The notes beneath the pieces are model-generated. The model searched no databases, was not told where the DNA came from, and was given only the letters and a program-made list of their open reading frames with translations. The position numbers and the translations under genes were made by a program. Source: a virus. Taken from it: 37,967 nt of DNA. Shown here piece by piece: positions 1-37,967 of this stretch (positions are counted from its first letter, which is position 1; each line of letters begins with the position of its first letter). The DNA is taken from IMG/VR virus record IMGVR_UViG_3300035661_000167, positions 1-37,967 of that record. One strand, written 5' to 3'.

Positions 1-386
1 TAGGAGTTCTCACAATGGTCATGGTACTGTTCAACGCTTGTGAATCGCTCATTTAGTACGTCAATACGTTCGGCTGCTCCTGATTCAAAAAGCTCTGTGA
101 TAAGATCGTACCATGCAGCATTTCCCAGTATTGTGGTGTTCGGCATCGGTTTGTCTATGATGAGCCGTGGGTAGTGCACGTTATGGTACGCATACCGCCA
201 CCGCTTACCGTCCAGGTATGCACCATCGAAACTATAGTTCCCTCCTGCAGGAGTGATCCGCAGGGCTTTCTCTCTCCGTTTCAGGCGGTAGCTTGTGAAG
301 TTGCCGGTTGTTTTCTGTGATTGAATTACCAGTCCATGAGCGCGGATAATCTCTTGGATTTTGGTCTGATTGCCTTTAGTTTTCAT
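1..386 (-). CDS. Hypothetical early protein, C-terminus cut by window edge
   Basis: An open frame starts at ATG 384-386 and runs 128 codons to the window edge without a stop, so the C-terminus is missing. A good ribosome binding site (AAAGGAG) lies 9-10 bases before the start. The product begins MKTKGNQTKIQEIIRAHG and is rich in Arg, Tyr and His in the middle (around residues 40-75), with a Glu-rich helical stretch near the cut. No signal peptide or membrane segment is seen. It is the last visible gene of the minus-strand operon running from about 2037 to 1, 34 bases after the 188-residue gene. I do not recognise the family; an early accessory or host-takeover role is only inferred from position. 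Confidence 0.75.
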   Translation of the reverse strand, partial: MKTKGNQTKIQEIIRAHGLVIQSQKTTGNFTSYRLKRREKALRITPAGGNYSFDGAYLDGKRWRYAYHNVHYPRLIIDKPMPNTTILGNAAWYDLITELFESGAAERIDVLNERFTSVEQYHDHCENS

Positions 387-420
387 GGTTCGAGTCTCCT
401 TTCCGGTTGTCAGTTTCATG

Positions 421-987
421 TTAGATAATGTTTCCCTCTTCATCAAATTCATAGCTATTACACCGCAGCGCCTCTTCAATAGCTTCTTCGCTGGTTAGAT
501 AATTATATTCCGTTTCCAGCCTTTTATATAGCCATCTGCACAGATCGGCGGTAACGTCCTGAAAATCGTCATCATCGAAAAAACCTTTTTCGCAGTCCGT
601 AGCAAACAACATTGATATTTCATGGTAATAATATCCAGACTGCCAGATTGACGCGGTGCCGGTATAAAACGACTTCGATGCTATAGATTGTAGTTCCTTT
701 GCAATCCTGTGTAGCTCATTATCTTGAGGCGCGTAGTCGCGTATGGATTTTACACAGCCGGTCTTGTAAGCCCAGCTAGCACGATTTATACAAGCCCCGT
801 CACCCTGAGAATCAAAACCGGAAAAGAAGAACGGTGGTTTTTCGTCCAGCGAGTATCCTAACATCTCAAAAATGATAGCGGCATCATCATAGACAAAGCT
901 CCACCAATCATGATCCACGTTTATATCCCAGTTCTTTTCGATTGCCTGTTCTTTTACTTCGTCAAGTGAGTAAACGGTTTTTTTCAT
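421..987 (-). CDS. Hypothetical acidic early protein (188 aa)
   Basis: ATG start with AGGAG 7-8 bases upstream. The 188-residue product is acidic and aromatic-rich, with clusters such as FFDDDDF near residues 136-142 and many Tyr and Trp residues, so it looks like a folded cytoplasmic protein. There is no signal peptide, membrane span or recognised catalytic motif. Its first six residues, MKKTVY, and the untranslated DNA just before them resemble those of the gene at 1519-1875, which suggests a shared translation-start cassette rather than overall homology. It sits in the minus-strand early operon between the 91-residue gene and the partial gene at the window edge. Function unknown. Confidence 0.72.
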   Translation of the reverse strand: MKKTVYSLDEVKEQAIEKNWDINVDHDWWSFVYDDAAIIFEMLGYSLDEKPPFFFSGFDSQGDGACINRASWAYKTGCVKSIRDYAPQDNELHRIAKELQSIASKSFYTGTASIWQSGYYYHEISMLFATDCEKGFFDDDDFQDVTADLCRWLYKRLETEYNYLTSEEAIEEALRCNSYEFDEEGNII

Positions 988-1037
988 AGTTAATTCTCCT
1001 TTGTTTGTTAGTATCTTAGTGGCTTCGCGTAATTTAC

Positions 1038-1313
1038 CTACGGTGATCCAATCGCCATCCTGGCTTTTGCGATGACAGCACGTGCTTGTGCTATCGCAGG
1101 GCTGTCCCTGTTTATAGTTGTCAAATCCCCCGTTGCAATGCCTGCTAGCACGTTTAACGCATTTTGCAACGCTTCCAGCAACTCCGGTGCGGCGGCAACA
1201 AGGCGTGCGTGATCTTTATTATATGTTATTGCTATATTTCCACCTGTACTTTCATCGCAAATCAAACCTTGTTGATTGCTACTATTAGCTGCATACCAAT
1301 TATTTGTTCCCAT
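1038..1313 (-). CDS. Small phage protein with AAPELLEAL motif (91 aa)
   Basis: ATG with AGGTGAT as ribosome binding site. The product begins MGTNNWYAANSSNQQG and contains HARLVAAAPELLEAL (about residues 35-49), a motif I know from many small uncharacterised early proteins of phages and prophages. The N-terminal half looks like a short beta module and the C-terminal half an alanine-rich helix ending in AVIAKARMAIG. A perfect TATAAT with a 17-base spacer to TTGTGT lies just upstream (1367-1395), so this gene and the next two may have their own promoter. The family is common, but I know of no established function. Confidence 0.75.
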   Translation of the reverse strand: MGTNNWYAANSSNQQGLICDESTGGNIAITYNKDHARLVAAAPELLEALQNALNVLAGIATGDLTTINRDSPAIAQARAVIAKARMAIGSP

Positions 1314-1366
1314 ATCATCACCTTTTTACCTTTCATTTTTTGAGATTACCGGCCCGTTAAAACCGT

Positions 1367-1395
1367 ATTATATATATATTCCAACCACCACACAA
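1367..1395 (-). promoter_or_regulatory. Candidate sigma-70 promoter for the 91-aa gene
   Basis: On the minus strand, TTGTGT (1390-1395) is followed by a 17-base spacer and a perfect TATAAT (1367-1372). Transcription would start near 1360, ahead of the gene beginning at 1313. The -35 hexamer is weak (3 of 6) and the region is simple AT repeat, so a chance match is possible. Confidence 0.45.
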
Positions 1396-1433
1396 GCAAT
1401 GCAGAGTAACATAGTCTCAGTCCCTCACTTTCT

Positions 1434-1480
1434 GTTAAACCACGTGAATACTGGTGACGCACCAGCCTGCCGAATAAAAG
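1434..1480 (-). repeat. Duplicated gene fragment (copy of 1900-1946)
   Basis: These 47 bases match 1900-1946 at 43 positions by my count. In both copies the minus strand encodes the peptide FIRQAG followed by PVFTWFN. The 1900 copy is the intact C-terminus of the 46-residue gene. This copy can be read upstream to about 1518 but has no ATG in that frame, so it looks like the remnant of a tandem paralogue downstream of the 118-residue gene. A GTG-initiated peptide in another frame cannot be ruled out, but I do not annotate one. The remaining bases between 1314 and 1518 hold only the candidate promoter at 1367-1395. Confidence 0.7.
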
Positions 1481-1518
1481 CGACAGCCGCACTCGTTGAA
1501 CCGTTTTCACCCCTCTTT

Positions 1519-1875
1519 CTAAAAGTCTTGTATAATGAATGACTCGCCGTCAACGTCAATAACCAGTGTATGGTCCCTGATGTTGTCAAGTGTCTTTTCA
1601 TAGTCAATTTCACCCTCAACCGCTTCGCTTTCGTCGTCGGCCTCTTCTGGTTCAACATCCCAGTGTATATAGCTATCACCATAGTCTGTGATAAACTCCT
1701 GAATATTTGCGTACTCTGTAAACTCACAACAAATAGCAATAACATCAAGCTCAATTTCTTGTCCACAATCTTCAAAATAATCATATAGCGCCGATAATCC
1801 GGCGTGGCTAAATTGATCAGGCCGCAAATCTTGAAATGCTTCAATAAAATCACTTTTATATACTGTCTTTTTCAT
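1519..1875 (-). CDS. Hypothetical acidic early protein (118 aa)
   Basis: ATG with a strong GGGAGG ribosome binding site. The product starts MKKTVYKSDFIEAFQDLRPDQF and is strongly acidic in its second half (Glu/Asp cluster around residues 75-90). The N-terminal part looks helical and might fold as a small alpha/beta domain; no membrane segment or metal motif is seen. The first residues and the upstream DNA resemble the 188-residue gene at 421-987. It lies 21 bases downstream of the 46-residue gene, consistent with one minus-strand transcript. A longer frame on the same strand overlaps it (1425-1853) but has no fitting start signal and is judged a shadow. Function unknown. Confidence 0.72.
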   Translation of the reverse strand: MKKTVYKSDFIEAFQDLRPDQFSHAGLSALYDYFEDCGQEIELDVIAICCEFTEYANIQEFITDYGDSYIHWDVEPEEADDESEAVEGEIDYEKTLDNIRDHTLVIDVDGESFIIQDF

Positions 1876-1896
1876 AGTTCCTCCCTTGTTAGTTAG

Positions 1897-2037
1897 TTAG
1901 TTAAACCAAGTAAATACTGGTGCCGCACCAGCCTGCCGAATAAAGGCCATAGCTTGTCGTAGCGACGGAAACACATCAAGTATATAACGGTCCTTCTCCA
2001 CTGCATACTGTCCTTCGGCGGTAATATAGATGTTCAT
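1897..2037 (-). CDS. Small early protein (46 aa), first gene of minus-strand operon
   Basis: ATG at 2035-2037 is preceded by AGGAGGGG, the strongest ribosome binding site in this operon. The 46-residue product begins MNIYITAEGQYAVEKDRY and ends in FIRQAGAAPVFTWFN. It resembles a tiny beta-beta-alpha fold: a two-stranded start, then a helix (SLRQAMAFIRQAG). The AAGTAAATA box characteristic of the control region is also present inside its last codons (1908-1916). It is the promoter-proximal gene, directly downstream of the tandem promoters at 2068-2182. A fragment of its 3' end is duplicated at 1434-1480. Function unknown. Confidence 0.7.
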   Translation of the reverse strand: MNIYITAEGQYAVEKDRYILDVFPSLRQAMAFIRQAGAAPVFTWFN

Positions 2038-2067
2038 AGTGCTATCCCCTCCTGTTTAGTTATTTAC

Positions 2068-2096
2068 TTTTTACCATCATCAGCAAACCGTGTCAA
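2068..2096 (-). promoter_or_regulatory. Early promoter proximal to the minus-strand operon
   Basis: On the minus strand a perfect -35 TTGACA (2091-2096) is followed by 17 bases and TAAAAA (2068-2073, 4 of 6). The start would fall near 2061, about 25 bases before the first gene's ATG. One AAGTAAATA box lies just upstream of the -35 (2102-2110) and another overlaps the -10 and start region (2061-2069), so a protein bound there would block polymerase. Confidence 0.6.
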
Positions 2097-2153
2097 CAAT
2101 TTATTTACTTTGTGCTGCGTCTCCCAGCCGGTTATTTACTTTCTACGTTTATT

Positions 2154-2182
2154 TACTTATCACGATCAGCAAACAGTGTCAA
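2154..2182 (-). promoter_or_regulatory. Second, upstream early promoter (duplicate)
   Basis: TTGACA (2177-2182) with a 17-base spacer and TAAGTA (2154-2159), a poor -10; GATAAG at 15-base spacing is an alternative. The upstream half is nearly identical to the promoter at 2068-2096, including the adjoining box at 2188-2196, and the -10 again overlaps a box (2150-2158). It may be a degenerate duplicate rather than an active promoter. Confidence 0.4.
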
Positions 2183-2573
2183 TACTTTATTTACTTTTTT
2201 CTGAGGCGGGTAAAAGAGGCGTTTTTGCGGCGGTAAATAACTTGCAAGCTGCTGACTTCTTTGTGTTTATTTTTAAATTTTATTTATAAGTTATACAGTG
2301 TAGATTTTTAGAAGCTAGAGACAGCAACTTTTTTTCTACGCTGAGAGATTGAAACGCTGTTGGACGTTTACGCCACCCGGCCGCGCCCCCAAAAAACGCG
2401 CAATAGAAGTGGTGTATGTTTTGGCCTTTTTTTTTTACACTAATACATATAAACAAAAACAGTATTAACTACATAATAAATTCGCACACTTGTGGCTGCT
2501 TTACTTTTGCAAATCAACTTTTCTATTTTCCACTTAGTTCCAACATGCTGGAATCACTGCCGATTATCCCGCC

Positions 2574-2608
2574 AAAGTAAATACGTTTTTTAGCTGTTTA
2601 TTTACTTT
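2574..2608. repeat. Inverted pair of AAAGTAAATA boxes
   Basis: AAAGTAAATA (2574-2583) and its exact reverse complement TATTTACTTT (2599-2608) face each other across 15 bases. The symmetry suits a protein dimer or two facing monomers. The single exact box at 2687-2695 lies between this pair and the next palindrome. Confidence 0.75.
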
Positions 2609-2700
2609 TTATAATGTATACGCTAACAAATATAATACAATTCAGGACAAGATTTATCCTCTTACAAACAGTTTTGAGCCAAGTTTTATTTACTTTTGAA

Positions 2701-2725
2701 ATGTAAATAGAAATGCTATTTACAT
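2701..2725. repeat. Perfect 25-bp palindrome built on GTAAATAG
   Basis: ATGTAAATAG (2701-2710) and CTATTTACAT (2716-2725) are exact reverse complements separated by five bases. The core GTAAATAG is shared with the 28-bp array. It could be an operator for a dimeric regulator, or the inverted operator often found beside iteron arrays, where a replication initiator represses its own gene. Confidence 0.75.
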
Positions 2726-2852
2726 TGGGTTTTCGTTAATGATTCTATGGCTTTAACTGGATGCAGATTTTTAAGCCTTACATTTTGTCAGGTCAATCGG
2801 TCGTATTCGCTGTTTTATTTATTTTTGTTAGTGCGAAGTAGTGTACCGTTTG

Positions 2853-3033
2853 AAAAGTAAATAGTGAGGCTGGGAGCGCGAAAAGTAAATAGTGAGGCTG
2901 GGAGCGCGAAAAGTAAATAGTGAGGCTGGGAGCGCGAAAAGTAAATAGTGAGGCTGGGAGCGCGAAAAGTAAATAGTGAGGCTGGGAGCGCGAAAAGTAA
3001 ATAGTGAGGCTGGGAGCGCGAAAAGTAAATAGT
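2853..3033. repeat. 28-bp tandem array, six perfect units plus a partial (iteron-like)
   Basis: Six identical direct units start at 2853, 2881, 2909, 2937, 2965 and 2993, and a partial seventh covers 3021-3033. Each unit begins AAAAGTAAATAG and ends CTGGGAGCGCG, so each carries one AAGTAAATA box in the same orientation. There are no spacers, which excludes CRISPR. Perfect identity points to recent amplification or strong homogenisation. Iterons of plasmid origins are usually 17-22 bp; 28 bp is not a whole number of helical turns, so neighbouring boxes face different sides of the helix. A binding array for an initiator, repressor or partition protein is the most likely role. Confidence 0.9.
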
Positions 3034-3037
3034 AGGG

Positions 3038-3076
3038 TCAAAAAATAAAGGCCAACAGCAACCAGCTGTTGGCCTT
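3038..3076 (-). terminator. Rho-independent terminator of the 84-aa gene
   Basis: A perfect 12-bp stem, AAGGCCAACAGC (3048-3059) with GCTGTTGGCCTT (3065-3076), loop of five. Read on the minus strand it is followed by TTTATTTTTT, a proper U-tract. It begins 12 bases after the stop of the gene at 3088-3342. No T-run follows on the plus strand, so it acts in one direction. Confidence 0.88.
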
Positions 3077-3087
3077 GCGCCTACCTA

Positions 3088-3342
3088 TTACCGGGAAGCT
3101 AATACTGCTTCCCTCCGATGCCGGGCCAGCTGCAAACGTGAATATGACTGCCCGGCTGTGCAGCCGTGAACAGACCTATACAGTTCACGGCTGAAGGCGG
3201 TCATATCCGCCAGAGAGACGCAGTTAAACGTCTCACGACGCAGCAGTCTCAGGCTGCGAAGTTCCCTTTTTACAAGGGAACGAAGATCAAGCCCTTCGGG
3301 CTTGAAACAAAACCTTGAAATACTATCCAGATTTCTTAACAT
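3088..3342 (-). CDS. Arg-rich 84-aa protein in an autonomous unit; hairpin-dense DNA
   Basis: ATG with AGAGGGG as ribosome binding site; the product starts MLRNLDSISRFCFKPEGLDL and is very basic (Arg-rich throughout). It has its own consensus promoter (3393-3421) and intrinsic terminator (3038-3076), the layout of a moron. Its base composition and codons (many CTG, CGT, AGC) differ from the AT-rich surroundings, which suggests transfer. Oddly, the DNA is packed with perfect inverted repeats: 3093-3113, 3120-3156, 3161-3193 (11-bp stem), 3142-3206 (outer stem), 3215-3234, 3239-3258, 3261-3281 and 3287-3305 (UUCG-type loop). The same unit could therefore encode a structured RNA instead of, or as well as, a protein. 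I do not recognise the protein; a small nucleic-acid-binding regulator would fit its charge. Confidence 0.62.
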   Translation of the reverse strand: MLRNLDSISRFCFKPEGLDLRSLVKRELRSLRLLRRETFNCVSLADMTAFSRELYRSVHGCTAGQSYSRLQLARHRREAVLASR

Positions 3343-3392
3343 AATGTTTCCCCTCTCTGGCGTTAGGTCGCCACCCGTAATTTGTTGATCCG

Positions 3393-3421
3393 ACTATAGC
3401 AAGCGGTGCGGCAGGTGTCAA
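3393..3421 (-). promoter_or_regulatory. Consensus sigma-70 promoter for the 84-aa unit
   Basis: On the minus strand TTGACA (3416-3421), 17-base spacer, TATAGT (3393-3398): 11 of 12 consensus positions. Transcription would begin near 3386, 44 bases before the ATG. Unlike the early promoters it carries no AAGTAAATA box, so it may be constitutive; related AT repeats lie directly upstream (3427-3504). Confidence 0.85.
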
Positions 3422-3426
3422 GCATT

Positions 3427-3504
3427 TTATTTATATTTGTTAGTGTGCTGTGTTATTTATGTTTGTTAGTGTGCTGTATTATTTATTTTTTGTTAGCGTC
3501 GGTT
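3427..3504. repeat. Three 26-bp tandem repeats (TTATTTAT...GTTAGTG)
   Basis: Copies start at 3427, 3453 and 3479. The first two differ at only a couple of positions; the third is degenerate after GTTAG. A single further copy lies at 2815-2833, just before the 28-bp array. They sit immediately upstream of the -35 of the 3393-3421 promoter and between the two transcription directions. They may be a second class of binding site, an UP-element-like tract or duplex-unwinding DNA. Confidence 0.7.
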
Positions 3505-3778
3505 GTCGGTCTGAGAAAGTAAATAGATCGGCACGTTCTAGGGTCACGACCCTTTCCTGGGCACGACTCGAAAAAGTAAATTGTGGGGTGAGGGGGGGCC
3601 TGACCCAAGGGCGGGTATAATTTTTATTTTACTCCACCACGCTCACACTCCAGACCAATTTTACACTTATTTATTTTTACTACCAATTTTACTGCGTGCC
3701 TTTACTCCGCGTTCACTCCATGAACTAAGTTCTTGATTTAGGTTTTCATTGTGTGCTACATACAGTATAGGAGGGAGT
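3505..3778 (+). promoter_or_regulatory. Leader region of the late operon with a candidate late promoter
   Basis: No gene is seen here. A perfect TATAAT lies at 3616-3621, but the -35 position is a G-run, so it would need an activator. An exact box (AAAGTAAATAG, 3516-3526) and a variant (AAAAAGTAAATTG, 3571-3583) lie upstream, the second about 45-57 bases before the predicted start: a position where activators often bind. The rest, to 3778, is AT-rich leader ending in the GGAGG ribosome binding site of the small terminase gene. Confidence 0.4.
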
Positions 3779-4300
3779 ATGTTAAACGAAGAGTTCATGG
3801 TTGAGGATTATTTAGAGGAGTTGGCTACACCTGCTGCACCGCCACAGGTACAACGTAAGCCCAAAGACTATCCTCAGAACTTCTGTATGGAGCTTGCACT
3901 TGGTTTAGAGGACGAGGACGCTCTGTGCATACGGTACAATATAACCCCTTACGAGTACGAGTGCCTGAAAGAAAATCACGCCTTCCAGAAAGACCTGTCC
4001 TCATGGCGAAGCCGTGTGGCAGAAGAGGGTCTGAGCTTCAAACTGAAAGCCAGAGTTCAGAGTGAGATGTACCTACAGGAGATAGACAATATAGTATATG
4101 ACCCAAGTACGAGTCCTGAGACGAAGCTGAATGCCATCACCCGCTGTGTGGAGTGGGCTGGGCTTGGGCCTAAACAGCAAGTACAGAGTAGTGGAGAAGG
4201 TAGGGTAGTTATAAGAATCGAGTCAAACATAGGCTCGGTAATACCTACTACAGCTAAAGTAGTGGGAGGAAAACAGGAATTAGGAATCATTTCCATGTAG
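3779..4300 (+). CDS. Terminase small subunit (probable)
   Basis: I place the start at ATG 3779, behind a perfect AGGAGGG, rather than at the in-frame ATG at 3749, which has no such site; this gives 173 residues. The N-terminal part is acidic and proline-rich. The middle (about 55-120) is helical with NITPYEYECLKENHAFQKDL, which resembles the DNA-recognition helix region of phage small terminases, and the C-terminus has a short beta-like tail. It is the first gene of the plus-strand late operon and lies upstream of the large terminase, where such subunits select viral DNA for packaging. The identity rests on gene order and fold impression, not on a strong motif. Confidence 0.6.
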   Translation: MLNEEFMVEDYLEELATPAAPPQVQRKPKDYPQNFCMELALGLEDEDALCIRYNITPYEYECLKENHAFQKDLSSWRSRVAEEGLSFKLKARVQSEMYLQEIDNIVYDPSTSPETKLNAITRCVEWAGLGPKQQVQSSGEGRVVIRIESNIGSVIPTTAKVVGGKQELGIISM

Positions 4301-4343
4301 GCTGTTGGTACCAAAACGAATCACCAAAAAAGGAGAAACGCAA

Positions 4344-5087
4344 ATGAAACGTTATTCATGGACCCCAGACCTCCCCGATCATAGAGACCATATCTTCGTA
4401 GGTGTGACAAAAACCCTACCACCGCATGTTGATCTACGACCTGGATGCTCACCGGTAGAGGATCAAGGCAATCTAGGTAGTTGCACAGGAAACGCTATAG
4501 TCGGATGTCTTGAATATCTGGAGAAAAAAGATGGTGTCCCTTTTCAAGATTTATCCAGACTATTTGTCTATTACCAGGAGCGAGTAATTGAGGGTACTGT
4601 AAGTCAGGATGCCGGAGCCATGATACGTGACGGAATAAAAGCGATTGCAAAAGTAGGAGTCTGTGCTGAATCGCTGTATCCCTATAACATTGACAAGTTC
4701 AAGACCAAACCATCCGATAAAGCCCTTGCTGATGCCAAGAATCACCTGATTACCAGTTACGCCAGAATCACTACTCTCCAGAATATGAAACAGTGTCTTG
4801 CCGATGGTTTTCCATTTGTATTTGGATTTTCTGTATATGACTCTTTTGAGAGTGATACTGTAGCAAAAACTGGAGTGGTACCGATGCCAGCAAAGACTGA
4901 GAAACTGCTAGGAGGCCACGCGGTAGTGGCAGTAGGTTATGACGATGCAACCCAACGATTCATCGTCAGAAATAGTTGGGGTACAGGTTGGGGACAGAGT
5001 GGTTACTTTACAATCCCATATCAATATCTCAGTAATACTAACCTTGCAGATGATATGTGGACGATTCGTCGTGGAAATAACCTGTAA
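4344..5087 (+). CDS. Papain-like (C1A) cysteine protease, 247 aa
   Basis: Start ATG 4344 follows AAGGAG; earlier in-frame codons lack a binding site. The catalytic set of peptidase family C1A is complete: Gln41 of the oxyanion hole in EDQGNLGSCTGNA, nucleophile Cys47, His192 in GGHAVVAVGYDD, and Asn210 in VRNSWGTGWGQSGYF. The length fits the bare catalytic domain; there is no signal peptide and no long inhibitory propeptide, only about 30 residues before the domain (WTPDLPDHRD). It lies between the two terminase genes in the late operon, so it is made with virion proteins. Possible roles are processing of a structural protein, cleavage of host proteins on entry, or a packaged enzyme. The family call is firm; the role is unknown. 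Confidence 0.9.
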   Translation: MKRYSWTPDLPDHRDHIFVGVTKTLPPHVDLRPGCSPVEDQGNLGSCTGNAIVGCLEYLEKKDGVPFQDLSRLFVYYQERVIEGTVSQDAGAMIRDGIKAIAKVGVCAESLYPYNIDKFKTKPSDKALADAKNHLITSYARITTLQNMKQCLADGFPFVFGFSVYDSFESDTVAKTGVVPMPAKTEKLLGGHAVVAVGYDDATQRFIVRNSWGTGWGQSGYFTIPYQYLSNTNLADDMWTIRRGNNL

Positions 5088-5104
5088 AAGAGAGCAAAGC
5101 GGAT

Positions 5105-5197
5105 ATGGCACAATGCAACACATTCACAGAGCAGGTGGCATATGCTCTTGGGCTAGGCGATGTAAGACCAGAGGCAACTCTGGCTATCGCTGTCTGA
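5105..5197 (+). CDS. Possible 30-aa protein before the large terminase
   Basis: A short frame from ATG 5105 encodes MAQCNTFTEQVAYALGLGDV and ten more residues. The upstream binding site is poor. It lies in the 170-base gap between the protease and large terminase genes, followed by a CT-rich hairpin that ends in a run of nine G (5221-5229). A related frame, EYINTAKIEGAILGG, continues after the G-run, so the two may be halves of a broken gene. Weakly supported. Confidence 0.3.
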   Translation: MAQCNTFTEQVAYALGLGDVRPEATLAIAV

Positions 5198-5256
5198 ATC
5201 CAGAATCCTCCTCTTTCAGAGGGGGGGGGAGTACATCAATACAGCCAAGATAGAGG

Positions 5257-6690
5257 GTGCAATACTGGGGGGTTAGTAACTTGGAGTACACATTAAAATA
5301 CAATTGTGGGCCAGTAGCTTTAAATTTCCATGCAGACCACACGTCCAGGGTCAAGTTACTTATAGGTCCATTTGGCACAGGGAAAACTACTTCCGCGTCT
5401 TTCGATATGGTAGAGATAAGGTCGCAGTTGGTGGTACCGACACAAGGTAAAAAGCGTTCTCGTTTTGCGGTGGTCCGTAATACGTACCCACAACTAAGAG
5501 ATACTACAATTAAGACCTATTTAGATTGGTTCCCTCCGTCAGTGTTTGGTAGATACAACGCTACTGACAAGATATACCGTATTGAGTATGACGACAGGGA
5601 GATAGAAATAATATTCAAAGCACTTGATTCGCCGTCAGACGTTAGAGATTTATTATCATTGGAGCTGACCGGGGCGCATGTTGATGAAGCAAGGGAGATA
5701 CATCAAGATGTAATCAAGGGTCTTTTAGGGAGGGTTGGAAGATTTCCGTCCAAGAAAGATACAGATGGGGCAGAGCCTTTCTTAGCCCCTCCGCAAGTTC
5801 TATTGACTACCAACTACCCGTCTACAGAACATTGGCTGTATAGCGACTTCGTGGAAAATCCCATCAGCGGCTATACAATGTACCAGCAATCACAGGAAGA
5901 GAATAAGCACAACTTACCAAGTAACTACTATGAGAATTTGGAGCTGGACTATGCCAGGAGGCCGGACCTGCTTAAAACTCTGGTTAGAGGAGAATGGGGT
6001 ATTACTGTGCAAGGCAGGCAGGTGTTTCCAGAATTTTCACAACAGTTGCACATATCCAAAGAGTCGCTGATACCCAAGCATCCTACTACAGTGATAAGAG
6101 GTTGGGATAACACAGGGCTTTCTCCGGCGATATGCCTGTCGTATATAAATGCGCTTGGTCAGTGGTGTATATTCAAAGAGTTTTGTTATGACAATACGGG
6201 TATAATGGAAGCTGCAGAAGCTATGATACTATGGTGCCGCGAGAATCTTAATGATAAGTGTGAGTACAGAGATATTGCTGACCCGGCTGGAAAAAACAGA
6301 GATTCCAATAAGATGAGTCCAGCAGATTATATACGCAAAAAAGGGCATGAGTATGGCTTAAGCATTAACTTGGAAGATGGTATACAGACATTTAAGACGC
6401 GCAGAGAATCAATGGCAAGCAGACTTACCAAGCTAGTAGGTGGACAACCGGCTCTGTTGATAGACCCAAAATGTACTAAAATCATAAATGGTCTGGATGG
6501 AGGGTATGCGTTTAAAGAGATAGGAGGGTCTGGTGTTTATTCCAAAGACCCTATAAAGAATGAGTTCTCGCATATCATTGACGCTTGTATGTATATATCA
6601 TCCAGACTATTTACTGTATCGGAGCGTAAGCCGGTAAAAACGGTATCCTCTCAGCTACCTAACCTTATCAGAGGTGGTATAGGGATATAG
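5257..6690 (+). CDS. Terminase large subunit (ATPase and nuclease)
   Basis: The motor that translocates and cuts phage DNA at the portal. Walker A is GPFGTGKT (residues 37-44) and a Walker B-like acidic motif is LTGAHVDEA (137-145), preceded by the RNTYPQLRDT segment typical of this family. The RNase H-like nuclease half shows the usual acidic residues: Asp284 in RGWDNTGLSPA, Asp in IADPAG (about residue 340) and the C-terminal HIIDACMYISSR. The length of 477 residues is normal. The start is uncertain: GTG 5257 has its purines too close, whereas TTG 5281, behind a GGGGGG run, would shorten the protein by eight residues. Neither touches a known motif. Confidence 0.92.
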   Translation: MQYWGVSNLEYTLKYNCGPVALNFHADHTSRVKLLIGPFGTGKTTSASFDMVEIRSQLVVPTQGKKRSRFAVVRNTYPQLRDTTIKTYLDWFPPSVFGRYNATDKIYRIEYDDREIEIIFKALDSPSDVRDLLSLELTGAHVDEAREIHQDVIKGLLGRVGRFPSKKDTDGAEPFLAPPQVLLTTNYPSTEHWLYSDFVENPISGYTMYQQSQEENKHNLPSNYYENLELDYARRPDLLKTLVRGEWGITVQGRQVFPEFSQQLHISKESLIPKHPTTVIRGWDNTGLSPAICLSYINALGQWCIFKEFCYDNTGIMEAAEAMILWCRENLNDKCEYRDIADPAGKNRDSNKMSPADYIRKKGHEYGLSINLEDGIQTFKTRRESMASRLTKLVGGQPALLIDPKCTKIINGLDGGYAFKEIGGSGVYSKDPIKNEFSHIIDACMYISSRLFTVSERKPVKTVSSQLPNLIRGGIGI

Positions 6691-6746
6691 TTCATGCCAT
6701 GAACAAAGTGCTTGACAACTGATTAACTTTTAAGGAAGATACGACT

Positions 6747-6863
6747 ATGAACCGTAAAGTCAAAAGATACCATGCCTCAGTGGTTGCGCGAGTTGTGAAG
6801 CGTTCACCACACCTGTCACCTGAAGAGGTCGCTACCGCAGCAGCAAGGATAATCAATGGCTGA
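6747..6863 (+). CDS. Small basic protein (38 aa) overlapping portal start
   Basis: ATG 6747 behind AAGGAAG. The product begins MNRKVKRYHASVVARVVKRS and ends LSPEEVATAAARIING, a basic N-terminus followed by an amphipathic helix. Its last codons overlap the portal start by eight bases, which suggests translational coupling. A TTGACA at 6712-6717 upstream has only a poor -10 partner. The family is unknown; small basic reading frames are frequent between terminase and portal genes. Confidence 0.55.
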   Translation: MNRKVKRYHASVVARVVKRSPHLSPEEVATAAARIING

Positions 6864-9312
6864 GAAGGACACACGAACCCCAGAGCAGAAGGTAATCGAC
6901 AGGGCATTGAAGAACCTGAAGAAAGCCGTTGACGCCGTAAACCACAACTACCAAGCTGGCGTGGATGACCTGCGTTTTGCGAACGGTGAGCAGTGGGAGC
7001 AGACTGAGAAGCAGAGGAGAGCCAGATCAGGCAGACCCGCGCTTACCGTAAACCTGCTGCCGGAGTACATAGATCAGGTCACAGGGGACATGCGGCATAA
7101 CTGCCCTCAGATTAAGTTCAGAGCAGTAGATACTAAGGCTGACGTACACATGGCTAAAATCCGTGAGGCGTTGGTCAATCAGATACAGTACAGCTCAAAC
7201 GCCAGAGATATTTACATCAACGGTGGTGAGATGGCAGTAAAGTGCGGTTACGGGGCATGGCGAGTATTGACTCGGTATTGTGATGATAATCCGTTCCTGC
7301 AGGAGATATATCTTGAGGCGGTGAACAACCCGTTCTTGGTGTACTTCGATCCCAGAGCTAAAGATGTAAACTACGCCGATGCCAAGTATGCGTTCATTAT
7401 GGAGCGTATGGCGAGGAGTGAGTTTGAGGATCGTTACCCTGACGCGGAAGTGCCTGGGGAGAACTTTAAAGTAAATACCGGACTAGGGCAAGAGCTATGG
7501 TACGATAAAGACCACGTTACAGTGGCTGAGTATTTTGAGAGATCGTCTGAAACGGTTACTATGTGCCAGCTTGACGACGGCTCGTACATGACTGAGGAAG
7601 AGTATAAAGAGCGGGTTAAGTCATGGGAGGCAGATACTGAGGAAGCTATCAAAGCAGTAGTGTCTCAGCCAGTACCCACGCAGCCCCCATCGCCTCCAGT
7701 TCGCACCAACCCTAACAACCCGGCACCGCCGCAGGCTGGTACTCCAGAAGCGATGGCACCACAACCAATAACACCAGTTGGTAGAGCAGGCCAAGCACCC
7801 CCTCCGCAGCCGCCAGCTCCCAATCAGCAGGGCGCAGCCCTCCTTTCTGCCCCTGCTGTAAATCCGATGCAGCAGATCACGCCTAAGCCGAAAGTGGTTA
7901 AGAAGCGCGAACTGGAGCGTCCTGTTATTAAGCACTATGTTCTTACATGCCTGGAGATTCTGAATAAGAAGAAAGAGCGCAAGAACGAGAGCAACGAGAA
8001 AGTAGTAGAGCGCACTGCCGATACTATTGCTGGAGAGTTCATCCCACTCGTACTTGTGAGAGGTAAGATAACCAATATTGAGGGTAAAGAGATAGTACAG
8101 TCGCTGATCCGTAATGCTAAGGATAGCCAGAAGTTGCTGAACTATTGGACTACTACGGCTGCGGAAACGGTAGCACTAGCCCCGAAATCTCCGTGGATTG
8201 GCACAGCGAAGCATTTTGAAGGCTATGAGGCTGACTACGCCAACGCTAACACTGAGAATATACCCTATCTAAAGTATAATGTTGATCCAGAAGCTCCTAG
8301 TGGGCCGCAGAAGGTACCTGTAGCTCAGCCTCCACAGGCAGTGTTTCAGCAGATTGCTGTAGCCAGAGAAAACCTCAAAGCCGCTATCGGCATGTTCAAT
8401 GCTGACTTAGGAGACGCTGGGCCAGAGCGTACTGGGGCGGCTATTAACGCTAGACAGAGGCCCGGTGATATTGGTACCTACGTTTTCATGGATCACTTGA
8501 CAAGCGCCATCGCACATACAGGACGTATTATTAACTCAATGATTCCTTTCATTTATGACACGGAGCGAGACATAAGGCTTCGCGGTGTAGACGATAGCGA
8601 GTCATTCGTACCTGTAAACACTACAGTTAAAGAGGCTATTCGTCTTGTTAAGCAGCATCCAGAGCGTTACAGTAAACTTGATATTACTCGGTTACAAAGA
8701 GCTGCAGCTAAGTATGGCGTCAACGCCAAGTTCAACGACATGACAGCCGGTAAGTACGATGTGTACGCGACAGTAGGCCCTAGTTATGCCACACAAAGAG
8801 CTGAATCAGCAGATATGCTGTTCAAGATGTTTAACAGTATGCCTCAGCAGATGGGAATGGCTGCTGACCTGATAGTAGAAAATCTTGACTTCAAGGATGC
8901 TGATAGGTTAGCTAGGAGGCTACGTAAGTCACTACCTCCGCATTTGCTGGAGCAGCGGGAGGGCGAGGAGCTTGGGCAGGCACCACCTAACCCAGCAATG
9001 GTAGCTATACAGGCTAAAATGCAGACTGAGCAATCTAAAGTTCTAATGGCTCAGATGAAGCTGCAGATGGAGCAGATCAAGACCGAGCGAGAGCGCATGA
9101 AGCTGCAGATGGAAGTAGCTAAAATCCAGATGGAGATACAGAAAGCCCAGCAAGCCGGAGATAGTGGGTCGCACGACAAGCATATGCAGCGGCTAATGGA
9201 CGCCATGGAGCTAGATAGAAAGCATGAACTGGAGCAGCAGAGGCTGATACTGGAAGAGGCTAAACTGCAGCACCAGATCACCAACGACAACAAGCCCTAT
9301 GCAGATAACTGA
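6856..9312 (+). CDS. Portal protein, P22 type, with proline-rich insertion
   Basis: The dodecameric ring through which DNA enters and leaves the capsid. The N-terminal region (RFANGEQWEQTEKQRRARSGRPALTVNLL split across residues 40-68, then DMRHNCPQIKFRAVD) is characteristic of P22-like portals. At 818 residues it is larger than P22 portal (about 725). Most of the excess is a proline-rich, disordered-looking insertion at residues 271-347 (7666-7896). The C-terminus (about 710-815) is a Gln/Met/Lys-rich coiled coil, matching the long helical barrel of P22 portal. It starts inside the upstream small gene with AAGGA as binding site, and its end overlaps the Com-like gene. Confidence 0.93.
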   Translation: MAEKDTRTPEQKVIDRALKNLKKAVDAVNHNYQAGVDDLRFANGEQWEQTEKQRRARSGRPALTVNLLPEYIDQVTGDMRHNCPQIKFRAVDTKADVHMAKIREALVNQIQYSSNARDIYINGGEMAVKCGYGAWRVLTRYCDDNPFLQEIYLEAVNNPFLVYFDPRAKDVNYADAKYAFIMERMARSEFEDRYPDAEVPGENFKVNTGLGQELWYDKDHVTVAEYFERSSETVTMCQLDDGSYMTEEEYKERVKSWEADTEEAIKAVVSQPVPTQPPSPPVRTNPNNPAPPQAGTPEAMAPQPITPVGRAGQAPPPQPPAPNQQGAALLSAPAVNPMQQITPKPKVVKKRELERPVIKHYVLTCLEILNKKKERKNESNEKVVERTADTIAGEFIPLVLVRGKITNIEGKEIVQSLIRNAKDSQKLLNYWTTTAAETVALAPKSPWIGTAKHFEGYEADYANANTENIPYLKYNVDPEAPSGPQKVPVAQPPQAVFQQIAVARENLKAAIGMFNADLGDAGPERTGAAINARQRPGDIGTYVFMDHLTSAIAHTGRIINSMIPFIYDTERDIRLRGVDDSESFVPVNTTVKEAIRLVKQHPERYSKLDITRLQRAAAKYGVNAKFNDMTAGKYDVYATVGPSYATQRAESADMLFKMFNSMPQQMGMAADLIVENLDFKDADRLARRLRKSLPPHLLEQREGEELGQAPPNPAMVAIQAKMQTEQSKVLMAQMKLQMEQIKTERERMKLQMEVAKIQMEIQKAQQAGDSGSHDKHMQRLMDAMELDRKHELEQQRLILEEAKLQHQITNDNKPYADN

Positions 9313-9442
9313 TGTTAGATGTTATTGTGGTAGGTTCTTGGGCCGGATTTACGGCCGATATGAAATAAAGTGTCCAGTGTGTAAGTCCATTATCAAGGGC
9401 GTCAATATGGAACGTGAGTACGACAACATCAAAGGAGAGTAA
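9299..9442 (+). CDS. Com-like zinc-ribbon protein (47 aa)
   Basis: ATG 9299 overlaps the last codons of the portal gene. The 47-residue product contains VRCYCGRFLGRIYG followed by YEIKCPVCKSIIKG: two Cys knuckles (C8/C10 and C26/C29 or close) spaced as in the Com family, whose Mu member binds mRNA and activates translation of the DNA-modification gene mom. The first knuckle is C-x-C instead of the usual C-x-x-C. A CGR-F/L followed by EIKCP-C-K pattern is what I recognise. It lies four bases before the scaffold gene. No mom-like gene is visible here, so it may regulate translation of the head genes or be a remnant. Confidence 0.72.
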   Translation: MQITDVRCYCGRFLGRIYGRYEIKCPVCKSIIKGVNMEREYDNIKGE

Positions 9443-9446
9443 ACGC

Positions 9447-10265
9447 ATGGAAGTCCAAGAGATCGCCACTCAAGAAGGCGCACCAGCCGTATCACAGGAA
9501 TCGGCCCCTGTAGAAGAGGTTCAAACTGAGCAGCCTGTAGAACCCGTAAGCGAGGTGTCGGAACCCGCACAGGAGCAGCCAGCCGAAGAACCTAAGGCAA
9601 TTCAGGAACTCAAGCGCGTCAGAAAAAGGGCGCAGGAGGCGGAGCGTAAAGCAGCGTATTATGAAGGTATGATCGCAGCGCAACAGAAGTCGGAGTCTGT
9701 AGTAGCATCAGCTCCTGTTACCGAAACACCTCCAAAACTTGAGGATTTTGAGGATTTTGAGGATTTTGAAGCGGCTAAAGAGCAGTATCTGATTCAGCGC
9801 GCCAAGCAAGAGTTGCAGCAGTCACTACAAGCTGAAAAGGCGAAGGTTGTTCAGCAGCAGATCGACCAGCAGTTCTCTGAAAAGTTAGCTAAGGCAGCAG
9901 AGATTGATCCGGAAGTAGTAGAGATAGTACAAGACCCTACACTTCCTGTTAGCGCAGAAATGGCTAATTTAATTAAACAGTCTGATCTAGCCATAGAGCT
10001 TTTGAAGCATCTCAACGTCAATCGGCAAGCAGCACATAAGATGATGAGCATGCCTCCAGCACAGCTTGGGTATGAGTTAGGCAGACTGGAAGCATCTATT
10101 GTTGCCAAAGCACAATCACAAAAAGTAGAGGCACCCAAGAAAGTAAGCATGGCCCCTGAGCCTATTCAGACAGTAACTTCTAATGGACCGGTTGAAGTAG
10201 ACCCTGATAATATGCCGATAGAAGAGTGGATGAAGCGGTTTGGTGGCCCACCTAAAAGACGATAA
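9447..10265 (+). CDS. Scaffolding protein (probable)
   Basis: Start ATG 9447 after GGAG; the product has 272 residues. It is acidic and Pro/Glu/Gln-rich at the N-terminus, helical in the middle with coiled-coil character (ELKRVRKRAQEAERKA, then EQYLIQRAKQELQQSL), and basic at the extreme C-terminus (GGPPKRR). This matches the usual design of scaffolds, whose basic C-terminal helix binds coat. A 9-bp repeat in the DNA gives EDFEDFEDFE near residue 106. Position between portal and coat is diagnostic. No protease domain is seen, so scaffold removal would be by exit, as in P22. Confidence 0.85.
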   Translation: MEVQEIATQEGAPAVSQESAPVEEVQTEQPVEPVSEVSEPAQEQPAEEPKAIQELKRVRKRAQEAERKAAYYEGMIAAQQKSESVVASAPVTETPPKLEDFEDFEDFEAAKEQYLIQRAKQELQQSLQAEKAKVVQQQIDQQFSEKLAKAAEIDPEVVEIVQDPTLPVSAEMANLIKQSDLAIELLKHLNVNRQAAHKMMSMPPAQLGYELGRLEASIVAKAQSQKVEAPKKVSMAPEPIQTVTSNGPVEVDPDNMPIEEWMKRFGGPPKRR

Positions 10266-10283
10266 TAGAAAGGATAACTAATC

Positions 10284-11531
10284 ATGGCAAGTAACACTCT
10301 TCTCACGCCCACTCAGATCACCCGTAAGGGTCTTTCTGTACTCCACAATAACTTGGTATTCACCAAAGGGGCTAACCGTCAATATAGCCAAGAATTTGGT
10401 AAGGTTGGCGCGAAAATCGGCTCTACCATCAACGTTCGTAAGCCAGTTCAGTACTACGTCCGGGATGCTGCTGCCGCCAGTGTCCAGAATACTACTGAAA
10501 CTTATGTACCATTGACTCTCAACCATCAATGGGGTGTTGACGTCGCATTTAGTTCCGCAGAACTTACCTTGTCACTGGATGACTTCAGTGACCGTATTTT
10601 GACTCCTGCCTTATCCAAAATTGCTAGTGTAATCGACCAAACTGGTATGGCAATGTATAAGAATATTGCCAATTGCGTCGGTACCCCCGGTACTACCCCA
10701 GGTACTTCCGGTGGGGCTGCTACTGGTCTTGCTCAGTACAACGCACCTATCGTGTACCTAAACGCCGGTATGATGCTGGATAACTCCAGTTGTCCTCGTG
10801 ACCACCGTCGGTCAGTGGTACTGAACCCTGCTGCTATGGCACAGTCCAACGCCGGTCTGTCCGGTCTGTATAACAATACCCAGTTGGTAGGTGAACAGTA
10901 TCGTAATGGTTTGCTGGGTGAGGCACTGGGTTTCACCTTTGCTATGGACCAAAACGTTAACGCGATGACTGTGCCTACCTCACTGGCTGGTTCTGTTACT
11001 GCCACTATTACCGATGGGTCAGCCTCTGTTACTCTATCTTCTCTGACCTCTGCCAGTGGTACTATCAAAGCTGGTACGGTATTCACTGTTGCTACTGTTT
11101 ACGGCATTAACCCTGAGAACCAGACCTCAACCGGTCAACTCCAGCAATTTGTTGTTACTGCTGATGCCACCATTTCCAGTAACTCTGCTACTGTAACTGT
11201 TAGCCCAACCCCAGTAGTTGTTGGTGCTACTGTTGCCAATGGTACGGTAAGTAATGCCGCTACCACACAGTCAGTAACTTTTGTTACCGGTACCGCAGTG
11301 GGTTCTTATGCTCAAAACTTGGCATATCATGCCGACGCATTCACCCTCGGTACAGCCGATCTTGAGATCCCTCAGGGTGTGGATTTTGCCGCCCGTGAAT
11401 CTTACGACGGTATTTCAATGCGGATCGTTCGGGCCTACGATGTAAGTTCTGACAATTTTATTTGCCGTATTGATGTTTTGGGCGGTTGGGCAACTCTTCG
11501 TCCAGAACTAGCATGCCGTATTCTCGGTTAA
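10284..11531 (+). CDS. Major capsid protein, P22 coat type
   Basis: A 415-residue coat protein, close to P22 gp5 in size (430). Recognisable features are the N-terminal ARM-like start (TPTQITRKGLSVLHNNLVF), the VGAKIGSTINVRKP segment and the C-terminal VLGGWATLRPELACRI, all typical of the P22 coat family with its HK97 fold. A Thr/Ser/Val-rich stretch (about 230-330) probably corresponds to the inserted domain and has low complexity. Codons are notably regular compared with neighbours, as expected of the most abundant virion protein. A strong hairpin follows the stop codon. Confidence 0.93.
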   Translation: MASNTLLTPTQITRKGLSVLHNNLVFTKGANRQYSQEFGKVGAKIGSTINVRKPVQYYVRDAAAASVQNTTETYVPLTLNHQWGVDVAFSSAELTLSLDDFSDRILTPALSKIASVIDQTGMAMYKNIANCVGTPGTTPGTSGGAATGLAQYNAPIVYLNAGMMLDNSSCPRDHRRSVVLNPAAMAQSNAGLSGLYNNTQLVGEQYRNGLLGEALGFTFAMDQNVNAMTVPTSLAGSVTATITDGSASVTLSSLTSASGTIKAGTVFTVATVYGINPENQTSTGQLQQFVVTADATISSNSATVTVSPTPVVVGATVANGTVSNAATTQSVTFVTGTAVGSYAQNLAYHADAFTLGTADLEIPQGVDFAARESYDGISMRIVRAYDVSSDNFICRIDVLGGWATLRPELACRILG

Positions 11532-11541
11532 TAAACCAGCA

Positions 11542-11562
11542 GGGGGAGGTATCACCTCCCCC
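11542..11562 (+). terminator. Strong hairpin after coat gene (no U-tract)
   Basis: GGGGGAGGT (11542-11550) and ACCTCCCCC (11554-11562) form a perfect 9-bp stem with a three-base loop. There is no T-run, so it is more likely an mRNA 3'-end stabiliser, processing site or partial attenuator that lets coat mRNA exceed downstream messages. Confidence 0.6.
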
Positions 11563-11587
11563 CAATCCCACAAAATGAGGTGATACT

Positions 11588-11689
11588 ATGAAAGGTCAAG
11601 CAAAACCAACCAAAGTGCCCAAGAAGCAGCCCAAAAGGACCGAATCTGGTGGCTATGCTCATCCCAGTAAGACCAAGAAGATAAATTAA
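11588..11689 (+). CDS. Tiny Lys-rich protein (33 aa)
   Basis: ATG 11588 with GAGGTGA. The product, MKGQAKPTKVPKKQPKRTES then GGYAHPSKTKKIN, is unstructured and highly basic. It is isolated between two perfect hairpins (11542-11562 and 11703-11727) directly after the coat gene. Such basic tails could bind packaged DNA or the capsid interior. Its translation signals are good, but no family is recognised. Confidence 0.55.
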   Translation: MKGQAKPTKVPKKQPKRTESGGYAHPSKTKKIN

Positions 11690-11702
11690 CTATTCTCTTA
11701 CC

Positions 11703-11727
11703 GGGGCGGTGTAAAAACCACCGCCCC
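11703..11727 (+). terminator. Second strong hairpin (no U-tract)
   Basis: GGGGCGGTG (11703-11711) pairs perfectly with CACCGCCCC (11719-11727), loop of seven. Downstream is AT-rich but lacks a T-run. With the hairpin at 11542-11562 it brackets the 33-residue gene. Confidence 0.55.
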
Positions 11728-11747
11728 CGAATATAAAGGAGATTACA

Positions 11748-11933
11748 ATGGCGTGTCCTAAAGGCGGTCCAAAGTTTGACGGTAAAGGTCCACGTAAAGG
11801 CGGAATGGGAAGAGGTAGACAAGCAAAAGCAGTAGGTGCTATGAAGGGCAAAGTCACAAAATTCCCAATGGGTGAAAGTTACGCTGGGGAAATGAGGGCA
11901 GTTAAGGCAGTAAAGAAGGCTAAGAAGAGATAG
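11748..11933 (+). CDS. Small Gly/Lys-rich basic protein (61 aa)
   Basis: ATG 11748 behind AAAGGAG. The product starts MACPKGGPKFDGKGPRKGGM and ends VKAVKKAKKR, with a GRGRQAK motif in between; very basic, Gly-rich, no hydrophobic core. It belongs to the run of three small basic proteins between coat and gp4-like genes. Binding to nucleic acid or to the acidic scaffold is plausible from charge alone. Family not recognised. Confidence 0.62.
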   Translation: MACPKGGPKFDGKGPRKGGMGRGRQAKAVGAMKGKVTKFPMGESYAGEMRAVKAVKKAKKR

Positions 11934-11944
11934 GAGATTGCCCT

Positions 11945-12091
11945 ATGGAGCAACAGCTAAGACAATGTCCTCAAACTGGGGTGTACTATTACGTACCAAT
12001 ACCGGACGAGGCCGAAGAAGAGGTAGTAATACCAGAAGTGCCAGAAGTTAAGATAGACAGACCGAAGATGGGGCGGCCAAAAAAGAGGTAA
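11945..12091 (+). CDS. Small protein with AT-hook-like tail (48 aa)
   Basis: ATG 11945 behind GGAG. The 48-residue product starts MEQQLRQCPQTGVYYYVPIP, has an acidic Pro/Glu/Val middle, and ends KMGRPKKR, an AT-hook-like GRP core followed by basic residues. It ends three bases before the gp4-like gene. The name is descriptive; the tail could bind DNA in the minor groove or simply be a basic anchor. Function unknown. Confidence 0.6.
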   Translation: MEQQLRQCPQTGVYYYVPIPDEAEEEVVIPEVPEVKIDRPKMGRPKKR

Positions 12092-12094
12092 GGT

Positions 12095-12835
12095 ATGCAG
12101 CTCAAAGTACAAGACGTTATTGTTGATGCAATGAACCTGATTGGCGTAATTGCCATCAGCGAAACTCCGTCTGCGGCTGAAATGCAGATCGGCATACGTA
12201 CCTTGAATATGATGCTGGATCATTGGTCTGCCAATAGGCTGATGCTGAGGTCTACAGATACTACCTCTTTTCCGTTAGTTTCAGGTAAAGGGGTTTATAC
12301 TGTAGGCCCGGCTACCTGTGACATTATCGCCCCTAAGCCTATCAAGATTGAACGCGCATTTATGCGTGATAGCAATGGAATTGATTACCCTATCAGCGTA
12401 GTACCTCAGTCGGAGTATGATAGCTACCGAGATAAGTCAATCATAACTGCCCTACCAGCTACAATATATTACGATCCGGGCACAGCACAGCAGAGTTTAG
12501 TGCAAGGTACTATCAGTGTATATCCGATGCCTGACGCAAATGGGTCGTACACAATGTTTATTGACTACGATGCTTACCTATCAGAGTTCAGCAGTTTAAC
12601 CACAGTAATAACTTTCGATCCAGCGTACTACGAAGCGTTAGTGTACGGGCTAGCTTTACGGCTGTTCAGACGCTACCATGTAGACCCTAATAAGCAAGTA
12701 CCTACAGATATATCAGCGGCTGCGGCTGCGGCGATAAAGACTATTGAGAATATGAACTCAGTACAAGCTAGAGCGTCTATGGATGTACCCGGCAAGGTTA
12801 CTACTTTCAACGTGTATACTGGGGATTATAACTAA
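12095..12835 (+). CDS. Tail accessory factor, P22 gp4-like (head completion)
   Basis: The first protein to close the portal after packaging. The 246-residue product opens MQLKVQDVIVDAMNLIGVIA and continues with TPSAAEMQIGIRTLNMMLDHW and FPLVSGKGVYTVGP (beta), a pattern I know from gp4-like head-completion proteins. It is larger than P22 gp4 (166), with an extra beta-rich C-terminal half that ends in a helix (FDPAYYEALVYGLALRLFRR). Order coat, gp4-like, gp10-like agrees with P22. Stop and next start overlap as TAATG. P22 gp4 also has muramidase activity; no catalytic motif can be assigned here. Confidence 0.82.
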   Translation: MQLKVQDVIVDAMNLIGVIAISETPSAAEMQIGIRTLNMMLDHWSANRLMLRSTDTTSFPLVSGKGVYTVGPATCDIIAPKPIKIERAFMRDSNGIDYPISVVPQSEYDSYRDKSIITALPATIYYDPGTAQQSLVQGTISVYPMPDANGSYTMFIDYDAYLSEFSSLTTVITFDPAYYEALVYGLALRLFRRYHVDPNKQVPTDISAAAAAAIKTIENMNSVQARASMDVPGKVTTFNVYTGDYN

Positions 12836-14445
12836 TGCAGATACCGTTCATAGGTAGCGGCTATCAAGGCCGGTCTACAGATATAAATACGTCTAGGTCG
12901 GTGAATTGCTTCCTAGAACTGGGAGGTGACGCTGCTAAAACACCCGTAGCTCTTGTAGGTACGCCCGGTACATCCTTGTGGATCAGACTCGGAACTTCAC
13001 AGATACGAGCTATGTATGTGTACGGCGGATACTTATTTGTAGTAAGCGGCAACACTCTTTACAGAATCGACTCAAAGTTGGTATCTACTACAGTAGGCAC
13101 TATTAACACCACATCAGGCTTTGTTACATTTATTGACAACGGGATAGCGGCAAACGGTGTAGGTGGGAACCAGATGCTTATATTAGATGGCTCCTACGGG
13201 TACGTGTACGATTATCTGGCGAATACGATTGTAGTACATCCAAGCGCAAATTTCCCTCGACCTGCTGTAGCTGCGGCCTATATGGACGGGTACGTAATTG
13301 CTACTAGTGGTAATATGGGGATTACAGTGTCGGAGCTGTACGATCTCAGCACATTTAATGGCCTTGCGATAGCTGCGGCTATATCTTCCCCGGACAATAT
13401 AAAGAATCTGGTAAACCTCCATCAGCAGCTATTCATCATCAAGGAATACTCTACTGAGGTGTGGTACAATACAGGTACCGCCACTCAAGACGGATGTCCA
13501 TTTTCAAGAGTACCTGGTGCAGTAATAGATTATGGTACTGCAGCTACGCACTCCGTAACCAGAGGTAATAACGCCATTTACTTCTTGGCTAATCAGAGAA
13601 TCAGCGACGGGTCAGGGTCGTTATACGGGGTGGTCGAATTAAATAACTACACTCCTACCTTAGTGTCCCCTCCCCAGATTGTGTATCGTATTAACCAGAT
13701 GACTGATATAGCTAACGCGCAAGCCTATTTCTACGGGGACGAGGGCCATGCGTTCTATGTGCTAACTTTTCCTACGGATAACGTGACTTTGGTATATGAC
13801 ACTACTACGCAGCAGTGGCATGAGCGGTCCACCTACACGACTAAGAAGTACGTCACCTTCGATACCGACGGGTCGCCTAGTTACTCAGTGAGTGATATAC
13901 TTACTCAGAATAGGCACTTATCTAACTGCTATGCATTCTTCGCAGGTAAAAACTTGGTAGGTGACTATCGAACAGGTAATATCTACGAGATGTCCAGCCA
14001 CTACTACACCGATAATTCTGAGCCTATCGTTCTGGAGCGAGTATCCCCCATTATCTTTGATAATAGAGACAAAGAGAACGTATACATCAGCAGAATCATA
14101 GTAGATGGAGAGGAGGGAGTAGGGGATAGCTCCCTCTACCAGAGCCCTGTAGGTGTGGGGTACTTAGCTGACGGGTCGTATTATGCAGATGGTAGCATTT
14201 TTGCTGGTGCATTTGAGATGACTGATAGTGTCGGCTCCGCCCCTCAGATTGCCCTATCGTGGTCGGATGACTCAGGAAAAACATGGTCAAATGAGTATGA
14301 AAGCAGTATGGGACGGATAGGAGAGTATAAGTCCAGAGCGATCTGGCGCAGACTAGGGTTTGCCAAAGATAGAGTATTCAGGCTGCGTTGTTCAGCCCCA
14401 GTTAAGAAGATATTCACAGGGGCATATATCGAGGGTACGGTTTGA
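12835..14445 (+). CDS. Packaged-DNA stabilisation protein, P22 gp10-like
   Basis: A 536-residue tail-hub protein that plugs the portal after gp4. The N-terminus (QIPFIGSGYQGRSTDINTSR then VNCFLELGG) is a signature of the gp10 family, followed by repeated beta blades (YVYGGYLFVVSGNTLYRID, then VYDYLANTIVV), in line with a beta-propeller-like fold. P22 gp10 has 472 residues; the extra length lies in the C-terminal third. Start and stop overlap both neighbours (TAATG upstream, TGATG downstream), showing tight coupling in the head-to-tail module. Confidence 0.85.
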   Translation: MQIPFIGSGYQGRSTDINTSRSVNCFLELGGDAAKTPVALVGTPGTSLWIRLGTSQIRAMYVYGGYLFVVSGNTLYRIDSKLVSTTVGTINTTSGFVTFIDNGIAANGVGGNQMLILDGSYGYVYDYLANTIVVHPSANFPRPAVAAAYMDGYVIATSGNMGITVSELYDLSTFNGLAIAAAISSPDNIKNLVNLHQQLFIIKEYSTEVWYNTGTATQDGCPFSRVPGAVIDYGTAATHSVTRGNNAIYFLANQRISDGSGSLYGVVELNNYTPTLVSPPQIVYRINQMTDIANAQAYFYGDEGHAFYVLTFPTDNVTLVYDTTTQQWHERSTYTTKKYVTFDTDGSPSYSVSDILTQNRHLSNCYAFFAGKNLVGDYRTGNIYEMSSHYYTDNSEPIVLERVSPIIFDNRDKENVYISRIIVDGEEGVGDSSLYQSPVGVGYLADGSYYADGSIFAGAFEMTDSVGSAPQIALSWSDDSGKTWSNEYESSMGRIGEYKSRAIWRRLGFAKDRVFRLRCSAPVKKIFTGAYIEGTV

Positions 14446-15335
14446 TGGCTACAAGTCCTCCACCCTATAATACACCTATGTACCAGAACGGGTCTATGAC
14501 CCCAGCTTGGTTGTCGTGGTTTAACTCTGTAGCCGAAGGAGCGGCGGGAGGGTCCGTAGACGCGGCACAGGTAGTGCAGATAATGAGTGATACTCTACCA
14601 GCAGGAATCCTTGATTTCTCAGTACCGCCCATCCTTACAGGTTTTACTGTGTCAGATGGTTTTAATAGTATTTATTTGGAGTGGGATGCCCCACAATACA
14701 AATCATTTGATCATGTAGAAATATGGAGGTCTGTATCTGAGGACTTTACTTATGCCATCATGGCAGGCACCGCCATAGTCAACGTCTACGCAGATACTCC
14801 TCCAGCGTCAGTAGCAGCGCAGACATTCTATTACTGGGTACGAGCAGTAAGTAAGGCAGGGGTTAAAGGCCCGTATAATGCTGTACTTGGTACCGTGGGG
14901 CGCACATCGGTAGACCCCGAATATATCCTTGGGGTTCTATCGGAATCGCTGAGCGCAGTAAGCCCTACGTTTACTGGCCCTCAGTTGGTGTTTGAGACGC
15001 AGACCTTCGGCATAAGGTCTAAAGATGAACAAGGGGCGGATAAGTACCCATTCATAGTTGACGCTACTGAGGGGGTAGTAATTGACACCGCTATAATTAA
15101 GAATGCCTCCATTACGGATGCTAAGATAGGCTCACTTAAAGCCGACAAGATTCAGGCAGGTACTATTAGTGCCGCAGTGAGTATGACTTCGGCTACTATA
15201 ATCGGTGGTACTATTACTGGTGGTACAATCCGTACGAATGCAACTGGTGTTGGTGTCGTTACTATGGCTGATGACGTTATTACTGTTAAAGATCAGAATG
15301 GCACAATACGAGTTAAAATAGGTAAACTAAACTAA
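14445..15335 (+). CDS. Tail protein with fibronectin III and lambda J-like C-terminal module
   Basis: ATG 14445 overlaps the upstream stop (TGATG), giving 296 residues; an in-frame TTG one codon earlier is less likely. Residues about 65-140 look like a fibronectin type III domain (IYLEWDAPQYKSFDHVEIWR ... FYYWVRAVSKAGVKGPY). The remainder (VIDTAIIKNASITDAKIGSL, DKIQAGTISA, IIGGTITGGTIR) is the repetitive helix that follows such domains in the C-terminal part of lambda J-type central fibre proteins (DUF1983-like). It sits where P22 carries its tail needle gene 26, so it may be the cell-surface-contacting tip or needle of this phage. Confidence 0.7.
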   Translation: MATSPPPYNTPMYQNGSMTPAWLSWFNSVAEGAAGGSVDAAQVVQIMSDTLPAGILDFSVPPILTGFTVSDGFNSIYLEWDAPQYKSFDHVEIWRSVSEDFTYAIMAGTAIVNVYADTPPASVAAQTFYYWVRAVSKAGVKGPYNAVLGTVGRTSVDPEYILGVLSESLSAVSPTFTGPQLVFETQTFGIRSKDEQGADKYPFIVDATEGVVIDTAIIKNASITDAKIGSLKADKIQAGTISAAVSMTSATIIGGTITGGTIRTNATGVGVVTMADDVITVKDQNGTIRVKIGKLN

Positions 15336-15634
15336 TGTCTGATTATGGTATGCAGGTATTTAATGAATATGGACAATTAAGATTAAATATCTACGACCGA
15401 ACATTTAGGTTAGTTACACAATTTATTGCCCCTGCTGGATCATCTGGGTCAGTTAATGTGCCTGGGATTTCAACAAAATCACCGATTGCGTGTGCTGCGG
15501 TATACAATATATCGGAGTATGGGCTAGTCGTTAACTTTCCGCATGTTGTAAGTATATCGGGTGATTCTGTTTCATATTACCCCAGTGTTGCTGGGGCTGG
15601 ACCAAGCATAATTTGGGTGTATGCCACATCATGA
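15335..15634 (+). CDS. Small beta-rich tail tip protein (99 aa)
   Basis: Start overlaps the upstream stop (TAATG) and its stop overlaps the next start (ATGA). Begins MSDYGMQVFNEYGQLRLNIY. The product is a beta-rich domain with GlySer-rich loops, paralogous at its N-terminus to the next gene (both MSDYG followed by an EYGQ or IYGQ turn). This opening resembles small uncharacterised tail proteins of other phages that carry J-like tips. The DNA here is more AT-rich than neighbouring genes, suggesting an exchanged module. Confidence 0.65.
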   Translation: MSDYGMQVFNEYGQLRLNIYDRTFRLVTQFIAPAGSSGSVNVPGISTKSPIACAAVYNISEYGLVVNFPHVVSISGDSVSYYPSVAGAGPSIIWVYATS

Positions 15635-16332
15635 GTGATTATGGTTTTGAAATACAAAATATTTATGGTCAAATAATAGCTGATACTAACTACCCTGTGT
15701 ACAGTGTCCATTCATCAGGTACTATTAGTTTCCCTGGGTTTGTTCAATATCAACAAACTGTAATACCTTTGTCTATTGATCTATCCGATTTTCCAACACT
15801 TTTGGTGGAGTTACCGGCTGACGGCACACTTATAGCTTTTAGGGGTTTTAGAACAAGTGGAGCAACGGTAACAGCCGCTATTTTTCATGCTGTTTCAAGT
15901 GCCGCATTTAGTATCAACTATGTATTAGCGGTACCAGCTAATATTGCACCTATACAAGCGGGAGAATATGGTATTGCAGCATACGATAGTAACGGTAAGT
16001 TAACTTTTCACACAGGACAACGCTATGTGACAGTACGACAAATATCATCGGTTTCTATGAATAGTGTCGTATCACACCCAACACTAACGGGGACTCGTTA
16101 TGTTGGTATATCTGGCGCGATTGGTGTTAAACAAACGGGTATATATTATAAGCTTGATGAGTATGGACAACAGGTATGGTACGCCGGACAAGATCATCTA
16201 GCAGGTATCGGTAGTGCTTCACCAACAAGTATAAAGGTTGGTTGGAGTTTATTTTGTGATAACACCGTTAGTAGAGATTCATTTGAAGTATTTCCAACAT
16301 CAAACATACTAATATGTGAGCTTACCTCATGA
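15631..16332 (+). CDS. Beta-rich tail tip protein, paralogue of preceding gene (233 aa)
   Basis: I choose ATG 15631 (MSDYGFEIQNIYGQIIADT) because it overlaps the upstream stop as ATGA and aligns with the start of the preceding paralogue; an in-frame ATG at 15613 would add six residues. The protein is almost entirely beta, with a repeat of the theme (EYGIAAYDSNGKLTFHTG and DEYGQQVWYAGQ). No membrane or catalytic motif. AT-rich codon use sets it apart from the flanking virion genes. Probably an exposed tail-tip or receptor-contacting component. Confidence 0.65.
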   Translation: MSDYGFEIQNIYGQIIADTNYPVYSVHSSGTISFPGFVQYQQTVIPLSIDLSDFPTLLVELPADGTLIAFRGFRTSGATVTAAIFHAVSSAAFSINYVLAVPANIAPIQAGEYGIAAYDSNGKLTFHTGQRYVTVRQISSVSMNSVVSHPTLTGTRYVGISGAIGVKQTGIYYKLDEYGQQVWYAGQDHLAGIGSASPTSIKVGWSLFCDNTVSRDSFEVFPTSNILICELTS

Positions 16333-16787
16333 CTCTAGAAATTTTACATCCAAGACATTTACCAGATTTGTATGACGTAAGTAGCACGGTAGATTTCTGG
16401 GCTAATCGCGCTATCTCGGAGTTTATGGACGCCTTTTCTAAATATGACGGCTGGGCAATAGTAAAAGACAATAAGGCGGTAGGGTATATAGTTCTGTGCA
16501 ATCACACCCCGTATTTAGATATAATGATTCATTGCTCAGTGTTGCCGGAATATAAGTCCGTATGGTTTACCCGGAAGATTTACGCACAGGTGTTTAACCA
16601 CATATTCAGAACTTTGAATCTTCCGCGCTGCACAAGCTGGGCGGTAGTAGGCTCAGATGGTGATTCCTTCCTGCCGAGATTAGGTTTTCAGAAGGAAGGT
16701 ACTATTCGTAAGGGTATCTTTTTTAATGGGCAGTTTCACAATGTAAACACTTACAGTATGCTCCCAGAGGAACAGAGATGGAGATAG
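16329..16787 (+). CDS. GNAT-like / DUF2824-like protein in P22 gp14 position (152 aa)
   Basis: Starts inside the upstream stop (ATGA). It has the secondary structure and several hallmarks of an acetyltransferase fold: DGWAIVKDNKAVGYIVL strand pair, VLPEYKSVWFTRKIYAQVF where the acetyl-CoA loop and helix would be, and the late RLGFQKEGTIRKG motif. The usual R/Q-x-x-G-x-G/A phosphate loop is missing, so it may be catalytically dead. It occupies the place of P22 gene 14, between tail hub and ejection gene 7, and I recall the P22 protein being in the DUF2824 family of this kind. A structural or assembly role is more likely than chemistry. Confidence 0.6.
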   Translation: MTLEILHPRHLPDLYDVSSTVDFWANRAISEFMDAFSKYDGWAIVKDNKAVGYIVLCNHTPYLDIMIHCSVLPEYKSVWFTRKIYAQVFNHIFRTLNLPRCTSWAVVGSDGDSFLPRLGFQKEGTIRKGIFFNGQFHNVNTYSMLPEEQRWR

Positions 16788-16833
16788 TTGTAATTTCTAG
16801 CGTAATTAGTTATAGTAGCCGTGGAGGTGAGTT

Positions 16834-17709
16834 ATGGAAGCAGCGATAGGTGGAGCAGCATCATTAGCAGGGTCAATGATGGCAGCAGACGCGCAGAGAG
16901 AAGCAGCCGCCGCGCAAGAGCGTATAGCAGCCGAAAACCGCGCCTTGCAAGAGAAGATGTACAATGAGAACGTAGTTAGGGTCCGGCCGTGGACTACGGC
17001 AGGCCAGAATGCACTTGCGTCTCTAGGTGAGCAGCTACCGTATCTTACATCCAAATACGATATAGCTAAGTACCAAGCTAGTCCTGAGTACCAGAATACG
17101 TTGGCAGCTACAGACCGTAATGCTAAGGCACTACAGGCTCAAGCCTCTGCTTCAGGCATGTATGGGTCCGGTACTATGGCAAACCAGCTCCAGAATAACG
17201 CTGCGTATATAGCTAATCAAGGGTACCAGCAGGGGCTTCAGAATTACTGGGGGCAGAACCAGAGCATTTACAATATGCTTAATCAGCAGTCTCAGATGGG
17301 CCTCAACGCGGCCGGAACTCAAGGAGTATCCGGTCAGAACTACGCTAACGCTGTGACAAATATTGGCACTAATCTAGGCAATCAGCTAGGTACAGCAGCT
17401 ACTAACCAGGGTAACGCTTACACCAATATGGGTAATACTATAGCTTCACTCATGTCCAGTGTAGGTAAGTACAATGCTCAACAGAACCAAGCCAACCAGC
17501 CAACCACATGGGAGCAGGTATCTAATGCTTTCAGTGGAGCCAGTGACTGGCTATCAAACTTATGGGGCGGTGGCAATCAAGGCGGGTATAATTCCCCTAC
17601 TACGGACTACAGCAATTTGAATAGCCTAATGGCTCCGCAAGGAGCTGCGCTTGCTAACTACGGAGTCGGTGGTGGTAATATAGGCTCTCTGCTGTATGGA
17701 GGTTGGTAA
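16834..17709 (+). CDS. Ejection (DNA-transfer) protein, P22 gp7-like
   Basis: ATG behind GGAGGTG. 291 residues, opening with Ala/Gly-rich helices (GGAASLAGSMMAADAQREAA), a coiled region (ERIAAENRALQEKMY), and then a long Asn/Gln/Gly/Ala-rich body with QNY and NLGNQLG themes. P22 gp7 (about 229 residues) shows the same design and is expelled into the host with the DNA. The VRPWTTAGQNALASL and TLAATDRNAKALQAQASA blocks are familiar from this family. First of three ejection genes. The P22 protein is processed at its N-terminus; no cleavage site can be assigned here. Confidence 0.8.
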   Translation: MEAAIGGAASLAGSMMAADAQREAAAAQERIAAENRALQEKMYNENVVRVRPWTTAGQNALASLGEQLPYLTSKYDIAKYQASPEYQNTLAATDRNAKALQAQASASGMYGSGTMANQLQNNAAYIANQGYQQGLQNYWGQNQSIYNMLNQQSQMGLNAAGTQGVSGQNYANAVTNIGTNLGNQLGTAATNQGNAYTNMGNTIASLMSSVGKYNAQQNQANQPTTWEQVSNAFSGASDWLSNLWGGGNQGGYNSPTTDYSNLNSLMAPQGAALANYGVGGGNIGSLLYGGW

Positions 17710-19139
17710 TGGCTGATTTATCTAACTTCATGCCTGATATGCAGCTAATTCGTCAGAACCAGCTTAATTATGACGTTATGAAGCAGGCACAGGCAGAGCA
17801 GGAGCAGGCTAAACAGGGCTTCTCCGACGCATATAAGCAGAGGCTCAACGCCTTCTCTAAGCCGCAAGAGTCTCAGTTAGGCGAACTAGGGAAGAGGCTA
17901 ATCGGAGAGTCTGAGGGAGAACGTGCTTTAGCTCCTAGAGAGTCTTGGAAACCGCCAGCAGACGCGAGCTACGGGTATTTACAAGGCGCGGAACAAGCTA
18001 ATGCTCTGTTCCAGCAGCGTCAACTTGACTATCTTAACCGTTCAGTTATGCCTATCATAAAGATGGCTCATGACACCAATAATAACGAGATTAGAGATAA
18101 ACTTTTAGCTCAGTTGCCGCAGATGGAGAGCGACCCAGACGCACAGCTTGCAGTGTCATATCTCAAGTCTATCAAGAACGCTGACTTCTCCCACCCCGGC
18201 GAGACTCGCGGCATTACTGTAACCGCGGACAACATTGGCACCTTAGCTAAGGGCGACCCCGTCCAGATGGAGAAGCTGAAGCCTTACTTGGGCAAGACCG
18301 TTGATTACTCCGATCAAGGCGGGGTTATTTTCAAGATCGGGCCTTCGGTAGCATCCTCTAAAGCACCAAAAACTATAACTGTGCCAATAGATGAAAAAGG
18401 CACTATGGGTACCTTTGAGTACAAAGACGGCGACTGGGTAGAGATGGCGTCCGGTAAGAAAATGAGCGCGGGCGGAGCTGGTGGAGGTGGGGCGTTTAGA
18501 CCGTACACAGGAATGCCGGGGTATTTCTACAACACGCGGGTACCCGGCCTTTTCAAAGTGGACGAGAGCGGTAACTTCGAGCGCACTAATAAGACTACCG
18601 CCCCAGGTGATATTAGGCAGGAGATGATGGATTTCTCTTTTGCTAAGAACCCTAAGAATCGTGCCGCCTATGAAGTAGCCAAGTCTCTGCCTACGCTGAT
18701 AGACAAAGTTGTTGAGTCAGGCAAGAAACTAGATTACAGCGACGCGCAGTTCCTAGGTAAGGTAGAAAAGTGGAAGAATGGGCAGCTCAATGACCCGCAG
18801 TTTATAGATTACATGGTAAAGCGCAATGATGCGCTGTTGGAGCTAGTACAAGTTCTTCGTAACGGAGGCATAACTGACCAATCCCATCGAGCTGAACAGG
18901 AAATAAGTAATCCAACTATGTCCCCTAAAGCTCTGGAGGCTTGGGGTAATGCCCAGAAAGAGGCTCTGGCTGTTCGTACTGCTAGGTTTGCTCCTATCTT
19001 TGATAAAGAGCCAAAAGGCAATCAGAATAAGCCTAAGAACACAGAAAGATTATCTGCTACCATATCATACCTAAAGAAGAAGTTCCCCGGTAGGACTGAG
19101 GAAGAGTACCGTAAAGCTGCAGAAGCCTCGTTGAGATAG
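17709..19139 (+). CDS. Ejection (DNA-transfer) protein, P22 gp20-like
   Basis: ATG 17709 overlaps the upstream stop (TAATG); an in-frame TTG two codons earlier is unlikely. 476 residues, Gln-rich helical N-terminus (RQNQLNYDVMKQAQAEQEQA), beta-rich centre and helical C-terminus. The same length class as P22 gp20 (471) and same place in the gene order. No enzymatic motif is seen. Such proteins form the trans-envelope channel together with the gp7 and gp16 analogues. Confidence 0.75.
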   Translation: MADLSNFMPDMQLIRQNQLNYDVMKQAQAEQEQAKQGFSDAYKQRLNAFSKPQESQLGELGKRLIGESEGERALAPRESWKPPADASYGYLQGAEQANALFQQRQLDYLNRSVMPIIKMAHDTNNNEIRDKLLAQLPQMESDPDAQLAVSYLKSIKNADFSHPGETRGITVTADNIGTLAKGDPVQMEKLKPYLGKTVDYSDQGGVIFKIGPSVASSKAPKTITVPIDEKGTMGTFEYKDGDWVEMASGKKMSAGGAGGGGAFRPYTGMPGYFYNTRVPGLFKVDESGNFERTNKTTAPGDIRQEMMDFSFAKNPKNRAAYEVAKSLPTLIDKVVESGKKLDYSDAQFLGKVEKWKNGQLNDPQFIDYMVKRNDALLELVQVLRNGGITDQSHRAEQEISNPTMSPKALEAWGNAQKEALAVRTARFAPIFDKEPKGNQNKPKNTERLSATISYLKKKFPGRTEEEYRKAAEASLR

Positions 19140-19151
19140 GAGTATTTACTT

Positions 19152-21338
19152 ATGGATGATATGCTTGCAGCAGCTAGAAAATTCAATAAAACCTCCGCCA
19201 GTGTAGATAATACCGAATACTCAGACATGGAGGCGGCTGCTAGAGCCTTCAACAAAGGCGGAAAGCAGCGATATTCCATAACCTCCGAGGCTGGTTGGGG
19301 TGCATTGCCAGAATCTAAAGGCAAAGAGTCCATTAGCACTGTAGATACCCAGACAGGCAAGCGAGTCAAGGGTAAGAAGGTATTTAACCAGTTTATACCC
19401 GATACTGCTCATGTGCCGTTGTCTGAAGCTCCTGCGCCTAAAAAGACTACCCCCGGTTGGCAGGATGCTCTTGCGGCAGTGGGTGGCGGTATGTACGGGG
19501 CAGGTCTGGGACTTGCTCAGTTGGGTACAGAAGGGCTTAACAAGCTGACTATGGGCATGAATCCTACACTAAGTCGCGCCGTATCTAAGCTGCGAGAAGA
19601 GGAAGCCAGTAGGCGAGAGGCTATGAACGCTCTGGCCTCCGAGTATCAAGGTGAGGGATGGAAGAACCCTATCCGTAGGCTTGGGTTTGAAGGCGAGTTC
19701 CTTTCTTCTGCCGCATTTCCAGTTGGTAGGGTATCACAAGCCCCGTCATTGATCGGTAAAGTAGCAAGAAACGCTGCGGTAGGTGGAGCATTCGGAGCCA
19801 TCCAGCCTCTTGAGAAAGGCGAAAGCCGTGGCAAGTCAGCCGCTCAGGGGGCTGCTACAGGGGCTGTATTAACAACTGCACTAGCTGGAGTCGGAGGAGC
19901 CGCAAAAGCCGTTCCTAAGGTAGCTAAGGCTGCGTACCGGCGTGGGTCGGATGCGTTAGATCGGTATTTTGAGCGGCAGGTTAACCCGGAAGCGGCTAGG
20001 TTGTACTCAGGAGTTAACGGGGCTATCACTAAGAATGTCCGTAAGGTAGCACCTATGAGTGCGTCAGACATACCTAAGACCGTTAAAGCCCGTAATGAAT
20101 CAATAGCTAGAGATGTGGAAGCCATAAAGGACGTAGCTAAGCTCAGAGATGAGATTCAATTACCTGATGCTACAGGTAAAGCAGTAGCAGGGCAGTTACC
20201 AAAGACACATCAGCAGCTAACCGAGGCTTTGGACCAAGGCATGAAAAGAGTCATGGATTGGACTACTGAAGGGTTGAAAGCCGCAGGGTTGGAAGGTAAG
20301 CGCATCTCAGTGCAGCCAGTAGTACAGGAGCTGAAGCAAGTCACACTTGAAAACGGGTTTTCTCAGCGGCAGGTAGACCAAGCAGCAAAAATGATAAACG
20401 AGTTTGGTAAATTGGATGCAGGGTTTACACCTTCTGCGGCTGTAAAACGTATGGCGGGGCTTAACAACGACATTAAAGGTATATTTACAGGTAAAAACGT
20501 ATCGGGTGATTCACCTGAACTCTTAGCGCTGGCTGCTAACAAGCTGCGCCAGTCATTAAACAGCACTATGGATTCTCTGGACGCAGTGGGGCCACAGTTC
20601 TCTGACCTTAGACGCTCCTGGGGTAGGATGAGTTCTATGCAGGAACGAACGCTCCGCAGCTTGGAGCAGCAAGCTAACCGAGAAGCTAGAGGCGGGATGT
20701 CAGTGTTTGATATTCTATCTGCGGAGCAGATAATACAAGGTCTCGCCAAAGGTAGGCCGGAGAAAGTCGCTGAAGCCGCAGGATCGTTTGCTGTAGGTAG
20801 AGCATGGCGCTGGCTGAACTCTACAGACCGAGCCGTGAAAAATATGTTTAAGGCTGCTGACTACGCAGTAGGTAAAGAACGGCTTAAAGCACCTACGTTT
20901 GACATTAAGCCGCCAGAACCTATTGTGACTATACCAAGAACTCCTATTGGCAATTACGGCCCTGCGCCTGTAAGCAACGCAAGAGAGCGAGTACCTGTAG
21001 GTGATTATGGTCCTGCGCCTGTAAGCAACGTAAGAGAGCGAGTACCTGTAGGTGACTATGGTCCTGCGCCTGTAAGCAACGTAAGAGAGCGAGTACCTGT
21101 TAACTCAGCTACGTCACCGCCAGCGCAGAGAATTAGAGTACCTATTGGCAATTACGGGCCAAAAGAAGTCGCTCCTACGACCCCAGTATCAGCCCCGCCG
21201 AGATCAGGTCTCAATAAGGGCTTCGCCAAGGTTATGGACCAGATTGACCCAGATGGTATTTTAACTCCTGAAGAGGCTACCGCAGCACTTGAGTCAGTTG
21301 TGGAAAAGAAACGTAAAAAACTATATGGAGGTAAATAA
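19152..21338 (+). CDS. Ejection (DNA-transfer) protein, P22 gp16-like, with C-terminal repeats
   Basis: 728 residues, larger than P22 gp16 (609). The N-terminal 120 residues are charged and apparently disordered; a Gly/Ala-rich amphipathic zone follows (AAVGGGMYGAGLGLAQLG, GGAFGAIQPLEKGESRG, AATGAVLTTALAGVGGAA), suited to membrane insertion during ejection. A long helical domain comes next (DAVGPQFSDLRRSWGRMSSM). Near the C-terminus three tandem 17-residue units (PIGNYGPAPVSNARERV type, DNA 20943-21095) and a partial fourth form a Pro-rich linker. No transglycosylase motif is visible. Third of the ejection triad. Confidence 0.78.
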   Translation: MDDMLAAARKFNKTSASVDNTEYSDMEAAARAFNKGGKQRYSITSEAGWGALPESKGKESISTVDTQTGKRVKGKKVFNQFIPDTAHVPLSEAPAPKKTTPGWQDALAAVGGGMYGAGLGLAQLGTEGLNKLTMGMNPTLSRAVSKLREEEASRREAMNALASEYQGEGWKNPIRRLGFEGEFLSSAAFPVGRVSQAPSLIGKVARNAAVGGAFGAIQPLEKGESRGKSAAQGAATGAVLTTALAGVGGAAKAVPKVAKAAYRRGSDALDRYFERQVNPEAARLYSGVNGAITKNVRKVAPMSASDIPKTVKARNESIARDVEAIKDVAKLRDEIQLPDATGKAVAGQLPKTHQQLTEALDQGMKRVMDWTTEGLKAAGLEGKRISVQPVVQELKQVTLENGFSQRQVDQAAKMINEFGKLDAGFTPSAAVKRMAGLNNDIKGIFTGKNVSGDSPELLALAANKLRQSLNSTMDSLDAVGPQFSDLRRSWGRMSSMQERTLRSLEQQANREARGGMSVFDILSAEQIIQGLAKGRPEKVAEAAGSFAVGRAWRWLNSTDRAVKNMFKAADYAVGKERLKAPTFDIKPPEPIVTIPRTPIGNYGPAPVSNARERVPVGDYGPAPVSNVRERVPVGDYGPAPVSNVRERVPVNSATSPPAQRIRVPIGNYGPKEVAPTTPVSAPPRSGLNKGFAKVMDQIDPDGILTPEEATAALESVVEKKRKKLYGGK
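20943..21095 (+). repeat. Three 51-bp tandem repeats inside the gp16-like gene
   Basis: Units start at 20943, 20994 and 21045 and differ at few positions; units two and three are nearly identical. Each encodes P-(I/V)-G-(N/D)-YGPAPVSN-(A/V)-RERV. A diverged relative (PIGNYGPKEV) lies 50 bases after the array. In-frame repeats of this kind expand and contract by slippage and give a flexible linker. Confidence 0.85.
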
Positions 21339-21339
21339 C

Positions 21340-21489
21340 GTGCCATCACGCTCAACTAAACAGAAAAAATTCTTTGGAGCTGTAATGGGGTGCAAAAAGA
21401 CTGGTAAGTGTATCCCTGCTACTGCCAAAGCAGCAAAGTCTATGTCTAAGGGCCAAGTCAAAGATTTCTTGAAAATAAAGAAAAAGTAG
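21340..21489 (+). CDS. Small basic protein, MPSRSTKQKKFFGAV type (49 aa)
   Basis: I choose GTG 21340, eight bases after a perfect GGAGG; earlier in-frame ATG codons lie inside the upstream gene. The product reads MPSRSTKQKKFFGAVMGCKK and ends KGQVKDFLKIKKK. Short Lys-rich proteins that open with a Ser/Lys/Gln motif and FFGAV are found in many phage late regions (the family resembles DUF3008), function unknown. It bridges the ejection genes and the ATP-grasp gene. Confidence 0.7.
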   Translation: MPSRSTKQKKFFGAVMGCKKTGKCIPATAKAAKSMSKGQVKDFLKIKKK

Positions 21490-21503
21490 TTCATAATCCG
21501 AAC

Positions 21504-23069
21504 ATGAAACTTCGTCCAGCCATATTCCATAAAGGTAAGCTCTATGTGGGTGAAGCTACAGATCATCACGCCAACATCGCAGAGCGTCATAATATCCCCG
21601 CCCCTGACAAAAACAGGGGCTTTACTCCTGACGGTAAGAACTTCCTTTCCCGCCATCAGGCCGAGGCTTGGATGCGGAAGCATGAGCCAGAAGCCTACAA
21701 AAAGCTAGGAGAAATCCCTAATGGGCTGCATAGCGAGAACTATGCAGAAGTACATAACGTGGAGCAAAAAGATGCCTCAGAACCCGACAAAAATATCAGA
21801 CGTAGCTCCGCCGGAAAAGTAAACCTCAAAGACAAGTCTGTAATTGTTTATGACCGTGGCGGTCTTTACCTTTACTGTGCTGAGAAACTGGCGGAGTCCT
21901 TCGGTAAGGTTTACTACTATCTTGCTGACGCTGACGCTTACCCCACCAGCCAGAAGCATACCATCGGTATGGGTATTAAAGGTGTAACCAGAGTCCATGA
22001 TTTCTGGAGGCACATAGACAAAGCCGACATGGTAGCGTTCTTTGACTGCTACGATGGGGAGTTACAGCACTGGCTGAGAAGTAAAGGGTACAAAGTATTC
22101 GGCTCTGGTAGAGGTGAGCAGATTGAGATCGACAAGATACTCTTCTTAGAGACTCTGGAGGAGTTGGGCCTGCCTGTGCCTAAGACCTACTTAGCGGAAG
22201 GTATGGACGATCTCAAGCAGTATCTAGAAGAAAACCAGAATGAGACTCTATGGCTGAAGAACCTGCACCGAGGGGACTTTGAAACCCGAAAGTTTACCAG
22301 TATGCCACAGATAAAACCATTTTTGGATGATCTTAGAAAGCGACTGGGAACAGCCTCCGATACTATGGAGGTTCTGGTCCAGCACAAGATTGAGTCTGCC
22401 GCAGAGGTAGGATACGATGGTTTCCAGCTTAATGGAGAGTTTACTACTAACTGCATTGTGGGGTATGAGGTCAAAGATAAAGGCTTCATAGGTAAAGTAT
22501 TTCTTGAGACACCAGAAATTATCAAGGGCATTAACGACGCTTTCGCACCCACATTCAAGAAGCTAGGGTACCAAGGGGCGTACAGCACCGAGATTCGTGT
22601 AACTGAAAAAGGTGAGCCATATTACATAGATGCAACTTGCCGCGTTCCAAGTCCACCAGGCGAAGTAATCTGTGAGTTATACGAGAACTGGGCAGAAGCC
22701 GTATGGCAATTAGCCAGCGGAGAATTGCCGGAACTGAAACCTAAAGGTAAGTTTGCCGCCGAGGTAATTCTTACTTCAGGATGGTACGATACGCATGAGC
22801 TTAATGTTAAGTTTCCAAAAGATATTGCTCAGTGGGTTAAACTGAAGAACCACACCAAACGAGAAGGCGAGTATTACTGTATACCTAACGGCAACGGTGA
22901 GTTCTTTGGCGCAGTTGTGGCTTATGCCGATACACAGGATGAAGCAATAAAGCTGGTGCTTGAGAGGGCCGAGCAGGTAGTAGCTGACGAGCTGGAGTAC
23001 GATGATACTATTTTTGATAAGGCTGCTGACTCTATTAAAGCCGGAGAGCAGTTTGGGATTAAGTTCTGA
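21504..23069 (+). CDS. ATP-grasp ligase-like protein with N-terminal phage module (521 aa)
   Basis: Residues 1-65 (FHKGKLYVGEATDHHANIAE, then GFTPDGKNFLSRHQAEAWM) resemble a small module I know from large phage proteins. From about 110 onward the product looks like an ATP-grasp enzyme of the glycinamide ribonucleotide synthetase type: an N-terminal Rossmann-like part (SVIVYDRGGLYLYCAEKLAE), LPVPKTYLAEG, a strand with the adenine-contacting Lys (ETLWLKNLHRGDF), VGYDGFQLNGEF, and a metal-binding segment (GEPYYIDATCRVPSPPGE). Such enzymes join a carboxylate to an amine using ATP. The substrate is unknown; peptide or small-molecule tagging of a virion or host component is possible. Starts ten or so bases after the previous gene; stop overlaps the next start. 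Confidence 0.78.
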   Translation: MKLRPAIFHKGKLYVGEATDHHANIAERHNIPAPDKNRGFTPDGKNFLSRHQAEAWMRKHEPEAYKKLGEIPNGLHSENYAEVHNVEQKDASEPDKNIRRSSAGKVNLKDKSVIVYDRGGLYLYCAEKLAESFGKVYYYLADADAYPTSQKHTIGMGIKGVTRVHDFWRHIDKADMVAFFDCYDGELQHWLRSKGYKVFGSGRGEQIEIDKILFLETLEELGLPVPKTYLAEGMDDLKQYLEENQNETLWLKNLHRGDFETRKFTSMPQIKPFLDDLRKRLGTASDTMEVLVQHKIESAAEVGYDGFQLNGEFTTNCIVGYEVKDKGFIGKVFLETPEIIKGINDAFAPTFKKLGYQGAYSTEIRVTEKGEPYYIDATCRVPSPPGEVICELYENWAEAVWQLASGELPELKPKGKFAAEVILTSGWYDTHELNVKFPKDIAQWVKLKNHTKREGEYYCIPNGNGEFFGAVVAYADTQDEAIKLVLERAEQVVADELEYDDTIFDKAADSIKAGEQFGIKF

Positions 23070-23443
23070 TGACTCACTTACCTCGCATATCCGTGAATAC
23101 CAAGCCGCACACAAGCCAGCACTATGACACTGCCGGTGACTACAAAGAGATACCTAACGCTTGGGTAGTTTCAGTTTCAGAGCTGTCCGACTGGCGGCAT
23201 GAAGCTCTCATTATGCTGCACGAGCTGGTAGAGATGGTACTTACTAAGAACAACGGCGTATCATGGGACGATATAACCTGCTTCGACATTGAGTCACAGC
23301 ACCCAGACCCCGGCTCTTTACCAGAAGCTCCGTATCATAAAGAGCATAAGTTCGCAGAGAAGATAGAGAAGATGATAGCTAAAGAGCTAGGTGTGGATTG
23401 GAAAGAGTATAACAAGGAACTCGATTCTCTGGAGTATAAATAA
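23069..23443 (+). CDS. Minimal zincin-like HExxE protein (124 aa)
   Basis: Start overlaps the ATP-grasp stop (TGATGA). The core is a helix EALIMLHELVEMVLT (about residues 44-58) carrying HELVE, followed later by a Glu/His-rich segment (EAPYHKEHKFAEKIEKM). HExxE is close to the HExxH metalloprotease motif; with the later His residues it could bind zinc, but the second His of a classical zincin is replaced by Glu. Tight coupling with the ATP-grasp gene suggests a joint function, for example ligation and hydrolysis of the same bond. Alternatively it is a degenerate structural relative. Confidence 0.55.
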   Translation: MTHLPRISVNTKPHTSQHYDTAGDYKEIPNAWVVSVSELSDWRHEALIMLHELVEMVLTKNNGVSWDDITCFDIESQHPDPGSLPEAPYHKEHKFAEKIEKMIAKELGVDWKEYNKELDSLEYK

Positions 23444-24195
23444 TGGCTATTACCTTAATGCCTTCGCCAGTCATGCAGTTCTTCAACTCAGTAGGTGACC
23501 CGTTAGCCGGTGGTATGCTGTATACTTACCAGCCTTTGAGTGCGCTGCCTAAAGCTACTTACACTGACTCCTCTGGCGCGACACCCAACACTAACCCACT
23601 GGTCTTAGATGGTGCAGGTAGAGCATCCATTTGGCTTGATGGGTCGTACAGTATGACTCTTACAGATGCTGATGGGGTTACTCAGTGGCATGCAGACAAC
23701 GTAGTTTCAGGGGACCAGAGCCAGTTTGCTAATCTACAGTCCCAGATCGACACACTAACTTCAAACCTTACCGGCTACGCACCTTTGACATCACCCGGCT
23801 TGTTGGGAACCCCTACTTCGCCTACGGCGAATACAGCTACATCCACTACGCAGATCGCTACCACGGCTTTTGTGCATAATGTGGTGAATCAAGGCGTGAC
23901 CAGTGTTACCTTTATTGGTATGGTAGTATTCTTTGCTACGCCCGTAGCACCTTCTGGTTGGCTAGCTTGTGATGGTTCGGCCTACAGTCGTACTACATAT
24001 GCAAATCTGTTCGCTGTAATTGGCACTACTTACGGCATTGGGGACGGGATAAACACCTTCAACGTGCCCAATATGAAAAACAAGTTCCCACTTGGATGGG
24101 ACCAGATTAAGACCTTTGGAGTGTCTGAAACTATCGTTGCTTCCGGTCCTACTGGACCGTCTGATATTATCCTTTTACCTTGTATAAAAGCCTAG
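23443..24195 (+). CDS. Short tail fibre with collar domain (250 aa)
   Basis: Start overlaps the previous stop (TAATG). The N-terminus (MPSPVMQFFNSVGDPLAGGM, LYTYQPLSALPKATYTDSSG) is the widespread podovirus fibre head, usually attached to the virion. Residues about 150-220 are a phage tail collar domain (VFFATPVAPSGWLACDGSAY, then FNVPNMKNKFPLGWD). The protein ends soon after the collar, without a long receptor domain, so it may be a base or adaptor for the larger fibre encoded next. Located just before the 910-residue fibre. Confidence 0.82.
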   Translation: MAITLMPSPVMQFFNSVGDPLAGGMLYTYQPLSALPKATYTDSSGATPNTNPLVLDGAGRASIWLDGSYSMTLTDADGVTQWHADNVVSGDQSQFANLQSQIDTLTSNLTGYAPLTSPGLLGTPTSPTANTATSTTQIATTAFVHNVVNQGVTSVTFIGMVVFFATPVAPSGWLACDGSAYSRTTYANLFAVIGTTYGIGDGINTFNVPNMKNKFPLGWDQIKTFGVSETIVASGPTGPSDIILLPCIKA

Positions 24196-24204
24196 AGGTG
24201 CTAA

Positions 24205-26937
24205 ATGGCGGATAAACGCGTACGATATAACGAGAGGTTGACCGGAGCAGGACACCCTACGCTTCCAGATACCCTTAATCGCCTTGTCACTGTTGAGCAT
24301 AACACGGATGGTACGCACAATACCTCGTTCGTAGCCCCTGCATCTAAAGGCGTGACCAATGGTGACGCTCATGCTCATAGTGGTAGTGATGGTGCTATCT
24401 TAGATCATGCTAACTTACTGAATAAGGGTACTAACACCCATGCGCAGATTGACACGGCGCTGGTGAGGCTAGCAAATACTTCCGGTACAAATACTGGAGA
24501 TCAAGACGTATCGGGGTTTGCATTAAAAACTACCACAGTAAACGGGCAACCCCTCAGCTCTAACGTAACTATCACAACTACCACTATTGGTGCTGTGCCC
24601 ACGACCCGCACTGTAAATGGAAAAGCCTTGAGCGCAGATATTGCACTTACTCCGTCTGATATTAGTTCAGTACCTATCACTCGCACGGTAAACGGCAAAG
24701 CCTTGAGCGCAGATATTACAATTACTGCCGCTGATGTGGGGGCTATCTCAAATAGTACAACAGTAAACGGACACCCTCTTACTTCTAACGTCACAGTGAC
24801 TGCCGCTGATGTGGGATTTAATAACCAGCCTACACTGCTCAAAATAACTGAGGCCGGGGGGTACCCGCTATGGAACGGATCGTCATGGCCTGGGGGCGGT
24901 GGCGGAGGCGGTGATATGTATAAGGCGGTGTATGATCCAACCGCTTCTGGTACAGTGCTATCTGCTAACTATGCTAAGTACACGACAGGCGGGGTGTATG
25001 CGTTAGGCGCATACACTGACCCCGTTACTGGTGCTATTACCGTGCAGACTGGGGACTACGTTTTTAACACCTCTGCTGACGGTACCGGTACATGGGCTAG
25101 ATTCACCATCACAGGATCAACCCTCTCGCTTACCGATGGAGTGATTAACTATGTGGTAGCTAATTACAACAGCGGTACTCCCGTGCTGCAGGTGCTTACT
25201 AGCAACGCCACGATCAATCAGACTACTATACTTCCGGTCTATACTGTATTCCGGTACGGTACCTATATAAACGTGCTTGACTGGCAGTGCATGGCAAGTG
25301 CTTTAGCTAACAAAGTTGTAGACCGGCTAGCTAGAACTGACAGGTTTGTGCGCGAGTCCGGCCTAGCTCTCAGCGAATCAGCTACGCGTATAGTTAACGT
25401 AACCGCAGGGTATGTATGGTACGGAGTGACACGTCAAAGTATTCCTGTGTTTGACTCTAACAGTAACAGCATGTATTTGTGGTACCACGTAAGTGGTACG
25501 TGGACTGAGACATTAACCACACAGTACAATAACACCCAATACGATGATGGGTCTAACCTACAGACACTCGGCAACGGTAATTACGCAGTAAACTGGGTGT
25601 TTAAGAACGTATCCGCGTCATCAAATAGGGTTTGCGTGGTATTAGGCACCGCTAGCTACACTTTAGCACAAGCCCAAGCTGCTACTATCCCCGCGCTACC
25701 GCCTAGCATATCTGCCTGTTCCATTCTTGTAGGTAAGATTATTGTACAGAAGAATGCTACTACAGCTACTGAGATAAGTTCTGCGTTTGCCGCGTCATAT
25801 AGCGCGGCGTCACTGAGTAACCATGCTGACTTGTTGAACCTTGACTATGCTAATTCAGGGCATATCGGCTTTCAACCTACATTAGTTAGCGGCACTAGTA
25901 TCAAGACTATAAATAATACTTCTTTACTGGGTTCTGGCAATATACTGGCAGGACATACTATCAAAGACGAAGGTTCTGTCCTGACAGCTAGAACCAATCT
26001 TAATTTTGTGGGTTCTACCGTTACTGTTACCGACGACAGTAGTAATGATGCGACGGTTGTTACAATATCTATACCTGACGGTGACAAAGGCGATATTACA
26101 GTATCCGGTAGCGGTGCAACGTGGACTATTGATAACTCGGTAGTCACCACTGCAAAACTCGCAAAAGAAGGCACAGCAGGGCAAGTGCTTACCTCTGGCG
26201 GCGCGGGGGCTAATCCTAGTTATCAAGCTCCACCATCAGGCCGAAACGTAATCATCAACGGTAATTTCAGTATCAATCAACGGGGCTATGTTTCAGGGGC
26301 GGCTGTTGGCGCAGGGCTTTATGGGCACGACCGCTGGAAGATGGCAGCCAGTGCAGACACCTACACATTCAGCACAACCGCCAACGTTACTACTGTCACT
26401 ATTCCGGCTGGTAAAGTATTACAACAAGTGATTGAAGGATTGAATCTGCAATCAGGCACTTATGTATTAAGCTGGACAGGCACAGCACAAGGCAAAATTG
26501 GTGCTGGTAGTTATGGCGCAACAGGTATCACAGGCTCAATCACAGGTGGCACTAATACAACCATTGAGTTTGGCCCCGGCACTATAAGTAACGTGCAGCT
26601 TGAACTAGGTACTACAGCTACTCCCTTCGAGAACCGCTCGTATGGTACTGAGTTGGCTTTGTGTCAGAGGTATTGCATTAAAGTGAGTAATCATTGCATC
26701 GGCAACACAGATACAGCTTTGACCACAGCAAGCAGAGCGATTTTTTGTTATCCAGTTAGTATGAGAGACACACCTACACTAGGCGGTGATGCTGCATTCA
26801 CTATGCTTACAGGGTCATCCGGGACACCAGCGTTGACGTTTCCAAATACACAAACAACAGGGTTTTATAACTCGGCATCTAATTGGACTATTGGGACATC
26901 AGGGTCGATTTCGTTCACATTGATTGCCGAACTATAA
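24205..26937 (+). CDS. Long tail fibre with VNGKALSADI repeats (910 aa)
   Basis: A modular receptor-binding protein. Residues 111-205 hold four repeats of about 25 residues built on TVNG-x-PLS-x-NVT / DVGA, a hallmark of trimeric phage fibres. A Gly-rich hinge follows (WPGGGGGGGDM near residue 230), then a beta-rich shaft and, from about 680, a C-terminal carbohydrate-binding-like domain that begins GRNVIINGNFSINQRGYVSG and contains the DRWKMAASADTYTFS turn common to fibre tips. It ends in FTLIAEL. The gene is followed by a short chaperone-like gene. Host-range specificity most probably lies in the last 230 residues. Confidence 0.85.
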   Translation: MADKRVRYNERLTGAGHPTLPDTLNRLVTVEHNTDGTHNTSFVAPASKGVTNGDAHAHSGSDGAILDHANLLNKGTNTHAQIDTALVRLANTSGTNTGDQDVSGFALKTTTVNGQPLSSNVTITTTTIGAVPTTRTVNGKALSADIALTPSDISSVPITRTVNGKALSADITITAADVGAISNSTTVNGHPLTSNVTVTAADVGFNNQPTLLKITEAGGYPLWNGSSWPGGGGGGGDMYKAVYDPTASGTVLSANYAKYTTGGVYALGAYTDPVTGAITVQTGDYVFNTSADGTGTWARFTITGSTLSLTDGVINYVVANYNSGTPVLQVLTSNATINQTTILPVYTVFRYGTYINVLDWQCMASALANKVVDRLARTDRFVRESGLALSESATRIVNVTAGYVWYGVTRQSIPVFDSNSNSMYLWYHVSGTWTETLTTQYNNTQYDDGSNLQTLGNGNYAVNWVFKNVSASSNRVCVVLGTASYTLAQAQAATIPALPPSISACSILVGKIIVQKNATTATEISSAFAASYSAASLSNHADLLNLDYANSGHIGFQPTLVSGTSIKTINNTSLLGSGNILAGHTIKDEGSVLTARTNLNFVGSTVTVTDDSSNDATVVTISIPDGDKGDITVSGSGATWTIDNSVVTTAKLAKEGTAGQVLTSGGAGANPSYQAPPSGRNVIINGNFSINQRGYVSGAAVGAGLYGHDRWKMAASADTYTFSTTANVTTVTIPAGKVLQQVIEGLNLQSGTYVLSWTGTAQGKIGAGSYGATGITGSITGGTNTTIEFGPGTISNVQLELGTTATPFENRSYGTELALCQRYCIKVSNHCIGNTDTALTTASRAIFCYPVSMRDTPTLGGDAAFTMLTGSSGTPALTFPNTQTTGFYNSASNWTIGTSGSISFTLIAEL

Positions 26938-26947
26938 GGAGTGATAA

Positions 26948-27235
26948 ATGTATAAACTATCAACAAACTCAATAATCCGCCTATCAGACAATGCCTGTAT
27001 TCCATTTGCAGAAGGAAACACTGATTATCAAGCGTATCTTCAATGGCTATCAGAAGGCAACGCGCCTGAACCTGCTAACCCTGTGCCTAATCCTCGCATA
27101 GCAGAGATTAAGAACGAGCTTGCAGCACTGGACATCAAACGTATAAGACCTGTCGCAGAAGGTGACGCAGCTTATCTTGCCATGCTTAACGCTCAAGCAC
27201 TTGCACTGAGGACAGAACTTCAAGGGCTTTTATGA
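26948..27235 (+). CDS. Fibre chaperone-like protein (95 aa)
   Basis: ATG behind AAGGAGTG. The product starts MYKLSTNSIIRLSDNACIPF, has FAEGNTDYQAYLQWLSEGN (the ..GN.DYQ.YL.WL..GN pattern frequent in small proteins encoded after tail fibres), a Pro-rich hinge and a C-terminal helix. These are thought to help fibre folding or to sit at its base. The stop overlaps the next gene's start. Confidence 0.7.
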   Translation: MYKLSTNSIIRLSDNACIPFAEGNTDYQAYLQWLSEGNAPEPANPVPNPRIAEIKNELAALDIKRIRPVAEGDAAYLAMLNAQALALRTELQGLL

Positions 27236-27726
27236 TACTTGGCATTCTTCGTTATATGCTGATGCTGCCTATCTTCATATTGGCTACAGTAGCAACATAC
27301 GCTCTTGCCCCATTATTAGTGCTGTTCCAACGTGACGGCTGGCTACCTAAATGGTGCTGGTGGTTCCAGACGTGGGATAACAGTCTTGATGGTGACAATG
27401 GATGGCAGACTGAACACAGGCCTTGGCTAGATATTCCATACAAGCAACTGTCCAGCCTCCAGCGTTATGTATGCCGCGTTATGTGGCTCTGGCGTAACCC
27501 TGCCTATGGGTTCGCCCATAAACTAGCTCCACAGGCTGGCTACACGCTCACAATGTATGGTACGCACAACAACATCCTTTATGTAGCTAACACTGGTTGG
27601 TTCTTCTGGAATGGGCAAATAGAGGTGTCAGAGAACTATGATTTTAACTGGCTGATTGGCTGGAAGTTACCCTACCCACATAAGCCTAGTCCTATCTGCT
27701 GTACTATGAGGTTTGTAAAGCTATGA
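27232..27726 (+). CDS. Membrane-anchored Trp-rich protein (164 aa), DUF7338-like
   Basis: Residues 4-31 form one strong N-terminal membrane span (LRYMLMLPIFILATVATYAL ...). The rest is Trp/Tyr-rich and probably on one side of the membrane: WLPKWCWWFQTWDNSLDGD, then NPAYGFAHKLAP. I recognise this from other podovirus and siphovirus genomes, where it lies next to lysis or fibre genes and is annotated only as a conserved domain of unknown function. Overlap with the neighbours on both sides places it in the lysis-proximal operon. Confidence 0.72.
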   Translation: MILGILRYMLMLPIFILATVATYALAPLLVLFQRDGWLPKWCWWFQTWDNSLDGDNGWQTEHRPWLDIPYKQLSSLQRYVCRVMWLWRNPAYGFAHKLAPQAGYTLTMYGTHNNILYVANTGWFFWNGQIEVSENYDFNWLIGWKLPYPHKPSPICCTMRFVKL

Positions 27727-28163
27727 GACAAATTAACGACATTGTAATCCACTGTTCAGACTCTCCAAACGGTAGAAATTATCGAGAAAAAGATATTAAC
27801 CAGTGGCATATTGATCGTGGTGAGTGGGGACCGAGTCCTTCTGGTGTGTACTGCGGGTACCATTGGGTTATCTGCATTGATGGTGTGATAGAGGCTGGTA
27901 GGTTGCCTGATGAAGTAGGTTGTCACTGTCCTCCCAATGGGCATTCTTTAGGTATCTGCATGGTAGGGAAGGATAGGTTCACGCAGGTGCAGTGGGATTC
28001 TCTGAAAGCACTCATACAGGGGCTAAAAACTCAGTTCCCGCAAGCTACAATTACTGGACATTACGAGCATGATTCTGCTAAAGTGCAGGGTAAGACATGC
28101 CCCAATTTTGACGTGCCAAGCTACATCGTAGATTTCATACCTGATGACGCACACATACTGTGA
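27723..28163 (+). CDS. N-acetylmuramoyl-L-alanine amidase endolysin (T7 lysozyme-like)
   Basis: Cleaves the amide bond between N-acetylmuramic acid and L-alanine in peptidoglycan. The amidase_2 fold is complete in 146 residues. Zinc ligands are His10 (IVIHCSDS), His113 (ITGHYEHDS) and Cys126 (KTCPNFD); Tyr46 in CGYHWVICIDG and Lys124 correspond to the catalytic pair of T7 lysozyme. No signal peptide or cell-wall domain, so a holin must release it. Starts within the upstream stop (ATGA). Confidence 0.93.
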   Translation: MRQINDIVIHCSDSPNGRNYREKDINQWHIDRGEWGPSPSGVYCGYHWVICIDGVIEAGRLPDEVGCHCPPNGHSLGICMVGKDRFTQVQWDSLKALIQGLKTQFPQATITGHYEHDSAKVQGKTCPNFDVPSYIVDFIPDDAHIL

Positions 28164-28187
28164 ATACATCAGCCACTGGAGATTAAA

Positions 28188-28418
28188 ATGCCCCCTGATC
28201 GCACCCTTACTGACGCTGATATTGCTGCCTTGTCTATAGCCTTAAAATCAGACTCTTGTTCTTGCCCGTTTACTAACGACGAGATTTCAGCGGTAAGGAG
28301 CCTACTAGACCTTATGCACGAAACTAAAAGTAGTATTATTAAAGGTCTAGTCGGGGTTATTATAGCGGGGTTCTTTATAGTATTGGCTATTGGGGCAAAG
28401 GTGTGGGTGAAACAATGA
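28188..28418 (+). CDS. Holin-like protein with C-terminal membrane span (76 aa)
   Basis: ATG after GGAG. The N-terminal half is soluble and Cys-containing (KSDSCSCPFTNDEISAVRSL), with a helix (DLMHETKSSIIKG), then a single span of about 20 residues (LVGVIIAGFFIVLAIGAKVW). Small one-span proteins of this design lie beside amidases in many phages. It could be a holin, or an accessory membrane protein with the next small gene acting as holin. The stop overlaps the next start (ATGA). Confidence 0.6.
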   Translation: MPPDRTLTDADIAALSIALKSDSCSCPFTNDEISAVRSLLDLMHETKSSIIKGLVGVIIAGFFIVLAIGAKVWVKQ

Positions 28419-28573
28419 TTACCAAAGAGGTATTATTGCCGGATGGATCCATAGTGTCATGTAATACCTGTTTTTTATATCATCACAAAAAGAAATACTG
28501 CTCATTGGACGGAAAGCAACACGTAGGTTGCTTCCAAAATTATATGCGTATGGGAGGGCTGGAACAATGCTGA
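28415..28573 (+). CDS. Cys-rich zinc-binding-like protein (52 aa)
   Basis: ATG 28415 overlaps the stop of the holin-like gene. The product has VSCNTCFLYHHKKKYCSLDG then GCFQNY: C-x2-C, a third Cys 9 residues later, and a fourth before a C-terminal aromatic. The pattern resembles the 46-residue protein at 33644-33784, so two members of one small metal-binding family appear to be present in this phage. Function unknown. Its end overlaps the next start. Confidence 0.62.
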   Translation: MITKEVLLPDGSIVSCNTCFLYHHKKKYCSLDGKQHVGCFQNYMRMGGLEQC

Positions 28574-28755
28574 AACGGTTAAAAAGGCTTGTTGAGACAT
28601 TTATTGCTAAAAAATATGTGGCTTGGGTAGTGGCGGTGTTACTGCTTTGTTACGGTAAAATATCTGGTACGGATTGGATAATGCTGACAGGGGCTATCTT
28701 TGCTATTGATGCGTATTCAAAGGGTAAGACTACTCCCCCGGAGGCATCGTGCTAG
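28567..28755 (+). CDS. Second holin candidate (62 aa)
   Basis: I choose ATG 28567, behind GGGAGGG and overlapping the previous stop, rather than a codon 39 bases upstream. The product has a basic N-terminus (MLKRLKRLVETFIAKKYVAW), a hydrophobic stretch (VVAVLLLCYGKISG) and a second (DWIMLTGAIFAIDAY): a possible two-span class II holin. It precedes the spanin genes and overlaps the inner spanin start. Confidence 0.62.
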   Translation: MLKRLKRLVETFIAKKYVAWVVAVLLLCYGKISGTDWIMLTGAIFAIDAYSKGKTTPPEASC

Positions 28756-29063
28756 AATTTATCCTGCTGTATCGTAAAGAGATAGTTTATGGGATAGCTG
28801 CTGCAACAATAGCAGGCATTATTTATTGGTTCGGGTTTCACATACCCACAAAACTAAAAGCAGCACAAGCAGACAATGTGCAGCTACAGGTCCAAGTTGA
28901 AGCTGGACAAAAGGCTATTACATTGCTTGAAGATATTCGAAAGGGAAAGGCCAAGATAGATGACAATACATTCCGGCAGATCAGTTCTGTTCGCGGCAAA
29001 ATTGGCAAGCCTCATACTGTACTTATCCCTGCTGGCAGGTTGTCCATGTCCTCCATGCATTAA
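28749..29063 (+). CDS. Inner-membrane spanin (Rz-like, 104 aa)
   Basis: GTG 28749 behind GGAGG. An N-terminal signal anchor (EIVYGIAAATIAGIIYWFGF, about 11-30) is followed by a periplasmic coiled coil (KLKAAQADNVQLQVQVEAGQ ... LEDIRKGKAK). That is the i-spanin design: it links the inner membrane to the outer-membrane lipoprotein and disrupts the outer membrane at lysis. The outer spanin is nested in another frame within its 3' half, as in the lambda Rz/Rz1 pair. Confidence 0.85.
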   Translation: MLEFILLYRKEIVYGIAAATIAGIIYWFGFHIPTKLKAAQADNVQLQVQVEAGQKAITLLEDIRKGKAKIDDNTFRQISSVRGKIGKPHTVLIPAGRLSMSSMH

Positions 29064-29241
29064 ACCCATTTTGCCCATTGAGCCTCACCCAGTTATGCAG
29101 GAAGTGGTTACGGATGATAACGGTGGTTTGGACACAGAGAACAGCCTGAAAGCAATAGGTAATATTTTCAGTTATCAGGGTGCGCTTGATAAGTGTAACG
29201 AGACAATCAGGCTTTATAATAAAACGGTTGTACCTAAGTAG
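28960..29241 (+). CDS. Outer-membrane spanin lipoprotein (Rz1-like, 93 aa)
   Basis: A different frame inside and beyond the inner spanin gene. The signal peptide ends in a lipobox, LSLLAGC, so Cys28 would be acylated and the mature protein would have 66 residues. The first mature residues are Pro/Cys-rich (CPCPPCIKPILPIEPHP), characteristic of outer spanins. It extends about 180 bases past the Rz-like stop, longer than lambda Rz1. Its presence shows that the host has an outer membrane. Confidence 0.85.
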   Translation: MTIHSGRSVLFAAKLASLILYLSLLAGCPCPPCIKPILPIEPHPVMQEVVTDDNGGLDTENSLKAIGNIFSYQGALDKCNETIRLYNKTVVPK

Positions 29242-29257
29242 TTAAGTATGTTATAAA
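29228..29257 (+). promoter_or_regulatory. Possible promoter for the second fibre block
   Basis: TGTTATAAA at 29249-29257 looks like an extended -10 (TATAAA at 29252-29257); the -35 TTGTAC (29228-29233, 18-base spacer) is weak. The start would fall close to the ATG at 29264, giving an almost leaderless mRNA. That gene also lacks a clear ribosome binding site, which fits, but the evidence is thin. Confidence 0.3.
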
Positions 29258-29263
29258 ATCACT

Positions 29264-29680
29264 ATGAGCCATCTCATCAACGACATAGATAAGTTGGAGC
29301 AAGCCCGTGGCAAAGAAGTCATGGGCTTTGGTGTTGATGGGGATACCAATCAATTTAACATTATTGATGTAGATGCACAGGGTAGAACCGCTTCTAGGCA
29401 GTATATATGGGATACTACGACCTTATCATGGGTCGCAGGCAACTCAGCCGGTGGAGCGGTAGGCGGCGGGGGCGGTTCAAATGTGGCCTACGCTGAGATA
29501 ACTACTATTAACAATGGGTACGCCTATAGTGCCAAAGCTCCTGTCGGGTCTGCGTTGTCCTCTGCTGTATGGCAGGTAAACCGTACTTCACTGTCGGACC
29601 CGTTCATTACTACCTGGGCAGACGGTAACACCAACTTTGACAACAGGGCAGATGCTATGCCTTCGCTAACCTACCTGTGA
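29264..29680 (+). CDS. Virion-associated hypothetical protein (138 aa)
   Basis: The product starts MSHLINDIDKLEQARGKEVM, has a beta-rich domain, a Gly hinge (GGAVGGGGGSN, about 70-80) and a C-terminal beta part. The style (short domain, Gly linker, beta repeat) matches small fibre or capsid-decoration proteins and the large repetitive gene that begins eight bases downstream. No clear ribosome binding site. Family not recognised. Confidence 0.62.
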   Translation: MSHLINDIDKLEQARGKEVMGFGVDGDTNQFNIIDVDAQGRTASRQYIWDTTTLSWVAGNSAGGAVGGGGGSNVAYAEITTINNGYAYSAKAPVGSALSSAVWQVNRTSLSDPFITTWADGNTNFDNRADAMPSLTYL

Positions 29681-29687
29681 GGCTTCT

Positions 29688-32159
29688 ATGAGCGTTCAGC
29701 TAGTCTCTAACCTTAACTCCCCTATTATCATATCTGGTGGGTCAGTAGTTAACCAGACAGTGTACTCTGGCGGGGTCATCGTCGCTGCAGGCGGCAATAC
29801 TTTCTCCACTGGTACAGTGCAGCTAGCTGCTGGTACAAACATTACTCTTAACACTAATTCAAACGGTATTACCATTATCGGAGGAGCAGGCGGAGGAGCA
29901 GGCGGGGGAGTCGGCACTAACTTCTCTGGTACAAATATCAGCGGTACGTTGGACACTAATGGGGTTTCACTCTCCGCAGCAGCACAATCAGTGCAGACAC
30001 AAGGAACTGTAGATACGACTCTAGTGCAGTTTACGAGTAATACCAGCAACATCACTTCTAACGCGTTCCCGACCGCTAACAGTACTTTACTCGCCGGGTC
30101 GTCCGTAGCATCTCGCGTAGTAGGTATCGCAGGGTCGAATGCTTCAACAGCGTCTGGCGTAGTTCAGTTTGCTAACAGCAATGGGCTAACCTTTGGGCTT
30201 AATGGAAACACGGTCACTGGTTCTTTCTCGCAATCAGTGCAGACTCAAGGCACCGTGGACACTACGTTAGTGCAGTACACCAGCAACACCAGCAACATTA
30301 CATCTAATGCCTTTGCTGCTTCAGCCACTACTAAGTTTGCCGGTACAGGTACGAGCGGTAATAATATTGGTCTTACTCTTAATAGCAATGGGCTTAGTGC
30401 TACGGTAGCAGCTCAGACGGTTCAGACCCAAGGCAGTGTTCAAGTTAATGGCTCTACAGGAGCTATCAGCCTTGCTACCGGAAGCAGCTTATCGAGTTCG
30501 CAGAACGGGTCTACAATTACTTTCGGGCTAGCATCTAACATCAGTACCGCGTGGAGTAACATTACTTCCAACGCTATGGCGACTGGCGAACGCAATAACT
30601 ACCAGTACACCAGCAACAGTTCCAATAATACCTCCGTATACTTGAGCATAGGTAACTCCACGGCATATCAGACCAGCGTACTGAGTGGCACGTTCTTCCA
30701 GACCGCTAACAGTACTTTACTCGCCGGGTCGTCCGTAGCATCTCGCGTAGTAGGTATCGCTGGGTCGAATGCTTCCACAGCGTCCGGGATAGTCCAGTTC
30801 GCCAATAGTAACAATATGACGTTTGGTCTTACTGGTAACACAATTACAGGCTCCGCCTCTCAATCAGTGCAGACTCAAGGCACAGTAGATACCTCTCTGG
30901 TTCAATACACCAGCAACACCAGCAACATCACATCTAATGCCTTTGCTGCTTCAGCCACTACTAAGTTTGCCGGTACAGGAACTTCCGCTACAGGTTGCAA
31001 CATCACAGTAAATAGCAACGGTGTGGCTGTGTCAGTAAGCGCAGGCGGAGGCGGAGGCGGAGGAGTAGCAATCTCCGCTGGCACAGATTCTTTATTCACT
31101 GATGGTACGGTAGTATTCGGTAACAACAGTGCGGCCTCGTTTATTACCAGCAACGGGTCGATTGTTGTTCAGCCGTACCCATTTAATATGTCTCTACTGG
31201 GCAACACCGCTGGTAACAACACTGTGCCGGACGCAAGTAATGGTTCGTGGTATCTGTCCGGTGGACCTAATATTACTTTGTCAGGTAACGGCTCTACGCT
31301 TGTGATTAGTGGTCCTTCGCCGGGAGCAGGTGGGGGTGTGGCACTTGCCGAAGGTGGTACAACTTTTACCAGTGGGACTATTCAATTTGGTAACACTAAT
31401 GGTGTCACATTCGGTATGCAGGGGTCTACTCTTACCGCGTCGATTGTTCAGAGAACTACACTTACTGCGTATATTCCTTATTACCCAGCCTCTACAGCTA
31501 CCCAAACTAGAGGTGCGATGGGAGCAACTTCAGGTTCGGTACAGTTCTACCCCATACAGCTCCAAGAGCCGTGTGTATTCAACGAGTGCCGGATTCTGGA
31601 TTTCTTCAGTTTTGTTACTTCTACTGTAGCAGGAAGTCAGACGCTTGGTAGTAGGTTCGGCATTTACACCGCCAATGCTGGCACGCTCTCATTGGTTTCG
31701 TCTAACTCGTTTTCTATGGCTGTGTCAAACAGCTCAGTATCAGCTACTCTGTCCTATCCAGCTACTACTAGTACAACAGGGTACGGGTACAATACTACCA
31801 CAGCAACTACTACGGCTCAGATTCACTCCCTCTTCGGTACTGTAGGTAACAGAGCTGTAGGGCTAGCCTTCGGTGGGCTTATGACTATGCAGCCCGGTAT
31901 TTATTGGGTAGGTGTGCTGCAGACCGGAGCTTCTGCAGGGGCTAACGTAGGCATATCAGCCGGTTTCGGCGGTAACGTCATGGCAGCAGGTCAGAACGTA
32001 GCCTTTATAGGCCAAGCATCTTCAGCGGCTGCCCCAACTTTGGACTTCGGGTGGGGACCCCATACTGCTACCTCTACAGCGCTACCTACTAACGTACCAC
32101 TATCATACATAAATAACAGCGGAACCATTATGCCAATGGTGACGTTCCTATCAACATAA
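29688..32159 (+). CDS. Repetitive Ser/Thr/Asn/Gly-rich fibre or capsid-fibre protein (823 aa)
   Basis: The product is low-complexity beta: SGGVIVAAGGNTFSTGTVQL, repeated SVQTQGTVDTTLVQYTSNTS and NITSNAFAASATTKFAGTGT segments, and two nearly identical blocks of about 93 residues encoded by 30071-30350 and 30701-30980. From about residue 585 onward (LTAYIPYYPASTATQTRGAM) the sequence becomes non-repetitive and probably forms a C-terminal globular tip. This is the architecture of a second, independent fibre or of a head-decoration fibre. It stands after the lysis cassette and before sugar- and methyl-transferase-like genes, apart from the main fibre. Confidence 0.75.
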   Translation: MSVQLVSNLNSPIIISGGSVVNQTVYSGGVIVAAGGNTFSTGTVQLAAGTNITLNTNSNGITIIGGAGGGAGGGVGTNFSGTNISGTLDTNGVSLSAAAQSVQTQGTVDTTLVQFTSNTSNITSNAFPTANSTLLAGSSVASRVVGIAGSNASTASGVVQFANSNGLTFGLNGNTVTGSFSQSVQTQGTVDTTLVQYTSNTSNITSNAFAASATTKFAGTGTSGNNIGLTLNSNGLSATVAAQTVQTQGSVQVNGSTGAISLATGSSLSSSQNGSTITFGLASNISTAWSNITSNAMATGERNNYQYTSNSSNNTSVYLSIGNSTAYQTSVLSGTFFQTANSTLLAGSSVASRVVGIAGSNASTASGIVQFANSNNMTFGLTGNTITGSASQSVQTQGTVDTSLVQYTSNTSNITSNAFAASATTKFAGTGTSATGCNITVNSNGVAVSVSAGGGGGGGVAISAGTDSLFTDGTVVFGNNSAASFITSNGSIVVQPYPFNMSLLGNTAGNNTVPDASNGSWYLSGGPNITLSGNGSTLVISGPSPGAGGGVALAEGGTTFTSGTIQFGNTNGVTFGMQGSTLTASIVQRTTLTAYIPYYPASTATQTRGAMGATSGSVQFYPIQLQEPCVFNECRILDFFSFVTSTVAGSQTLGSRFGIYTANAGTLSLVSSNSFSMAVSNSSVSATLSYPATTSTTGYGYNTTTATTTAQIHSLFGTVGNRAVGLAFGGLMTMQPGIYWVGVLQTGASAGANVGISAGFGGNVMAAGQNVAFIGQASSAAAPTLDFGWGPHTATSTALPTNVPLSYINNSGTIMPMVTFLST
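30071..30350 (+). repeat. 280-bp direct repeat, copy 1
   Basis: Matches 30701-30980 at a constant offset of 630 bases. The first 60 bases or so are identical, and the ends are nearly so; the middle is more diverged. Both lie in the same frame of the 823-residue gene, so exchange between them would delete or add 210 residues without a frameshift. Confidence 0.85.
30701..30980 (+). repeat. 280-bp direct repeat, copy 2
   Basis: Second copy of 30071-30350. It contains the same protein block, FQTANSTLLAGSSVASRVVG onward to TKFAGTGTS. See copy 1. Confidence 0.85.
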
Positions 32160-32170
32160 GGAGACACAAG

Positions 32171-32887
32171 ATGTCCGTACCACAGATAGTGGGCTATGAA
32201 CCAGGGTACCATAACAGTAACCTAGAGGGGACTATTCACAGGTTACAGGCTGAGGGGGCGTATAAGGACCAGAGTTGCATTGTGGTTATACCTGCGCTTC
32301 ACTCAGTGGCTACTAAGGCGGCTAGTTCATGGTGGAACCTGATGTTCCCGCCGAACCAAAAAGTAGTTAAACTGTTCGCTCAGAACATGGAAGTTGGAGA
32401 GGCATACACTCAGACTGTAGAGCAAATTCTAGCTCACCCAGATATGGGCAAATTCAAGTATCTGGTTACTATCGAGGCGGATAACGTAGTACCTCCAGAT
32501 GGTGTAGTTAAGCTCATTCGCCAGATGGACGACCACCCTGAGTACGCTTGTATAGGTGGGCTTTACTTTACCAAGGGGCAAGGCGGAGTACCTCAGATAT
32601 GGGGGGATGTTACGGACCCAGTTCTTAATTTCAGGCCAGTACCTCCGGTGCCCGGTCAGTTAGTGGAGTGCTGCGGCACAGGTATGGGGTTCAATGTGTT
32701 CCGGCTGGATATGTTCAGAGACGAGAGGCTTAGAAAACCGTGGTTCAAGACTGCGGCGAGTAAAGAAGAGGGGTGCTACACCCAAGACTTGTGGTTCTGG
32801 ACAGACGCCAGGAAGCATGGGTACCGCTGCGCTATTGATTGTTCAGTAACCGTGGGTCATGTCGATCAAAGCGGGTTCGTGTGGTAA
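32171..32887 (+). CDS. Glycosyltransferase-like protein, GT-A fold (238 aa)
   Basis: ATG behind AAGGAG. An initial strand (SCIVVIPALHSVATKAASSW) is followed by VKLFAQNMEVGEAY and a central LVTIEADNVVPPDGVVKL (97-114), where EAD-N stands at the place of the DxD metal motif of nucleotide-sugar transferases. The later IGGLYFTKG, VECCGTGMGFNVFR and C-terminal GHVDQSGFVW are typical of GT2-like enzymes in phage genomes. It probably transfers a sugar to a virion protein, phage DNA or host surface; the substrate cannot be told. The methyltransferase-like gene follows 21 bases later. Confidence 0.72.
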   Translation: MSVPQIVGYEPGYHNSNLEGTIHRLQAEGAYKDQSCIVVIPALHSVATKAASSWWNLMFPPNQKVVKLFAQNMEVGEAYTQTVEQILAHPDMGKFKYLVTIEADNVVPPDGVVKLIRQMDDHPEYACIGGLYFTKGQGGVPQIWGDVTDPVLNFRPVPPVPGQLVECCGTGMGFNVFRLDMFRDERLRKPWFKTAASKEEGCYTQDLWFWTDARKHGYRCAIDCSVTVGHVDQSGFVW

Positions 32888-32908
32888 TTATTATAAAGGA
32901 GAAGTTCT

Positions 32909-33412
32909 ATGAAACTCAACATCGGTTGCGGTAGGGACATTAAAGAGGGATGGGAGAACATCGACGCTATTGACTTTGGGCAAGGCAAGAAGAATGTGTA
33001 TGATGTGCGCAAAGGTATTAAGGCCAAAGACAACACCGTAGACGAGATTCATTGTTCTCACTTCATCGAACATCTAACATGGCCTGAGCGTGTATCGTTT
33101 TTTAACGAGCTGTACCGAGTTATGAAGCCGGAAGCTAAAGCCACAATTATCCTCCCCCACTGGTGTTCCGCTCGGTACTACGGGGACCCTACACATAAGG
33201 AGCCATTTAGTGAGTTTGCTTTTTACTACCTGAGTTCCGCTTGGCGAGAACAAAACGCCCCGCATGTGGGGTACACTTGTAACTTTGAATGCACTTGGGG
33301 TTATTCGCTGAATCCTGCTCTGGCGGTGCGAAACCAAGAATACCAGCAGTATGCAATTACTAACTACAAGGAAGCGGCTACCGACATACACGCAACTATG
33401 GTGAAGAAATGA
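32909..33412 (+). CDS. SAM-dependent methyltransferase-like protein (167 aa)
   Basis: ATG behind AAAGGAG. The cofactor loop is MKLNIGCGRDIKEGWENIDA, the standard motif I with an acidic residue at the end of strand 2. DEIHCSHFIEHLTW (about 46-59) and the RVMKPEAKATIILPH segment match motifs of class I enzymes of the Methyltransf_11 group. The C-terminus is short and there is no DNA target-recognition domain or NPPY-type motif, so a small-molecule, sugar or protein target is likelier than DNA. Next to the glycosyltransferase-like gene: perhaps methylation of the transferred sugar. Confidence 0.78.
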   Translation: MKLNIGCGRDIKEGWENIDAIDFGQGKKNVYDVRKGIKAKDNTVDEIHCSHFIEHLTWPERVSFFNELYRVMKPEAKATIILPHWCSARYYGDPTHKEPFSEFAFYYLSSAWREQNAPHVGYTCNFECTWGYSLNPALAVRNQEYQQYAITNYKEAATDIHATMVKK

Positions 33413-33642
33413 AAACTATACTGACTATCAGTCGTAAGTGGCACATGCCGCAGATCGAGACTACAGTGTCCAATGAGGCTATCTCGCTTACCTGCAACCT
33501 TGAAGATTTCATTGATGCGGTAGCGCAGGAGCTTGGACCGGTAACGTGGGTATTTACTGATAGGGCATTTCGCGTTAAGTTGGACGCTGCAGTAGAAAGA
33601 GTCCTGCAGGGGATCAAAGACGAAAGCGCAAAGGTGGTGTGA
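33409..33642 (+). CDS. Hypothetical small protein (77 aa)
   Basis: Start overlaps the methyltransferase stop (ATGA). The product begins MKTILTISRKWHMPQIETTV and resembles a compact beta-alpha domain with a C-terminal amphipathic helix (AVERVLQGIKDESAK). No known motif. Its place in a chain of overlapping genes is the main support. Confidence 0.65.
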   Translation: MKTILTISRKWHMPQIETTVSNEAISLTCNLEDFIDAVAQELGPVTWVFTDRAFRVKLDAAVERVLQGIKDESAKVV

Positions 33643-33643
33643 T

Positions 33644-33784
33644 ATGGAGAACGCATGGGGTGATGAGGTAGTTTGTGGCGGGTGCAGGTTCTGCCATGTG
33701 ATTAGCGGTTGGTGCGCCCAGATGGGTTTACACGTAGACCCTCAAGACGAGGGATGCAGAAAATACGAAGGCAGGAGGCCATAA
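33644..33784 (+). CDS. Small Cys-rich zinc-binding-like protein (46 aa)
   Basis: ATG 33644, one base after the previous stop; the stop overlaps the next start (TAATG). The product contains VVCGGCRFCHVISGWC and ends DEGCRKYEGRRP: C-x2-C, then further Cys residues and a final Cys before an aromatic. This spacing is similar to the 52-residue protein at 28415-28573. Likely a tiny zinc-binding fold. Function unknown. Confidence 0.62.
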   Translation: MENAWGDEVVCGGCRFCHVISGWCAQMGLHVDPQDEGCRKYEGRRP

Positions 33785-34154
33785 TGGGCGCATGGAGTGA
33801 TCTCAAAGAAGGTGTTAAGGTGGTCGGGCGGGGTATGCTCGACAAGACAAAGAGCGCAGAAGCTAAACCTGCGGAGAAAGCCCCTCCCGCCAGCATCGGT
33901 AGTACTGAGAAAGCCCTTAAGGACAGGGGGGTGCAGAGCTTAAGAAACTGGATCCGTACAAAAAGGGTGGTAAGGTTAAGAAAACTGGACCTGCATTAGT
34001 CCATAAGGGTGAGCGGGTTCTGACTACTAAGCAGGCCTAGAAGCTGGATGCGAACCCTGCGATGAAGAAGGCTCTAGGTGTAAAGAAAGCCGCCGCGATG
34101 AAGAAGGCGGCCAAGAAGTCAATGAAGAAGCAGCCAAAAATGATGGTCCTTTAA
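33784..34154 (+). pseudogene. Broken gene: frameshift at a G6 run and in-frame amber codon
   Basis: The frame starts at ATG 33784 (MGAWSDLKEGVKVVGRGMLD) and runs out at 33999 with an unrelated-looking end. If one shifts to the -1 frame at the six-G run (33926-33931), the reading becomes AELKKLDPYKKGGKVKKTGP then ALVHKGERVLTTKQA, a motif (YKKGG-VKKTG-A-VHKGE-VLT-KQ) I know from late phage proteins. That frame then meets TAG (34038-34040) where Lys or Ala is expected and resumes KLDANPAMKKALGVKK to a stop at 34152-34154. Two lesions in one gene argue for decay, though programmed slippage at the G-run is possible for the first. Last gene of the late operon. Confidence 0.72.
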
Positions 34155-34157
34155 CTC

Positions 34158-34191
34158 GCCGCCCCGAAATTTCTCAGGGCGGCTTTTCTTT
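34158..34191 (+). terminator. Rho-independent terminator closing the late operon
   Basis: GCCGCCC (34158-34164) pairs with GGGCGGC (34177-34183); a small GAAATTTC palindrome can extend the structure in the loop. TTTTCTTT follows. It separates the plus-strand late genes from the converging minus-strand replication genes, and has no T-tract for the opposite strand. Confidence 0.9.
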
Positions 34192-34234
34192 ATAACGTAG
34201 CCTAGAATCATTATGAGTAGTACGGTATCGAGGA

Positions 34235-34669
34235 TCATTCTTTCTTCACCTCCCTATGGTAGTATATCGTCAGCAGGTTCCATACTGCTTTCAGTATGTG
34301 CGGGTTGCCGCCATCAGGGTCAATACGCTCTCCTGACCTATCCTTGTCCAAGTGCCGGATAGCAGGAGCCATAAGTTTCTCTGCTTCTTCGGTAGTGAAC
34401 TTCTTCCAGCTCCCTCTGCTGTACTTCTTATCAATGCCCTCTTGGTAAATCTTGGACAGCGCTTCAGTAACCCACGGCTCTACAAGCGTGGGGTCGTACT
34501 TGCCCTCGTCGTACTTGAGGGGGTGCCCTACTCCCGTTTTTACGCTGGCAGACCGAAGCACTTCATCGCCCTCCACGTAGTGCTTCATTGCTACTACATC
34601 TTCGCCGAATGCTCCCAATGCTTCGGCTTGTTTACGTGTAACCTCAACCCCTCTGTAAAAGTACCGCAC
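34235..34669 (-). CDS. DUF5664-like nucleotide hydrolase-related protein (144 aa)
   Basis: GTG 34669 behind GGAGGGG. After a short N-terminal part, residues about 55-140 carry the DUF5664 pattern: DEGKYDPTLVEPWVTEALSK, IDKKYSRGSWKKF, APAIRHLDKDRSGERIDPDG and NPHILKAVWNLLTIYY. In databases I recall this domain being linked to dATP/dGTP diphosphohydrolase N-terminal regions and placed near MazG-type proteins, with Glu/His/Asp residues that could bind metal and nucleotide. It overlaps the 3' end of the primase-helicase gene by 26 bases, so it is probably translated with it and adjusts nucleotide pools during replication. The biochemical activity is inferred. Confidence 0.68.
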   Translation of the reverse strand: MRYFYRGVEVTRKQAEALGAFGEDVVAMKHYVEGDEVLRSASVKTGVGHPLKYDEGKYDPTLVEPWVTEALSKIYQEGIDKKYSRGSWKKFTTEEAEKLMAPAIRHLDKDRSGERIDPDGGNPHILKAVWNLLTIYYHREVKKE

Positions 34670-37433
34670 TATCGTCCCCTCCTTCTCGCACTAGCTGCGC
34701 TTTAGTGTACCCCATTGTCGGATTGTTAAGGTCCAGTACCCAGCAGATTTCCGCAATACCTGCGTACTCGGTGCCGTGGCCCAGAACCACTCTTTTGTTG
34801 TCTGCCGTAAGCGCACGAGACGCTACCAGTTCTTGTTTCAGTTTGCTGTAGCTGGCGGAGCCTATCAGTAGTTCGCGTTTCAGTAGGTCACGGCTGATCC
34901 ATACAGTGTCAGTGTCCATATCCTTGCGAATATATAGCGGGCCGTGGGGCTTAACCACTGGCTCGTAAATGCTCTTACCATGCTTATCTTTACCTACTGC
35001 CCTGACTACCATCATATTAGCCGAATACTTACTGAGGAACGTACCGATCCATGACGGGCTATCAACTACAGTGTCGTCTTTAACGCCGCGCATTTTCTCA
35101 ATGGTTTTGAACACCCATTTGCTCAGTCGGGCCAAGTCTACGTGGAACAGACCCAGCTTACTGGCAATTGCAGCGCCATACAAAGCACACGCAGCGGTAA
35201 TCGCCCAAAACCGTTCTTCTGGCTTGCAATTTGCCTGCTTCTCGATGCCGGTCTGTATTGTACGGAGCCTTTCTGCGTGTTCGTCCTGATGGTCTACTAG
35301 GTATTTAGCAAAAACCTCTCCAGCAAGCCCGTAGTTTGCCATAACTGTAGTGTAGGCTGTAACACCGTCAAACACTACCCCCGATGGGAACTCATACTCA
35401 AAAATACGGTTAATTTCAGCCGACGGGTCTGATTTATAGCCACCCAAGATGTCAACAAGGCTCTTGTTACTGGACGCGCCGCCGATGGTAGCCCATGGCA
35501 AAGCCGGTCTTTCTGTTCTGCCTCTGGTCAGAGTGTGTTTGTCTCGGCCTTGTGTAATCTGATATGCCATGTCAGAGAGAATCTTCTGGTCTATGTTGGT
35601 TATCTCGTCTATGAACAGCGGCAGGTTATTATAGAGACTCATCCTCGCTACTGTAGCATTCTGGGTATCCCGCTGGATCATCTGCAGTTTCTCCGAGTTC
35701 CCCCAGACTGATAGCGCCCACCAGCCCATCGCGGTTTTCCCAAGACCGGACTTGCCAACCATCGAGAGCATCGACCCCTTGTAACCCGTAAAACGCATTA
35801 ACGGCGCGCCGAAGCCGAGTGCTGCTAAAGTAAACGCCCACGGTTCAAGTCCTTCCTTGTCGAGAATACGAGTAGCCTCGCTCCACTTAGTTAAATCGCC
35901 GTTTTTAGTTATTGCTTTCACTACAGAGTCAGCTTGTTTAGCAATTCCAACCTCTTCCACTCCGCGTTTAGAGATAAGTCTGTCACCAAGTACAAATGCC
36001 AGAGTGCCATCGTGTTCTTCATGCCATCCCATTTGTTGCGACAGGACTACCTTACGGCGCTGGTCCTTTAGCTGTTGTAGATACCCTGCTAGTAGCTGCA
36101 TAAACATACCTTTTTCATTCTTGCCGAAGTATGAGTGAACCCCTTGGTCGGATAGTGTCATAAGAAGCTGTTTTGGATCATGCAGCAGCGCAGTTCTCAG
36201 ACTTACGTTGAACCATCCAGTATGAGGGTCTTTAGCTCTCAGAGCCATAATCTCCTGTCCCAGACTATCATCCTGAGTGAGTTTAACCGGATATATGTCG
36301 TAGGGGAACACGTTAAGTACGTCTCCCTCACCATCAGTGTAGATGATACCTTTATCGGTTCTAGCGAAGCCCGCAGGTAAGAATATTTGAATATCCTTTG
36401 CTTCCTCGGCGGGTATCTCTACCGGCTTTGGGTCGGGCAGCCCCAACCTCCAGGGGCTGTTGATCTTGCCGTGATGGGAGCAACCTACGCAGCCGTCGGG
36501 GTTTACCGAGTGCAGGTAATGGCAGGTAGAGGCACGGACCTTATGTTGTTCGATCTTCTTCTCAGTAGCTTCACGGCTGTACTCCGCGTGCCCAGTAGAC
36601 CACTCATGTATGATCTCTGGAGCCTCAATTGTGGACTTGAGCAGTCCTATTAGGGCGTACCACTGAGGTTCTGGAATGTTGCCCTTAGTAGTCCGCATTT
36701 GTCCTACCTGGGCGCAACGATCCGCAATTTTATGGGCTGATGGCTTCTCCCCTGACATCTCAAGCTGGAACTCAGCATTAAGTTGTGTAGGAGGGGCTTC
36801 AAAGGTTTTGGCTGGAATCTTGTGCTTATGCGATGCTTGGAGCAAAGGCTTTGCAAACTCTTGGATGCTAATAGCAGGGGCTACCACTACTGTCTTTACT
36901 GTGCGCTCTCCACCTTTCTTGCGGTTTGTCGCCCCTACCGGCCTTAGAACAGAGCTTCGGTCAGCGGTTCTTACTGGGTCTACTTCAAACTGCATCGCAG
37001 CACATACCCGTTTCAGGAGTTGCGCAATTGCCAACCACTTATCTGCAGGTACATCTTCGTTTATTGTCCAGTACGCATACAGCCCTGTACCAGAGTTTAC
37101 CACTGTCGGCATAGGCATTGACAGAGCTTCGTAAAAAGCCTTTAGCGCCTTGACGCCGTCTGCCTGAGTACTGAACGGCTTGCCAGACCCACAATCTATA
37201 TCCAGAAAGAATGTACGGAATGACTCAGCGTTCTCCCCTTTTCGGTTGGTAGGCTCTTTAAAACCGGCCTGCCCAAAATATACTGTCTCGCCCTTTGAGT
37301 CTTGGTACATGGCAAAGCTATAGGCTTTTTCCTTGTCCTCAAACCAGCGGTGCTGGAATCCCCCCTTTGGATTTAGAATGCCTATGCAGTAGTAACCGGT
37401 GTCAGGTAGGACGGACTTGAAAAAATCTAACAT
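34644..37433 (-). CDS. Primase-helicase with DUF927 ATPase domain (929 aa)
   Basis: ATG behind GGAGG. The N-terminal 180 residues resemble an archaeo-eukaryotic-type primase: FLDID (76-80, metal-binding acids), SGTGLYAYW (114-122) and DPVRTADRSSVLRPVGATNRK across 152-172. A Cys/His cluster at about 304-320 (C304, C315, C318, H320) may bind zinc. The C-terminal half is a DUF927-type helicase: QMGWHEEHDGTLAFVLGD, Walker A GKSGLGKT (560-567) and Walker B LPLFIDEI (604-611), then TRGRTERPALPWATIGGA. This combination suggests self-sufficient initiation of replication, synthesising primers and unwinding DNA, as in plasmids and satellite phages. It ends by overlapping the DUF5664 gene. Confidence 0.85.
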   Translation of the reverse strand: MLDFFKSVLPDTGYYCIGILNPKGGFQHRWFEDKEKAYSFAMYQDSKGETVYFGQAGFKEPTNRKGENAESFRTFFLDIDCGSGKPFSTQADGVKALKAFYEALSMPMPTVVNSGTGLYAYWTINEDVPADKWLAIAQLLKRVCAAMQFEVDPVRTADRSSVLRPVGATNRKKGGERTVKTVVVAPAISIQEFAKPLLQASHKHKIPAKTFEAPPTQLNAEFQLEMSGEKPSAHKIADRCAQVGQMRTTKGNIPEPQWYALIGLLKSTIEAPEIIHEWSTGHAEYSREATEKKIEQHKVRASTCHYLHSVNPDGCVGCSHHGKINSPWRLGLPDPKPVEIPAEEAKDIQIFLPAGFARTDKGIIYTDGEGDVLNVFPYDIYPVKLTQDDSLGQEIMALRAKDPHTGWFNVSLRTALLHDPKQLLMTLSDQGVHSYFGKNEKGMFMQLLAGYLQQLKDQRRKVVLSQQMGWHEEHDGTLAFVLGDRLISKRGVEEVGIAKQADSVVKAITKNGDLTKWSEATRILDKEGLEPWAFTLAALGFGAPLMRFTGYKGSMLSMVGKSGLGKTAMGWWALSVWGNSEKLQMIQRDTQNATVARMSLYNNLPLFIDEITNIDQKILSDMAYQITQGRDKHTLTRGRTERPALPWATIGGASSNKSLVDILGGYKSDPSAEINRIFEYEFPSGVVFDGVTAYTTVMANYGLAGEVFAKYLVDHQDEHAERLRTIQTGIEKQANCKPEERFWAITAACALYGAAIASKLGLFHVDLARLSKWVFKTIEKMRGVKDDTVVDSPSWIGTFLSKYSANMMVVRAVGKDKHGKSIYEPVVKPHGPLYIRKDMDTDTVWISRDLLKRELLIGSASYSKLKQELVASRALTADNKRVVLGHGTEYAGIAEICWVLDLNNPTMGYTKAQLVREGGDDSAVLLQRG

Positions 37434-37463
37434 GCTGACCCTCCGCAGCGAAGATGGGATACC

Positions 37464-37492
37464 AGCCTAATCCCACCACATAATATTGTCAA
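37464..37492 (-). promoter_or_regulatory. Candidate promoter before the primase-helicase gene
   Basis: On the minus strand TTGACA (37487-37492), 17-base spacer, TAGGCT (37464-37469, weak). The -35 overlaps the end of the XRE-like gene. A short GGGAT/ATCCC inverted repeat overlaps the -10 region. No AAGTAAATA box is present. Confidence 0.35.
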
Positions 37493-37764
37493 GCTGTCAC
37501 TCCAGACACTAATTCTTTCAGGTGGTTAATACGTTCTGCTTTTGGTATGTCCAGACTAAGCGGCAAACGCTCATCTGCTACCAGCTTGTTCAAAACTTGA
37601 ACGCAGTCTATAACCGTGATGCCTTTATTCTGGTCCTCTATGTCAGTAGACCCGTTAAGATAAGAGTGGATAGTCTGACGGCTTACACCGCACAGCGCCC
37701 CTAACTCGCCGTAGGTTACGTCAGCCATAGCCAGAACGCCCTTTATTTTGATTGTGATGTGCAT
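37489..37764 (-). CDS. XRE-like helix-turn-helix regulator (91 aa)
   Basis: I place the start at ATG 37764 behind AAAAAGGA; the longer frame to 37872 has no ribosome binding site and a non-phage-like start. The helix-turn-helix is VTYGELGALCGVSRQTIHSYLN split across residues about 16-37, followed by GSTDIED and a helix with VIDCVQVLNKLV. A short basic-hydrophobic strand precedes it (MHITIKIKGVLAM). Such proteins are repressors or replication regulators. It is a candidate for the protein that binds the AAGTAAATA boxes, only by being the one clear DNA-binding regulator in view. Upstream of the primase-helicase gene on the same strand. Confidence 0.75.
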   Translation of the reverse strand: MHITIKIKGVLAMADVTYGELGALCGVSRQTIHSYLNGSTDIEDQNKGITVIDCVQVLNKLVADERLPLSLDIPKAERINHLKELVSGVTA

Positions 37765-37855
37765 TTTGAGTCCTTTTTGCCTCGCATAATGTCTCATGGC
37801 CCCCGATTTAGGGGAGTAGGCTGTCTCGCAGCTCCTTAACCCCCCCCTTGTAGAT

Positions 37856-37967
37856 TTACAGGTTAATACCAAGCAAGCTGCTCAAGTCGTCGTCGCTCAT
37901 GTCGCTGTCAGTGGTTTCTTCCTCTACAATAGGATTTACTACTTTAAGCGGAGTTTTCTCTTTCTTG
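37856..37967 (-). CDS. C-terminal fragment of an acidic-tailed protein
   Basis: The last 36 codons of a minus-strand gene that enters from the window edge. The tail is KKEKTPLKVVNPIVEEETTD, then SDMSDDDLSSLLGINL: a disordered acidic C-terminus with a hydrophobic tip. Such tails occur on ssDNA-binding and recombination proteins, where they recruit partners, but the family cannot be decided from the fragment. A short G-rich stretch and a GGGG/CCCC hairpin lie between it and the XRE-like gene. Confidence 0.6.
   Translation of the reverse strand, partial: KKEKTPLKVVNPIVEEETTDSDMSDDDLSSLLGINL

Follow-up and report, generated by a model that had tools for sequence, protein, structure and literature searches.

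The DNA analysed here, 37,967 nucleotides of IMG/VR virus record IMGVR_UViG_3300035661_000167 (positions 1 to 37,967; hereafter, the window), is a phage fragment that encodes a P22-like coat protein and a phage portal protein. Early genes run leftward from position 1875 and continue along the minus strand at the right end of the window, and late genes run rightward, beginning with the gene for the small terminase subunit TerS (3779-4300, plus strand), homologues of which adjoin TerL in eight relatives. A gene for a papain-family (C1) cysteine protease is found in an unusual location, between TerS and TerL (4344-5087). On the early side, small minus-strand open reading frames (ORFs) at 1897-2037 and approximately 1430-1510 have similar C-termini, FIRQAGA[A/S]PVFTWFN, and judging by these sequences they are apparently copies of a duplicated small early gene. 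The gap between the early and late genes is occupied by many copies of one 9-letter box, AAGTAAATA.

We found 16 exact copies of AAGTAAATA in 2041-3583, on both strands. Those at 2061, 2102, 2133, 2150, 2188, 2599, and 2687 are on the minus strand and those at 2575 and 3517 on the plus strand; the other seven recur every 28 bp from 2855 to 3023, on the plus strand, in a tandem array. Three further exact copies occur elsewhere in the window, at 1908, 7469, and 19143, with the one at 1908 having a poor weight-matrix score (9.9) and lying inside a 46-aa ORF; it forms part of the coding sequence of the 1897-2037 ORF mentioned above. Dinucleotide shuffles of the whole window gave a chance expectation of 0.49 exact copies per 38 kb. 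Because the seven array boxes all lie within one perfect 28-bp tandem, they represent a single expansion event, and hence, the independent count is about 10. With the array collapsed, 11 copies were seen against 0.07 to 0.5 expected under Markov models of the region itself, and the maximum in 300 runs was 4. The box cluster is real: all 16 copies that an earlier note on this DNA had described were confirmed at their coordinates and on both strands, but the chance figure of 0.01 given there was too low, and 0.07 to 0.5 is fairer. A weight matrix identified 19 sites scoring at least 14.9, all between 2061 and 3582, and its maximum in the rest of the window (about 36 kb outside the intergenic region) was 13.1. 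Three of these sites are near-exact, namely ATGTAAATA at 2701 (plus) and 2717 (minus) and AAGTAAATT at 3574 (plus). Box spacing outside the array is irregular (17 to 41 bp), with both orientations represented. A neutral repeat expansion with no function, which was already disfavoured, is barely credible as an explanation: the array is indeed a perfect 28-bp tandem and therefore young, but it leaves about 10 further boxes, irregularly spaced and in both orientations, against the 0.07 to 0.5 expected, and equivalent clusters of other sequences occur in relatives.

The five leftmost boxes, all on the minus strand, constitute a left arm (2061-2196) that overlaps two near-identical, leftward, early sigma-70-like promoter units (2071-2203, minus strand), which were recognised from the repeat, a promoter scan, and the sequence. 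These units are a 47-bp repeat with 83% identity; the first contains TTGACA-17-TAAAAA (2096 to 2068, minus strand) and the second TTGACA-17-TAAGTA (2182 to 2154, minus strand). At each promoter, one box is located 5 bp upstream of the -35 element and another overlaps or abuts the -10 element. The boxes thus overlap two promoters in the way that operators would, which counts against reading the region as a replication origin, and short boxes that overlap early promoters are well known as the operators and stoperators of phages lambda and L5. The boxes might accordingly be the operators of a transcriptional switch, in which a phage regulator (a 91-aa helix-turn-helix (HTH) protein described below, or one from the missing part of the genome) would repress the early promoter pair and also act at rightward or late ones, with replication being incidental. 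Such a switch would account for boxes that abut the -35 and -10 elements of duplicated TTGACA promoters and for the right-hand boxes (3517-3582, plus strand; 3517 exact, 3574 with one change), which precede both a TATAAT at about 3616 and the TerS gene (3779). It is nevertheless unlikely, since it does not explain the presence of the array, the coincidence of the central cluster with the AT minimum, or the minimum of the skew, and since no box occurs at any other promoter across 36 kb. Stoperators of the L5 type are scattered genome-wide, whereas nothing comparable was found here outside the 1.5 kb. The earlier note had proposed that a single phage protein acts on early transcription, late transcription, and perhaps replication through these boxes. 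One binder does fit, and boxes do flank the two early promoters; late-transcription control is the weak part, because it draws on just two boxes, at 3517 and 3574, upstream of a TATAAT.

The central part of the region, the proposed origin core (2560-2760), contains boxes at 2575 (plus), 2599 (minus), 2687 (minus), 2701 (plus), and 2717 (minus), the last two of which make a perfect inverted repeat, AATGTAAATAG-aaatg-CTATTTACATT. Among these central boxes, at 2571-2740, is the 150-bp stretch with the lowest GC content in the window (25%). The cumulative GC-skew has its minimum at 2669, within the core boxes, and its maximum in the window at 34146, although the early and late genes diverge here, and gene orientation alone, as a confounder, could yield the same minimum. 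The region therefore has short repeats in both orientations (19 sites) beside an AT-rich element, as iteron origins do, and a skew turning point at the boxes, the latter with the same confounding by gene orientation. To the right of the core, the tandem array (2852-3033, plus strand) consists of 6.5 perfect copies of the 28-bp unit GAAAAGTAAATAGTGAGGCTGGGAGCGC and carries seven boxes in one orientation. The non-box half of this unit, GGCTGGGAG, recurs between two left-arm boxes (2102-2141), so that the unit could have arisen from the DNA of the early promoters. No DnaA box (TTATNCACA, with at most one mismatch) was found in 1876-3778, which counts against an origin; DnaA boxes are present in many, not all, iteron origins and are not a defining feature for self-loading initiators.

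Between the array and the right-hand boxes lies a gene for a structured RNA (3048-3393, minus strand), recognised from a promoter, an intrinsic terminator, and a string of hairpins. Its promoter, TTGACA-17-TATAGT (3421 to 3393, minus strand), has the best sigma-70-like score in the window (16.0, the next being 13.4), and the transcript runs leftward from about 3390 to a strong intrinsic terminator with a perfect stem at 3076-3048. The RNA folds as a row of hairpins far better than its shuffles (z -7.2). No Rfam family matched the 3048-3393 RNA, and no convincing relatives of it were found at the same position in other phages. An 84-aa ORF inside the RNA (3088-3342) lacks the codon usage of the phage; it was considered as a regulator and ruled out, in view of its non-coding codon usage and lack of homologues. 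By its sequence features, the minus-strand RNA of 3048-3421 is probably non-coding. Directly upstream of its promoter are 2.7 copies of the 26-bp repeat TTATTTATnTTTGTTAGTGTGCTGT (3427-3496), whose AT tracts resemble UP elements, as we infer, or degenerate boxes. RNA-based prophage origins exist in mycobacteriophages (PMC7157519), and as an analogy for the present RNA they offer a lead only.

A candidate for the protein that reads the boxes is encoded near the right end of the window. The 929-aa primase-helicase (34644-37433, minus strand), a proposed self-loading initiator, contains a DUF927 domain (Pfam PF06048, 3e-30) that matched by sequence SaPIbov1 Rep (8tch) at 2e-10 and SCCmec Cch (5dgk) at 1e-4. 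When residues 361-929 were modelled (pLDDT 83), the structure superimposed best on Cch 5dgk (Z 30.3) and then on SaPIbov1 Rep 8tch (Z 27.1), with the next best structural match, an MCM, reaching Z 12.5. The C-terminal domain (approximately residues 780-929, model pLDDT 84) is a winged helix. Aligned alone with VIA-align, it matched 8tch 441-567 (Z 9.7, rmsd 5.3, 115 residues) and 5dgk 442-556 (Z 9.6, rmsd 2.9, 90 residues), as well as the pCW3 relaxosome accessory protein that was solved with oriT DNA (Z 9.2); for other winged helices, Z drops to about 5. A Foldseek search with the C-terminal domain alone returned nothing significant (best E 0.45). The protein thus combines a DUF927-type, MCM-like helicase with a C-terminal winged helix of the same fold as in the SaPI Rep/SCC Cch family, of which SaPIbov1 Rep is a self-loading helicase. 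In SaPI Rep, the C-terminal domain recognises origin iterons, and the C-terminal domain of Cch2 binds short direct repeats (PMC7581432).

The alternative box binder, or co-factor, is the 91-aa HTH protein encoded just upstream of the initiator (37489-37764, minus strand; HTH_3 E 0.0014, below the curated cut-off). The next gene of this cassette (37856-37966, minus strand) is represented by its C-terminal end only, being cut by the contig end; from the gene position in relatives, it probably encodes their acidic-tailed SSB-like protein. The cassette SSB-like/HTH-like/DUF927 is kept in most of the phages examined that have a DUF927 initiator.

The AAGTAAATA cluster is private to this phage, judging by the collections searched, as it was found in no other phage or viral contig among them. 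No similar DNA was detected among 50,697 phages; scans of IMG/VR and GTDB with two-box and three-box patterns returned mostly microsatellites or coding repeats; the 28-bp array unit had zero exact matches in IMG/VR; and AAGTAAATA was absent from the close head-gene (terminase) relatives L009-L020. Box density in related phages, which had been put forward as a refuting check, is therefore misleading, because related phages carry other boxes. A peptide-pattern search for the DUF927 protein gave no match, as the patterns were too strict, and an alignment query yielded many IMG/VR relatives. In the non-coding DNA of 23 DUF927 genomes (this window, 20 IMG/VR contigs, a Rhizobium phage, and Pseudomonas phage Rollin), we looked for words of any sequence that cluster on both strands. 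Strong clusters of an own box were present in nine of the 23, this one included, compared with one of 17 controls without DUF927 (Fisher p 0.018, with a post hoc threshold set after the data had been seen). Such a cluster was not found in the remaining 14 DUF927 contigs, many of which may be fragments missing the region.

Rollin, a cultivated relative, shares the gene order of the window; its DUF927 protein is 29% identical, and it carries 10 copies of AAAAGGTAG between its early and late genes, mostly as inverted pairs. This cluster is at 61262-497 of the Rollin record. The own boxes of other relatives are TAAGCCATTA in G001, AATAATCT(A) in both G004 and G006, AACTATCTA in G005, AATAGTAA in G008, TGTAAGAA in G018, and CTGTTACGC in G020. 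The top 8-mer exceeded all 500 shuffles in 10 of the 11 regions compared, which were those of the nine strong-cluster genomes, of G011 with its weaker cluster, and of the control G029. Most of these relatives have their boxes two to three in tandem at 8-9 bp, several of these adjoining TATATATA stretches, and in several relatives, box arms are in opposite orientation. The tandem spacing of 8-9 bp differs from the 17 to 41 bp and 28 bp seen here, a point that counts against the origin reading. Of a core common to all boxes, only GTAA was mildly enriched (median z 2.2), which is unconvincing. G004 and G006 also have a second repeated box, GTAACC, besides AATAATCTA, in 10 and 12 copies (L434/L439; G004 28200-28760, G006 23380-23960). 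Clusters of TGACGTTA and TGCACAGGG near AT-rich stretches and upstream of terminase genes were also observed (L331 1663-1909, L336, and L292 5090-5320) in short contigs of distant relatives, on which the initiator is not present.

The sole control that passed the threshold, G029, has no DUF927 and is closely related in its head genes, its TerL being 64% identical. It has six copies of ACCGGCCCA, on both strands (L486 1280-1545), immediately 3' of a primase-helicase gene of the Prim-Pol/PriCT-2/DUF5906 type. This position suggests that the boxes there go with the initiator and not with a late promoter, and the G029 primase-helicase would be another type of initiator, paired with a box of its own. 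It also argues against a purely transcriptional switch, in that the G029 cluster is downstream of the primase-helicase gene, away from early and late promoters. In a third explanation, the phage would be a plasmid-like prophage and a ParB- or RHH-type protein would bind the boxes, which would serve as a centromere in partition or as an incompatibility locus. This explanation could draw on the tandem short boxes near a promoter that are typical of RHH centromeres and on an ORF beside the Rollin boxes that we read as RHH-like. We consider it very improbable, as no par gene was recognised among the window genes examined, and box arms of opposite orientation around the AT minimum of the window fit an origin better.

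Two proteins compete as the box binder. A small HTH-like gene directly upstream of the DUF927 gene was present in nearly all relatives examined, although only some of the encoded proteins pass Pfam cut-offs, and RHph and G022 have neither the HTH gene nor a strong box cluster. This conservation, with the small HTH gene adjoining the initiator gene, is what keeps the XRE-like/HTH protein a real candidate from its sequence, and it would also suit a switch regulator. G004 and G006, which have identical boxes, share near-identical HTH sequences and a common C-terminal domain, and G005 is close to them in box, HTH protein (a similar helix), and C-terminal domain. The identical boxes and near-identical HTH proteins of the former pair, with the similar helix and box of the latter, would again suit an operator switch; however, box, HTH protein, and C-terminal domain vary together, so that this co-variation does not discriminate between the binders. 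On the structural models, the HTH protein is no likelier to bind the boxes than the initiator is through its C-terminal winged helix.

Taken together, the 1.5-kb region is probably a phage replication origin in which AAGTAAATA serves as the iteron read by the phage-encoded DUF927 initiator, because distant relatives preserve this arrangement, with the box differing from virus to virus. The main role of the boxes is more probably replication, since the own-box clusters of relatives lie by AT-rich DNA and the G029 cluster adjoins the primase-helicase gene. Box binding would be through the C-terminal winged helix of the initiator, perhaps with assistance from the small HTH protein, and rings of the initiator would form on the arms; it would then melt the AT-rich DNA of the core (about 2560-2760), and bidirectional replication would start. 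Since the left-arm boxes overlap the two early promoters, initiator binding there probably represses early transcription: occupancy of the five boxes at 2061-2196 would shut down leftward early transcription and couple both processes. The 28-bp array may act as an extra initiator-binding or copy-control array.

The known system whose mode of action this region most likely shares is the SaPI-type iteron origin, here carried by a tailed phage and built on a private box that also occurs at early promoters. SaPI origins likewise have multiple short iterons, which are recognised by the C-terminal domain of Rep (PMC7581432), and lie directly downstream of rep; here, in contrast, rep is at 34644-37433 and the boxes at 2061-3582, with genes between them on an incomplete contig. 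It is thus not a SaPI module, because the origin is not adjacent to rep, although the SaPI rep-ori geometry is found in the relative G029. Further differences from SaPIs are that this is a tailed phage with a P22-like head, that a primase-like part is fused to the helicase, that the iterons overlap early promoters, and that the region additionally contains the 28-bp array and an RNA gene. SCCmec Cch has a DUF927 helicase like that of the phage and is its best structural match (Z 30.3), whereas SCC is a chromosomal cassette without phage genes, in which cch2 is followed by three iterons of 5 nt (AAGTG). A similar case is the alpha protein of phage P4, a single protein that serves as primase and helicase and also binds the origin, with short asymmetric iterons (ori/crr type I) in two places. 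The iteron sequence and layout of P4 differ from those of this phage.

A broader proposal, which we put forward tentatively and hold to be somewhat less than an even chance, is that phages with the SSB-like/HTH/DUF927-initiator cassette form a clade with SaPI-like iteron origins, the box changing from phage to phage, and that in the present phage the box also silences early promoters and the embedded RNA participates, a replication-transcription switch that would be undescribed for tailed phages. With these findings, a count of boxes becomes an origin that can be put to the test, for a group of phages that are uncultivated. They also suggest a rule for finding origins: among phages whose initiators are related, look for a box that is specific to each phage, occurs on both strands, and adjoins AT-rich DNA. 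The initiator-box pairs provide a set for studying iteron choice by winged-helix initiators, with the HTH protein as a possible specificity factor. The findings suggest, in addition, that entire tailed phages are driven by the type of initiator that is familiar from the islands and cassettes of staphylococci.
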